Below are positions 1-38,615 of a stretch of 38,615 nucleotides of DNA, one piece after another; the first letter of the stretch is position 1, and every line of letters starts with the position of its first letter. The notes under the pieces were generated by a model. The model was not told the DNA's origin, did not search any database, and saw only the letters and a list, made by a program, of their open reading frames with translations. Source of the stretch: Alistipes sp. (GTDB lineage Bacteria; Bacteroidota; Bacteroidia; Bacteroidales; Rikenellaceae); NCBI GenBank assembly GCA_017403125.1, contig JAFQOR010000025.1, positions 1 to 38,615 of the forward strand. The letters are read 5' to 3'. The position numbers were made by a program, and so were the translations under genes.

Positions 1-127
1 ATGAGAAGAGTAGAATCTTCGTAAAATAAAGGTTTAAACGGTTTTTTAACGAAAAGTCGTTTCACCGTCAAACAACTTAACACTTTGTCAATCAGTTAAT
101 TCGGAAATAATGTGTTATTCACTTCCG

Positions 128-160
128 AAAAGGGGCAGTCCTTCGTGATCATCCCCTTTT
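128..160 (-). terminator. Intrinsic terminator of the chromate-transporter operon
   Basis: An 8-bp inverted repeat AAAAGGGG / CCCCTTTT pairs 128-135 with 153-160 around a 17-nt loop. It lies about 50 bp past the stop of the leftward chromate transporter gene. Read leftward, the stem ends in a short T run. It could also work rightward. Nothing else gene-like is seen in 1-206. Confidence 0.6.
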
Positions 161-162
161 TC

Positions 163-178
163 TGTGTGTGTGTGTGTG
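163..178. repeat. (TG)8 dinucleotide microsatellite
   Basis: Eight perfect TG units lie next to the terminator and downstream of the chromate transporter stop. They are non-coding, and slippage here would not change a protein. Confidence 0.9.
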
Positions 179-206
179 CAACATTTAGAATAACAGTGGG
201 CAACCC

Positions 207-755
207 CTACGCAAAGCCGTAGATAAGAATGCCGGCAACGCCCGAGAGCAGAATCAAAAGAATGGGGTTTACCTTGCGTACCGAAGCAATGAGCGTAGCA
301 AAGAATAGAAGCCAACTCCAACCATCAATAAAGCTACGTCCTTGGTCCGAATGGGGGAAGATAAGAAGCAACGCCGCGGCAATAATCATGCCTATAACCA
401 CAGGCTTCATGCCCTTGACAACCCCCTTGACATAGAGATTATCGTGAAGACGAAGGAAGAACCGCGTAATAAGCATCATAATCGTAAGTGCCGGAAGGCA
501 GACTGCCGTGGTTGCGACGATAGAACCCCATATGCCCGCAACCTCGTAGCCAATGTACGTCGCAGAATTTAGGGCGATAGGCCCGGGAGTCATCTGCGAT
601 ATGGCCACAATATCGGAGAACTCACCATTAGTAAGCCACCCGTTGTGCGTGACAACCTCGCTATGGATGAGTGAGAGCATGGCATAGCCGCCACCAAAGC
701 CAAAGAAACCTATTTTAAGGTAGCTGACAAAGAGCTGTAAGAGAGTGAGTATCAT
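207..755 (-). CDS. Chromate transporter, half-size ChrA subunit (second of pair)
   Basis: This is an integral inner-membrane protein of the CHR family. Half-size members usually work as pairs to export chromate, though many family members have unknown substrates. The 182 residues contain the family motif FGFGGGYAM near residues 18-26 and the SQMTPGPIALNSA signature near residues 53-65, followed by several hydrophobic helices. Full-length ChrA is about 400 residues, so this is one half of a split transporter. Its start overlaps the stop of the upstream half by 4 bp, which indicates translational coupling and probably an obligate heterodimer. The family call is firm; chromate as the real substrate is not shown. 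Confidence 0.9.
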   Translation of the reverse strand: MILTLLQLFVSYLKIGFFGFGGGYAMLSLIHSEVVTHNGWLTNGEFSDIVAISQMTPGPIALNSATYIGYEVAGIWGSIVATTAVCLPALTIMMLITRFFLRLHDNLYVKGVVKGMKPVVIGMIIAAALLLIFPHSDQGRSFIDGWSWLLFFATLIASVRKVNPILLILLSGVAGILIYGFA

Positions 756-1297
756 AACCTTTTAGCCCTCCTCCCTTGATAAACGGCCCACAATATGCCC
801 CCCACAGCTCCGGCAATAAGGAACCACACGGGCGAGAGGCCAAAATACCAAACCAAAAACGCCGTTGCCAACGATACGGCAATAAGCGAATAGTGCATAC
901 CCCGCGCAAGACCCATTATCGGGGCTACGATAAGCGCCACAACCGCAGGACGCATCCCTTTGAACGCTGCATCGACCCACGGATTGTGTCGCATATCGGC
1001 AAAGAATATTGCAACCATAAGTATTATAACAAACGATGGCACAACAACGCCCAGTACCGCAGCAAGAGAGCCTATGTAGCCACGCATCCTGTATCCCACG
1101 AATACCGCCGTATTTAGTGCAATAGGGCCAGGTGCTGCCTGTGCCAGCGTTAGTAGATCGCCAAACTCATGCTCCTGCAACCAGCGCCTGTTGCTTATAA
1201 CCTCATGCTGAATAAGGGGTATCATGGCGTAGCCACCACCAAAGGTGAAGGCGCCAATCTTCAAGAACGACCAAAATATGGTAAATAGCTCGCGCAT
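752..1297 (-). CDS. Chromate transporter, half-size ChrA subunit (first of pair)
   Basis: The 181-residue polytopic membrane protein is homologous to the gene that overlaps its 3' end. FTFGGGYAMIPLIQHEV lies near the N terminus and AQAAPGPIALNTAVFVGY in the next segment; both match the partner's motifs at the same spacing. The pair probably arose by duplication and forms a two-subunit CHR transporter in the inner membrane. Its start lies 2 bp after the stop of the methyltransferase gene, so the genes are co-transcribed leftward. No metal-responsive regulator is encoded nearby, which argues against a dedicated chromate-resistance locus. Confidence 0.9.
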   Translation of the reverse strand: MRELFTIFWSFLKIGAFTFGGGYAMIPLIQHEVISNRRWLQEHEFGDLLTLAQAAPGPIALNTAVFVGYRMRGYIGSLAAVLGVVVPSFVIILMVAIFFADMRHNPWVDAAFKGMRPAVVALIVAPIMGLARGMHYSLIAVSLATAFLVWYFGLSPVWFLIAGAVGGILWAVYQGRRAKRL

Positions 1298-1299
1298 CG

Positions 1300-2190
1300 T
1301 TATCTTCGGAATCGATAGTAGGTGCCAAAGGGAATCTGCTTATGGCTTCGATCCTCGAAATAGAGCTCTCCCATCTGCTCCATCTGCGGTGCACCGAATG
1401 CCTGATGCACAGCCGTACGCGCCAGCATCGACGAGAGGCCCATGGAGTAGAGGTTGAATACAAGGAAGGCGTCACGCTCCGCCAAGAGGCTTGCGCAACA
1501 CTCCAACATATCGCAAATATTCTCCTCCAACACCCACTTCTCGCCATTGGCACCACGTCCATACGCTGGCGGGTCAAGGATGATGCCATGGTAGCGGTTG
1601 CCACGTCTTACCTCGCGCTGCACAAACTTCATGGCGTCATCGACAATCCATCTTACACCATCCATCGACGACTGCACCATATTCTCCTTTGCCCACGTTA
1701 CCACCTGCTTCACCGAATCGACATGCGTAGTCTCTGCACCCGCAGCACACGCCGCCAACGTAGCCCCTCCCGTATAGGCAAAGAGATTCAGCACCTTTGG
1801 TCGCTCGATACCCTTGCGACGCAACTCCCCCACACTGTCGTATATGAAGTTCCAATTCGCAGCCTGCTCCGGAAAGATACCCACATGCTTGAACGACGTA
1901 AGTGCCAGACGCATGCGCAGATGCATATCGCGGTAGTCGTAGCCCACAATCCAACGCGACGGCATCTCGGGTTTCAGTCGCCACTCGCCACGATCCTCCG
2001 ACTTGGATTTGGCATCGCGCAGAAACGAAGCATCGGCCCTCAACCACTCTCTATCTCCAAGGCTCTTGCGCCATATAGCCTGTGGCTCGGGGCGTCGCAC
2101 CACAAAGCGCCCGAAGCGTTCGAGCTTCTCACCCTCTCCACAGTCTATGAGTTCGTAGTCGTTGATACTTGGGGATAACTGTTCTATCAT
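1300..2190 (-). CDS. Class I SAM-dependent methyltransferase, RlmI/RlmK-like
   Basis: This 296-residue protein has a Rossmann methyltransferase fold. The SAM-binding motif I, VLNLFAYTGGAT, is at residues 133-144, and the catalytic motif DPPAYGRG is at residues 206-213. These resemble the 23S rRNA methyltransferase group RlmI/RlmK and small relatives without an N-terminal PUA domain. The likely substrate is rRNA or tRNA, but the base is not predictable. The gene sits 16 bp after the U32-family gene, another RNA-modification family, and 2 bp before the transporter pair. The neighbouring RNA-modification gene supports a translation-related role. Confidence 0.85.
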   Translation of the reverse strand: MIEQLSPSINDYELIDCGEGEKLERFGRFVVRRPEPQAIWRKSLGDREWLRADASFLRDAKSKSEDRGEWRLKPEMPSRWIVGYDYRDMHLRMRLALTSFKHVGIFPEQAANWNFIYDSVGELRRKGIERPKVLNLFAYTGGATLAACAAGAETTHVDSVKQVVTWAKENMVQSSMDGVRWIVDDAMKFVQREVRRGNRYHGIILDPPAYGRGANGEKWVLEENICDMLECCASLLAERDAFLVFNLYSMGLSSMLARTAVHQAFGAPQMEQMGELYFEDRSHKQIPFGTYYRFRR

Positions 2191-2206
2191 AACTCTATAC
2201 GTTTCA

Positions 2207-4030
2207 CTATTTTATGGTACAATCTACAAGCGACATGCGACACTTTTCGCAGTCGAAGTCGAGGCGATAGCGATGGCGGCCATGCTCCAAATAGAGTGTA
2301 TCGCGTAGCTTCGTACCCCGTTTTAGGCACTCTCCTATCTCGCGACGTATGCAGTAACTCGACTCCATAACACGTTCTCCATGCGTTGTACTCCAACTAT
2401 CCAGGCCCTCGACGATATGCTCAACACCATGACGCTTATAGAACTTGCGCGACAGCGAGTTTACGACGTTATGCTGCGGCGAAAGACGCCTCTCGGGGTA
2501 CTGCGCCATACCATTGTCGCTGCGTATATCGTGTGGTAGCACCCTATCGGCGCGCTTCGATGCCATGAGCGATAGCGCCTCGCGACGCATCTCGGCAAGT
2601 AGCTTGGCACTTGCAAACCACTCTGCGCCGCGCACCTTGACACATGTTACGCGGAATATGGTATCGCCACTTTTTGCCATCTGCTCCTCCGCCACGCTAC
2701 GCATCTTATCCACACTCTTCGAGGCATCAAGTTCGACATCGCGTCGCACCTCAACGGCGATACCTTCGCAATCGACATAGCGAGCTACAATGGCTCGCTG
2801 CGTAATATCGAGCTCGCACTCTGTCGCTATGGTGCGACGTATGCGGCTGCGCTCGACGGTTTGAGAGAAGATATGGTCGTAGTTTCGATAGACCTTCATA
2901 CCCTCCTTTATTGCATCCATGCGATTAGGCACAATGATACCGCCATCGGCACGATTTACGTTCGTGCCAACAATACCCTCACCAGCGATAAAACAGAGCC
3001 CATCGCCGGCACTTATCTTTGCCGCCGACGTTAGACGAAAGCTGTTGCACGACACACTCTCGACCACACCCAAGAACTCGCCCACTGACTTCGGCGTAAG
3101 CAGCGACGCCACGCCAGAGCGCTTCCCCGAATACATATATTCGCCACCATCACGCGAGAAGCTCTTCTTGGGGTCGGGCGTAAACTCTCTCTCGGAGCTG
3201 CCTACCGACAATCTACTACACTCCGGTCGCGAGGCGAGTGCCGCATCGATAGCGTCACGATAGAAGCTCACTATATTCTTAATATAAGTATCGTCTTTGA
3301 GCCTACCCTCGATTTTGAACGACATGACACCGGCATCGATAAGTTCGCCTATGCGTGCCGAGAGGTCCATATCCTTGACCGAGAGCAGATGCTTATTCTT
3401 GATTATGCGCTCTCCCGCAGCCGTCACCAAGTCATAGGTCAGACGACAGGGCTGCGAACACTCGCCACGGTTACCCGAGCGTGAAGACTGCGAACGCGAC
3501 AGATAGCAACGTCCGCTATGCCCAACACATATCGCTCCGTGCACGAAGCACTCCAAATCGACCGTCGTGTGGCGTCGTATCTCGCGTATCTCGTCGAGCG
3601 ACAGCGCACGCTCCAATATAACGCGCGTGAAACCGCTATCTTCCAAGAATTTTGCACCCTCGGCTGTCATGTTGCAAACCTGTGTTGATGCGTGTAGCTC
3701 CACCGGCAAATTCATCTCACGATAAGCCATATCCTGCACGATAAGGGCATCGACACCAACGTCTATAAGTTCTCGTGCAAGTTTCTCGGCACGTGCCAAC
3801 TCTCCCTCATAGAGTATGGTGTTGAGTGTCACATACACTCTAACACCAAAGAGATGGGCGTAGGCAACTACACGCGCGATGTCATCAGTGGAGTTTGTCG
3901 CAGCACGTCGCGCTCCAAAATCGCCGGCCCCGATATACAACGCATCGGCACCACAATCCACCGCAGCGATGGCGGCTCGGTAGTCGCGCGCAGGACATAG
4001 TAACTCGATATAACGTCTTGAACTCTGCAT
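2207..4030 (-). CDS. U32-family protein, RlhA/TrhP-like RNA hydroxylation factor
   Basis: This 607-residue protein belongs to the family once annotated as peptidase U32. Studied members (TrhP/YegQ, RlhA/YdcP) install hydroxyl groups on tRNA uridine or 23S rRNA cytidine, and related UbiU/UbiV carry an iron-sulphur cluster. The N-terminal barrel has HASTQ at 113-117, a run of cysteines at C161, C168, C175, C191 and C195 suited to cluster binding, and the conserved KIEGRLK segment. The long C-terminal half fits the extended RlhA-type architecture. It is the first gene of the leftward operon and starts from a TAnnTTTG promoter divergent from serS. Which nucleotide it modifies is unknown; protease activity is unlikely. 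Confidence 0.85.
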   Translation of the reverse strand: MQSSRRYIELLCPARDYRAAIAAVDCGADALYIGAGDFGARRAATNSTDDIARVVAYAHLFGVRVYVTLNTILYEGELARAEKLARELIDVGVDALIVQDMAYREMNLPVELHASTQVCNMTAEGAKFLEDSGFTRVILERALSLDEIREIRRHTTVDLECFVHGAICVGHSGRCYLSRSQSSRSGNRGECSQPCRLTYDLVTAAGERIIKNKHLLSVKDMDLSARIGELIDAGVMSFKIEGRLKDDTYIKNIVSFYRDAIDAALASRPECSRLSVGSSEREFTPDPKKSFSRDGGEYMYSGKRSGVASLLTPKSVGEFLGVVESVSCNSFRLTSAAKISAGDGLCFIAGEGIVGTNVNRADGGIIVPNRMDAIKEGMKVYRNYDHIFSQTVERSRIRRTIATECELDITQRAIVARYVDCEGIAVEVRRDVELDASKSVDKMRSVAEEQMAKSGDTIFRVTCVKVRGAEWFASAKLLAEMRREALSLMASKRADRVLPHDIRSDNGMAQYPERRLSPQHNVVNSLSRKFYKRHGVEHIVEGLDSWSTTHGERVMESSYCIRREIGECLKRGTKLRDTLYLEHGRHRYRLDFDCEKCRMSLVDCTIK

Positions 4031-4048
4031 AGGTTATCGCTTGACGCA

Positions 4049-4056
4049 CAAAGATA
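4049..4056 (-). promoter_or_regulatory. -7 element TATCTTTG for the U32-methyltransferase-chrA operon
   Basis: The reverse strand reads TATCTTTG, a perfect TAnnTTTG match, 19 bp before the start of the U32 gene. The upstream -33 element is weak: a TTG lies 23 bp away. Confidence 0.6.
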
Positions 4057-4099
4057 CAAAATTTTGGCGTTATGTCGTACAAGATATGCAATAATGTAG

Positions 4100-4107
4100 T
4101 ATCTTTG
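4100..4107 (+). promoter_or_regulatory. -7 element TATCTTTG for serS
   Basis: TATCTTTG matches the Bacteroidetes -7 consensus 31 bp before the serS ATG. No well-placed -33 TTTG is visible. It is divergent from the operon promoter about 45 bp away. Confidence 0.6.
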
Positions 4108-4138
4108 TGGTGGAAAATGTAAATCTAAAAATTATAGT

Positions 4139-5410
4139 ATGCTTACATTAAAGCAACTGCGTGACAACAAAGAGGATGCTATACGTCGTTTGGGTAAGAA
4201 GGGCGTAGATGCAGCCCCTGTCATCGCACATATCGAAGAACTTGACGACAAGCGCAAGGCCTTGCAGAACGAGTTGGACAACTGCCTTGCACAGCAGAAC
4301 CAGGCAGCCAAGCAGATTGGCATGCTCATGGGCAAGGGCGAGAAGGAGGCTGCCGAGGCCAAGAAGCAGGAGGTAGCGGTGCTCAAAAGCCGCTCGACAG
4401 AGCTCAAAGAGGAGTCGGATAGAGTTGCAGAGGAGCTGCAAAATGAGATTGTTAAACTCCCCAACTTCCCCGCCGACATCGTACCCGAGGGTCTTACGGC
4501 CGAGGATAATGTCGTTGTTAAGCTTGTGGAGAACTACACCGAGATTCCGGGCGAAGCACTGCCCCACTGGGAGCTTGCCAAGAAGTACGACATCATAGAC
4601 TTCGACCTTGGCGTGAAGCTTACAGGTGCCGGCTTCCCCGTATATAAGGGCAAGGGCGCGAGATTGCAGCGCGCACTCATCAACTACTTCCTCGACTGCA
4701 ACACCAAGGCCGGCTATCAGGAGGTTGAGCCCCCCATCATGGTAAACGAGGCTTCGGGCTTCGGTACAGGTCAGCTCCCCGATAAAGAGGGGCAGATGTA
4801 TCACGCCACAGCCGACGGCTACTACCTTGTGCCTACGGCAGAGGTTCCCGTAACCAACATCTTCCGCGATGTTATCTTGGAGCAGAGCGAGTTGCCCGTG
4901 AAGATGACAGCCTACACCCCCTGCTTCCGTCGCGAGGCGGGCTCGTATGGCAAGGATGTGCGTGGACTGAACCGCCTGCATCAGTTCGACAAGGTTGAGA
5001 TTGTGGAGGTAGCACACCCCGAGAAGTCATACGAAGAGTTGGATAAGATGGTAGCACACGTCGAGAGCATCGTGGCATCGCTCGGGCTCCCCTACCGCAT
5101 ACTCCGCCTTTGTGGTGGCGATATGTCGTTCACTTCGGCACTTACCTACGACTTCGAGGTGTATTCCGAGGCACAGAAGAGATGGTTGGAGGTATCGTCG
5201 GTATCGAACTTCGAATCGTTCCAGGCAAACCGCCTCAAACTACGCTATCGCGACGACAATCGCAAGACACAGCTCGCACACACGCTGAATGGCTCGTCTC
5301 TTGCACTACCACGAATTGTTGCGGCACTGCTCGAAAACAACCAAACAGAGGAGGGAATTCGCATCCCGGAGGTGTTAATTCCTTACACAGGTTTTGAAAT
5401 TATAAAATAA
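4139..5410 (+). CDS. serS: Seryl-tRNA synthetase
   Basis: SerS charges tRNA-Ser with serine in the cytoplasm. The 423 residues are the usual length. The N-terminal ~110 residues are a charged, heptad-like coiled-coil arm that grips the long variable arm of tRNA-Ser. The class II catalytic core follows, with motif 2 around CFRREAGSYGKDVRGLNRLH and motif 3 around LNGSSLALPRIVAALLENNQ. The ATG at 4139 gives the canonical MLTLKQLRDN start. A tRNA-Ser gene lies elsewhere in the window, at 20,259. The ferredoxin gene follows but appears to have its own promoter. Confidence 0.98.
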   Translation: MLTLKQLRDNKEDAIRRLGKKGVDAAPVIAHIEELDDKRKALQNELDNCLAQQNQAAKQIGMLMGKGEKEAAEAKKQEVAVLKSRSTELKEESDRVAEELQNEIVKLPNFPADIVPEGLTAEDNVVVKLVENYTEIPGEALPHWELAKKYDIIDFDLGVKLTGAGFPVYKGKGARLQRALINYFLDCNTKAGYQEVEPPIMVNEASGFGTGQLPDKEGQMYHATADGYYLVPTAEVPVTNIFRDVILEQSELPVKMTAYTPCFRREAGSYGKDVRGLNRLHQFDKVEIVEVAHPEKSYEELDKMVAHVESIVASLGLPYRILRLCGGDMSFTSALTYDFEVYSEAQKRWLEVSSVSNFESFQANRLKLRYRDDNRKTQLAHTLNGSSLALPRIVAALLENNQTEEGIRIPEVLIPYTGFEIIK

Positions 5411-5422
5411 TTCGTATATTTG
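5393..5422 (+). promoter_or_regulatory. Promoter of the ferredoxin gene
   Basis: TTTG at 5393-5396, an 18-bp spacer and TATATTTG at 5415-5422 overlap the 3' end of serS, about 50 bp before the ferredoxin ATG. The ferredoxin can therefore be expressed independently of serS. Confidence 0.6.
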
Positions 5423-5474
5423 CATTACGAAATAGAGCTAAACTATTTGACACACTCATTAAAACTAATGTAAT

Positions 5475-5645
5475 ATGGCTTACAAAATTTCAGATTCATG
5501 CGTTGCATGCGGTACTTGTATCGACGAATGTCCCGTTGAGGCTATCTCATCAGGCGATATCTATGTAATCGACCCCAGCAAGTGTATCGATTGCGGTACT
5601 TGCGCAGGTGTATGTCCTTCGGAGGCAATTGCTCCCGAGGAGTAG
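5475..5645 (+). CDS. 2[4Fe-4S] bacterial-type ferredoxin
   Basis: This 56-residue protein is a clostridial-type low-potential electron carrier. It has two perfect cluster motifs, CVACGTCIDECP and CIDCGTCAGVCP (CxxCxxCxxxCP twice), separated by about 18 residues. The length is typical of the family. It probably carries electrons for pyruvate:ferredoxin oxidoreductase or similar anaerobic enzymes in the cytoplasm. The ATG at 5475 follows TAAT and gives the usual MAYKISDSC start. A strong terminator follows. The function is clear from the sequence alone; the specific partner is inferred. Confidence 0.96.
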   Translation: MAYKISDSCVACGTCIDECPVEAISSGDIYVIDPSKCIDCGTCAGVCPSEAIAPEE

Positions 5646-5668
5646 CAGATTACCTTGCACAAAGAGGT

Positions 5669-5708
5669 GCGGAGCTATCGATGATTTCGGTAGCTCCGCT
5701 CTATTTTT
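5669..5708 (+). terminator. Intrinsic terminator of the ferredoxin gene
   Basis: The 9-bp stem GCGGAGCTA / TAGCTCCGC (5669-5677 with 5691-5699) is followed by CTATTTTT, 23 bp after the ferredoxin stop. Confidence 0.85.
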
Positions 5709-5802
5709 AGTGGCAAACACACCCCACCCTTTCTGACATGTGACACACCAGCTGAAACTAATGCGCCCGCACCACCTCTTTACCCTCCTCCAATAAAGAC
5801 GC

Positions 5803-5840
5803 AAAAAAGTAGAGCAACCCCGCATATGGGATTGCTCTAC
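5803..5840 (-). terminator. Intrinsic terminator of the 132-residue membrane-protein gene
   Basis: Read leftward, GTAGAGCAA and TTGCTCTAC pair (5809-5817 with 5832-5840), extended by CCC/GGG with one bulged base. Six T residues follow at 5808-5803. It lies 23 bp past the stop of the leftward gene. Confidence 0.85.
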
Positions 5841-5863
5841 GATATTAGGTGTTAGAGCTACTA

Positions 5864-6262
5864 CTACCAATCGTAGCCACCAAAGTTCATAAGCTGATCA
5901 ACAGCATTGTCCTTTGCAGCCTCCTTCTCGACATCTGCAAGAGCCTCCTTGTTGCTCAAAGCATCCTGTCGTACATTCTTTGTTACGTTGCTGCAAAGAA
6001 GTGCCAAAGCCATCATTACTACTGCAATCCAAGCCATGTGATTTGCCTTACCCTCGCGCTTGTTCGATACGAATGCTAACACGATAACGCCAATAGTTGC
6101 CAAAGGCACGTTCCATGCAATAAGTGTCGTGTGGATGCGGCTGAGGAACGTAGAGCTATCGATAAGAGCAGTAATGCCCACGATAAACAAAACTACCAAC
6201 GCCATAACAAAAGCAGCAACACTCCATGCACCGTAGGTCTCAACCATTTTCTTGAAATCCAT
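5864..6262 (-). CDS. Small membrane protein of unknown function (MDFKK paralogue A)
   Basis: I do not recognise the family. The 132 residues hold three probable membrane helices: roughly residues 12-35, 48-65 and 74-92. A charged, alanine-rich tail rich in Lys, Asp and Glu follows and ends in NFGGYDW. The N terminus MDFKKM matches MDFKKL in the next gene upstream (6482-6997). The promoters and 5' leaders of the two genes are also nearly identical, so they look like diverged duplicates or members of one regulated set. The gene has its own promoter and terminator, so it is monocistronic. An inner-membrane location is inferred. Confidence 0.75.
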   Translation of the reverse strand: MDFKKMVETYGAWSVAAFVMALVVLFIVGITALIDSSTFLSRIHTTLIAWNVPLATIGVIVLAFVSNKREGKANHMAWIAVVMMALALLCSNVTKNVRQDALSNKEALADVEKEAAKDNAVDQLMNFGGYDW

Positions 6263-6326
6263 AATCGTAAAAGTTTAATAGGTTAATAAATGTGTTTCTT
6301 ACTATGTATTACGAATTAACGTACCA

Positions 6327-6357
6327 CAAATATAACCCATTTATATGAGAATTGCAA
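6327..6357 (-). promoter_or_regulatory. Promoter of membrane-protein gene A
   Basis: The reverse strand has TTG (6357-6355), a 20-bp spacer and TATATTTG (6334-6327), a near-ideal Bacteroidetes promoter. The element ends 65 bp from the ATG, exactly as for the neighbouring paralogue. Confidence 0.8.
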
Positions 6358-6410
6358 TAAAACTCTATATTTTTCTGGAACTACCCCATCTTAACATCTA
6401 CCTGTTTACA

Positions 6411-6450
6411 AAAAAAAGTGGGGCGCAATCCCATAATTGACTGCGCCCAC
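6411..6450 (-). terminator. Intrinsic terminator of membrane-protein gene B
   Basis: Read leftward, GTGGGCGCA pairs with TGCGCCCCAC with one bulged base (6450-6442 with 6427-6418). Seven T residues follow at 6417-6411. It is about 32 bp past the stop of the 171-residue gene. Confidence 0.85.
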
Positions 6451-6481
6451 ACCGAAAGTATATCTACTTGTTAGCAATATA

Positions 6482-6997
6482 CTACTTCTCCTTGTTGATC
6501 TGCAAGAATGAGAATACTGCCAAAGCTGCCGAGGTAAAGAAGAAGAGGATTGCACCAATATGACCAAATGTGTAGGCATTTGGATCCCATTGGAGGTCTT
6601 GCTTAATTTCAGCAACGGTCAGCTCTCTCTTAACGCCTAAAACAGTCGTATTTACATCAGCCATTGACAACCAGCCGATAAGACCCATTACAACCGCCAA
6701 AACAGCACCCCAGAATACGAACTGCATCTGCTTATAGAGAATACCATAGAGTGCAACCAACGTAAAGATAAGACCCAGAATACCATACCATGTGGTGATG
6801 CCAAAGCGAGTTGCAGTTACTGTCATTCCCCATCCCGATTGAGTAGCAGAGAACCAAGGGATAAACACGAAAATAACCATCAATGCAGCTGCGCAAGTCA
6901 TGATAAGCCACGTGTTGTTCTTCGTATCAACGTAAGGCTTTCCCCACTCTGTGCGACCAATTGCGCCAAAATCCGGAATTAGTTTCTTGAAATCCAT
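6482..6997 (-). CDS. Small membrane protein of unknown function (MDFKK paralogue B)
   Basis: The family is not recognised. The 171-residue protein starts MDFKKLIPDFGAIGRTEW, then has about four hydrophobic helices, near residues 31-49, 70-88, 91-109 and 145-165. A soluble loop between helices three and four contains a Lys/Glu-rich stretch. The first five residues are identical to the neighbouring gene at 5864-6262, and promoter plus leader are near-identical. An inner-membrane protein is likely. Nothing in it suggests an enzyme or a transporter motif. The single gene is bounded by its own promoter and terminator. Confidence 0.75.
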   Translation of the reverse strand: MDFKKLIPDFGAIGRTEWGKPYVDTKNNTWLIMTCAAALMVIFVFIPWFSATQSGWGMTVTATRFGITTWYGILGLIFTLVALYGILYKQMQFVFWGAVLAVVMGLIGWLSMADVNTTVLGVKRELTVAEIKQDLQWDPNAYTFGHIGAILFFFTSAALAVFSFLQINKEK

Positions 6998-7061
6998 AAT
7001 TGAAAAAATTTAATGTGTTAATAAATGTATTTTGGGTTATTTATTGCTAATTACAACAATG

Positions 7062-7093
7062 CAAATTTAACTTCAATTCTTGAATATTGCAAA
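7062..7093 (-). promoter_or_regulatory. Promoter of membrane-protein gene B
   Basis: The reverse strand has TTTG (7093-7090), a 20-bp spacer and TAAATTTG (7069-7062). The element ends 65 bp from the ATG. The downstream leader is nearly the same sequence as that of gene A. Confidence 0.8.
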
Positions 7094-7151
7094 TATATTC
7101 CTATTTTTCTCGCTTGCCACCGATATTAAATCGGGCCAAACACTCTTAACA

Positions 7152-8201
7152 CTACAACAGATGAACTAAAAGTCGGGATAGCGACTGCGGAATATATAGC
7201 AACCCGCGACAGTTCGACGCGCCGACAGCACTACGCTCGAGAAGCTGAAACAGCGCATGCGCAGCGTGCACAACCGAGTGTCGGCAGATGCCCACCATAA
7301 TCTCGCTGTTGTAGCGAAGACTACGACAGTCGAGGTTAGCACTACCGACTAACGTATAGCGATTATCGACAACGAGAAGCTTTGCGTGTGGGAAGATATC
7401 GTGGCATAGTCGTACTTCAACTCCACAAGATGCCGCCTCCAAAGCGCGCCGCCGCATAACACCATCGGCAATGGGGATGCCGCAACGCGCCGGAACATAT
7501 AGTTCGACATGCACGCCCCGCCCAACAGCATCTTCGAATAGGCTCATAACGTGGGGCGGGGGCGCAAAATAGGGGGTACATATCAGCAGCTTGCGATGCG
7601 CCATGCAAAATGCCTCTTCGAAGGCCGCAACAATGTTGTCTCTTTCTCCACAACTTGTCGATGTGTAGATTCTCATGTCGCACACGCTGCTTGAAACGGC
7701 ACTTGTGGCTTGCATACCACTACGAATATCGGCATCGAGAATATCGGCAATAGGCTTGCACGCTCTGCCCTCGACGCGCAACATGGCATCGTACCACACC
7801 CCAAGCCCATTACCCGCGACGTAGCGGTTGGCGATATTCGCTCCGCCGACATAGGCAATACGGCCATCGACGACAACCAACTTACGATGAATACGGCGAT
7901 GCGATACCTTATTATATATATGTAGCAATACTCCACTCGTACGCAAAGCATGGCGCTGCGACGAGCGTAGGCGCCGTGAGCCAAAACCATCGAGCAAAAG
8001 ACGCACAACAACGCCGGCGCGCGCCTTGCGACACAAGATGTCGATAATGACACTACCAAGTTTATCACCCTCGAATATATAAAACTCCATATCTATCGAC
8101 CTATGAGCACGATGCAGATCGTGAATAAGGCGCGAGAAGATGGTTGTTGCACCCGTAAGTAGCGAAATATCGCCCTGTCGCTTGGTTTGAGATGTTTTCA
8201 T
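7152..8201 (-). CDS. Phospholipase D-family protein, cardiolipin synthase-like
   Basis: This protein has two HKD motifs typical of phospholipase D enzymes. The first is HRKLVVVDGRIAYVGGAN, with H105, K107 and D112. The second is HAKLLVVDNRYTLVGSAN, with H272, K274 and D279. The family makes cardiolipin from two phosphatidylglycerols via a phosphohistidine intermediate. At 349 residues it lacks the two N-terminal membrane helices of ClsA (about 480 residues) and resembles the shorter ClsB-type form. It stands alone, divergent from greA. Cardiolipin synthase is the likeliest role, but related enzymes cut or exchange other phospholipids. Confidence 0.85.
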   Translation of the reverse strand: MKTSQTKRQGDISLLTGATTIFSRLIHDLHRAHRSIDMEFYIFEGDKLGSVIIDILCRKARAGVVVRLLLDGFGSRRLRSSQRHALRTSGVLLHIYNKVSHRRIHRKLVVVDGRIAYVGGANIANRYVAGNGLGVWYDAMLRVEGRACKPIADILDADIRSGMQATSAVSSSVCDMRIYTSTSCGERDNIVAAFEEAFCMAHRKLLICTPYFAPPPHVMSLFEDAVGRGVHVELYVPARCGIPIADGVMRRRALEAASCGVEVRLCHDIFPHAKLLVVDNRYTLVGSANLDCRSLRYNSEIMVGICRHSVVHAAHALFQLLERSAVGASNCRGLLYIPQSLSRLLVHLL

Positions 8202-8259
8202 TTATTGCACATAAGATGGTTTACGTGGGTGTGATTGGGCATACTTTATGCCAAAAAAA

Positions 8260-8291
8260 TTTGCCGATTCGAAAAAATGCACTACCTTTGC
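8260..8291 (+). promoter_or_regulatory. Promoter of greA-queA
   Basis: TTTG at 8260-8263, a 20-bp spacer and TACCTTTG at 8284-8291 match the Bacteroidetes consensus well. The expected transcript start is near 8298, inside the longer open frame, which supports the downstream ATG at 8374 as the greA start. Confidence 0.8.
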
Positions 8292-8373
8292 TATGTATTT
8301 CGGAAGGGTTCTAATCTCATAAGGATTGGGATTCATTATTTTTTTGTGTTTGTACCGAATAAAAATTATAGAT

Positions 8374-8850
8374 ATGAGCAACGAAATTATATACCTTACA
8401 GCAGAAGGTATGAACAAATTGAAGGAGGAACTCAACCACATGCTTTCGGTTGAGCGTCCCGCAGCCGCACAGGCTATCGCCGAGGCACGCGACAAGGGTG
8501 ACCTCTCGGAGAATGCAGAGTACGACGCAGCACGCGAGGCACAGGGGCTGTTGGAGATGCGCATTGCACAGCTCGAACATACGCTCTCAAAGGCTCGCAT
8601 CATCGACGAAACGAAAATCGACACCTCGAAGGTGCAGATTCTCAGCCGTGTAAAGCTCCTAAACCACAACGTAAACCGCGAGGTGGAGTACACCATCGTA
8701 TCCGAGAACGAGGCAAACCTTCGTGAGGGCAAACTCGCCATAGGCACTCCCATCGCCAAGGCATTGCTCGGCAAGAAGGTAGGCGAGATTGTTGAGGTGC
8801 AGGTTCCGGCAGGAGTCCTCAAACTCGAGATTCTGAATATCTCGATTTAA
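8374..8850 (+). CDS. greA: Transcription elongation factor GreA
   Basis: GreA binds in the RNA polymerase secondary channel and stimulates transcript cleavage to rescue backtracked complexes. Starting at 8374 (MSNEIIYLTAEGMNKLKEEL) gives 158 residues, the standard length. An open frame extends upstream to 8326, but it overlaps the promoter region and adds an unrelated hydrophobic stretch. The N-terminal coiled coil carries the conserved acidic tip within ARDKGDLSENAEYDAA. The C-terminal FKBP-like domain ends with GEIVEVQVPAG. queA begins 13 bp after the stop, so the two genes share a transcript. Confidence 0.97.
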   Translation: MSNEIIYLTAEGMNKLKEELNHMLSVERPAAAQAIAEARDKGDLSENAEYDAAREAQGLLEMRIAQLEHTLSKARIIDETKIDTSKVQILSRVKLLNHNVNREVEYTIVSENEANLREGKLAIGTPIAKALLGKKVGEIVEVQVPAGVLKLEILNISI

Positions 8851-8863
8851 GCGTCGAGGCGCA

Positions 8864-10078
8864 ATGGAGCGACACATCGACATAAACGAATACGACTACA
8901 ACCTCGATGATGAGCGTATCGCCAAGTTTCCATTGGCGGAGCGCTCATCATCTAAATTGTTGGTCTATGACAATGGCACAATAAGCGAGAACCACTTTCG
9001 AAATATCGCCGACTATCTACCGCAAGGTGCGATGCTTGTGTTTAACAACACACGCGTGGTACGCGCACGCATCATCATGCATAAGGCATCGGGGGCACGT
9101 ATCGAGGTTTTCTGCCTCGAGCCACACAACCCCGCAGACTATGAGCATGCTTTTGCAATACGTGGCGAGGCAGAGTGGCGTTGCATCGTAGGCAACCTCA
9201 AAAAGTGGAAGGAGGGCGAAGTCGGCATCGACTTCGAGTTAGAGGGTTCAAAACAGACTCTGCGCGCCGAGATTGTGGAGCGTGGCGAACGCAACCACAT
9301 TGTGCGCTTTCGCTGGTCGGCGGAGTGCAGCTTTGGCGAACTCTTGGAGATGTTGGGTCGCATACCCATACCTCCATACCTCAACCGAGATAGCGAGGAG
9401 ATAGACAACACCCGCTATCAAACCGTATATGCCAAGTACGAAGGCTCGGTGGCAGCACCCACGGCAGGTCTGCACTTCACTCCCGACCTTATTGCGGCTA
9501 TGCGCAGTCGTGGCTTCGGCTTCGAAGAGGTTACACTACATGTTGGCGCAGGCACGTTCCTACCCGTAAAGGACGACGATGCTGCTCAACACCCGATGCA
9601 TACCGAGCACTTCACCGTAACCAAAACTACAATCAAAAGGTTGCTCGATAATGCAGATAGGATTGTAGCAGTAGGCACCACGTCGGTACGCACCATGGAG
9701 TCGCTTACGGCACTCGCATGGCGCATACGCCAAGAGGGCAAGCCGCAGTTGGAGCGCACCATAGGTCAGTGGGAGCTATACGATATTCCGGCAGAGTTCA
9801 CAGGATGCGAGGCTCTCGAAACACTACTCAACTACATGGAGTGTAACGCATTGGATAGCTTGAAGGCAGCAACACGCATTATGATAACCCCGTTGGGCTA
9901 CCATTTCCGCATAGTGCGCTACATTGTCACCAACTTCCACCAACCCAAATCGACACTACTGCTGCTCGTTGGAGCCTACGTGGGCAACGATTGGCATAAG
10001 ATTTATGAGTATGCCCTCGGTCACGATTTCCGCTTTTTGAGCTATGGCGACTCGTCGCTATTAAAGGTCGATAGATAG
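8864..10078 (+). CDS. queA: S-adenosylmethionine:tRNA ribosyltransferase-isomerase (QueA family)
   Basis: QueA transfers and isomerises the ribosyl group of SAM onto 7-aminomethyl-7-deazaguanine in tRNA, the penultimate step to queuosine. Conserved stretches are DYNLDDERIAKFPLAER at the N terminus, LVFNNTRVVRARI, GRIPIPPYLNR, APTAGLHFT, and THHVGAGTF-like LHVGAGTFLPVK. The C terminus has TNFHQPKSTLLLLVGA. The 404 residues are longer than the ~350 of E. coli QueA; this longer form seems usual in Bacteroidetes. A second QueA-like protein elsewhere in the genome cannot be excluded. It is translated from the greA transcript and followed by a strong terminator. Confidence 0.93.
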   Translation: MERHIDINEYDYNLDDERIAKFPLAERSSSKLLVYDNGTISENHFRNIADYLPQGAMLVFNNTRVVRARIIMHKASGARIEVFCLEPHNPADYEHAFAIRGEAEWRCIVGNLKKWKEGEVGIDFELEGSKQTLRAEIVERGERNHIVRFRWSAECSFGELLEMLGRIPIPPYLNRDSEEIDNTRYQTVYAKYEGSVAAPTAGLHFTPDLIAAMRSRGFGFEEVTLHVGAGTFLPVKDDDAAQHPMHTEHFTVTKTTIKRLLDNADRIVAVGTTSVRTMESLTALAWRIRQEGKPQLERTIGQWELYDIPAEFTGCEALETLLNYMECNALDSLKAATRIMITPLGYHFRIVRYIVTNFHQPKSTLLLLVGAYVGNDWHKIYEYALGHDFRFLSYGDSSLLKVDR

Positions 10079-10110
10079 CCGAAAACTACTAATCAAAATA
10101 TAGACATCCG

Positions 10111-10143
10111 AAAAATCGCATTAGATGATAGTGCGATTTTTTT
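10111..10143 (+). terminator. Intrinsic terminator of greA-queA
   Basis: AAAAATCGCA (10111-10120) pairs with TGCGATTTTT (10132-10141), and more T residues follow. It is 33 bp past the queA stop. Confidence 0.85.
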
Positions 10144-10177
10144 AATTTTTTTATTATTTAAGTCTGTATTTTTTTCG

Positions 10178-10185
10178 TATATTTG
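10178..10185 (+). promoter_or_regulatory. -7 element TATATTTG for the aldolase gene
   Basis: TATATTTG fits TAnnTTTG and lies 63 bp before the ATG. The upstream region is T-rich but has no clear TTTG at the right distance. Confidence 0.6.
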
Positions 10186-10248
10186 TGCAGTATTTGTAAT
10201 ACACGAAGAGTAAGAAAATTTTCTAACAACTAAATACACTTTTGTAAT

Positions 10249-11247
10249 ATGGTAAATTACAAGGATTTAGGTCTTGTGAACACACGTGAGATGTTCCGCA
10301 AGGCGGTTGATGGCGGTTACGCAATTCCCGCATTCAACTTCAATAACATGGAGCAGTTGCAGGCTATAATCATGGCTGCGGCAGAGACAAAGTCGCCCGT
10401 AATCTTGCAGGTATCGAAGGGTGCTCGTCAGTACGCTAACCAGACGCTGTTGCGCTATATGGCCGAGGGCGCTGTTGAGTATGCAAAGGAGCTTGGCTGG
10501 GAGAATCCCCAGATTGTTCTTCACCTCGATCACGGCGATAGCTTCGAGACATGCAAGAGCTGTATCGACATGGGCTTCTCGTCGGTAATGATCGACGGTT
10601 CGCACCTCCCCTACGAGGAGAACGTAGCCCTTACAAAGCGCGTGGTGGAGTATGCACACCAGTTTGATGTTACGGTTGAGGGTGAGCTCGGCGTTTTGGC
10701 AGGCGTAGAGGACGAGGTATCGGCAGAGGAGAGCCACTACACCAAGCCCGAGGAGGTTGTAGATTTCGTTACCAAGACCGGTTGCGACTCGTTGGCAATC
10801 TCTATCGGCACGTCGCATGGTGCCTTCAAGTTCACTCCCGAGCAGTGCACACTCGATCCCCAGACGGGACGTCTTGTACCCCCTCCCTTGGCATTCGACG
10901 TGTTGGCAGCTATCGAGCAGCAGCTTCCAGGCTTCCCCATCGTATTGCACGGCTCTTCATCTGTTCCGCAGGACGAGGTTGATACAATCAACAAGTATGG
11001 TGGCGCATTGAAGGCTGCCGTAGGCATCCCCGAGGAGCAGTTGCGCAAGGCTGCAAAGAGCGCTGTTTGCAAGATTAACATCGACTCTGACTCACGCTTG
11101 GCAATGACAGCTGCCGTACGTGAGGTATTTGCACAGAAGCCCGCAGAGTTCGACCCCCGCAAGTACCTGGGTCCCGCTCGCGACAACATGAAGAAGCTCT
11201 ACATCCACAAGATTAAGGAGGTTCTCGGCTCGGACAATAAGGCTTAA
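10249..11247 (+). CDS. fba: Class II fructose-1,6-bisphosphate aldolase
   Basis: This cytoplasmic zinc enzyme reversibly splits fructose-1,6-bisphosphate into dihydroxyacetone phosphate and glyceraldehyde-3-phosphate in glycolysis and gluconeogenesis. The 332 residues include the zinc and catalytic segment IVLHLDHGD (89-97), VEGELG (143-148), the phosphate-binding GTSHGAFKF segment, LHGSSSVP, and NIDSDSR near the C terminus. These are class II hallmarks; no class I Schiff-base lysine motif is seen. It is monocistronic, with its own promoter and a very strong bidirectional terminator. High expression is suggested by the long perfect terminator stem. Confidence 0.96.
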   Translation: MVNYKDLGLVNTREMFRKAVDGGYAIPAFNFNNMEQLQAIIMAAAETKSPVILQVSKGARQYANQTLLRYMAEGAVEYAKELGWENPQIVLHLDHGDSFETCKSCIDMGFSSVMIDGSHLPYEENVALTKRVVEYAHQFDVTVEGELGVLAGVEDEVSAEESHYTKPEEVVDFVTKTGCDSLAISIGTSHGAFKFTPEQCTLDPQTGRLVPPPLAFDVLAAIEQQLPGFPIVLHGSSSVPQDEVDTINKYGGALKAAVGIPEEQLRKAAKSAVCKINIDSDSRLAMTAAVREVFAQKPAEFDPRKYLGPARDNMKKLYIHKIKEVLGSDNKA

Positions 11248-11264
11248 CCGTTCGAAGCCAAACA

Positions 11265-11307
11265 AAACGAGGTGCGAAGGTCATGTTTGAACCTTCGCAC
11301 CTCGTTT
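11265..11307. terminator. Bidirectional terminator between fba and ferritin
   Basis: A perfect 17-bp stem pairs 11265-11281 with 11291-11307 around a 9-nt loop, with A on one side and T on the other. It lies between two convergent genes and can serve both. Confidence 0.9.
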
Positions 11308-11329
11308 ATTGAATTATAACTCTTGTTGT

Positions 11330-11851
11330 TTACTCCGCAGCGGTCAATAGCGCGGGTGCTGTATAGGTACGAGCAGCAAGCTCCTTGTCGAGCATATACA
11401 TGCCATACTTGTTGCACTCTACTGCTTCGCATGCCGTAATCATTTCGCGTACACCCTCCTCCTCTTCGATCTGCTCATCTACGAACCATACAAGGCGATT
11501 GATTGATGCAAAGTCATGATCCTCTCGGGCAATGCTCATCAGGTTATCAATCATAGCCGTAACCTTTTTCTCGTGCTCTAACGTATAGCGGAACATAGCC
11601 TCGACCGACTCCCACGACTGTGGAACCTCGGCAATAGGACGCAACTCAACCTTCGACTCACGCGAGTTGAGATAGTTCATAAAGATACGTGCATGGTCCT
11701 GCTCCTCGCGGAACTGAACAAAGAACCAATTGGCAACACCCTTATAACCCTTTGCCTCGGCATCCATAGACATCGAGAGATAGAGATATGCAGACCATAG
11801 CTCGGCATTGATCTGGGCGTTAATAGCTTCGTGAAGTTGTTTGCTAATCAT
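11330..11851 (-). CDS. ftn: Ferritin (non-heme iron storage protein)
   Basis: This 173-residue ferritin oxidises Fe2+ and stores it as a mineral inside a 24-subunit cytoplasmic shell. Ferroxidase-centre residues are recognisable: E17 in INAELWSAYLYLS, E50 and H53 in FREEQDHARIF, then a glutamate in YTLEHEKKV and the acidic DEQIEEEEG stretch. It lacks a heme-binding bacterioferritin methionine pattern and matches the FtnA type. It is monocistronic, with an excellent promoter upstream and a shared terminator downstream. With the catalase in this window it contributes to iron and oxidative-stress protection. Confidence 0.95.
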   Translation of the reverse strand: MISKQLHEAINAQINAELWSAYLYLSMSMDAEAKGYKGVANWFFVQFREEQDHARIFMNYLNSRESKVELRPIAEVPQSWESVEAMFRYTLEHEKKVTAMIDNLMSIAREDHDFASINRLVWFVDEQIEEEEGVREMITACEAVECNKYGMYMLDKELAARTYTAPALLTAAE

Positions 11852-11884
11852 AGTCGTAATCTTTTAGTGTTTTTATTGGTATTG

Positions 11885-11916
11885 CAAATATAGGACTAAA
11901 TCATGAAAAAATCAAA
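11885..11916 (-). promoter_or_regulatory. Promoter of the ferritin gene
   Basis: The reverse strand has TTTG (11916-11913), a 20-bp spacer and TATATTTG (11892-11885), an essentially ideal Bacteroidetes promoter 33 bp from the ATG. Confidence 0.85.
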
Positions 11917-12046
11917 TCATAGTTATTGATGCTACAATAAGTATATCCTATATCGCACATCAGCGCAACCACTTTTCTCGACTCACGCCACAATAGAGCC
12001 GATGTAGGCACCGTTTATGTATTAACAACACAAACAAACAAGAACC

Positions 12047-12742
12047 ATGAAACGACTACTTTTAATTGCAGTGGCAATGTTTGCCGCAAGCACTATCTCG
12101 GCGCAACAAACATCAAGCAAAAACCTCATACATGTGTATGGATATGCCGAACGCGAGGTTACGCCCAACGAATTTACACTCTCCATATCGATTGCCGAAC
12201 GCGACTCAAAGGGGAAGATATCGGTTGCGGAGCAGGAGCGCGCCATGATAGAGGCTCTACGCCATGCCAACATCGACGTCGAAACGCAACTGCGCTTGGC
12301 AGATAGCGCAAGTAGCTACTTTAAGCGTGGCATATCGCTCACAACGACCAACTATGAGTTGAAGCTGAACTCCTCGGACGAGCTTATGACGGCTATGCGC
12401 GCCCTCGACCCCCTCGCCCTATCGAGTGTCGAGCTGACAAGGATTGCTAACAGCAACATAGAGGAGATATATGCCGAGATGCGTCGAGAGGCGATTGTCG
12501 ATGCTCGCACAAAAGCAAATGAGTTAGCATCGGCCATAGACCAAAAGATTGGCTCCTGCACAGCCATAAACGACTACAATAGCGGTAACGACATCGTGTT
12601 CCGCGACCACGTAAGCATGAAAGCCCGTGCTATTGAAAATCGTTTTGTAGAGGAAGCAGCAGCATACGATGCGCCGGTATTGGAGTTTCAAAGCAGCAAG
12701 ATTACATACTCCGTACAGGCATCATTCCTACTACTGCCGTAG
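12047..12742 (+). CDS. SIMPL (DUF541) domain exported protein
   Basis: This 231-residue protein has a signal peptide (MKRLLLIAVAMFAASTISAQ) with probable cleavage after SAQ, so it is periplasmic. The rest matches the SIMPL/DUF541 family: VYGYAEREVTPNEFTLSISI is the typical N-terminal strand, and an R/K-rich helix with ARTKANELASAI occurs near residues 155-166. Members resemble E. coli YggE and form oligomeric rings; their role is unclear, though some are linked to oxidative stress. It stands alone and converges on yifB with a 12-bp gap. No clear promoter could be found in the 195 bp upstream. Confidence 0.85.
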   Translation: MKRLLLIAVAMFAASTISAQQTSSKNLIHVYGYAEREVTPNEFTLSISIAERDSKGKISVAEQERAMIEALRHANIDVETQLRLADSASSYFKRGISLTTTNYELKLNSSDELMTAMRALDPLALSSVELTRIANSNIEEIYAEMRREAIVDARTKANELASAIDQKIGSCTAINDYNSGNDIVFRDHVSMKARAIENRFVEEAAAYDAPVLEFQSSKITYSVQASFLLLP

Positions 12743-12754
12743 TTTCACCAAGGG

Positions 12755-14296
12755 CTAACGACCCCAATTCTCACGGTCCAGAGAGCGATAGCCGATAGCC
12801 TCGGAGATATCCATAGGCTCGACATCCGAACGCCCTGCAAGATCGGCAATGGTGCGTGCCACCTTGATGATACGATCGTAGGCACGCGCCGAGAGGTTGA
12901 GTGACGCCATGGCGCGCTCCAACATCGAGGAGCACTCCTTGCTCAACGGCACAAACCTACGAAGCATCGCGCTATTCATCATGGCGTTGCAGTGGATATC
13001 AAGTCCCTCGAAACGACGACGCTGTATCTCGCGCGCTGCAACAACACGACGACGTATATCGGCGCTTCGCTCTGCATGACCATCACTCGACATCTCCGCG
13101 ACGCCCACGGGCGTCACCTCAATATGTAGGTCAATGCGATCCATCAAAGGTCCGGAGATATGCGCCATATAGCGGTGTACGGCCGCCGCAGAACATGTGC
13201 ACTCCTTTGTAGGATGGTTGTAATAGCCACATGGGCATGGATTCATCGATGCTACGAGTATGAAGTTTGCTGGATAATCTACCGAATACTTCGCACGCGA
13301 AATGGTGATATGCCTATCCTCCAATGGCTGGCGTAGGACCTCCAACACACTACGTCCAAATTCGGGCATCTCGTCGAGAAAGAGAACACCATTGTTCGCC
13401 AACGACACCTCCCCGGGCTGCGGCGACTGTCCACCGCCTATAAGCGCCACCTGCGACGTAAGGTGGTGAGGCGCACGGAATGGACGTTGAAGCATAAGCC
13501 CGCGATGTGAACCTATCTTACCCGCTACGGAGTGTATCTTTGTGGTTTCGAGAGCTTCGTCGAGGGTCATGGGAGGCATTATCGATGGCATACGACGCGC
13601 AAGCATCGTCTTACCCGAACCCGGGGCTCCAACCATTATGACATTGTGCCCTCCGGCAGCAGCAATCTCCAACGCGCGCTTGACATAGTCCTGACCCTTG
13701 ACATCGGCAAAGTCATCGGCATACTCTCTATCGGCGGCATGAGCCTCGTCATCGCTCAAAACATGTGGCGCAACGATGTAATCTCTGCGACCTGCAAGAA
13801 TCTCGCATAGCTCGACAAGTGAGCCTACTCCCACAACCTCTACCCCATCGACAACAGCACCCTCCGAGACATTATCCACTGGGAGGAACACGCGCTTTAT
13901 ACCGCTCTCGCGAGCATTCGCCACGAGGGGTAGGACACCCTTTACGGGACGTAACGAGCCATTTAACGACAGCTCGCCAATAAACATCGAGTCTTGGAGC
14001 ATGGACGTAGCAATCTGCTCCGTGGCAACAAGAATACCCACGGCGATAGGCAAGTCGTAGAGCGACCCCTCTTTGCGCAAATCGGCAGGTGCAAGATTTA
14101 CGACAATCTTCTTGGCATTCATCTTATACCCCGAATTTTCGAAGGCAGAGCGTATGCGTTGCTCGCTCTCTTTGATGGTATTGTCGGGCAGACCCACCAG
14201 ATAGAGACCTATACCTCCACCGGCAACATTCACCTCAACACACACATCAACAGCCTCGATACCCGATAAAGCACCAGTATTTACCCTTACAAACAT
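12755..14296 (-). CDS. YifB/ComM-family AAA+ ATPase (Mg-chelatase-like)
   Basis: This 513-residue protein has the ComM architecture. An N-terminal ChlI-like domain (about 1-170) is followed by the AAA+ core with Walker A GAPGSGKT (223-230) and Walker B VLFLDE (304-309). A C-terminal Mg-chelatase-type domain completes it. A probable zinc site is formed by C354, C356, C366 and C368. In naturally competent bacteria ComM is a hexameric branch-migration helicase acting during chromosomal integration of transformed DNA. Its role in Bacteroidales is not established. The gene lies 69 bp downstream of dnaB on the same strand and may share its transcript. Confidence 0.92.
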   Translation of the reverse strand: MFVRVNTGALSGIEAVDVCVEVNVAGGGIGLYLVGLPDNTIKESEQRIRSAFENSGYKMNAKKIVVNLAPADLRKEGSLYDLPIAVGILVATEQIATSMLQDSMFIGELSLNGSLRPVKGVLPLVANARESGIKRVFLPVDNVSEGAVVDGVEVVGVGSLVELCEILAGRRDYIVAPHVLSDDEAHAADREYADDFADVKGQDYVKRALEIAAAGGHNVIMVGAPGSGKTMLARRMPSIMPPMTLDEALETTKIHSVAGKIGSHRGLMLQRPFRAPHHLTSQVALIGGGQSPQPGEVSLANNGVLFLDEMPEFGRSVLEVLRQPLEDRHITISRAKYSVDYPANFILVASMNPCPCGYYNHPTKECTCSAAAVHRYMAHISGPLMDRIDLHIEVTPVGVAEMSSDGHAERSADIRRRVVAAREIQRRRFEGLDIHCNAMMNSAMLRRFVPLSKECSSMLERAMASLNLSARAYDRIIKVARTIADLAGRSDVEPMDISEAIGYRSLDRENWGR

Positions 14297-14365
14297 AACT
14301 CCGAATAATCCTAAAAACCTGATTCGCGCACTGAACTCCTATACTCTAACGTCAAACGCTCCACC

Positions 14366-15928
14366 CTATCTTCTATCCAGCGGCGAGGGTCCTATATCGA
14401 ACGAGGTATCGGCACCCATCATGCCACCCGTAAAGCCACCTGCCATGCCGCCCGAAACATAGTCCTCGTACCCATCGTCGAAGGGATTGGGACCCGCCTG
14501 CGATGCAGTGACAACATTGGCAACAGAGCTATCGGCATCGGCAAACTTCGCCTGATCTTTGATAAAGCGCAAAGGCACATCCGTAACCTCTCCATTACGA
14601 TGCTTGGCAATGATAATCTCCGCCATACCGGCTGTGGACATGCCATTCTCGTCGCTGAGTAGTCCATAATACTCGGGGCGATGGATAAACGCCACAACGT
14701 CGGCATCCTGCTCGATAGCTCCCGACTCACGAAGGTCCGAGAGCTGCGGGCGCTTCGAACCACCACGATTCTCGACATTACGGCTGAGCTGCGATAGAGC
14801 TATAATAGGCACATTCAACTCCTTGGCAATAGCTTTAAGCGTACGCGATATGAGCGACACCTCCTGCTCACGATTACCTCGCGTCTCGGCCGTAGCAGCG
14901 GTCATAAGCTGCAAATAGTCGATGATGATGATTGCCACATCGTGCTGCGTCTTCAAACGGCGAGCCTTCGAGCGGAACTCGAATACCGAAAGAGCGGGCG
15001 TATCGTCGATATAGAGTGGTGCACGACCCAGACTCACGGTGCTGGATTCGAGATGCTTCCACTGCTCGGGAGAGAGATTTCCCGTACGCAAATCCTTGGA
15101 ATTGAGCTGTGTTTCGGCAACAATAAGGCGATTCATAAGCTGCACCGACGACATCTCCAACGAGAAGAATGCCACAGGCGTCTTGAACTCCACAGCCATG
15201 TTGCGGGCCATGGTAAGCACGAATGCCGTCTTACCCATCGAGGGTCGCGCCGCTATGATGATTAGGTCCGAGGGCTGCCAACCGAGTGTCACGCTGTCGA
15301 TATCGGTAAATCCCGAACGCACACCATTATACTCACCTTTGGTCTTTGCCGCCTCCTCAATTTGAAGCAACGCCTTGCGCAATACGTCCGAAGCGGACAT
15401 TACCGAGCGCTTGACATTTCCGTCCGACACGCGAAAGACCTCACGTTCGGCAAAACCTATAAGCTCCGTAACATCCACCTCATCGTCATAGGAGCGGCGC
15501 TGAATCTCCGTAGCCGAGCGTATCAACTCGCGCTGCACATACTTCTGCGCAATAATCTTGGCATGAAACTCGATATGCGCTGCCGAAGCTACACGCTGCG
15601 TAAGTTGAGCGAGGTAGCTCGCTCCGCCAATCTGCGTAAGCTGCTTCTGCGCTTTCAGCTTCTCGGTGACGGTATAGAGGTCTATCGCCTTCAAATCCTG
15701 CGACAACTCCTGAATAGCCTTAAATATCAAGCGGTGCTCCTCGGTGTAGAAGGTCTCGACCTTGATATACTCCTGCACCTCGATGATGGCATCGCGTTCG
15801 AGCATCAATGCTCCCAATACGGCCTGCTCCAACTCAACGGCCTGTGGAGGTGCAATGCCGTTCAAATCAGCGATTTGCACAAATTCCTCGCTATTATGTT
15901 TCGACGCTTTATTATGCTGTTTTGCCAT
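14366..15928 (-). CDS. dnaB: Replicative DNA helicase DnaB
   Basis: DnaB is the hexameric helicase that unwinds DNA at the replication fork. The 520 residues contain the N-terminal DnaB domain (APPQAVELEQAVLGALM near 26-42) that binds primase. The RecA-like motor has Walker A ARPSMGKT (227-234), FSLEMS, the Walker B IIIIDYLQLM, and LSRNVENRGGSKRPQLSDLR. The glycine-rich C-terminal tail with repeated GGM-like residues is lineage-specific. No intein is present. A TACATTTG promoter lies just upstream. Confidence 0.97.
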   Translation of the reverse strand: MAKQHNKASKHNSEEFVQIADLNGIAPPQAVELEQAVLGALMLERDAIIEVQEYIKVETFYTEEHRLIFKAIQELSQDLKAIDLYTVTEKLKAQKQLTQIGGASYLAQLTQRVASAAHIEFHAKIIAQKYVQRELIRSATEIQRRSYDDEVDVTELIGFAEREVFRVSDGNVKRSVMSASDVLRKALLQIEEAAKTKGEYNGVRSGFTDIDSVTLGWQPSDLIIIAARPSMGKTAFVLTMARNMAVEFKTPVAFFSLEMSSVQLMNRLIVAETQLNSKDLRTGNLSPEQWKHLESSTVSLGRAPLYIDDTPALSVFEFRSKARRLKTQHDVAIIIIDYLQLMTAATAETRGNREQEVSLISRTLKAIAKELNVPIIALSQLSRNVENRGGSKRPQLSDLRESGAIEQDADVVAFIHRPEYYGLLSDENGMSTAGMAEIIIAKHRNGEVTDVPLRFIKDQAKFADADSSVANVVTASQAGPNPFDDGYEDYVSGGMAGGFTGGMMGADTSFDIGPSPLDRR

Positions 15929-15950
15929 AGTGTTACGATTTTAACATCCG

Positions 15951-15983
15951 CAAATGTAGCTATTTTACCACGAACCACAGCAA
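15951..15983 (-). promoter_or_regulatory. Promoter of dnaB
   Basis: The reverse strand has TTG (15983-15981), a 22-bp spacer and TACATTTG (15958-15951), 22 bp from the start codon. The spacer is slightly long. Confidence 0.6.
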
Positions 15984-16094
15984 TATGCAACGAGTAAGTT
16001 ATCAATTATTTATTACGTGGTTATAAACATACGCTTGTTGATAAGTAATAACAGCTTTTTAGCTACCGGCAACAGCATCTTCACATATTTTTTG

Positions 16095-16102
16095 TATATT
16101 TG
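16095..16102 (+). promoter_or_regulatory. -7 element TATATTTG for the permease-ubiE group
   Basis: TATATTTG lies 69 bp before the GTG start. A 6-bp hairpin, CTACCC-loop-GGGTAG at 16125-16142, sits in the predicted leader. The -33 element is not evident. Confidence 0.55.
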
Positions 16103-16171
16103 CAGATTGGAGTATTATCGCTCACTACCCCATGAAGGGTAGGGCGACCTTCTCCACTCGATTTTTGTGCA

Positions 16172-17416
16172 GTGAGAGTAGAGTTTAACATAGCACATCG
16201 CCTCTCGAAGCGACACAATGGCGTTCGCGCAGGCATCATGGAGCGCGTGGCAGTTGTTGCCACGGCGGTGAGCCTTGCCGTAATCGTTGTGACGCTATCG
16301 GTTGTCATAGGCTTCAAGCAGGATCTCAACGAGATGCTGTCGGGAGCCACATCCGACGTTGTTGTCACCTCACCCCAGAGTCGCGGAACTCTATCGAGTG
16401 TGGGCATCGAGCGCAACGAAGAGTTGGAGAGCATCTTCGACCACGACCACGACATCGAGCGTTTCACAGCATACACAGCAAAAGAGGGCGTCTTGAAGAG
16501 CGACGACAATATTGTTGGCGTTGTACTAAAAGGCATCGACACGCTCTACAACACCCATTTCTTCGAGCAGCACCTCACCGAAGGCGTAATGCCTCGCATA
16601 GGCAACGAACCCCGCTCCAAAGATATTGTGATGTCACGAAGCGTGGCAGATAGAATGTCCCTAACGGTTGGCGACCGTGTGGAGATGATATTTGTCGATG
16701 AAAACTCCGAGATTCTACGCGACCGCTTTGCCCTCACCGGCATCTTCGAAACGGGCGTGGACGTCATCGACATGAGCATAGTGCTCACCGACATGCGTAA
16801 TGTTGCACGTCTCTACGACGGCGACCCGACAATCGTTACGGGGTATGAGTTATGGCTATCCGAGGGAGCCGACACCGCGAAGGTTGCAGCGCGACTCAAC
16901 GACAACTTCGACGAACTATTTTTCGACACGGGAATAAACGCCGAGGCATTCACCCTACAACAGATATTTCCCGATATCTATGGGTGGTTAGCTACGCACG
17001 ACCTGAACGCCCTTGTTGTGGTTGTGATAATGACCATCGTAGCCCTACTTAACATCATAACATCGCTGCTTATCATCGTGTTGGAGCAGCGTCGTACGAT
17101 AGGCATACTCCGCTCGATGGGCGCAACACGAGGCATGGTCATGCGCCTCTTCATCTTCCGTGCACTCTTCATCATCCTGCGCGGTGTAACTTGGGGCTCG
17201 GTTATTGGCATAGCAATATGCGTTACACAGCATCTGTGTGGCATCATACCCCTGCCGGCAGATGGCTACATGCTCACAGTAGTGCCCACAGCACTGTGTT
17301 GGGATTGGTGGTTGGCAACGGTGGCAATAACATCGCTCGTGTGCTTGGCATTCATGGTACTGCCGGCGTTGCTAACGACAAAGATAACCCCAGCCGAAGC
17401 GATAAAATTTGATTAA
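16172..17416 (+). CDS. ABC transporter permease, LolC/LolE-type (FtsX-like)
   Basis: This 414-residue inner-membrane permease starts at a GTG that gives MRVEFNIAHRLSKR, a typical Bacteroidales LolE-like N terminus. A first membrane helix lies near residues 28-48. A large periplasmic MacB-PCD-type domain follows, then three more helices near 275-300, 320-345 and 370-395, the last group being the FtsX domain. LolCDE extracts lipoproteins from the inner membrane for outer-membrane delivery, but Bacteroidetes have many paralogues of this type. No ATPase is encoded beside it, so its LolD-like partner must be elsewhere. It precedes ubiE by 23 bp. Confidence 0.85.
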   Translation: MRVEFNIAHRLSKRHNGVRAGIMERVAVVATAVSLAVIVVTLSVVIGFKQDLNEMLSGATSDVVVTSPQSRGTLSSVGIERNEELESIFDHDHDIERFTAYTAKEGVLKSDDNIVGVVLKGIDTLYNTHFFEQHLTEGVMPRIGNEPRSKDIVMSRSVADRMSLTVGDRVEMIFVDENSEILRDRFALTGIFETGVDVIDMSIVLTDMRNVARLYDGDPTIVTGYELWLSEGADTAKVAARLNDNFDELFFDTGINAEAFTLQQIFPDIYGWLATHDLNALVVVVIMTIVALLNIITSLLIIVLEQRRTIGILRSMGATRGMVMRLFIFRALFIILRGVTWGSVIGIAICVTQHLCGIIPLPADGYMLTVVPTALCWDWWLATVAITSLVCLAFMVLPALLTTKITPAEAIKFD

Positions 17417-17439
17417 AACACATAAAAGAGTTAAGGCAG

Positions 17440-18192
17440 ATGCCACCGGCATCGCAATATTCACAGGATATGAAACCTTATAACGAAGAGAAGAACAAGA
17501 AGGAGCAGGTCGAAGAGATGTTCGATAATATAGCTCCTACGTACGACAAGCTGAACCACATCATGTCGCTCAACATCGACCGTCTGTGGCGTAGGCGCGT
17601 GGTACGCATCGTGCGCCGTGCCAAGGCGACAAAGATTATGGACATCGCAACCGGAACGGGCGACTTGGCAATAGCCATGGCAAAGAAGAGCGACCGTACA
17701 CAGATTCTCGGCATAGATCTCTCGGCAGAGATGCTTGCACATGCACAGCAGAAGGTTCAGAAGCAGGGTCTCGAAGAGCGAATAATGCTCGAAAAATGCG
17801 ATGCCGAAGAGATAAATATCGTGGCTCCGGGCTCGATAGATGTTGTAACGGTGGCGTTTGGCGTGCGCAATTTCGAGAATATCGAACGCGGCCTGCAAGA
17901 GATACACCGTGTGTTGTGCGCCGGTGGCAAGCTCGTCATCTTGGAGTTCTCGACACCGCGCAACAGGTTTGTTCGTTGGATTTACGCCCAATACTCTCAC
18001 CGCCTCATACCTCGCATCGGTGGCATGATATCGAAGGATAAGAAGGCATATGTCTATCTGCCCGAGTCGGTTGATGAGTTCCCCGCGCCCGAGCAATTCA
18101 TGCAGATACTCGCCGAGAACGGCTTTGGCAACATCAAGCGCCACTCGCAGAGTTTCGGAATAGCACAAATATACGAGGCAACAAAGATGTAG
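17440..18192 (+). CDS. ubiE: Demethylmenaquinone methyltransferase (UbiE/MenG)
   Basis: This enzyme performs the last step of menaquinone synthesis, SAM-dependent methylation of demethylmenaquinone. VEEMFDNIAPTYDKLNHIMS near the N terminus, the SAM motif MDIATGTGDLAIA, LGIDLSAEMLAHA, DVVTVAFGVRNFEN and LVILEFSTP are diagnostic UbiE motifs. Length is 250 residues from the ATG at 17440. An alternative ATG at 17470 (MKPYNEEKNKKE) would give 240 residues and fits the family's usual N terminus as well; AAGG about 5 bp before 17440 slightly favours the longer form. It is followed closely by two secreted-protein genes. Confidence 0.94.
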   Translation: MPPASQYSQDMKPYNEEKNKKEQVEEMFDNIAPTYDKLNHIMSLNIDRLWRRRVVRIVRRAKATKIMDIATGTGDLAIAMAKKSDRTQILGIDLSAEMLAHAQQKVQKQGLEERIMLEKCDAEEINIVAPGSIDVVTVAFGVRNFENIERGLQEIHRVLCAGGKLVILEFSTPRNRFVRWIYAQYSHRLIPRIGGMISKDKKAYVYLPESVDEFPAPEQFMQILAENGFGNIKRHSQSFGIAQIYEATKM

Positions 18193-18194
18193 CT

Positions 18195-18719
18195 ATGTGG
18201 CGTCGATTGCGCATACTTATGGTCTGCCTTGTGGTTATGCTTGTTGCCACACCATCTGCCAATGCCGGCAAGATAAAGGATAGGATTATAGAGAAGATAC
18301 GGTTCGAGCGCTTTACCAAGACATCGCACCTATCGACCTCGGGCATGAACCTCTGGGCAGAGATAGACAACGGCTCGTGCCACCGCGTCACAATACACGA
18401 GGCGGAGATAGATATCACAATCAAGGGCAGAACCGTAGCCACCATAACGCTCCGCGACAAGGTGGTGCTCCCCCGCCGCTCTACCACGGAGGTGCTGCTG
18501 CCACTACGCTTTACGTCGCGCAGTTCGTTTGCCTTTACACGACTGCTGTGGAAGATTGTCGATGGTCTTGGCGACGATATATACATCACATATCGGGCAA
18601 AGGCGGGCATACCTCTCTTTAAGACTACAATATACGAATTTGATATTCCCGTAACCGAAATTTTAACTAACTTTGCAATATCGAAGTTGCGCCTGCGCGA
18701 GCTTCTCGATATGTTATAA
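18195..18719 (+). CDS. Exported LEA14/WHy-like beta protein
   Basis: This 174-residue protein starts 2 bp after the ubiE stop. A signal peptide ends near residue 24 (PSANA). The mature part resembles the LEA type-2/WHy fold: an alternating beta pattern around LWAEIDNGSCHRVTIHEA, then VVLPRRSTTEVLLPL. Bacteroidales often carry such small periplasmic LEA14-like proteins of unknown role. The family assignment rests on pattern resemblance only. It is probably co-transcribed with ubiE and the following SPOR-like gene. Confidence 0.65.
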   Translation: MWRRLRILMVCLVVMLVATPSANAGKIKDRIIEKIRFERFTKTSHLSTSGMNLWAEIDNGSCHRVTIHEAEIDITIKGRTVATITLRDKVVLPRRSTTEVLLPLRFTSRSSFAFTRLLWKIVDGLGDDIYITYRAKAGIPLFKTTIYEFDIPVTEILTNFAISKLRLRELLDML

Positions 18720-18732
18720 AACCGAACAGCTT

Positions 18733-19269
18733 ATGTATAGATTGCTTCTTACAACACTCTTCGCACTTATTGCGGCAGTCTCGGCAGATGCCCAGAGCAT
18801 AGACAGCCTTATCATGCGCCTTGCCCAGCAAAACAGCGAGGGGGCGTACGTCGATGTCGATGAAGATCGCTCGGTGGCCATGCTCATACGTGGCATCGAG
18901 GCACAGGAGAAGGAGAGTAGTGTCGTGGGCTACCGCCTTGTGATATTCTTCAACAACGACCAGAGCGCACGCGAAAATGCCGAGCGTACCTTCTCCGAGT
19001 TCTGTGAGAAGTACCCCGATATCAACGCCTATTTGGTCTATGAGAATCCATACTTCAAGGTCTCGGTGGGTGACTGCCTTACGATGGAAGAGGCTCTGAT
19101 ACTGAATCGCCGCATTTCGGCAGACTATCCCAAGGCTTTCCCGCGTAACGAGGAGATTAAGTTAAGCGATTTGCAAAATGTTCGCGTCATAGAGGAGGTC
19201 ATCGAGAGTGATAGTCTGATGGTTATGCAACCGCAACTACCTGCCGTTGCCAACGAGGAGCAACCTTAA
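18733..19269 (+). CDS. Exported SPOR-like domain protein
   Basis: The ATG at 18733 gives 178 residues with a clear signal peptide (MYRLLLTTLFALIAAVSADA). An upstream open frame to 18673 overlaps the previous gene and has no signal peptide. The mature part contains a SPOR-like repeat pattern: GYRLVIFFNNDQSARENAE, then YLVYENPYFKVSVGDCLTMEEA. This arrangement matches the Bacteroidetes SPOR-type proteins that carry GYRVQIFF and FRVRVGDF motifs. SPOR domains bind peptidoglycan stripped of stem peptides, often at division sites. Binding is inferred from the family. Confidence 0.75.
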   Translation: MYRLLLTTLFALIAAVSADAQSIDSLIMRLAQQNSEGAYVDVDEDRSVAMLIRGIEAQEKESSVVGYRLVIFFNNDQSARENAERTFSEFCEKYPDINAYLVYENPYFKVSVGDCLTMEEALILNRRISADYPKAFPRNEEIKLSDLQNVRVIEEVIESDSLMVMQPQLPAVANEEQP

Positions 19270-19316
19270 TCGCCGCTGCGCAAATGCCGATAAAAGAGAT
19301 TTAAGAGCCATAAAAG

Positions 19317-19346
19317 TTGGATAATAAGATATTTTTACTAAATTTG
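19317..19346 (+). promoter_or_regulatory. Promoter of the cysteine-rich lipoprotein gene
   Basis: TTG at 19317-19319, a 19-bp spacer and TAAATTTG at 19339-19346 match the consensus closely, 37 bp before the ATG. This supports independent expression of the lipoprotein. Confidence 0.85.
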
Positions 19347-19382
19347 CATCACATATTATTCACAACTTAAAATTTTACTACT

Positions 19383-19769
19383 ATGAAGAAATTTTTTGCA
19401 TTTGCATTTTTGTTTGCTGCCGTATCGTTGGTAGCATGTGGTGGCAACGAGAAGAAGGACGAGGCTAAGGCAGACGAGGCTGCTGCTGTTGCTACGGAGT
19501 GCTGCGGTGAGTGCGCTGACTGCACCGAGGAGTGCTGCGCGGAGGCTGCTTGCACTGAGGAGTGCTGTGGCGAGGAGTGCTGCAAGGAGGCTGCATGCAC
19601 CGAGGAGTGCTGTGGTGAGGAGTGCTGCAAGGAGGCTGCATGCGCCGATAAGTGCTGTGGCGAGGAGTGCTGCAAGGAGGCTTGCGGCGAGGAGTGCTGC
19701 GGTGAGTGCGCTGGCGAGGAGTGCTGCGGTGAGTGCGCTGGCGAGGAGTGCTGCGGTGAGTGCGCATAA
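19383..19769 (+). CDS. Cysteine-rich repeat lipoprotein
   Basis: This 128-residue protein has a lipoprotein signal peptide ending LVAC, with lipidation expected at C19. A charged Lys/Asp/Glu/Ala linker follows (about 20-37). The rest is almost entirely Cys, Glu, Gly, Ala and Lys. By my count 32 of about 110 mature residues are cysteine, mostly as CC pairs in TEECCGEECCKEAAC and GEECCGECA repeats. The acid-and-cysteine composition suggests metal binding, redox buffering or disulphide cross-linking at the cell surface; none is demonstrated. A strong promoter and a strong terminator frame the gene, so it is a real, separately regulated gene. I do not recognise a named family. Confidence 0.85.
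   Translation: MKKFFAFAFLFAAVSLVACGGNEKKDEAKADEAAAVATECCGECADCTEECCAEAACTEECCGEECCKEAACTEECCGEECCKEAACADKCCGEECCKEACGEECCGECAGEECCGECAGEECCGECA
19554..19766 (+). repeat. In-frame tandem repeats in the cysteine-rich gene
   Basis: Two 45-bp units (19554-19598, 19599-19643) and a 42-bp variant (19644-19685) encode the 15- or 14-residue unit with two CC pairs. Three nearly perfect 27-bp units follow (19686-19712, 19713-19739, 19740-19766), each encoding GEECCGECA. Unit lengths are multiples of three, so slippage would change copy number without breaking the frame. Confidence 0.9.
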
Positions 19770-19799
19770 TTGGATTATAGTAGAGATTATATAATCATT

Positions 19800-19835
19800 G
19801 CGGGGCATGTCGTTTTGGCGTCAGCCCCGCTTTTT
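19800..19835 (+). terminator. Intrinsic terminator of the cysteine-rich lipoprotein gene
   Basis: GCGGGGC (19800-19806) pairs with GCCCCGC (19824-19830), followed by TTTTT. It is 30 bp past the stop. Confidence 0.88.
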
Positions 19836-19849
19836 GACACTCTGCACCT

Positions 19850-20113
19850 ATGTCTCTATACCTTACACTTATAGCAATAATCTCCGGCATAGCGTTCTGC
19901 ATCTATCTTCTCGACAAGCTTTTCGCCAAGATGGGGACATGGCGCGTTCCCGAGCTATGGCTGTTGAGTGTTGCCATCGCGGGCGGTGCCGCGGGCGCGC
20001 TGCTTGCCATGACACTATTTCGACATAAAACACGGCACAAGAAATTTACCATTTTGGTGCCTCTCGCACTCGTCGTTCAGATAGCGGTTTTCGCTGTTAT
20101 CCTCTTTGATTAG
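19850..20113 (+). CDS. DUF1294 small membrane protein
   Basis: This 87-residue protein has three predicted membrane helices. The sequence WRVPELWLLSVAIAGGAAGA followed by TLFRHKTRHKKF is the DUF1294 signature: R-I/V-P-E, glycine-rich helix, then FRHKT-K-F. The function of the family is unknown; some members are fused to cold-shock domains. It starts 14 bp after the terminator of the cysteine-rich gene and has no obvious promoter of its own, so expression may rely on read-through. Confidence 0.85.
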   Translation: MSLYLTLIAIISGIAFCIYLLDKLFAKMGTWRVPELWLLSVAIAGGAAGALLAMTLFRHKTRHKKFTILVPLALVVQIAVFAVILFD

Positions 20114-20221
20114 GCCCCACCGCCGCACATATATCATACTGGTTGCCAAGATATTGCCAATGTGCTATTTATGCTTATCGTGTGGCGAACAGATAATTTT
20201 TGAAAAATATTTCACTATTTT

Positions 20222-20253
20222 TTTGGTGGATTAAATTTCTTGTTGTACTTTTG
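20222..20253 (+). promoter_or_regulatory. Promoter of tRNA-Ser
   Basis: TTTG at 20222-20225, a 20-bp spacer and TACTTTTG at 20246-20253 make a near-consensus promoter. The -7 element ends only 5 bp before the mature tRNA 5' end at 20259. Confidence 0.85.
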
Positions 20254-20258
20254 TGCCC

Positions 20259-20343
20259 GGAGAGGTGGCAGAGTGGTCGATTGCGGCGGTCTTGAAAACC
20301 GTTGAGCTGCGAGGCTCCGGGGGTTCGAATCCCTCCCTCTCCG
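20259..20343 (+). tRNA. tRNA-Ser(UGA)
   Basis: The acceptor stem GGAGAGG pairs with CCTCTCC, with discriminator G at 20343. The anticodon loop CTTGAAA gives anticodon TGA at 20293-20295, with stem GCGGT/ACCGT. A long variable arm (GAGCTGCGAGGCTC region) is typical of class II tRNA-Ser. The T arm is GGGGGTTCGAATCCC. CCA is not encoded; CAA follows the discriminator. The 85-nt length fits. The tRNA 3' end recurs twice downstream in a tandem-repeat array. Confidence 0.96.
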
Positions 20344-20363
20344 CAAAGAGCAAACGAAGCAAG

Positions 20364-20395
20364 AAGGTGTCGAGCAATTCGATACCTTTTGTTTT
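20364..20395 (+). terminator. Terminator hairpin 1, directly after tRNA-Ser
   Basis: A 10-bp stem pairs 20364-20373 with 20379-20388 (one G-T pair) and is followed by T runs broken by one G. It is placed to terminate the tRNA transcript. Confidence 0.75.
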
Positions 20396-20396
20396 T

Positions 20397-20433
20397 ATGC
20401 CTACGGCATAAGCTTGATTATTGACGTAGGCAT
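20397..20433 (+). other. Long hairpin of unit 1
   Basis: ATGCCTACG (20397-20405) pairs perfectly with CGTAGGCAT (20425-20433). GTTT/AAAC can extend it outward (20391-20394 with 20437-20440). The matching hairpin of unit 2 keeps the pairing while changing two base pairs. Confidence 0.7.
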
Positions 20434-20583
20434 GAGAAACAAAATGGTTGATTTATCAACTTCTTGCGAAGTGCTACTTTGCAGGGGCCCCTGCGGCGAG
20501 CAGTAGGGAAAGGCGTTAAACGAAGCAGACCTACATGGTCTGCGCAGTAGCCAATCCCTCCCTCTCAGCAAGATCACGAAGCA

Positions 20584-20619
20584 AAAAGGTATCGAGAAAT
20601 TCGATACCTTTTGTTTTTT
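20584..20619 (+). terminator. Terminator hairpin 2, in unit 2
   Basis: AAAAGGTATCGA (20584-20595) pairs perfectly with TCGATACCTTTT (20601-20612), followed by G and six T. It corresponds to hairpin 1; the G-T pair there is A-T here. Confidence 0.75.
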
Positions 20620-20655
20620 ATACCTTGGCACAAGTTTACTTGTAGACAAAGGTAT
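20620..20655 (+). other. Long hairpin of unit 2
   Basis: ATACCTT (20620-20626) pairs with AAGGTAT (20649-20655), with GTTT/AAAC outside (20613-20616 with 20659-20662). Compared with unit 1, a G-C pair has become A-T and an A-T pair has become T-A. Confidence 0.7.
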
Positions 20656-20809
20656 AGGAAACAAAAGACACGGCTTGCCGCTTTTTGCGCAGTTGGGCTT
20701 GCAGGGGCCCCTGCGGCGAGCAGTAGGGAAAGGCGTTAAGCGAAGCAGACCTACATGGTCTGCGCAGTAGCCAATCCCTCCCTCTCCGCAAAGAGCAAAC
20801 CAAGCAAGA

Positions 20810-20843
20810 GAGACCGACCAAAAATCACTTTTTAGTCGGTCTC
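20810..20843. terminator. Terminator of catalase, also closing the tRNA repeat array
   Basis: GAGACCGAC (20810-20818) pairs with GTCGGTCTC (20835-20843), with an inner AAAAA/TTTTT extension past one mismatch. It lies 8 bp from the catalase stop and could act on both strands. Confidence 0.7.
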
Positions 20844-20851
20844 CCACTATT

Positions 20852-22354
20852 TTACCTCCAATCCCACTTTGGATGTGCCGGGTCGTCGGCAATAAGAGCC
20901 TCGGCAAGCGACAGCCCCAATGCCCGCGCTACACCCTCGCCATAGGTAGGGTCGGCACGGTGGCAGTTACGTATATGTCGCTGTTTAATAAACAGTTCCG
21001 CGTCACCCATGGCACGAGCCGTATTTTCGCACGTAGCACGCTGGTCCTCCTCGGACATCAGCCGCCACAACTTGCCCGGCTGTGTGTAGTAGTCGCTGTC
21101 TAACTCCCGCTCATCGTAGCTATACACATCGCCACTCGTCTGCAACGGTGGCTCTTTGAGCATAGTCGAGTCCTGCCACTCGCCATAGCTATTTGGCTCA
21201 TAGGAGATTGTGCGGCCCGCATTGTCGTCCGTACGCATCTGCCCGTCACGATGATAGGCGTGGTAGGGGCAGCGCGGTCGATTTACGGGGATAAGGTGGT
21301 GATTCACACCCAAACGATAGCGCTGTGCATCACCATAGGAGAAGAGTCTTCCCTGCAACATCTTATCGGGCGAGAAGCCAATGCCGTCTATTATGTTCAT
21401 CGGATTGAACGCCGCCTGCTCCACCTCGGCAAAGAAGTTCTCGGGGTTGCGATTAAGTTCCAGAATACCAACGTCGTGTAGCGGGAAGTCCCCGTGGTAC
21501 CACACCTTTGTCAAGTCGAACGGGTTAATGTGGTACTTGCGCGCCTCCTCCTCACTCATCAGCTGTACCTGCATTAGCCAGCGCGGATAGTCACCGCGCT
21601 CAATCGCTTCGAACAGGTCGCGTTGGTGCGACTCTCGGTCTTTGGCAATCACCGCCTCCGCTTCGGCATCGGTCATATTCCTTATGCCCTGCAACGTGCG
21701 CAGATGGAACTTTACCCATGTGCGACGGTTGTTGGCATCGATAAAACTGTATGTATGGCTACCAAAGCCGTGCATATGTCGAAACGAGAGTGGGATGCCA
21801 CGAGGCGACATCGTTATGGTGACTTGGTGCAACGCCTCGGGCAACAGAGTCCAGAAATCCCAATTGCTGTTTGCCGAGCGCATTCCCGTACGAGGATCGC
21901 GCTTTATGGCATGGTTGAGATCGGCAAATTTCAGCGGGTCACGCAGAAAGAATACGGGAGTGTTATTACCAACCAAGTCCCAATTGCCCGTGTCGGTATA
22001 GAACTTCATTGCAAAGCCGCGAATATCACGCTCGGCATCGGCAGCACCACGCTCGCCCGCTACGGTCGAAAAACGGACAAAGCACTCGGTCTTCTTGCCA
22101 ACCTCCGCGAATATCGAGGCTCGCGTGTAGGGTGTAATGTCGTGTGTTACGGTGAACGTGCCATATGCCCCTGCCCCCTTGGCGTGCATGCGCCTTTCGG
22201 GAATCACCTCGCGGTCGAAGTGGGCCAATTTCTCGGTAAGCCAAGGGTCTTGTAGGGTTACAGGACCTCGCACGCCTGCGGTCTGCGTATTCTCGTTATC
22301 GGCGATAGGTCGCCCATTCTCCGCTGTTAAGATTTTTTTCTCGTCACGCTTCAT
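20852..22354 (-). CDS. katA: Heme catalase (monofunctional, small-subunit type)
   Basis: Catalase converts hydrogen peroxide to water and oxygen. The 500 residues fit the small-subunit clade. Catalytic His is H57 in [13 protein letters not shown], distal Asn is in [10 protein letters not shown] (N129 or N130), and the proximal heme ligand is Y339 in [23 protein letters not shown] and the RGFAMKFYT segment are also conserved. The gene is monocistronic and convergent with the tRNA array. No clear OxyR-type site or consensus promoter was seen in the 106 bp upstream. With ferritin it suggests adaptation to oxygen exposure. Confidence 0.97.
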
Positions 22355-22460
22355 ATCGGAATGTTTGTAAGAATTTACCTTACAAAATCCAAAATTGTGC
22401 CAGAAAGCAAGACCTTAACTATTTGGAGTCAGGAGAGGTTGGGAGTATCGGTTAATTCGA

Positions 22461-22757
22461 TTATCTCTTGGTCGAGGCGACAACCTGACGCGTGTAGTCC
22501 ATATATGGTTTTATCTCGTCGAGCACCTCCACCACCTTCCATGGTTTTACGGCAAGCACAACCATGTCGGCAGCCACAGCAGCCTCACAATTGTTGGTTG
22601 TCACATTGATTTCGGGATAGGCGCTCTTCAAGGCATCGAGTTTTGCGAAAGAGGGATTCGAGACATATATGTCAGACGTGGGAATAATGCTTCCCTGTGC
22701 AAGACCTCGCGCCAAGGCACCACCCATATTTCCGGCTCCGATTATTGCTATCTTCAT
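22461..22757 (-). pseudogene. proC: Truncated pyrroline-5-carboxylate reductase (proC N-terminal fragment)
   Basis: The 98 residues match only the NAD(P)-binding Rossmann domain of ProC. MKIAIIGAGNMGGALARGL at the N terminus and ADMVVLAVKPWKVVEVL near residues 68-84 are typical. Full-length ProC is about 265 residues, with a C-terminal helical dimerisation domain. Here the frame reads QVVAS as expected, then TKR and a stop. No continuation of the C-terminal domain is visible in the 100 bp before catalase. Without that domain the fragment should not reduce pyrroline-5-carboxylate. The break is clean, suggesting a deletion that joined the fragment to the catalase upstream region. Confidence 0.85.
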
Positions 22758-22816
22758 ACGTTTTGCGGTTTACGTTTTACAAAAGTAGCAATTATCGCTA
22801 AAATCTCCAAAAACTA

Positions 22817-23278
22817 TTATTCGTGCAATACCGAGCAACGTGCGACGCCGTGGCAAAGCGTAAAGTGGAGCGTCGAGAGTTGGCTGCCAGAGTCGAAGGG
22901 GGCAAAGATGATTTCGGAGGCGAGCTTGGCTGCCGCCCAATTTCGAAGTTGCGCACTCGGAAACGAGTGGCGAGAGTAGTGCCTGAATGACACGAAGAGC
23001 AGTCGGCTTTCGTCATACGCCGCTTGCAGGTGTGTCGGGATTTTGCGATATAGCGAGCGCCCCAAAGCAACTACTACCGAACAGCCCTCGGCAAGCAGAA
23101 TATCCAATACAACGCGCTCGATTGGGGAGTGAAAGCCACTAATTACAACCTTCTCGGTATGAGCAATGTCGCGTGCCCAGCGACGCGCAAGGTCGAGAGC
23201 CTCGGGTGGCGAGTTGCGCGAAGCAAAGAATGCTACCAACTCTCTATCAAGCAGGTCTTTATTCCCGGATAAGTCCAT
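22817..23278 (-). CDS. Small DprA/Smf-like SLOG-domain protein, copy 1
   Basis: The ATG at 23278 gives 153 residues (MDLSGNKDLLDRELVAFF); an in-frame GTG at 23302 would add eight. The sequence resembles the nucleotide-binding Rossmann core of DprA/Smf: VVISGFHSPIERVVLDILL in place of the SGLARGID region, VVVALGRSL, then RNWAAAKLASEIIFA and SGSQLSTL matching the RNRIIAGLS and SGSL positions of DprA. It lacks the extra domains of full-length DprA (about 370 residues). A second copy lies at 37729-38148. DNA or nucleotide binding is inferred from the fold; no function is known. It lies 59 bp upstream of the truncated proC on the same strand. Confidence 0.7.
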   Translation of the reverse strand: MDLSGNKDLLDRELVAFFASRNSPPEALDLARRWARDIAHTEKVVISGFHSPIERVVLDILLAEGCSVVVALGRSLYRKIPTHLQAAYDESRLLFVSFRHYSRHSFPSAQLRNWAAAKLASEIIFAPFDSGSQLSTLHFTLCHGVARCSVLHE

Positions 23279-23640
23279 AAAAAAGCGCAGGCAGTTGTCC
23301 ACTTATCCTACGCTCAAGGTCTTGGCTACCTACCAACAAGAATAAGCGACAAGCTACCCACGCCGGATGTATATGCAAACACACACCGCGCCATGATGCG
23401 CAGTGCATACGATATAACATCGCAGGTGGATGCTTTGTCGCGCCTTCCCGTTGGTTCAAAATTGCCAAGTTTTGAGCGTGGAAGAACGTTCAATAAAACA
23501 TCATCTCATATGTTCGGCTCAACAGCAAAAGCCATTAGCCATTACAAAGATAAGCAAATTTTATTAAACACCGAAATAGGGCTCTGAAATAGTTTGGCAC
23601 ACCTCTCGCATGAAGAGGCGAGAATAATCCGATTTTTTAT
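23279..23640. other. Gene-poor interval between the SLOG-like gene and the GNAT gene
   Basis: No convincing gene is seen. A leftward TATCTTTG at 23545-23552 could be a -7 element, but its -33 partner is missing and only short frames with poor composition follow. It may hold the promoter and leader of the SLOG-like gene or a decayed gene. Near 23602-23621 a short imperfect hairpin (CCTCT / AGAGG) is present. Confidence 0.4.
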
Positions 23641-23648
23641 TAACTTTG
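23641..23648 (+). promoter_or_regulatory. -7 element TAACTTTG directly before the GNAT start codon
   Basis: TAACTTTG fits TAnnTTTG and ends 5 bp before the ATG at 23653, so transcription would start at or beside the start codon. No -33 TTTG is seen at the proper distance. Confidence 0.5.
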
Positions 23649-23652
23649 TAGT

Positions 23653-24204
23653 ATGGAATCGCAACGAATCATAGTGCGCGAGGCACGCATGGAGGATGCT
23701 CCGCTGATTGCCGAGGTGGTGTGCATGGCTGTTGGCTACAACACCGAGCACCCCATATATCCCGTATTTCTCGCTCTTGCGGCACACGAACAATCGCAAT
23801 ACAGCTATCGCAACACACTTATAGGCGAGGTTGATGATGTGGCAGCGGGAGCTATCGTGAGCTACGACGGAGCCATGCTCGAAGAGTTGCGCAAGCCCAT
23901 ATATCCACTCCTCGAAGAGCATCTTGGCTCTATTCCGCACATTGAGGATGAGACCGAAACCGGCGAATACTATCTCGACTCGTTGGCCATTTTGCCACAA
24001 TATCAAGGCATGGGCGTGGGGCGTGCTCTACTCGATGCCGCCACAGAGAGAGCCTTCGCCATGGGACACCAAAGAGTGGGTCTTATTGTCGATTTCGACA
24101 ACCCCGATGCCGAGAGGCTATACGCCTCGCTCGGCTTCAAGCGCGTGGGCACAAAGAGGTTTTTGGGCCATCAGATGTGGCACCTGCAAAGATGGAGAGA
24201 GTAG
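23653..24204 (+). CDS. GNAT-family N-acetyltransferase
   Basis: This 183-residue protein has the GNAT fold. The start MESQRIIVREARMEDAPLIAEV is the typical first strand and helix. LDSLAILPQYQGMGVGRALL contains the acetyl-CoA-binding Q-x-x-G-x-G/A signature. The C-terminal DNPDAERLYASLGF motif is also classic. It should transfer an acetyl group to an amine on a small molecule or protein; the substrate is unknown. The MGMT-family gene follows 2 bp after its stop, so the two form a small operon. Confidence 0.9.
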   Translation: MESQRIIVREARMEDAPLIAEVVCMAVGYNTEHPIYPVFLALAAHEQSQYSYRNTLIGEVDDVAAGAIVSYDGAMLEELRKPIYPLLEEHLGSIPHIEDETETGEYYLDSLAILPQYQGMGVGRALLDAATERAFAMGHQRVGLIVDFDNPDAERLYASLGFKRVGTKRFLGHQMWHLQRWRE

Positions 24205-24206
24205 CC

Positions 24207-24527
24207 ATGAACGACGTTCGCAATATGGTGGAGCAGTCGGCGGAGATAACCTCTTTCCAACGACGCGTCTATTTGGCACTGCTCGACGTAGAGCCGGGAA
24301 CGACAATAAGCTATGGGGAGCTCGCGCGACGCATAGGATGTCGCAGTGCGCAAGCAGTTGGGCAGGCGCTAAAACGCAACCCCTTTGCCCCCGATGTGCC
24401 GTGCCACCGCGTCGTAGCGTCGGATGGCAGCTTGGGAGGCTACAACGGAAAACGCGAAGGCAAAGAGGTGGAGCGCAAACGCCACTTGATAGAGAAGGAG
24501 CAACGACAGCGCACGAAGGTTAAGTAA
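24207..24527 (+). CDS. MGMT-family methylated-DNA-[protein]-cysteine methyltransferase
   Basis: The ATG at 24207 gives 106 residues. GGAGAG about 7 bp upstream is a good ribosome site; in-frame ATGs at 24177 and 24192 would overlap the GNAT gene. The product is just the C-terminal active-site domain of Ogt/Ada: TSFQRRVYLAL, SYGELARRIG, the helix-turn-helix RSAQAVGQALKRNP, and the active-site PCHRVV. The cysteine acceptor is intact, so it is not an alkyltransferase-like protein (which has lost the Cys). It removes O6-alkyl groups from guanine in a suicide reaction. The 5'-domain of full Ogt (about 160-180 residues) is missing, as in many short members. Confidence 0.9.
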   Translation: MNDVRNMVEQSAEITSFQRRVYLALLDVEPGTTISYGELARRIGCRSAQAVGQALKRNPFAPDVPCHRVVASDGSLGGYNGKREGKEVERKRHLIEKEQRQRTKVK

Positions 24528-24619
24528 TCTACTATGTTTTGTGCGACGCGGAGATTAACAACCATGACGGAACGTAGAATGCAATGCCGTGAGCCTAAAT
24601 AGATTTGTAGTCGGTTTTT

Positions 24620-24650
24620 TTTGTATATTCAGAATATTTTACTAATTTTG
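24620..24650 (+). promoter_or_regulatory. Promoter of the six-gene exported-protein cluster
   Basis: TTTG at 24620-24623, a 19-bp spacer and TAATTTTG at 24643-24650 are a close match to the consensus. The predicted start near 24657 leaves a 5' leader of about 120 nt before the first ATG, longer than for most genes here. Confidence 0.8.
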
Positions 24651-24778
24651 TGTAGGAAACCTATTGTGTGCCCCGTGTGTGGCAGCAGTAGTTGAATCTC
24701 TATGTTTTAAGATGGTGTCATCCTCACGTAGTATTTGAATTATATAGCAAAACAATAAATAACTAAAATTTTACCGTT

Positions 24779-25279
24779 ATGAAGAGACTATTTTTAGTTT
24801 TATGCCTATTGGCGTGTACCTGCATGATTGCCTATGCCGGCAACAAGAAGAAGCAGAAAAAGGCAGACGAGGATACGCAGAACTTTCGATATGAGTTGGA
24901 GTATATCAAGAGTGCGGGTACTGGTTTGGCAAATGTTAAGGTGTGGAGCTACTCGAAGAAGCCCCATATTGCTGCCGAGCAGACCAAAAAGAATGCTATC
25001 CATGGCGTAATCTTCAAGGGCTATGCAGGCTCGGGAGCAACACAACCCGCCTTGGTGCGTGATGCAGCCGGAATGTCGGCACATCCCGAATTTTTTGAGG
25101 CCTTCTTTGCCGAAGGTGGTGACTACATGCGCTACGTTGTAAATGCCGTAGGTACGCCCGAGGTAATGAAGGTGGGCAAGGAGTACAAGGTGAGTCAAAT
25201 TATTCAGGTGAATACGGCGCAACTGCGCAAGCACCTCGAACAAGCAGGCATCATTCGCGGTTTGGCAAGCGGCTTCTAA
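24779..25279 (+). CDS. Exported protein of unknown function, cluster gene 1
   Basis: This 166-residue protein has a signal peptide ending near residue 21 (CMIAYA) and a Lys-rich mature start. It is clearly related to cluster gene 3 (26098-26583): both have a Gly-rich strand, a helix with AEQTKKNAIHGVIFKG or AQKQALRDIIFKG, then FFxAFFAExGDxxRxV, and a final amphipathic segment ending in a G-I pattern. The repeated Ala/Gln/Lys helix before FKG recalls the LPP20/FlgP lipoprotein fold. This is only a resemblance. It is the first gene after the cluster promoter and lacks a lipobox, so it is probably soluble in the periplasm. Confidence 0.8.
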   Translation: MKRLFLVLCLLACTCMIAYAGNKKKQKKADEDTQNFRYELEYIKSAGTGLANVKVWSYSKKPHIAAEQTKKNAIHGVIFKGYAGSGATQPALVRDAAGMSAHPEFFEAFFAEGGDYMRYVVNAVGTPEVMKVGKEYKVSQIIQVNTAQLRKHLEQAGIIRGLASGF

Positions 25280-25319
25280 TGCCCGATATGCCGTGTTTCA
25301 CTCAACAACAACGACAACA

Positions 25320-26084
25320 ATGAAAAAACTTATTATTCTCGTGTGCCTCGTATTTAGTGGCGTTTCACTATCGGCACAACAAGTAAAGGATGTTGTCTAT
25401 CTGAATAATGGCAATATTGTAAAGGGTGAGATTGTCTCATCTACCGACACCGAGATAGAGATTCACGCCACAAATGGCGAACTCTACACCTTCCGCAAAA
25501 TCGAGATTCGCAGAATCGATAGCGGCGAGCAGCTCGACGCAATCCCCGACGCCCCCAAGAAGAGTAACTTCGTTCGGTATGGAGAGCGCGAAAAGGGTTA
25601 TTGGGCATCGGTTGATTTGGGCTTGGGTGTAGCTTTGGACCGTTATGCCAAGAACAATACCTCGCCGGCAATACCCATAGACTTGAATGTGGCTATGGGT
25701 TATCGCTTCAACGAGTTTATTATGGTTGGTCTTGGCGCCGGCGTACGCTACTACGCCCATCAGGACGATTTGCGCTACCACAACCAAGAGAAGAATCGCG
25801 ACTATGCATGGTCATTCCCGCTATATGCACAGTTGCGCGGAGCATTTATCTCGGGACATACACGAAGCATGGTCCCCTATTGGCAGCTCTCGGCAGGCTA
25901 TACCGTTAATGACGGTGTGATGATTCAGCCCGCCTTGGGTTTGAGATTCGGAGCAGCTACACGCCACCACTTCACCCTCTCGTTGAGCTACACAGCACAG
26001 CAGGGCTACAAGTATTGCGAGAAGTCCCTTGCCGGAAAGAAGTTCTTGAACTTGGTGCAGATAAGACTTGGTTATCAATTCTAA
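25320..26084 (+). CDS. Outer-membrane beta-barrel protein, cluster gene 2
   Basis: The ATG at 25320 gives 254 residues starting MKKLIILVCLVFSGVSLSAQ, a signal peptide; an ATG at 25293 would add an unlikely Thr-rich tail. The mature N terminus (VVYLNNGNIVKGEIVSSTDT through about residue 66) is a small beta domain common before Bacteroidetes barrels. The rest shows alternating amphipathic strands, typical porin-type segments (YWASVDLGLGVAL, FIMVGLGAGVRYY, VMIQPALGLRFG), and ends in RLGYQF, the C-terminal aromatic signal for BAM insertion. It is probably an 8-stranded barrel in the outer membrane. It may anchor the cluster's complex. Confidence 0.85.
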   Translation: MKKLIILVCLVFSGVSLSAQQVKDVVYLNNGNIVKGEIVSSTDTEIEIHATNGELYTFRKIEIRRIDSGEQLDAIPDAPKKSNFVRYGEREKGYWASVDLGLGVALDRYAKNNTSPAIPIDLNVAMGYRFNEFIMVGLGAGVRYYAHQDDLRYHNQEKNRDYAWSFPLYAQLRGAFISGHTRSMVPYWQLSAGYTVNDGVMIQPALGLRFGAATRHHFTLSLSYTAQQGYKYCEKSLAGKKFLNLVQIRLGYQF

Positions 26085-26097
26085 AAACAACGTGACC

Positions 26098-26583
26098 ATG
26101 AAGAGATATAGTTTAATAGTATTGGTTGCAGCACTCATGCTCGTAGGTTGCACAAAGAGGGTTACTCCCACTATGGGGTCGTTTATCCCTACGGAGACCA
26201 AATTTATGAATAACATTGGTGATGGCTCTATCGTGGTGCGCGCTTGGGGCTTTGGAGCTACAACCGAAGATGCCCGCAATCAGGCACAGAAGCAGGCGCT
26301 GCGCGACATCATATTCAAGGGCGTGAACGTTAATGGCAACGCTATGCTGTCGAAGCCTCTGGTTACCGAGCTTAATGCCGAGCAAAAGTATCAGGCATTC
26401 TTCAACGCATTCTTTGCCGAAAATGGCGATTGGACTCGTTTTGTATCGGCCCAGGACGACTTGACAAAGAAGAGAAACAAGAGGACAGATGAGACGTGGC
26501 AGAAGACGGAGGCTGCGACCGTTCGTGTTCATGTCGCCGAGCTGCAAGGCTATCTTATGGATAAGGGTATCCTCAAACCATAG
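26098..26583 (+). CDS. Lipoprotein paralogous to gene 1, cluster gene 3
   Basis: The ATG at 26098 gives 161 residues, starting 13 bp after the barrel gene. The signal peptide carries a lipobox, LMLVGC, with lipidation expected at C18. The mature protein matches gene 1: VRAWGFGATTEDARNQAQKQ, ALRDIIFKG, FFNAFFAENGDWTRFV, and a C-terminal GYLMDKGILK. The alternating A/Q/K helix suggests the LPP20/FlgP-like lipoprotein fold. Having one lipidated and one soluble paralogue in one operon suggests assembly of a heteromeric complex at the outer membrane. The function is unknown. Confidence 0.8.
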   Translation: MKRYSLIVLVAALMLVGCTKRVTPTMGSFIPTETKFMNNIGDGSIVVRAWGFGATTEDARNQAQKQALRDIIFKGVNVNGNAMLSKPLVTELNAEQKYQAFFNAFFAENGDWTRFVSAQDDLTKKRNKRTDETWQKTEAATVRVHVAELQGYLMDKGILKP

Positions 26584-26657
26584 AGTAGGCTATAACACGT
26601 AGATCTTTGTTCAAGAGATAGACATTAGGAAGTTTATAAATAAAATTATCAGATAAA

Positions 26658-27611
26658 ATGAAGAAGTTATTTTTAATCTCGTGCCTGTGCCTCATGGTAA
26701 GTGCAGCCTTTGGTCAGGCGAAAAAACCTCGTTTGATGGTTGTTCCCAGTGACTCGTGGTGCTACCAAAACGGATATATGCAACAATACGATAATCAGGG
26801 TGTTATTGAGTACATCCCTGATTACAAGCGCGCTCTGGTAGAGTGTAGCGACCTCATTCCCGTAATCTCGGCAATCAACGGTCTTATGGCAGACCGCGAC
26901 TTCCCGCTGGATGACTTGCAGCAGACCATGGCATCTATCAACCGTCAGCAGACGGAGCTTGCCGCCGTAACCAACAAGAGCGGCGACGCCTCGGTAAAGA
27001 GCAACGACCTTATGGAGTTGCGCCAAAGAGCTCGTTGCGACATTATACTCGAACTCACATGGACCGTAAACCATATTGGTCCCAAGCAGTCTATCACCTA
27101 TACACTGCGCGCGTTGGATGCCTACACCAACAACGAGGTGGCATCGGCAGGAGGCACAGGCGACCCATCGAACTGCGTGGTAACAGCAACGCTTCTTACG
27201 GCTGCTGTTAATGCCCACATGGACCTCTTCTGCACCCGTTTGCAGGACCACTTCGACGACCTACTCAAGAACGGTCGAGCTATTGCATTGAATATCAACG
27301 TATTCGATAACGATATGGATATTGACCTTGAAACCGAGTACGATGGCTATGAGTTGCGCGAGATAATCGAGGATTGGGTATATGAGAACACCGTATCGGG
27401 TCGCTATAACCTCATCGACGACAACGAGCTCTACATGGCATTTGACGATGTTCGCATCCCCGTGTATGATGACCGCGATCGTCCCATTGCAGCCAACAAC
27501 TTTGCTCGCGACCTCGCCCGTTTCCTCAAAGGTGAGCCATACAATATCGAGCTTATCAAGGTCATGAATCAAGGCTTGGGTCAGGCGACTCTCGTCATTG
27601 GCAATAAGTAG
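26658..27611 (+). CDS. DUF6175 exported protein, cluster gene 4
   Basis: This 317-residue protein has a signal peptide (MKKLFLISCLCLMVSAAFG). I recognise it as DUF6175 from the start KKPRLMVVPSDSWCYQNGY, the RCDIILELTWTVNHIGPKQS segment and the C-terminal end ELIKVMNQGLGQATLVIGNK. The first strand, hydrophobic then P-S-D, and the later Asp/Glu-rich ELREIIEDWVYENT recall CsgG/LptE-like proteins that polymerise in the outer membrane. This is speculation, and no function has been shown. It lies between the small lipoprotein and the TPR-like gene, within the same transcription unit. Confidence 0.8.
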   Translation: MKKLFLISCLCLMVSAAFGQAKKPRLMVVPSDSWCYQNGYMQQYDNQGVIEYIPDYKRALVECSDLIPVISAINGLMADRDFPLDDLQQTMASINRQQTELAAVTNKSGDASVKSNDLMELRQRARCDIILELTWTVNHIGPKQSITYTLRALDAYTNNEVASAGGTGDPSNCVVTATLLTAAVNAHMDLFCTRLQDHFDDLLKNGRAIALNINVFDNDMDIDLETEYDGYELREIIEDWVYENTVSGRYNLIDDNELYMAFDDVRIPVYDDRDRPIAANNFARDLARFLKGEPYNIELIKVMNQGLGQATLVIGNK

Positions 27612-27637
27612 GAGTAACTCACAAAAACAGTATAAAG

Positions 27638-28606
27638 ATGAAAAGCATACTTAATTCAATAATAGCTTGCGCCTTGCTCTGCACCTCGCTGAACGTAGCA
27701 ATGGCACAAGAGAGCAAGACCGAGGTAACGAACAAGGTCCCCATCTCGGTATATGTCCCCGAGGAGTCATGTGACATTCCGGTAGAGGCACAGAATGCCC
27801 TCAACACAAAGTTGATGACCGCAGCAGCACAGAACGGCATGGGTGCAACATCCGATTTCACGCAGTTCTGTTTGAGCTACACCACAACCAAGACAGGCAT
27901 GCAGGTCCTGCCTGGTGCCCCCACGAAGTATCGTCAGGAGATTGATATCACACTCTATATTGTGGATGTGATGTCTAAAAAGATCTTCAACGCAACAACC
28001 TTCTCGACACATGCCGTAGGCAATAGCGAGACCAAAGCCTATATTGCATGCTTCAATCAGTTGTCGTCGTCGAACAAGAATTTGAAGAGTTTCCTTGTTA
28101 AGACTAACAAGGATATCGTAGATTACTACGAGGGACAGATCGACAACATCATCGCTATTGCAGAGTCGTTGGCAAAGGTTTATAAGTATGAGGAGGCTTT
28201 GTTCCGCCTCTCACTCGTACCCGATGTATGCCCCAGCTACCATAAGGTATTGGAGGTAGCAACAGGCATCTTCCAGAAGTATATCGACGACGAGGCTAAC
28301 CGCAATCTTGCCAAAGCTCGCGCTATATGGAACGCCGGTTTGGACTTCGCAGCAGCTGCCGAGGCTGCCGAGTATCTCGCACTCATCCTCCCCGAGGCAT
28401 CGTGCTACGAAGATGCTATGGCTCTCTCGCAAGAGATTAAGGAGCGCGTAGGTAGCGACATTCAGTACTACCGCGACCTTGAATCACGCGATGCTGACCG
28501 CGCACACGAGATTAGCATGACACAGATTGAGGCATGGCGCCAGGTTGGTGTATCGTATGGTAACAACCAGCGCGACACATACTACAATACCCCTTGGGTA
28601 TTTTAG
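27638..28606 (+). CDS. Exported two-domain protein, cluster gene 5
   Basis: This 322-residue protein has a signal peptide ending around residue 23 (NVAMAQ). The N-terminal half (about 30-165) includes VPISVYVPEESCDIPVEAQN, RQEIDITLYIVDVMSKKIF, and a Phe/Asn-rich helix, a layout similar to FlgT/CsgG-type periplasmic folds. The C-terminal half (about 170-300) is helical: EEALFRLSLVPDVCPSYHKV and DFAAAAEAAEYLALILPEAS suggest TPR-like repeats that bind partners. The end QVGVSYGNNQRDTYYNTPWV is polar. I do not recognise a named family. It is 26 bp after the DUF6175 gene, so clearly in the same operon. Confidence 0.8.
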   Translation: MKSILNSIIACALLCTSLNVAMAQESKTEVTNKVPISVYVPEESCDIPVEAQNALNTKLMTAAAQNGMGATSDFTQFCLSYTTTKTGMQVLPGAPTKYRQEIDITLYIVDVMSKKIFNATTFSTHAVGNSETKAYIACFNQLSSSNKNLKSFLVKTNKDIVDYYEGQIDNIIAIAESLAKVYKYEEALFRLSLVPDVCPSYHKVLEVATGIFQKYIDDEANRNLAKARAIWNAGLDFAAAAEAAEYLALILPEASCYEDAMALSQEIKERVGSDIQYYRDLESRDADRAHEISMTQIEAWRQVGVSYGNNQRDTYYNTPWVF

Positions 28607-28631
28607 TCGATAGCGCATAGGCCACTCTCAC

Positions 28632-28673
28632 AATTTGGGGGCGACCGATATATCTTCGGTTTGCCCCCAAATT
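28632..28673 (+). terminator. Strong hairpin between cluster genes 5 and 6
   Basis: AATTTGGGGGC (28632-28642) pairs perfectly with GCCCCCAAATT (28663-28673), with an inner ACCGA/TCGGT stem. No T run follows, so it may attenuate transcription or block RNA decay rather than fully terminate. Confidence 0.6.
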
Positions 28674-28753
28674 ACAATACCAAATCAGAGAGATTGGTTA
28701 GACATACACGACAAAACAACTACTATTACCCCCCACACACACAATAACCCAAA

Positions 28754-30109
28754 ATGAAGAGATTTCTGTTTGTAGTTGCTGCAATGTTATTTGCCGGCAA
28801 CCTTATGGGCCAAAATGCCGATGGACTAACCGATAGTGGCAAGATTCAGAAGTATCGTCGTAGTTCGCTCTACACGGTGCTTATCACACACTCGAAGCAG
28901 GACCAAGGCACAACCATAAAGAGGGTGTTTATGTCGTTGCCCACTCCCGATAAATTCAATAACCACGACCTCGGGATAAAGGCGTTCGAGTCATCGGTAG
29001 CGAAGCCCAAAAAGAAGGCGTCTGCCAAGCGCGACCAGACTAACCTCGCCGACATCGAGGCGTTTATCAACAAGAATGACATTGCACGCAAGATGATTGC
29101 CAAGTGGTTCAATCGCGACGCTAATGGCAACATGGATGTCGATTTGCTCGTTGAGCGCGGCATGTATAGCGCACAACTAAACGATATTGACGAGGCGCAG
29201 AACAGCGCCTATGGCATCATGAGTCTTGGCGACCAGGGTGAGGAGCTCATCGGCAAGACCTTCCTCTTGGTGAATGATATCACCTATGCCGACAAGGGCG
29301 AGAAGAGCGCAAAGGCGGCAGGTGCACTCCGCTTCTTCGGTGCGCTTTTAGGAGGTGTAACCGGTACGAATATATCGGATCTCACAGATATGGCTGCCGA
29401 CGGTATCAACGAGATTGACGGCTTCGGCGTGAATATCTCATCGTACCTCTTCCGTTTGGATTGGAACGAGGATATGCTTAATACGCTCTATGCTACGCTC
29501 TGGCTCGACGAGAACGTTACCGACGAAGCAAAACGACGCGAACGCATCAATGCATTTGATTTGAGCGACATATTCAAGCTTACGTATGTTGGTTCGACAT
29601 CTACGACAAAGGGCTTCACAGCATCGAAGTCGTTTAGCAAGAAGTCCGAGGAGCAGCAGATGGCTGTTGCTTGCGGACGAGCTCTCGACGAATCTATCCT
29701 CAATTTGCAGCGTGAGTTCGACGAGTTTAAGGTTAGTGTGCCCATTATGAGCATCAACCAGAATGCCCGCACCTGCGAGGTTGCAATAGGTCTTAAAGAG
29801 GGCATCAACGAGAAGTCGAAGTTCGAGGTGCTTATGCAGATAGAGAATGAGGATGGCACTATCAGCTACAATAGAATTGGCACTATTGAGCCCATAGCAG
29901 GCAAGATTTGGGATAACCGCTATGGTGCGTTGGAGATTGCCGAGGCTTATGCTGCCGACGGTCAGAAGGCGAAGAAGGAGGAGGGGGTTGCCGACGGTAA
30001 TGCCTACCTCAAAGCAACAACCTTCAAGATTACATCGGGTAGCGACCGCATCTACCCCGGATGCCTTGTTCGCGAGATTAAGATTCAGAATACCACGAAG
30101 CGAAAGTAG
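28754..30109 (+). CDS. Exported protein of unknown function, cluster gene 6
   Basis: This 451-residue protein has a signal peptide (MKRFLFVVAAMLFAGNLMG). The mature region starts with a YRRSSLYTVLITHSKQDQGT segment, then LPTPDKFNNHDLGIKAFE. A linker rich in Lys, then a helix with MIAKWFNRDANGNMDVDLL and the hydrophobic patch AGALRFFGALLGGVTGTNIS, possibly membrane-associating. A final beta domain holds VGSTSTTKGFTASK, ARTCEVAIGLKEGINEKSKF and YPGCLVREI. I recognise it only as a conserved Bacteroidales protein without a function. It has a 147-bp gap from gene 5 with a hairpin in between and a strong terminator after it, so it may be partly uncoupled in expression. Confidence 0.8.
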   Translation: MKRFLFVVAAMLFAGNLMGQNADGLTDSGKIQKYRRSSLYTVLITHSKQDQGTTIKRVFMSLPTPDKFNNHDLGIKAFESSVAKPKKKASAKRDQTNLADIEAFINKNDIARKMIAKWFNRDANGNMDVDLLVERGMYSAQLNDIDEAQNSAYGIMSLGDQGEELIGKTFLLVNDITYADKGEKSAKAAGALRFFGALLGGVTGTNISDLTDMAADGINEIDGFGVNISSYLFRLDWNEDMLNTLYATLWLDENVTDEAKRRERINAFDLSDIFKLTYVGSTSTTKGFTASKSFSKKSEEQQMAVACGRALDESILNLQREFDEFKVSVPIMSINQNARTCEVAIGLKEGINEKSKFEVLMQIENEDGTISYNRIGTIEPIAGKIWDNRYGALEIAEAYAADGQKAKKEEGVADGNAYLKATTFKITSGSDRIYPGCLVREIKIQNTTKRK

Positions 30110-30130
30110 AACGTCGTAACTCTATAATAC

Positions 30131-30172
30131 AAAGATGCCGACCAAGAACATTTTTGGTCGGCATCTTTTTTA
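30131..30172 (+). terminator. Terminator of the six-gene cluster
   Basis: A perfect 15-bp stem pairs 30131-30145 with 30154-30168 around an 8-nt loop, followed by T residues to 30172. It could also stop the leftward lipoprotein gene that ends at 30214. Confidence 0.92.
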
Positions 30173-30213
30173 ATCAAACGATTAACTCCTAAAATCGCTT
30201 TACTTCAACTTAA

Positions 30214-32175
30214 TTAGCCGAGCGATTGGAGCAGGGCCATACCATCCGGGACAATCTCCCATGTCTTGCCTTTGATGTGGAGTGCCATAGGCAAGTATCT
30301 GTAGCTCTCGTCTATGAGCATGATGATATACTCTGCCTTCGCATCGTGAGCCTTGTTTATCTCAACCAAATCCTCCAATGCCGACTTCCATACGAGCTTC
30401 GCTGCCTCCTCTACACCGGGCTCGGTGGCTGCACAAATCTTATAACCTTCGTTGAAGGCGTTGTAGTTTGCATTACGCACCAAAACAGATTGGAGTGTCT
30501 CCCATGACTCGATGTCGCCCGAGTTGTAACAGCATACGGGCTCATACTTCTCGCTAAAACGCTTTACGATAGGCAGAGGGTACAGAGGCACATCATAGAC
30601 GTGGTCGATATTCTCCTTGATATGCGAGCTTCCCTTGATAATCTCGGCCTGTGCCAACTCGTGGTGCGTCTTGAAGCTGACGGTGCAGTCCAGATATACA
30701 GGATCATTGCCCAAAGAATATGAGTTGCCAACAGCATAGGTTACAGCCTGCGTCAGTTCACAATTCACGCGGGTGATTTCGGGAGGAAGCTGATAATCGG
30801 GATTTGTGCCCCAATGTGTCTGCTCTACGGTAAATGTCGAGCAGTAGTTCCAATCGATATAGTCCTTATAGTTTGTTGTGTGGTTCACAGGCATGTCCTT
30901 CTCCGATACCGCTACAACGGTCGAGGGGAGCGTGATGCTGAAATCGAAGCTGCCGGTTACCAGAACTCCCGACGAGCCACCTGCAACCGAGATGCCGCCG
31001 CCCAGCGTCGTGCTACCCGGATCGTGCGTTACAGAGTAGCTGCCAGACTCCGCAACAGGCACAGGCGAGTATATCGTACTGTTATTCTCCATAGAGAAGT
31101 CTTTGGCTTTGGTCGTCAAACTTGTCTTCACCGTGGGACCGTAGTAGTAACCACCCGAGTAGCGGTAGTTATAAGCAGCTTCCTCATGAATAAGTGCGTG
31201 TGTGTGGTGCGTATTAGTCGCATCGAAGCCCTCCATAATGGTGATATCATAGATATCCTTGCCCACCTTCTCATTCCAACCAGATATTACCGATAGACGC
31301 ACCAATGCCTCGACATAGTCCGTAACGGGGCAATCACTGTAACTGCACCATCCATAACGCTTACCCATATCATGCTCAACAGCGATCATAGGCCTGAAAT
31401 CGACCGTTGCGCTGTACGAGTTATCCTCATCGCCACGTGTCGCACCAAAAGCGCTGTGCAACGGCTGTGCATTGCCATAGTAGTAACGGTTAAGCCACTC
31501 GCTTGCCTGCTCGGCAAGACGACCTAACTGATAATCTGTGGGGGTGAACGTAATGGTGTCCTCTGTCGGATTCAACGCCTCCTCAACAGCCTCGTCGCCC
31601 TCTGCGTCCTTCACAATGTTTGTGGTGTTGTACACCTTCTTCTGCGAACCAATAGTATTGCAAAGCAGAGCATCGCCATCAGCCTTGATGATCATAATTA
31701 CAATATCCTTAAACGATGCGGCAACATCGTCCGTAATCTCCGCAGGCTCACTGCCTACCAATACGGCATTTAGCTTTGCTACAAGTTGCAAAGCACTCTT
31801 TCCGGGATTAACGAAGATTGCGGCACAGCCCTTCTCCCACAGCGAAGCTATGGCTGCCAACCTTTCGTCGCTGGTCAATATTGCAGCAGAGCTATCCTCG
31901 TTGAGCAATACGGCGTGTGTGTCATCCGTAATCTCTGTCGAGATATTGGGAAAACGCTTCTGCAAGAAGCCTACAATCTGGTCACTGCTATTGCTCAATA
32001 GCGCTACATTACCACTGAATAGGGTTTCAACCTTATCGGGTACGGGCTCCTCCGGTTTGGGAGTGGGAGTGGGAGCGGGGTTTACTGATGGCACATCATC
32101 GTCCTTGGTACATCCCAATGCGAAGATGGCAAAGACCGCAATAAATAGCAGTCGGTGAAGCATAATTCTCATAGG
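30214..32175 (-). CDS. Large exported lipoprotein, possible beta-pore-forming (leukocidin-like) protein
   Basis: The ATG at 32175 gives 653 residues. The start is set by the promoter at 32239-32269, since a longer frame would begin inside it. The signal peptide ends in FALGC, a lipobox, followed by DDD and a Pro/Thr linker, typical of surface-exported Bacteroidetes lipoproteins. An N-terminal region (about 45-200) is alpha/beta. A central beta-rich region holds a Gly/Ser-rich, alternating stretch (TLGGGISVAGGSSGVLVTGS and SFDFSITLPS), flanked by aromatic-rich strands. This layout recalls the pre-stem of leukocidin/V. cholerae cytolysin toxins, but no family motif is certain. If right, it would be a surface or secreted pore former; otherwise it is an uncharacterised surface lipoprotein. 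Confidence 0.7.
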   Translation of the reverse strand, partial: PMRIMLHRLLFIAVFAIFALGCTKDDDVPSVNPAPTPTPKPEEPVPDKVETLFSGNVALLSNSSDQIVGFLQKRFPNISTEITDDTHAVLLNEDSSAAILTSDERLAAIASLWEKGCAAIFVNPGKSALQLVAKLNAVLVGSEPAEITDDVAASFKDIVIMIIKADGDALLCNTIGSQKKVYNTTNIVKDAEGDEAVEEALNPTEDTITFTPTDYQLGRLAEQASEWLNRYYYGNAQPLHSAFGATRGDEDNSYSATVDFRPMIAVEHDMGKRYGWCSYSDCPVTDYVEALVRLSVISGWNEKVGKDIYDITIMEGFDATNTHHTHALIHEEAAYNYRYSGGYYYGPTVKTSLTTKAKDFSMENNSTIYSPVPVAESGSYSVTHDPGSTTLGGGISVAGGSSGVLVTGSFDFSITLPSTVVAVSEKDMPVNHTTNYKDYIDWNYCSTFTVEQTHWGTNPDYQLPPEITRVNCELTQAVTYAVGNSYSLGNDPVYLDCTVSFKTHHELAQAEIIKGSSHIKENIDHVYDVPLYPLPIVKRFSEKYEPVCCYNSGDIESWETLQSVLVRNANYNAFNEGYKICAATEPGVEEAAKLVWKSALEDLVEINKAHDAKAEYIIMLIDESYRYLPMALHIKGKTWEIVPDGMALLQSLG

Positions 32176-32238
32176 TTGTCGTTGTTTAATAATAGTTTTT
32201 TTCTGCACTAAAATTGATATTATATCTATTCTCGGCGA

Positions 32239-32269
32239 CAAAAATAGGCAAAAAGGTTTACATATGCAA
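32239..32269 (-). promoter_or_regulatory. Promoter of the large lipoprotein gene
   Basis: The reverse strand has TTG (32269-32267), a 20-bp spacer and TATTTTTG (32246-32239). The transcript would start near 32232, so translation must use the ATG at 32175. Confidence 0.8.
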
Positions 32270-32546
32270 CATTTATTGTTATATTTATGATGTTTTTATA
32301 GTTTTATTATGCGACCTATTTTTTTACAATCGCCCTGAATATTAGATGTTGATACACACTTATCGTAGCGTAAAAAAATTATTTTACGCTGTGATTGGAG
32401 CAATAAATTTAGAGTTTATGGAACGGCTTATGCACTGCCACGCCTAACCTCGCCCATACCGCAGGTCCAACAACTCGGGTTTGAACCTATCAATAAGCTC
32501 AAACTTGCCGGGGATATGTAGGTGTAGGCGAGGATAGTTGTTAATT
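32270..32546. other. Intergenic region with a hairpin and a candidate structured RNA
   Basis: No open reading frame is convincing. AGCGTAAAA (32367-32375) pairs with TTTTACGCT (32382-32390), a terminator-like hairpin. Downstream, 32444-32537 can fold into a closed structure: CTAACCTCGCC pairs with GGCGAGGATAG (one mismatch), CATA with TATG inside, and CGGGTTTGA (32476-32484) with TCAAACTTG (32499-32507). Confidence 0.5.
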
Positions 32547-33314
32547 CTAATCTTTATGTGTAAATCTGCAATTTGGGTAATTCGAACAGCCCCAGAAACT
32601 ACCATATTTTCCTCTTCTCTCAACGAGATTTCCTCCGCATTTAGGACATCGGCGATTTGCTATTGTCAACTCCCTATTTCGTTGAATTGACTGAACTTGG
32701 CGAGTATGGAGTTCCCTGCTTCCCTCTGTGGTAATATTTGCAGTTGAGAGTTTTGTTACAATTCTTTCTATGTTGTCGGGGGATATAGTCTGGGTTCTAT
32801 ACGACTTTATCACAGAACGCAAATTGCACCAATTTATCACGGTGTGATTTGGGGCGGTTATATTCAAATCTGCACTATCTGAAAACGCAACAATAGGGAT
32901 AATCGTGAAATCTCCTACATCTTTTAAAATATCTCTAACTGCTCTAAAATGTACCAAGTTTTGACGAATGGGATTTCTGAATTTATGCTGTTCACTTGAC
33001 CATCCCCAAAAGGTTTTCTTACCAAGCAAACTTTGTTTCCACTCTTCTGAGTCTTGATGCCCAAATATCCTACCTTTATAATTCTTGGTTTCGATTATAA
33101 ATATTCCGTACGGAGATACCACAATATGGTCAATTTGCGTAGTTCCATAGCGTGTAGGCAACAACACATCATTAAGCGTAATGTACTCGTTCGATAACCA
33201 ATTAAGTTTTCGAGCCACGAGCTTTTCTCCCATCTTGCCAATATTCTCTGGTTTGGAAAGCCAAACTTTCCATACAACAAGAAGGATAACTATGCAAATA
33301 TATAGTATAACCAT
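32547..33314 (-). CDS. NERD-domain protein with C-terminal zinc ribbon
   Basis: This 255-residue protein has one N-terminal membrane helix ([18 protein letters not shown]). A NERD (nuclease-related) domain follows: [32 protein letters not shown] and GRIFG carry the D...E-x-K catalytic-type pattern. The C terminus is a topoisomerase-type zinc ribbon, [16 protein letters not shown] then CSNYPNCRF, expected to bind DNA. The combination is known in membrane-anchored nuclease-like proteins of unclear role, sometimes in phage-defence contexts. The gene looks clearly richer in A+T than its neighbours, which suggests recent acquisition. Confidence 0.85.
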
Positions 33315-33337
33315 CAGGTGTAGAATTTAATCTCCCA

Positions 33338-33345
33338 CAAAGTTA
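33338..33345 (-). promoter_or_regulatory. -7 element TAACTTTG for the NERD gene
   Basis: The reverse strand reads TAACTTTG about 24 bp before the start codon. No TTTG is present at the usual distance. Confidence 0.55.
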
Positions 33346-33400
33346 AGAAAGATTTCGATACTAAATTTGTGCAAGCGAGAAAACTTATGCTTGTGACATA

Positions 33401-33583
33401 TCAATAATCCTCCTCATAATCATCGTGGTCGTATGACGAGTCATAGTCGTGAGTGTCGTCGCACAAGGTGTTGTCGTGCGAGGAGTTGTCGTGCGAGGAG
33501 TTGTCGTGCGAGGAGTTGTCTGAGTCATCATCGCACAACTGCTCATAAATCCATGCTGCAAGCAGCCAATCCCAAAGTGACAT
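33401..33583 (-). CDS. Short acidic protein with NSSHD repeats
   Basis: The ATG at 33583 gives 60 residues (MSLWDWLLAAWIYEQL...); a TTG at 33592 would add three. A tryptophan-rich amphipathic N terminus is followed by a Cys-Asp-Asp-Asp stretch, then NSSHD or NSSHDN repeats encoded by three perfect 15-bp repeats at 33470-33514, and a tail of Asp, His and Tyr. The many Asp and His residues could bind metal ions. I do not recognise the family. Start composition and repeat periodicity support a real gene, but it is short and lacks a clear promoter, so confidence is modest. Confidence 0.5.
   Translation of the reverse strand: MSLWDWLLAAWIYEQLCDDDSDNSSHDNSSHDNSSHDNTLCDDTHDYDSSYDHDDYEEDY
33470..33514. 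repeat. Three perfect 15-bp direct repeats
   Basis: The unit GTTGTCGTGCGAGGA occurs at 33470-33484, 33485-33499 and 33500-33514, with the start of a fourth copy. On the reverse strand it encodes the NSSHD repeats of the small acidic protein. Confidence 0.9.
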
Positions 33584-33756
33584 AACAATCAAGTTTTAAT
33601 AGTTTCTTGGTCGGCGAGTGAGAAAATTCTCAACCGCTTCCGAATAATTAAGGGTTACTTTTCGACAAAGTAACCCTACATTTTTGACAACTTCTGACAA
33701 TCGGCAATAAAAAAGAGAAAAAGCCGAAACTTTTTCTCTCTTCTATCGTTTGCTCT

Positions 33757-34350
33757 CTACTCCCGATCCCACGATTTGCGCTTGTCCTCATCGGTGATCG
33801 GGCGCACGACACCGCAGGGCTTGCCTACCGCAACCACATTTGACGGGATATCTTTGACGACCACCGAGCCACCGCCAATCACGACATTCGAGCCGATCGT
33901 TACGCCCGGCATCACCTGCACACCCGCACCAATCCATACATTGTCGCCCACCGTGATCGGATAGGCGTACTCCAAACCCCGATTTCGGCGCTCGGCATCA
34001 ATGGGGTGCCCTGCCGTGTGAAAACCGCAGTTGGGGGCGATGAAGACATTGTTGCCAAACTTCACCTTCGCGCCGTCCAAAATCACCGTGTTGTGGTTGG
34101 CAAAGAAGTTCTCGCCAATCTCGATGTTGTAGCCATAGTCGCACCAAAATGGAGCAATAATCGAGAAACTATTGCCCGCAGTTTTGCCCAATAGCTGACG
34201 CATAATTTGCTGTTGCCCAACAATATCCGAAGGACGTAAATGGTTGAAATCGTAACAAAGCTCTTTTGCCACTTTGCGCTCTTCGATAAGAGCTGTATCA
34301 TTATTCGCATCATACAACATCTGACGCAACATCTTCTCTTTTTCGTTCAT
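33757..34350 (-). CDS. Maltose/galactoside O-acetyltransferase-type hexapeptide transferase
   Basis: The ATG at 34350 (MNEKEKMLRQMLYDANNDT) gives 197 residues; a longer frame to 34650 runs antisense-like through the ferredoxin gene and has no family match. The N-terminal Mac-type domain covers about residues 5-58. The left-handed beta-helix has repeats such as VGDNVWIGAGVQVMPGVTIG and VVIGGGSVVVKDIPSN. The catalytic His is in HTAGHP. It acetylates sugars with acetyl-CoA, probably as a detoxification or cell-surface modification step in the cytoplasm. A TACCTTTG promoter element lies 32 bp upstream, so it is separate from the leftward redox operon. Confidence 0.9.
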   Translation of the reverse strand: MNEKEKMLRQMLYDANNDTALIEERKVAKELCYDFNHLRPSDIVGQQQIMRQLLGKTAGNSFSIIAPFWCDYGYNIEIGENFFANHNTVILDGAKVKFGNNVFIAPNCGFHTAGHPIDAERRNRGLEYAYPITVGDNVWIGAGVQVMPGVTIGSNVVIGGGSVVVKDIPSNVVAVGKPCGVVRPITDEDKRKSWDRE

Positions 34351-34381
34351 AAGAAAGGGGCTAATCACAATAAATCTTATC

Positions 34382-34415
34382 CAAAGGTAACGATTTTTTA
34401 GTTCTACTCCGCAAA
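34382..34415 (-). promoter_or_regulatory. Promoter of the O-acetyltransferase gene
   Basis: The reverse strand has TTTG (34415-34412), a 22-bp spacer and TACCTTTG (34389-34382). It overlaps the 3' end of the flavodoxin-ferredoxin gene. Confidence 0.6.
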
Positions 34416-35165
34416 CCACATTTCGTTCTCTCTGCGGGTGGCGAAGGCGGAGTTGAAGCGAGCGGCGGCAAGTGAGTATTTTATGCCGTAGAAGCGGCGG
34501 GCTTTTGTGGGGCAGACCACGATGCAACGCCCACACTTGATGCACTTCGTTTTGTCCACGCCCTTTGGCGACTCGGGGTCTATTGCTCCCGTTGGGCATA
34601 GTCGGGCACACGCTCCGCAGGCGGTGCATTTCTTCGATGCAGTGGGCCAAATTGGTATTCCGCCAGGTACTTTATAGGGTCGGTTGCCATGGAGTGTTAT
34701 CTTGCCAAAACTTTTTGCAACCAACTTGGCGCTCTTCTCTGCAAAAGCCTTAATGTCTGATATATCCTCTGCATCGGGGCGAGCCTTGCCAACCTTCGGG
34801 AAGATGGAGTGCTGTGCAATGAAAGCACCTGCCGAGACGGTGCGGAACCCTTGCTCGGTCATAATGTCATGCAACTCCAAAACGGCATCGTCATAGTGGC
34901 GATTGCCATAGACGGCCACGACCACCGCAGGGGTATTGTTGCCACGGAAACGACGCAGACGCTCCACCGCCATCGCAGGCACACGCCCCGCATATACAGG
35001 CACGCCGACAACTACAACCTCATCGGCAGAAATAGCAACCTCGTCGGTTGATGTATCGTTGGTTATATCGTAGGCCATTACCTCGTTTGAGAGGTTGTCG
35101 GCCACCGCCTCAACCACGCGCTTGGTGGTGTAAGTGGCACTAAAATATATGGTTGTTATCTTCAT
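34404..35165 (-). CDS. EFR1-type flavodoxin/2[4Fe-4S] ferredoxin fusion
   Basis: This 253-residue protein combines a flavodoxin-like N-terminal domain (about 1-150; TTIYFSATYTTKRVVEAVAD and VVVVGVPVYAGRVP) with two C-terminal [4Fe-4S] motifs, CTACGACARLCP and CIKCGRCIVVCP. The FMN-binding loop SATYTTK resembles the phosphate loop of flavodoxins. It matches the EFR1-type electron-transfer proteins. It probably moves electrons between flavin and iron-sulphur partners in the cytoplasm. It is the last gene of the operon that starts with the DUF169 gene at 36222, with a 41-bp gap from the TIGR04076 gene. Confidence 0.88.
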   Translation of the reverse strand: MKITTIYFSATYTTKRVVEAVADNLSNEVMAYDITNDTSTDEVAISADEVVVVGVPVYAGRVPAMAVERLRRFRGNNTPAVVVAVYGNRHYDDAVLELHDIMTEQGFRTVSAGAFIAQHSIFPKVGKARPDAEDISDIKAFAEKSAKLVAKSFGKITLHGNRPYKVPGGIPIWPTASKKCTACGACARLCPTGAIDPESPKGVDKTKCIKCGRCIVVCPTKARRFYGIKYSLAAARFNSAFATRRENEMWFAE

Positions 35166-35206
35166 AATTATCTATTATTCACTTTTCAGCATCAAGTAGT
35201 TCACAT

Positions 35207-35509
35207 TTATTCAACTACTTCGACATAAAAACTGACCGGTCGAAAGCCGTCATTACACGATAGCATTGCCGAATGGGGATTCTGCATCCACCCATCAAAG
35301 AAGTTACCCCCGCCCTCTGCCAACTCGCGCACAAATGGCAACAGCGTCTCCCAAGCACTATCGCACATACCTTCAGGTTTTGCACAATTCTCCACGATAA
35401 AGCTCTGCCCAAGATGCATATCGCAAGTATGTTCAATGGGATTTTCGTATTGCGCCATAAGGTCTGCATACTGCGTAATACGCATCACGGTAATTTTTAT
35501 CTTCTTCAT
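35207..35509 (-). CDS. TIGR04076-family small protein
   Basis: This 100-residue protein matches TIGR04076, a family of about 90-100 residues of unknown function found mainly in anaerobes. Supporting segments are KKIKITVMRITQYADLMAQY, CDMHLGQSFIV, PEGMCDSAWETLLPFV and NDGFRPVSFYVEV. Two conserved Cys (in CDMHLG and MCDSAW) suggest metal or cofactor contact. Its start overlaps the DUF169 gene by 4 bp, so the two are translationally coupled. The role is unknown. Confidence 0.88.
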   Translation of the reverse strand: MKKIKITVMRITQYADLMAQYENPIEHTCDMHLGQSFIVENCAKPEGMCDSAWETLLPFVRELAEGGGNFFDGWMQNPHSAMLSCNDGFRPVSFYVEVVE

Positions 35510-36222
35510 TTTATCTCTCCATTTATCCTTCGTTTAACAACCGAAAATGCCTTCCGGTAGAGTGCCGAGTCGGGCATCGTTTGGAGCATCTCCTCAAAGC
35601 GGCTCATCGGCACGGCGAAGGTCAATTCATTCTTCGGAACAAGTGGGCGTGCCGAAGGATCGAACATACCGAGAAAACAGCTGCGACCACCCCTGCGATT
35701 CTCTACCGTGGCAAACGAAACTATTGCTGCGCAACCCGATGCGAACTTAGTCACAACAGCATTGTCGGCATCATTGTCATAGAACGCCCAAGTGCAAAGC
35801 CCCGACAGCACATCGGGCGTAGCGAAGAAAACAACTGCCTCAATGCCCTCCCAGCTCGTGAGCCTATCGACACGCACAAAGTTGAGGTAGGGCTTGTCGG
35901 CAGGTTTGATTTCGAGGCTCTCGACATACTTTCGCACCTGCTCGGGGGTCTGCTTGTAATGCTCCGTTTCTGATACAAAGAGTGGTACTCGCTCGGGCAT
36001 TGGGCGAAAGGCCGTATATAGTCCGCCACCTCCACACTGCACATTCTCGGTCGTGAGTGTCAGAGGGGCGCCATCGCACACTTTGCGAATTGCACCAATC
36101 ATACATCTTGGCACACGGCTCTCGGGATTAACGGCTGTGTTGCCATACCAAAAGGCAATAGGCATTGGCGCAACCTCGCCAAACGCCTCGCGAAACTTCT
36201 CGATAAATTGATGCGGTGTCAT
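35506..36222 (-). CDS. DUF169-family protein
   Basis: This 238-residue protein matches DUF169: PMPIAFWYGNTAVNPESRVP near the start, CMIGAIRKVCDGAPLTL, CGGGGLYTAF, then VVFFATPDVLSGL and GCAAIVSFATVENRRGGR. The family is frequent in methanogens and other anaerobes and has no firm biochemical role. Conserved Cys and Gly-rich loops suggest cofactor binding. It heads a leftward operon with the TIGR04076 and flavodoxin-ferredoxin genes, which points to an anaerobic redox or one-carbon function. A TAACTTTG promoter element lies upstream. Confidence 0.88.
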   Translation of the reverse strand: MTPHQFIEKFREAFGEVAPMPIAFWYGNTAVNPESRVPRCMIGAIRKVCDGAPLTLTTENVQCGGGGLYTAFRPMPERVPLFVSETEHYKQTPEQVRKYVESLEIKPADKPYLNFVRVDRLTSWEGIEAVVFFATPDVLSGLCTWAFYDNDADNAVVTKFASGCAAIVSFATVENRRGGRSCFLGMFDPSARPLVPKNELTFAVPMSRFEEMLQTMPDSALYRKAFSVVKRRINGEIK

Positions 36223-36240
36223 AATGGGTCTATTTTACCC

Positions 36241-36248
36241 CAAAGTTA
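36241..36248 (-). promoter_or_regulatory. -7 element TAACTTTG for the DUF169 operon
   Basis: The reverse strand reads TAACTTTG 19 bp before the DUF169 start. No well-spaced TTTG is seen. Confidence 0.55.
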
Positions 36249-36303
36249 CGCATAATTCAAAAACAAAGAGAGAAAGAGTGCAAGAATAAGTAAAATTCAG
36301 GAA

Positions 36304-36319
36304 AATTTCTATAGAAATT
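36304..36319. promoter_or_regulatory. Perfect 16-bp palindrome, possible operator
   Basis: AATTTCTATAGAAATT is self-complementary. It lies about 56 bp upstream of the DUF169 operon -7 element and could be a regulator site. Confidence 0.4.
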
Positions 36320-36464
36320 CTGTGGATGAGTCCGAAATTGGCGCCATCTTTAGGTATTAAGATTTTTATTTATTATTTCATAAAGATAATGAAATTTTCT
36401 GTTTGTGATATGCATATACTTCACAACTATTGCCAACCCAAAGCCCCCAAAACTCCTACTCTAA

Positions 36465-36481
36465 TAATAGTCTAACTATTA
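36465..36481. promoter_or_regulatory. 7-bp inverted repeat with 3-bp spacer, possible operator
   Basis: TAATAGT-CTA-ACTATTA is perfect and lies in AT-rich DNA before the 36495 frame. It has the shape of a dimeric regulator site; the regulator is unknown. Confidence 0.4.
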
Positions 36482-36739
36482 AATCACAACGCAAATGAGA
36501 AGGAGTAAATTTAGAAGACCGTGCAAGGTGCTTATTTTCAATGGTGCAAGGGTGTTGGTGGCGATTGTTCGGTCGTTGCATTGTGCCGCTGAATTGACGC
36601 ACGAAAACAAATCGGCAATACACAATTGCCCTTCGCCCATCTCGCTATTCTTCGGTATTTTTCTCGGCTCGCTCCCATTGTTGATAAATTGCTATGGCAG
36701 AATTACGCTTTTTAAGATACATCGTAAGGGGTTTGGCTA

Positions 36740-36747
36740 TATCTTTG
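36740..36747 (+). promoter_or_regulatory. -7 element TATCTTTG for the EamA gene
   Basis: TATCTTTG ends 21 bp before the EamA ATG. It matches TAnnTTTG, but no -33 TTTG is visible at the usual distance. Confidence 0.55.
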
Positions 36748-36768
36748 TGCCGGAAATAAAGATATAAT

Positions 36769-37659
36769 ATGAAAAAGTTGAGTAAAGAAGCCATCATAGG
36801 CTATCCTGCCGGTATTATTACCGGTATAACATACGGACTCAATCCGCTATTTGCCGTGCCGTTGATGAATAACGGAGCTGCCATCGAGTCAATACTATTC
36901 TTTCGATATTCATTTGCCGTCGTTCTGCTTGGTGTGTTCCTTTTGCTCACAAAACATAGTTTCAAGATCACAGCAAAGCAGGCGGGTGTATTGCTCGTTC
37001 TCGGTTTACTCTACACCTCAAGTAGCATCTTCCTCTTCGAGGCGTACAACTATATTGCTGCGGGATTGGCAACAACTCTCATTTTCCTCTACCCAGTGCT
37101 GGTGGCAATTATTATGGTCTTTTTGGGCGTTGTGCCTTCGTGGCCCGTATGGCTCGCCATAGCGGCAACTTTTGGTGGTGTGCTCGTGATGACGCAAGGT
37201 AGTGGTGGCGAGGCGATAGACCCTATCGGCGTTCTGTTGTCACTCGGCTCGGCATTGGTCTATGCACTATTTATCGTCATCATCAACCGCAGTAAAACTA
37301 TCGCCACGATATCCAATACGCTACTGACCTTCTATGCCCTAATGGTTGGAGCAGTGGTATTCTTTGGGGAAATTGCCTTTTCGGATACAGCAATCACGGC
37401 GGGCATTACCACAGGCGGCGATTGGCTAAACTTGGTTGGATTGGCTCTGCTGCCGACAATTGTTTCGACAGCAACACTCGCCATTGCAACACGCAATATC
37501 GGCGCAACAAAGGCTTCGGTGCTGGGCGTTTTTGAGCCTATTACCGCCATTCTTGTCGGCACACTGATGTTCGGCGAGCCACTTACCACCAACATCGTGG
37601 TCGGCATCTGCATCGCCATTATCGCTGTAACATTTATGATTTCAGTAACAAAGAGATAA
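36769..37659 (+). CDS. EamA/DMT-family transporter
   Basis: This 296-residue protein has ten predicted membrane helices in two five-helix EamA repeats. The first repeat has a helix with AIESILFFRYSFAVVLLGVF, and the second contains LNLVGLALLPTIVSTATLAI followed by RNIGATKASVLGVFEPITAI, the typical GATxAS...EP motif of DMT exporters. Members move amino acids, nucleotide sugars or drugs; the substrate is unknown. The second SLOG-like gene follows in the same strand and frame. The call is firm for the family. Confidence 0.93.
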   Translation: MKKLSKEAIIGYPAGIITGITYGLNPLFAVPLMNNGAAIESILFFRYSFAVVLLGVFLLLTKHSFKITAKQAGVLLVLGLLYTSSSIFLFEAYNYIAAGLATTLIFLYPVLVAIIMVFLGVVPSWPVWLAIAATFGGVLVMTQGSGGEAIDPIGVLLSLGSALVYALFIVIINRSKTIATISNTLLTFYALMVGAVVFFGEIAFSDTAITAGITTGGDWLNLVGLALLPTIVSTATLAIATRNIGATKASVLGVFEPITAILVGTLMFGEPLTTNIVVGICIAIIAVTFMISVTKR

Positions 37660-37728
37660 AGCAATAAACGAAGTAGTATATCAGAAAAACAACCACAGAT
37701 ACTAATATTTAACGCCTCGGGAGAGTTA

Positions 37729-38148
37729 GTGGCATTCTTCGCTTCTCGGAAAGCAACGCCACACGACACGCAATTGGCACTGCAATGGGCCGAGTCCATC
37801 TGCCAAACCGACAAAGTCGTTATCAGCGGCTTTCACTCCCCACTCGAAAAAGAGATTTTGAATTACCTACTCGAACGCAAGCATCCTGTTATTTTTGCGC
37901 TCGGAAGAGCACTTTATAAGAAGGTCCCGCCACGCCTACAATCGGCTTTTAACGAGGGGAATTTGCTGTTTATTTCGTTTCGTGGCTACACACGCCATAG
38001 CTGGAACTCCGCCCAACAACGCAACTGGGGCGCCGCCGACCTCGCCTACGAGATATACTTCACTCAATTCGACAACACCAGCTCCCTCAGCACCCTGCAT
38101 TTCACACTTGATAGGTACAGCGATAAGGCGGTGTATATTCTTCGGTGA
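37729..38148 (+). CDS. Small DprA/Smf-like SLOG-domain protein, copy 2
   Basis: From a GTG at 37729 this gives 139 residues and is a clear paralogue of 22817-23278: VVISGFHSPLEKEILNYLL, VIFALGRALYKKVP, RNWGAADLAYEIYF and NTSSLSTLHFTL align throughout. Homology already begins upstream in ELVAFFASR, partly outside the GTG start. The open frame reaches back to the EamA stop at 37659 without an ATG. So the gene either starts at a rare codon upstream or has lost its 5' end. Like copy 1 it keeps only the DprA-like Rossmann core. Its function is unknown. Confidence 0.65.
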   Translation: MAFFASRKATPHDTQLALQWAESICQTDKVVISGFHSPLEKEILNYLLERKHPVIFALGRALYKKVPPRLQSAFNEGNLLFISFRGYTRHSWNSAQQRNWGAADLAYEIYFTQFDNTSSLSTLHFTLDRYSDKAVYILR

Positions 38149-38513
38149 TTAGCCAAGGTCGCATCAATCATATTCTACAATAATCCAATCTTATACACGC
38201 TTTTTTATCCTATAATTGACTTCTATATGCTAAATTTATTTAACTTTGTAAGACTATCGACAACCACAAGCTGATTTGTGTGGATAAATATAATAGAGAA
38301 ACAGAGTTATGCAGAGTGAAAACGAGAGTCTGTCCATCTGCTCTCCACTCTGTATATCAAGCAATTACCATTGCCCAGTACTATACTCCCAATTCGAGGG
38401 ACACTTGGGAGGGTTCAGGGTGTCGTTTTCGAGTCCGACTTTTGCCATACAAACTTCAGAACTACAGTTGCTTACGACAAATTTACAAATAATTTTTGAA
38501 TTGACAAAATCGA
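38149..38513. other. Intergenic region after the SLOG-like copy 2
   Basis: A promoter-like TTG at 38216-38218 and TAACTTTG at 38241-38248 (22-bp spacer) point rightward. A possible 75-residue frame at 38309-38536 has no recognised family and runs into the terminator hairpin; it is weakly supported. Confidence 0.4.
38216..38248 (+). promoter_or_regulatory. Possible rightward promoter
   Basis: TTG, a 22-bp spacer and TAACTTTG resemble the consensus, but no confident gene follows. It may drive a small RNA or the weak 75-residue frame. Confidence 0.4.
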
Positions 38514-38546
38514 AGAGAGGTGGCCTCTATTTGTAGCCACCTCTCT
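38514..38546 (-). terminator. Terminator for the leftward gene at the right edge
   Basis: An 11-bp perfect stem, AGAGAGGTGGC with GCCACCTCTCT (38514-38524 with 38536-38546), lies 5 bp past the stop at 38552. A weak T-rich tail follows on the reverse strand. Confidence 0.65.
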
Positions 38547-38551
38547 ACGGT

Positions 38552-38615
38552 TTACTGAACATTAGCACTCGCCTTCGCTTTGCTATTTCGCTTGTGGGCG
38601 ATTAGGTTTTGCAAC
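38552..38615 (-). CDS. 3' end of a leftward gene running off the window
   Basis: Read leftward, one frame is open from the window edge and ends LQNLIAHKRNSKAKASANVQ at a TAA at 38554-38552. A terminator hairpin follows within 6 bp, supporting a real gene end. Only 20 residues are visible, so no function can be given. The other two frames contain stops or have less natural composition. Confidence 0.4.
   Translation of the reverse strand, partial: LQNLIAHKRNSKAKASANVQ

What the first reader, a model, noticed from the sequence alone, without database searches (positions are those of the whole stretch)
24620..30172. Six-gene operon of exported proteins: possible undescribed envelope system
One strong promoter precedes six consecutive same-strand genes and a strong terminator ends the run. 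All six products carry signal peptides: a soluble protein, an outer-membrane barrel, a lipoprotein related to the first, a DUF6175 protein, a two-domain protein with TPR-like helices, and a 451-residue protein. The mix of barrel, paired small lipoprotein-like proteins and periplasmic proteins resembles outer-membrane complexes such as FlgO/P/T or CsgG-linked machines, but no member of those systems is recognisable. The cluster is likely conserved in Bacteroidales; its function is unknown to me.
Basis: partly seen in the sequence, partly recalled or inferred. Interest (0 to 1): 0.75.

Follow-up and report, generated by a model that had tools for sequence, protein, structure and literature searches.

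The report
Undescribed outer-membrane scaffold gene cluster
A set of exported-protein genes that has stayed together across the bacterial phylum Bacteroidota appears to build an unstudied, probably ring-like assembly at the outer membrane, with relatives that carry parts related to flagellar outer rings and the curli exporter.

Summary
In detail: six same-strand genes (24779-30109), one Bacteroidota-type promoter (24620-24650), a strong terminator (30131-30168), export signals on all six products. The cluster is conserved: in 392 genomes of the window's order (taken to be Bacteroidales), DUF6175 (g4) is in 95, g5 in 93, both in 91; g6 is in 76, of which 75 have g4. g5 lies directly downstream at 95 of 106 g4 places. 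The g1/g3-type domain is fused to DUF6175 in 15 of 91 tree rows (at least 4 changes).

The window's own proteins match no FlgO/P/T or CsgG model. Relatives do. In one clade a CsgG/LpoB-family protein, some with weak FlgT matches, takes the place of g6; no read cluster has both. LPP20 (FlgP-family) genes stand beside 37 of 91 clusters. In a distant lineage an LPP20 domain is fused to a g5-like region.

Best reading: an undescribed outer-membrane-tethered periplasmic scaffold or ring made of CsgG/LpoB/FlgT-like and LPP20-like modules. It fails membership tests for CsgG, LpoB and LPP20. ExbB/ExbD genes upstream in 10 of 91 loci allow a bolder idea: a scaffold for a proton-driven motor.

The parts
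24620..24650 (+). Bacteroidota-type promoter, TTTG-N19-TAATTTTG
   Evidence: 8 such patterns in the window against 0.52 expected; no other between 24651 and 30172; consensus recalled
24779..25279 (+). g1, exported 166-aa protein of the g1/g3 (g13) family
   Evidence: ORF; paralogue of g3, 4e-13; family in 83 of 91 loci, fusions included
25320..26084 (+). g2, exported protein with C-terminal OM-barrel-like domain
   Evidence: OMP_b-brl 7.6e-5 below cut-off; NF047433 N-terminal domain 1.5e-9 below cut-off; in 5 of 91 loci, all with short g6, and in L200
26098..26583 (+). g3, lipoprotein of the g13 family
   Evidence: lipobox LVGC; in 20 tandem g13 pairs the second copy is lipoprotein-like in 14, the first in 5 (loose rule)
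26658..27611 (+). g4, DUF6175 (PF19672)
   Evidence: 336 bits, cut-off 23; in 95 of 392 genomes over cut-off
27638..28606 (+). g5, exported protein; N-terminal region with CsgG-type similarity, C-terminal TPR-like helices in the family
   Evidence: family profile against cluster CsgG-type profile 5.4e-6; TPR-type matches in family members
28632..28673 (+). hairpin between g5 and g6, no T run; possible attenuator or mRNA stabiliser
   Evidence: -27.2 kcal/mol, z -6.5; conservation not tested
28754..30109 (+). g6, exported 451-aa protein, short form without C-terminal barrel
   Evidence: family in 76 of 392 genomes, 75 with g4; family profile region 259-361 matches the C-terminal part of the cluster CsgG-type profile, 8.6e-5
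30131..30168 (+). intrinsic terminator hairpin, followed by T run
   Evidence: -26.4 kcal/mol, z -9.8

Best explanation
The cluster encodes one envelope system: an outer-membrane-tethered periplasmic scaffold, probably ring- or disk-like. Shown: the genes travel together on one strand and in a mostly fixed order across Bacteroidota; the g1/g3-type domain and DUF6175 are repeatedly one polypeptide; g6 and a CsgG/LpoB-family protein are alternatives in the cluster; LPP20 proteins recur beside it, and one is fused to a g5-like region in a distant lineage. Inferred: the g1/g3 protein binds DUF6175; the lipid anchor of g3 and a beta-barrel (the C-terminus of long g6, or perhaps g2 in the window type) hold the assembly at the outer membrane; CsgG/LpoB/FlgT-like domains of g5 and g6 (perhaps g4) make subunit contacts as in FlgT or CsgG rings; the TPR helices of g5 bind a partner. 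What it does for the cell is unknown; my choice is an envelope support on which another machine, or outer-membrane maintenance, is organised.
For: Co-occurrence in 392 genomes: g4 95, g5 93, both 91; g6 76, of these 75 with g4; g5 within 1 kb downstream on the same strand at 95 of 106 g4 places, median gap 30 nt; g6 within 6 kb and same strand at 71 of 106 (59 upstream). Of 91 loci: g5 84, g13 83, g6 61, CsgG type 17, both g6 and CsgG 0. g13-g4 fusions in 15 of 91 tree rows, at least 4 changes, and in 4 of 4 f139 loci with a DUF6175 match outside the order. In those 4 the next gene has LPP20 at its N-terminus and a g5-like region at its C-terminus (5e-9 to 3e-4); LPP20 is over the Pfam cut-off in the 3 of 4 given, and in all 4. 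CsgG-type proteins: of 15 of the 17, at E up to 0.1, 10 match LpoB, 7 CsgG, 4 FlgT_C and 2 FlgT_M; both LpoB and CsgG pass their cut-offs in L084, L085, L087 and L088. Profile comparison without signal peptides: CsgG type to g5 5.4e-6, g6 8.6e-5, g4 3.6e-4, against 0.054-0.72 for the reversed profile with nine families and 0.029-0.37 for six other families. Neighbours xlpp and x430 match an LPP20 profile at 2.4e-13 and 7.8e-11. One operon. Export signals. FlgP, Lpp20 and FlgT share an SHS2-like fold, and FlgP and FlgT form OM-associated rings (PMC12222027, passages).
Against: No structure or interface was obtained. g1/g3 show no significant similarity to LPP20 (0.03; under 1% probability against the LPP20-type neighbours); LPP20 is not among the 25 of 55 Pfam families listed for 80 members. 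CsgG and LpoB profiles built outside the cluster do not match g4, g5 or g6 (0.029-0.83), so that link rests on the cluster's own CsgG-type proteins; pairwise hhalign E-values are not calibrated. Not all CsgG-type proteins pass Pfam: L034 matched no family and L093 only LptE; L219 is below cut-off and the LpoB match of L218 just below. FlgT structures are near misses (0.034-0.095). The g6/CsgG swap is one change on the tree, and exclusion holds per cluster only: G064 (L052, L138) and G328 (L048, L139) have both types in one genome. 14 of 91 tree rows have neither. The window genome has no LPP20, CsgG or LpoB match and no x430/xlpp match, so the window version lacks these parts.
Confidence: 0.5

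Rival explanations
1. A CsgG-type export apparatus: g6 or its CsgG-type substitute forms an outer-membrane pore, and g1/g3, g4 and g5 are periplasmic accessory factors for an unidentified substrate.
For: CsgG over cut-off in sister clusters; long g6 forms have a barrel-like C-terminus (35 of 60 rows long; OMP_b-brl in 3 of 59 members). A 172-235-aa exported protein family lies just before the CsgG-type gene in L084-L089 (L085, L126 and L127 have a 196-aa ORF there) and could be a substrate.
Against: In the commoner g6 type no comparable small gene recurs widely in the list (families in at least 4 loci, ORFs of 80 aa or more, so a shorter or fast-changing substrate would be missed). CsgG-type members are lipoprotein-like in only 2 of 17, unlike CsgG (recalled).
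Confidence: 0.16
2. An LpoB-like system that activates or positions peptidoglycan synthases from the outer membrane.
For: LpoB matches 10 of 15 CsgG-type members, up to 3.5e-9; the NCBIfam LpoB model matches 8 of 15, the one shown with 32 bits against a cut-off of 110.55.
Against: No LpoB match in the window genome. Neighbours were not searched for penicillin-binding proteins.
Confidence: 0.13
3. A lipid or LPS/outer-membrane-protein assembly accessory, LptE-like.
For: One CsgG-type protein (L093) matches LptE over cut-off, 7.4e-6; the best, non-significant PDB match of the g5 profile is LptE, 0.05. The FapH ring in Helicobacter protects the OM barrier (PMC11756786, passages).
Against: One of 15 members only.
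Confidence: 0.1
4. Exported proteins that share a promoter but not a function.
For: g2 and the x430/xlpp, WG and SPFH neighbours come and go.
Against: 91 of 97 genomes that have g4 or g5 have both, and g5 adjoins g4 at 95 of 106 places; repeated fusions.
Confidence: 0.05

Closest known systems
FlgO/FlgP/FlgT flagellar outer rings and disks (Vibrio, Campylobacter)
   Same: Exported, probably OM-associated proteins; LPP20-family proteins beside 37 of 91 clusters; weak FlgT_M/FlgT_C matches in some CsgG-type proteins; a lipoprotein plus a soluble paralogue
   Different: Window proteins match none of these families; g1/g3 not significantly LPP20; extra families DUF6175, g5, g6. Flagellar genes were not searched for
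CsgG curli exporter
   Same: CsgG domain over cut-off in sister clusters, at the usual place of g6
   Different: No CsgG match in window g6 or window genome; CsgG-type members mostly lack a lipobox. Curli subunits, CsgE and CsgF were not searched for
LpoB activator of penicillin-binding protein 1b
   Same: LpoB domain over cut-off in sister clusters
   Different: No match in the window genome; some cluster proteins have a further C-terminal part with a weak FlgT_C match
Helicobacter HP1454 and HP1456 (Lpp20)
   Same: An LPP20-like first domain joined to further domains in one exported protein (HP1454; PMC11756786, passages), as in the f139 LPP20+g5 protein
   Different: No sequence comparison was made; partners differ as far as the passages tell
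PF19672, DUF6175
   Same: g4 is a full-length member
   Different: Family of unknown function; no paper in the held library names it

Membership tests
DUF6175 (PF19672) | score over curated cut-off along the whole model | tested here: met
   336 bits against 23, profile 1-293 of 293
LPP20/FlgP (PF02169) | LPP20 domain in g1/g3 or elsewhere in the window genome | tested here: not met
   no PF02169 match in the window genome; g1/g3 family against an LPP20 profile 0.03
LPP20/FlgP (PF02169) | LPP20 domain in conserved cluster neighbours of relatives | tested here: met
   23 of 42 xlpp/x430 proteins match at E up to 1, best 4e-5; the ones shown singly are below cut-off; profile comparison 2.4e-13 and 7.8e-11; f139 LPP20+g5 proteins over cut-off in 3 of 3 tested
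FlgT | FlgT_N, FlgT_M and FlgT_C domains | tested here: inconclusive
   FlgT_C in 4 of 15 and FlgT_M in 2 of 15 CsgG-type members at E up to 0.1; FlgT_C 17.7 bits under its cut-off of 27; PDB FlgT 0.034-0.095; window proteins none
Flagellar outer rings FlgO/P/T | presence of a flagellum | not tested
   flagellar genes were not searched in the window genome
CsgG | CsgG domain over cut-off | tested here: not met
   window genome has no PF03783 match; met in sister clusters by L084, L085, L087, L088 and L218
CsgG curli system | curli subunits and CsgE/CsgF partners | not tested
   no search made
LpoB | LpoB domain over cut-off | tested here: not met
   window genome has no PF13036 match; met in sister clusters
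ring-forming scaffold (works like) | oligomeric ring at the outer membrane | not testable with these tools
   structure prediction switched off

The most novel reading that the evidence does not exclude
The cluster builds an outer-membrane ring or disk that scaffolds an ExbB/ExbD proton-driven motor in bacteria without flagella, as FlgP/FlgT disks and rings support stator units of flagellar motors. Basis: ExbB and ExbD genes stand upstream on the same strand in 10 of 91 loci, needing 5 changes on the DUF6175 tree, one of them in the window's genus (L023). Against: in 9 of the 10 an alkaline-phosphatase-type gene lies between (the L021 copy tested), so this may be a common insertion spot, and the window genome keeps its three ExbD matches on other contigs. 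That ExbB/ExbD and MotA/MotB are related, and that these bacteria lack flagella, is recalled.
Probability: 0.1. Interest if true: 0.9.

Novelty: new variant of a known kind. Interest (0 to 1): 0.6.

Why it matters
About a quarter of the sampled species of the order (95 of 392) carry a multi-protein envelope system whose only named family, DUF6175, occurs in no paper of the held library. It ties a family of unknown function to the CsgG/LpoB/FlgT/LPP20 group of outer-membrane proteins and suggests that ring-type parts known from flagella and curli serve other machines. The gene set is small enough to express and purify as a whole.

Tried and rejected
PDB sequence searches with profiles of g1/g3, g4, g5 and g6 gave no relative; the lowest E-values (VP0806 0.007 and kinesin light chain) fall on the helical repeat part of g5.

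First-pass profile comparisons gave up to 80% probability between several cluster families (x430-g4 79.5, g13-x430 77.6). Apart from xlpp-x430 these vanished after signal peptides were cut, so only trimmed comparisons are used.

Idea that g2 is the barrel split off from long g6: g2 occurs only with short g6 (5 of 5 loci), but the barrels show no detectable similarity (0.19; reversed controls 0.044 and 0.066). Left open.

Idea that g6/CsgG replacement happened often: rejected, 1 change on the tree.

Mobile element: no DUF6175 match in 72,556 plasmid records; one in 50,697 phage records, an unverified scaffold.

Rows dropped: of 93 loci fetched, L030 (its g4 ORF was displaced by an overlapping g5 ORF in my gene caller) and L035 (contig end) are not in the 91; L137 and L139 are not on the tree (short g4 stretch), whose 91 rows come from 89 loci. 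Genome counts leave out matches weaker than about 1e-20: G197 for g4; G108, G111, G160 for g5; G148, G152, G422, G425 for g6. A13 holds 15 of 17 CsgG-type proteins, without L087 and L092. The LPP20 reference set has 30 members, of which 3 (L116, L117, L124) are the f139 proteins themselves; their match is partly circular, the Pfam matches are not. Searches used g2 and g3 from their second codon.
Full report
What is there. The window is a whole contig (C23) of a 1.84-Mb, 88% complete genome. Its order is taken to be Bacteroidales: the two named loci found with g4 are uncultured Bacteroidales, at 46% identity, so this is an inference. Six ORFs run on + from 24779 to 30109. A promoter of the form TTTG-N19-TAnnTTTG lies at 24620-24650; eight such patterns occur in the window against 0.52 expected, and no other lies between 24651 and 30172. 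A 17-pair hairpin with a T run ends the operon (30131-30168, z -9.8). A second strong hairpin without T run sits between g5 and g6 (28632-28673, z -6.5). All six products have export signals by a simple rule of mine. g3 has a clear lipobox; the call for g1 is doubtful.

The proteins. g1 and g3 are paralogues (4e-13). g4 is DUF6175. g2 has a barrel match below its cut-off. g1, g3, g5 and g6 pass no Pfam cut-off. Larger sets, at E up to 1: g1/g3 family, 80 members, nothing convincing in the 25 of 55 families listed; g6, 59 members, OMP_b-brl in 3; g5, 56 members, TPR-type matches in 29 and 13.

Conservation. PF19672 is in 7 of 37 genomes of the window's genus (own included) and in 14 of 61 relatives. 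In 392 genomes of the order, weak matches left out, g4 is in 95, g5 in 93, both in 91, g6 in 76 and of these 75 with g4. g5 is within 1 kb downstream on the same strand at 95 of 106 g4 places, median gap 30 nt. g6 is within 6 kb on the same strand at 71 of 106, upstream in 59; 20 of 95 g6 places have no g4 within 6 kb. Of 93 loci fetched 91 could be read: g5 in 84, g1/g3 family in 83, g6 in 61, CsgG type in 17, x430 in 35, xlpp in 22 (either in 37), ExbD in 10, g2 in 5. The usual order is g6, one or two g1/g3-family genes, g4, g5, then LPP20-type genes. The window order (g1, g2, g3, g4, g5, g6) is a minority form. In the phylum sample, 8 of 197 other genomes have DUF6175. In the eight regions fetched, g1/g3-type, g4 and g5-type sequences adjoin, with g6 in L217, weak g6 in L220 and L215 (in L215 some 5 kb away), and CsgG type in L218 and L219.

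Patchiness. On a quick tree of 91 DUF6175 rows, the eight own-genus rows need 6 changes, at least 5 forced by well-supported branches. Loss, transfer or both must be common. Plasmid records have no match.

Fusions. The g1/g3-type domain and DUF6175 form one ORF in 14 of 91 loci, or 15 of 91 tree rows needing at least 4 changes, and in 4 of 4 f139 loci with a DUF6175 match outside the order. In those four the following gene has an LPP20 domain at its N-terminus and a g5-like region at its C-terminus (g5 profile 5e-9 to 3e-4). Three were given to Pfam and pass the LPP20 cut-off; the fourth passes. My own LPP20 profile contains three of these proteins, so its match there is partly circular. Two fusions thus link g1/g3 to g4 and LPP20 to g5.

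The CsgG type. 17 of 91 loci hold a CsgG/LpoB-type gene and no g6; none has both among the genes read around g4. It stands directly before the g1/g3 or g4 gene in 15 of 17; in L092 it is a short match in a longer protein behind g5, in L139 it lies four genes downstream. L084, L085, L087 and L088 pass the Pfam cut-offs of both LpoB and CsgG, while L034 matched nothing and L093 only LptE. Of 15 members, at E up to 0.1, 10 match LpoB, 7 CsgG, 4 FlgT_C and 2 FlgT_M. Of six PDB matches at E up to 1, four are FlgT entries at 0.034-0.095, aligned over FlgT's middle and C-terminal parts; not significant. The 16 such loci on the tree need one change, so this is one replacement. Genomes G064 and G328 carry both types at separate places (L052/L138, L048/L139).

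Remote links to g4-g6. With signal peptides cut, the CsgG-type profile (16 proteins) matches g5 (5.4e-6), g6 (8.6e-5) and g4 (3.6e-4) in the later part of the CsgG core, for g6 running on into the FlgT_C-like part. Six other families give 0.029-0.37 and the reversed profile 0.054-0.72. CsgG and LpoB profiles built from genes elsewhere confirm the CsgG type (2.6e-7, 1.5e-7) but do not reach g4, g5 or g6 (0.029-0.83). I hold the g5 and g6 links likely and the g4 link possible. For g1/g3, likeness to LPP20 is not shown: 0.03 against 0.37 reversed.

Membrane anchors. In 20 tandem g1/g3 pairs the second copy is lipoprotein-like in 14 and the first in 5 (loose rule). Long g6 forms (35 of 60 rows) end in a barrel-like stretch; 25 of 32 end in F. 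g2 occurs only with short g6 (5 of 5), but no sequence similarity links the two barrels.

Mechanism. The most likely reading is an outer-membrane-tethered scaffold: a g1/g3-DUF6175 unit, g5 as adaptor with CsgG-like and TPR parts, g6 as the CsgG/FlgT-like subunit. Papers seen in passages say that FlgP, Lpp20 and FlgT share an SHS2-like fold and that FlgP and FlgT form OM-associated rings (PMC12222027), that FlgT makes the H ring and helps T-ring assembly in Vibrio (PMC3872333), and that a lipoprotein ring in Helicobacter protects the OM barrier (PMC11756786). The ring here is an inference from such relatives.

Motor idea. ExbB and ExbD genes stand upstream in 10 of 91 loci, 5 changes on the tree. 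In nine of the ten a gene of the alkaline-phosphatase type lies between (L021 copy tested), and an asparaginase-like gene (name by eye) lies beyond in 9 loci. The block may be an ordinary neighbourhood or insertion spot. The window genome has three ExbD matches on other contigs.

Literature. No held paper contains DUF6175, LPP20 together with CsgG, or three of FlgT, TolB, CsgG, LpoB. The library lacks most subscription journals.

Verdict. The finding is real and, as far as these searches show, undescribed. Function is open. I file it as a new variant of the CsgG/LpoB/FlgT/LPP20 kind of envelope assembly by likeness of parts in relatives, not as a member of any of those systems, because the window version fails the CsgG, LpoB and LPP20 tests.

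Noticed in passing
30214-32241 (-): Convergent 652-675-aa gene with no Pfam match at E up to 1; a homologue stands at the same place behind g6 in L003 (11458-12330 -).
   Followed up: no
L200 (MT836698.1): An unverified 9-kb 'Bacteriophage sp.' scaffold from human faeces carries a 580-aa ORF, then g6-g13-g2-g13-g4-g5; probably a mislabelled bacterial contig.
   Followed up: partly
28632-28673: Strong hairpin without T run between g5 and g6; possible attenuator or mRNA end.
   Followed up: no
L031 and L032: The same stretch, with a distant g4-g5 pair whose products look like lipoproteins, occurs on two contigs of genome G034; a duplication or an assembly artefact.
   Followed up: no
L028, L029, L128: SPFH-type genes (Band_7_1 and GYF_2 tested in the L029 copy) stand inside some clusters.
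   Followed up: no
L023, L043, L049, L052, L072, L076: WG-repeat-type proteins (PF14903 tested in the L076 copy) stand near g5 and g6.
   Followed up: no
L084-L089: A 172-235-aa exported protein family of unknown kind precedes the CsgG-type gene.
   Followed up: no
L093 6822-7595: A CsgG-type protein of the cluster passes the Pfam cut-off of LptE (7.4e-6).
   Followed up: no
L090 and L091: Two g13-g4 fusion genes in one cluster.
   Followed up: no
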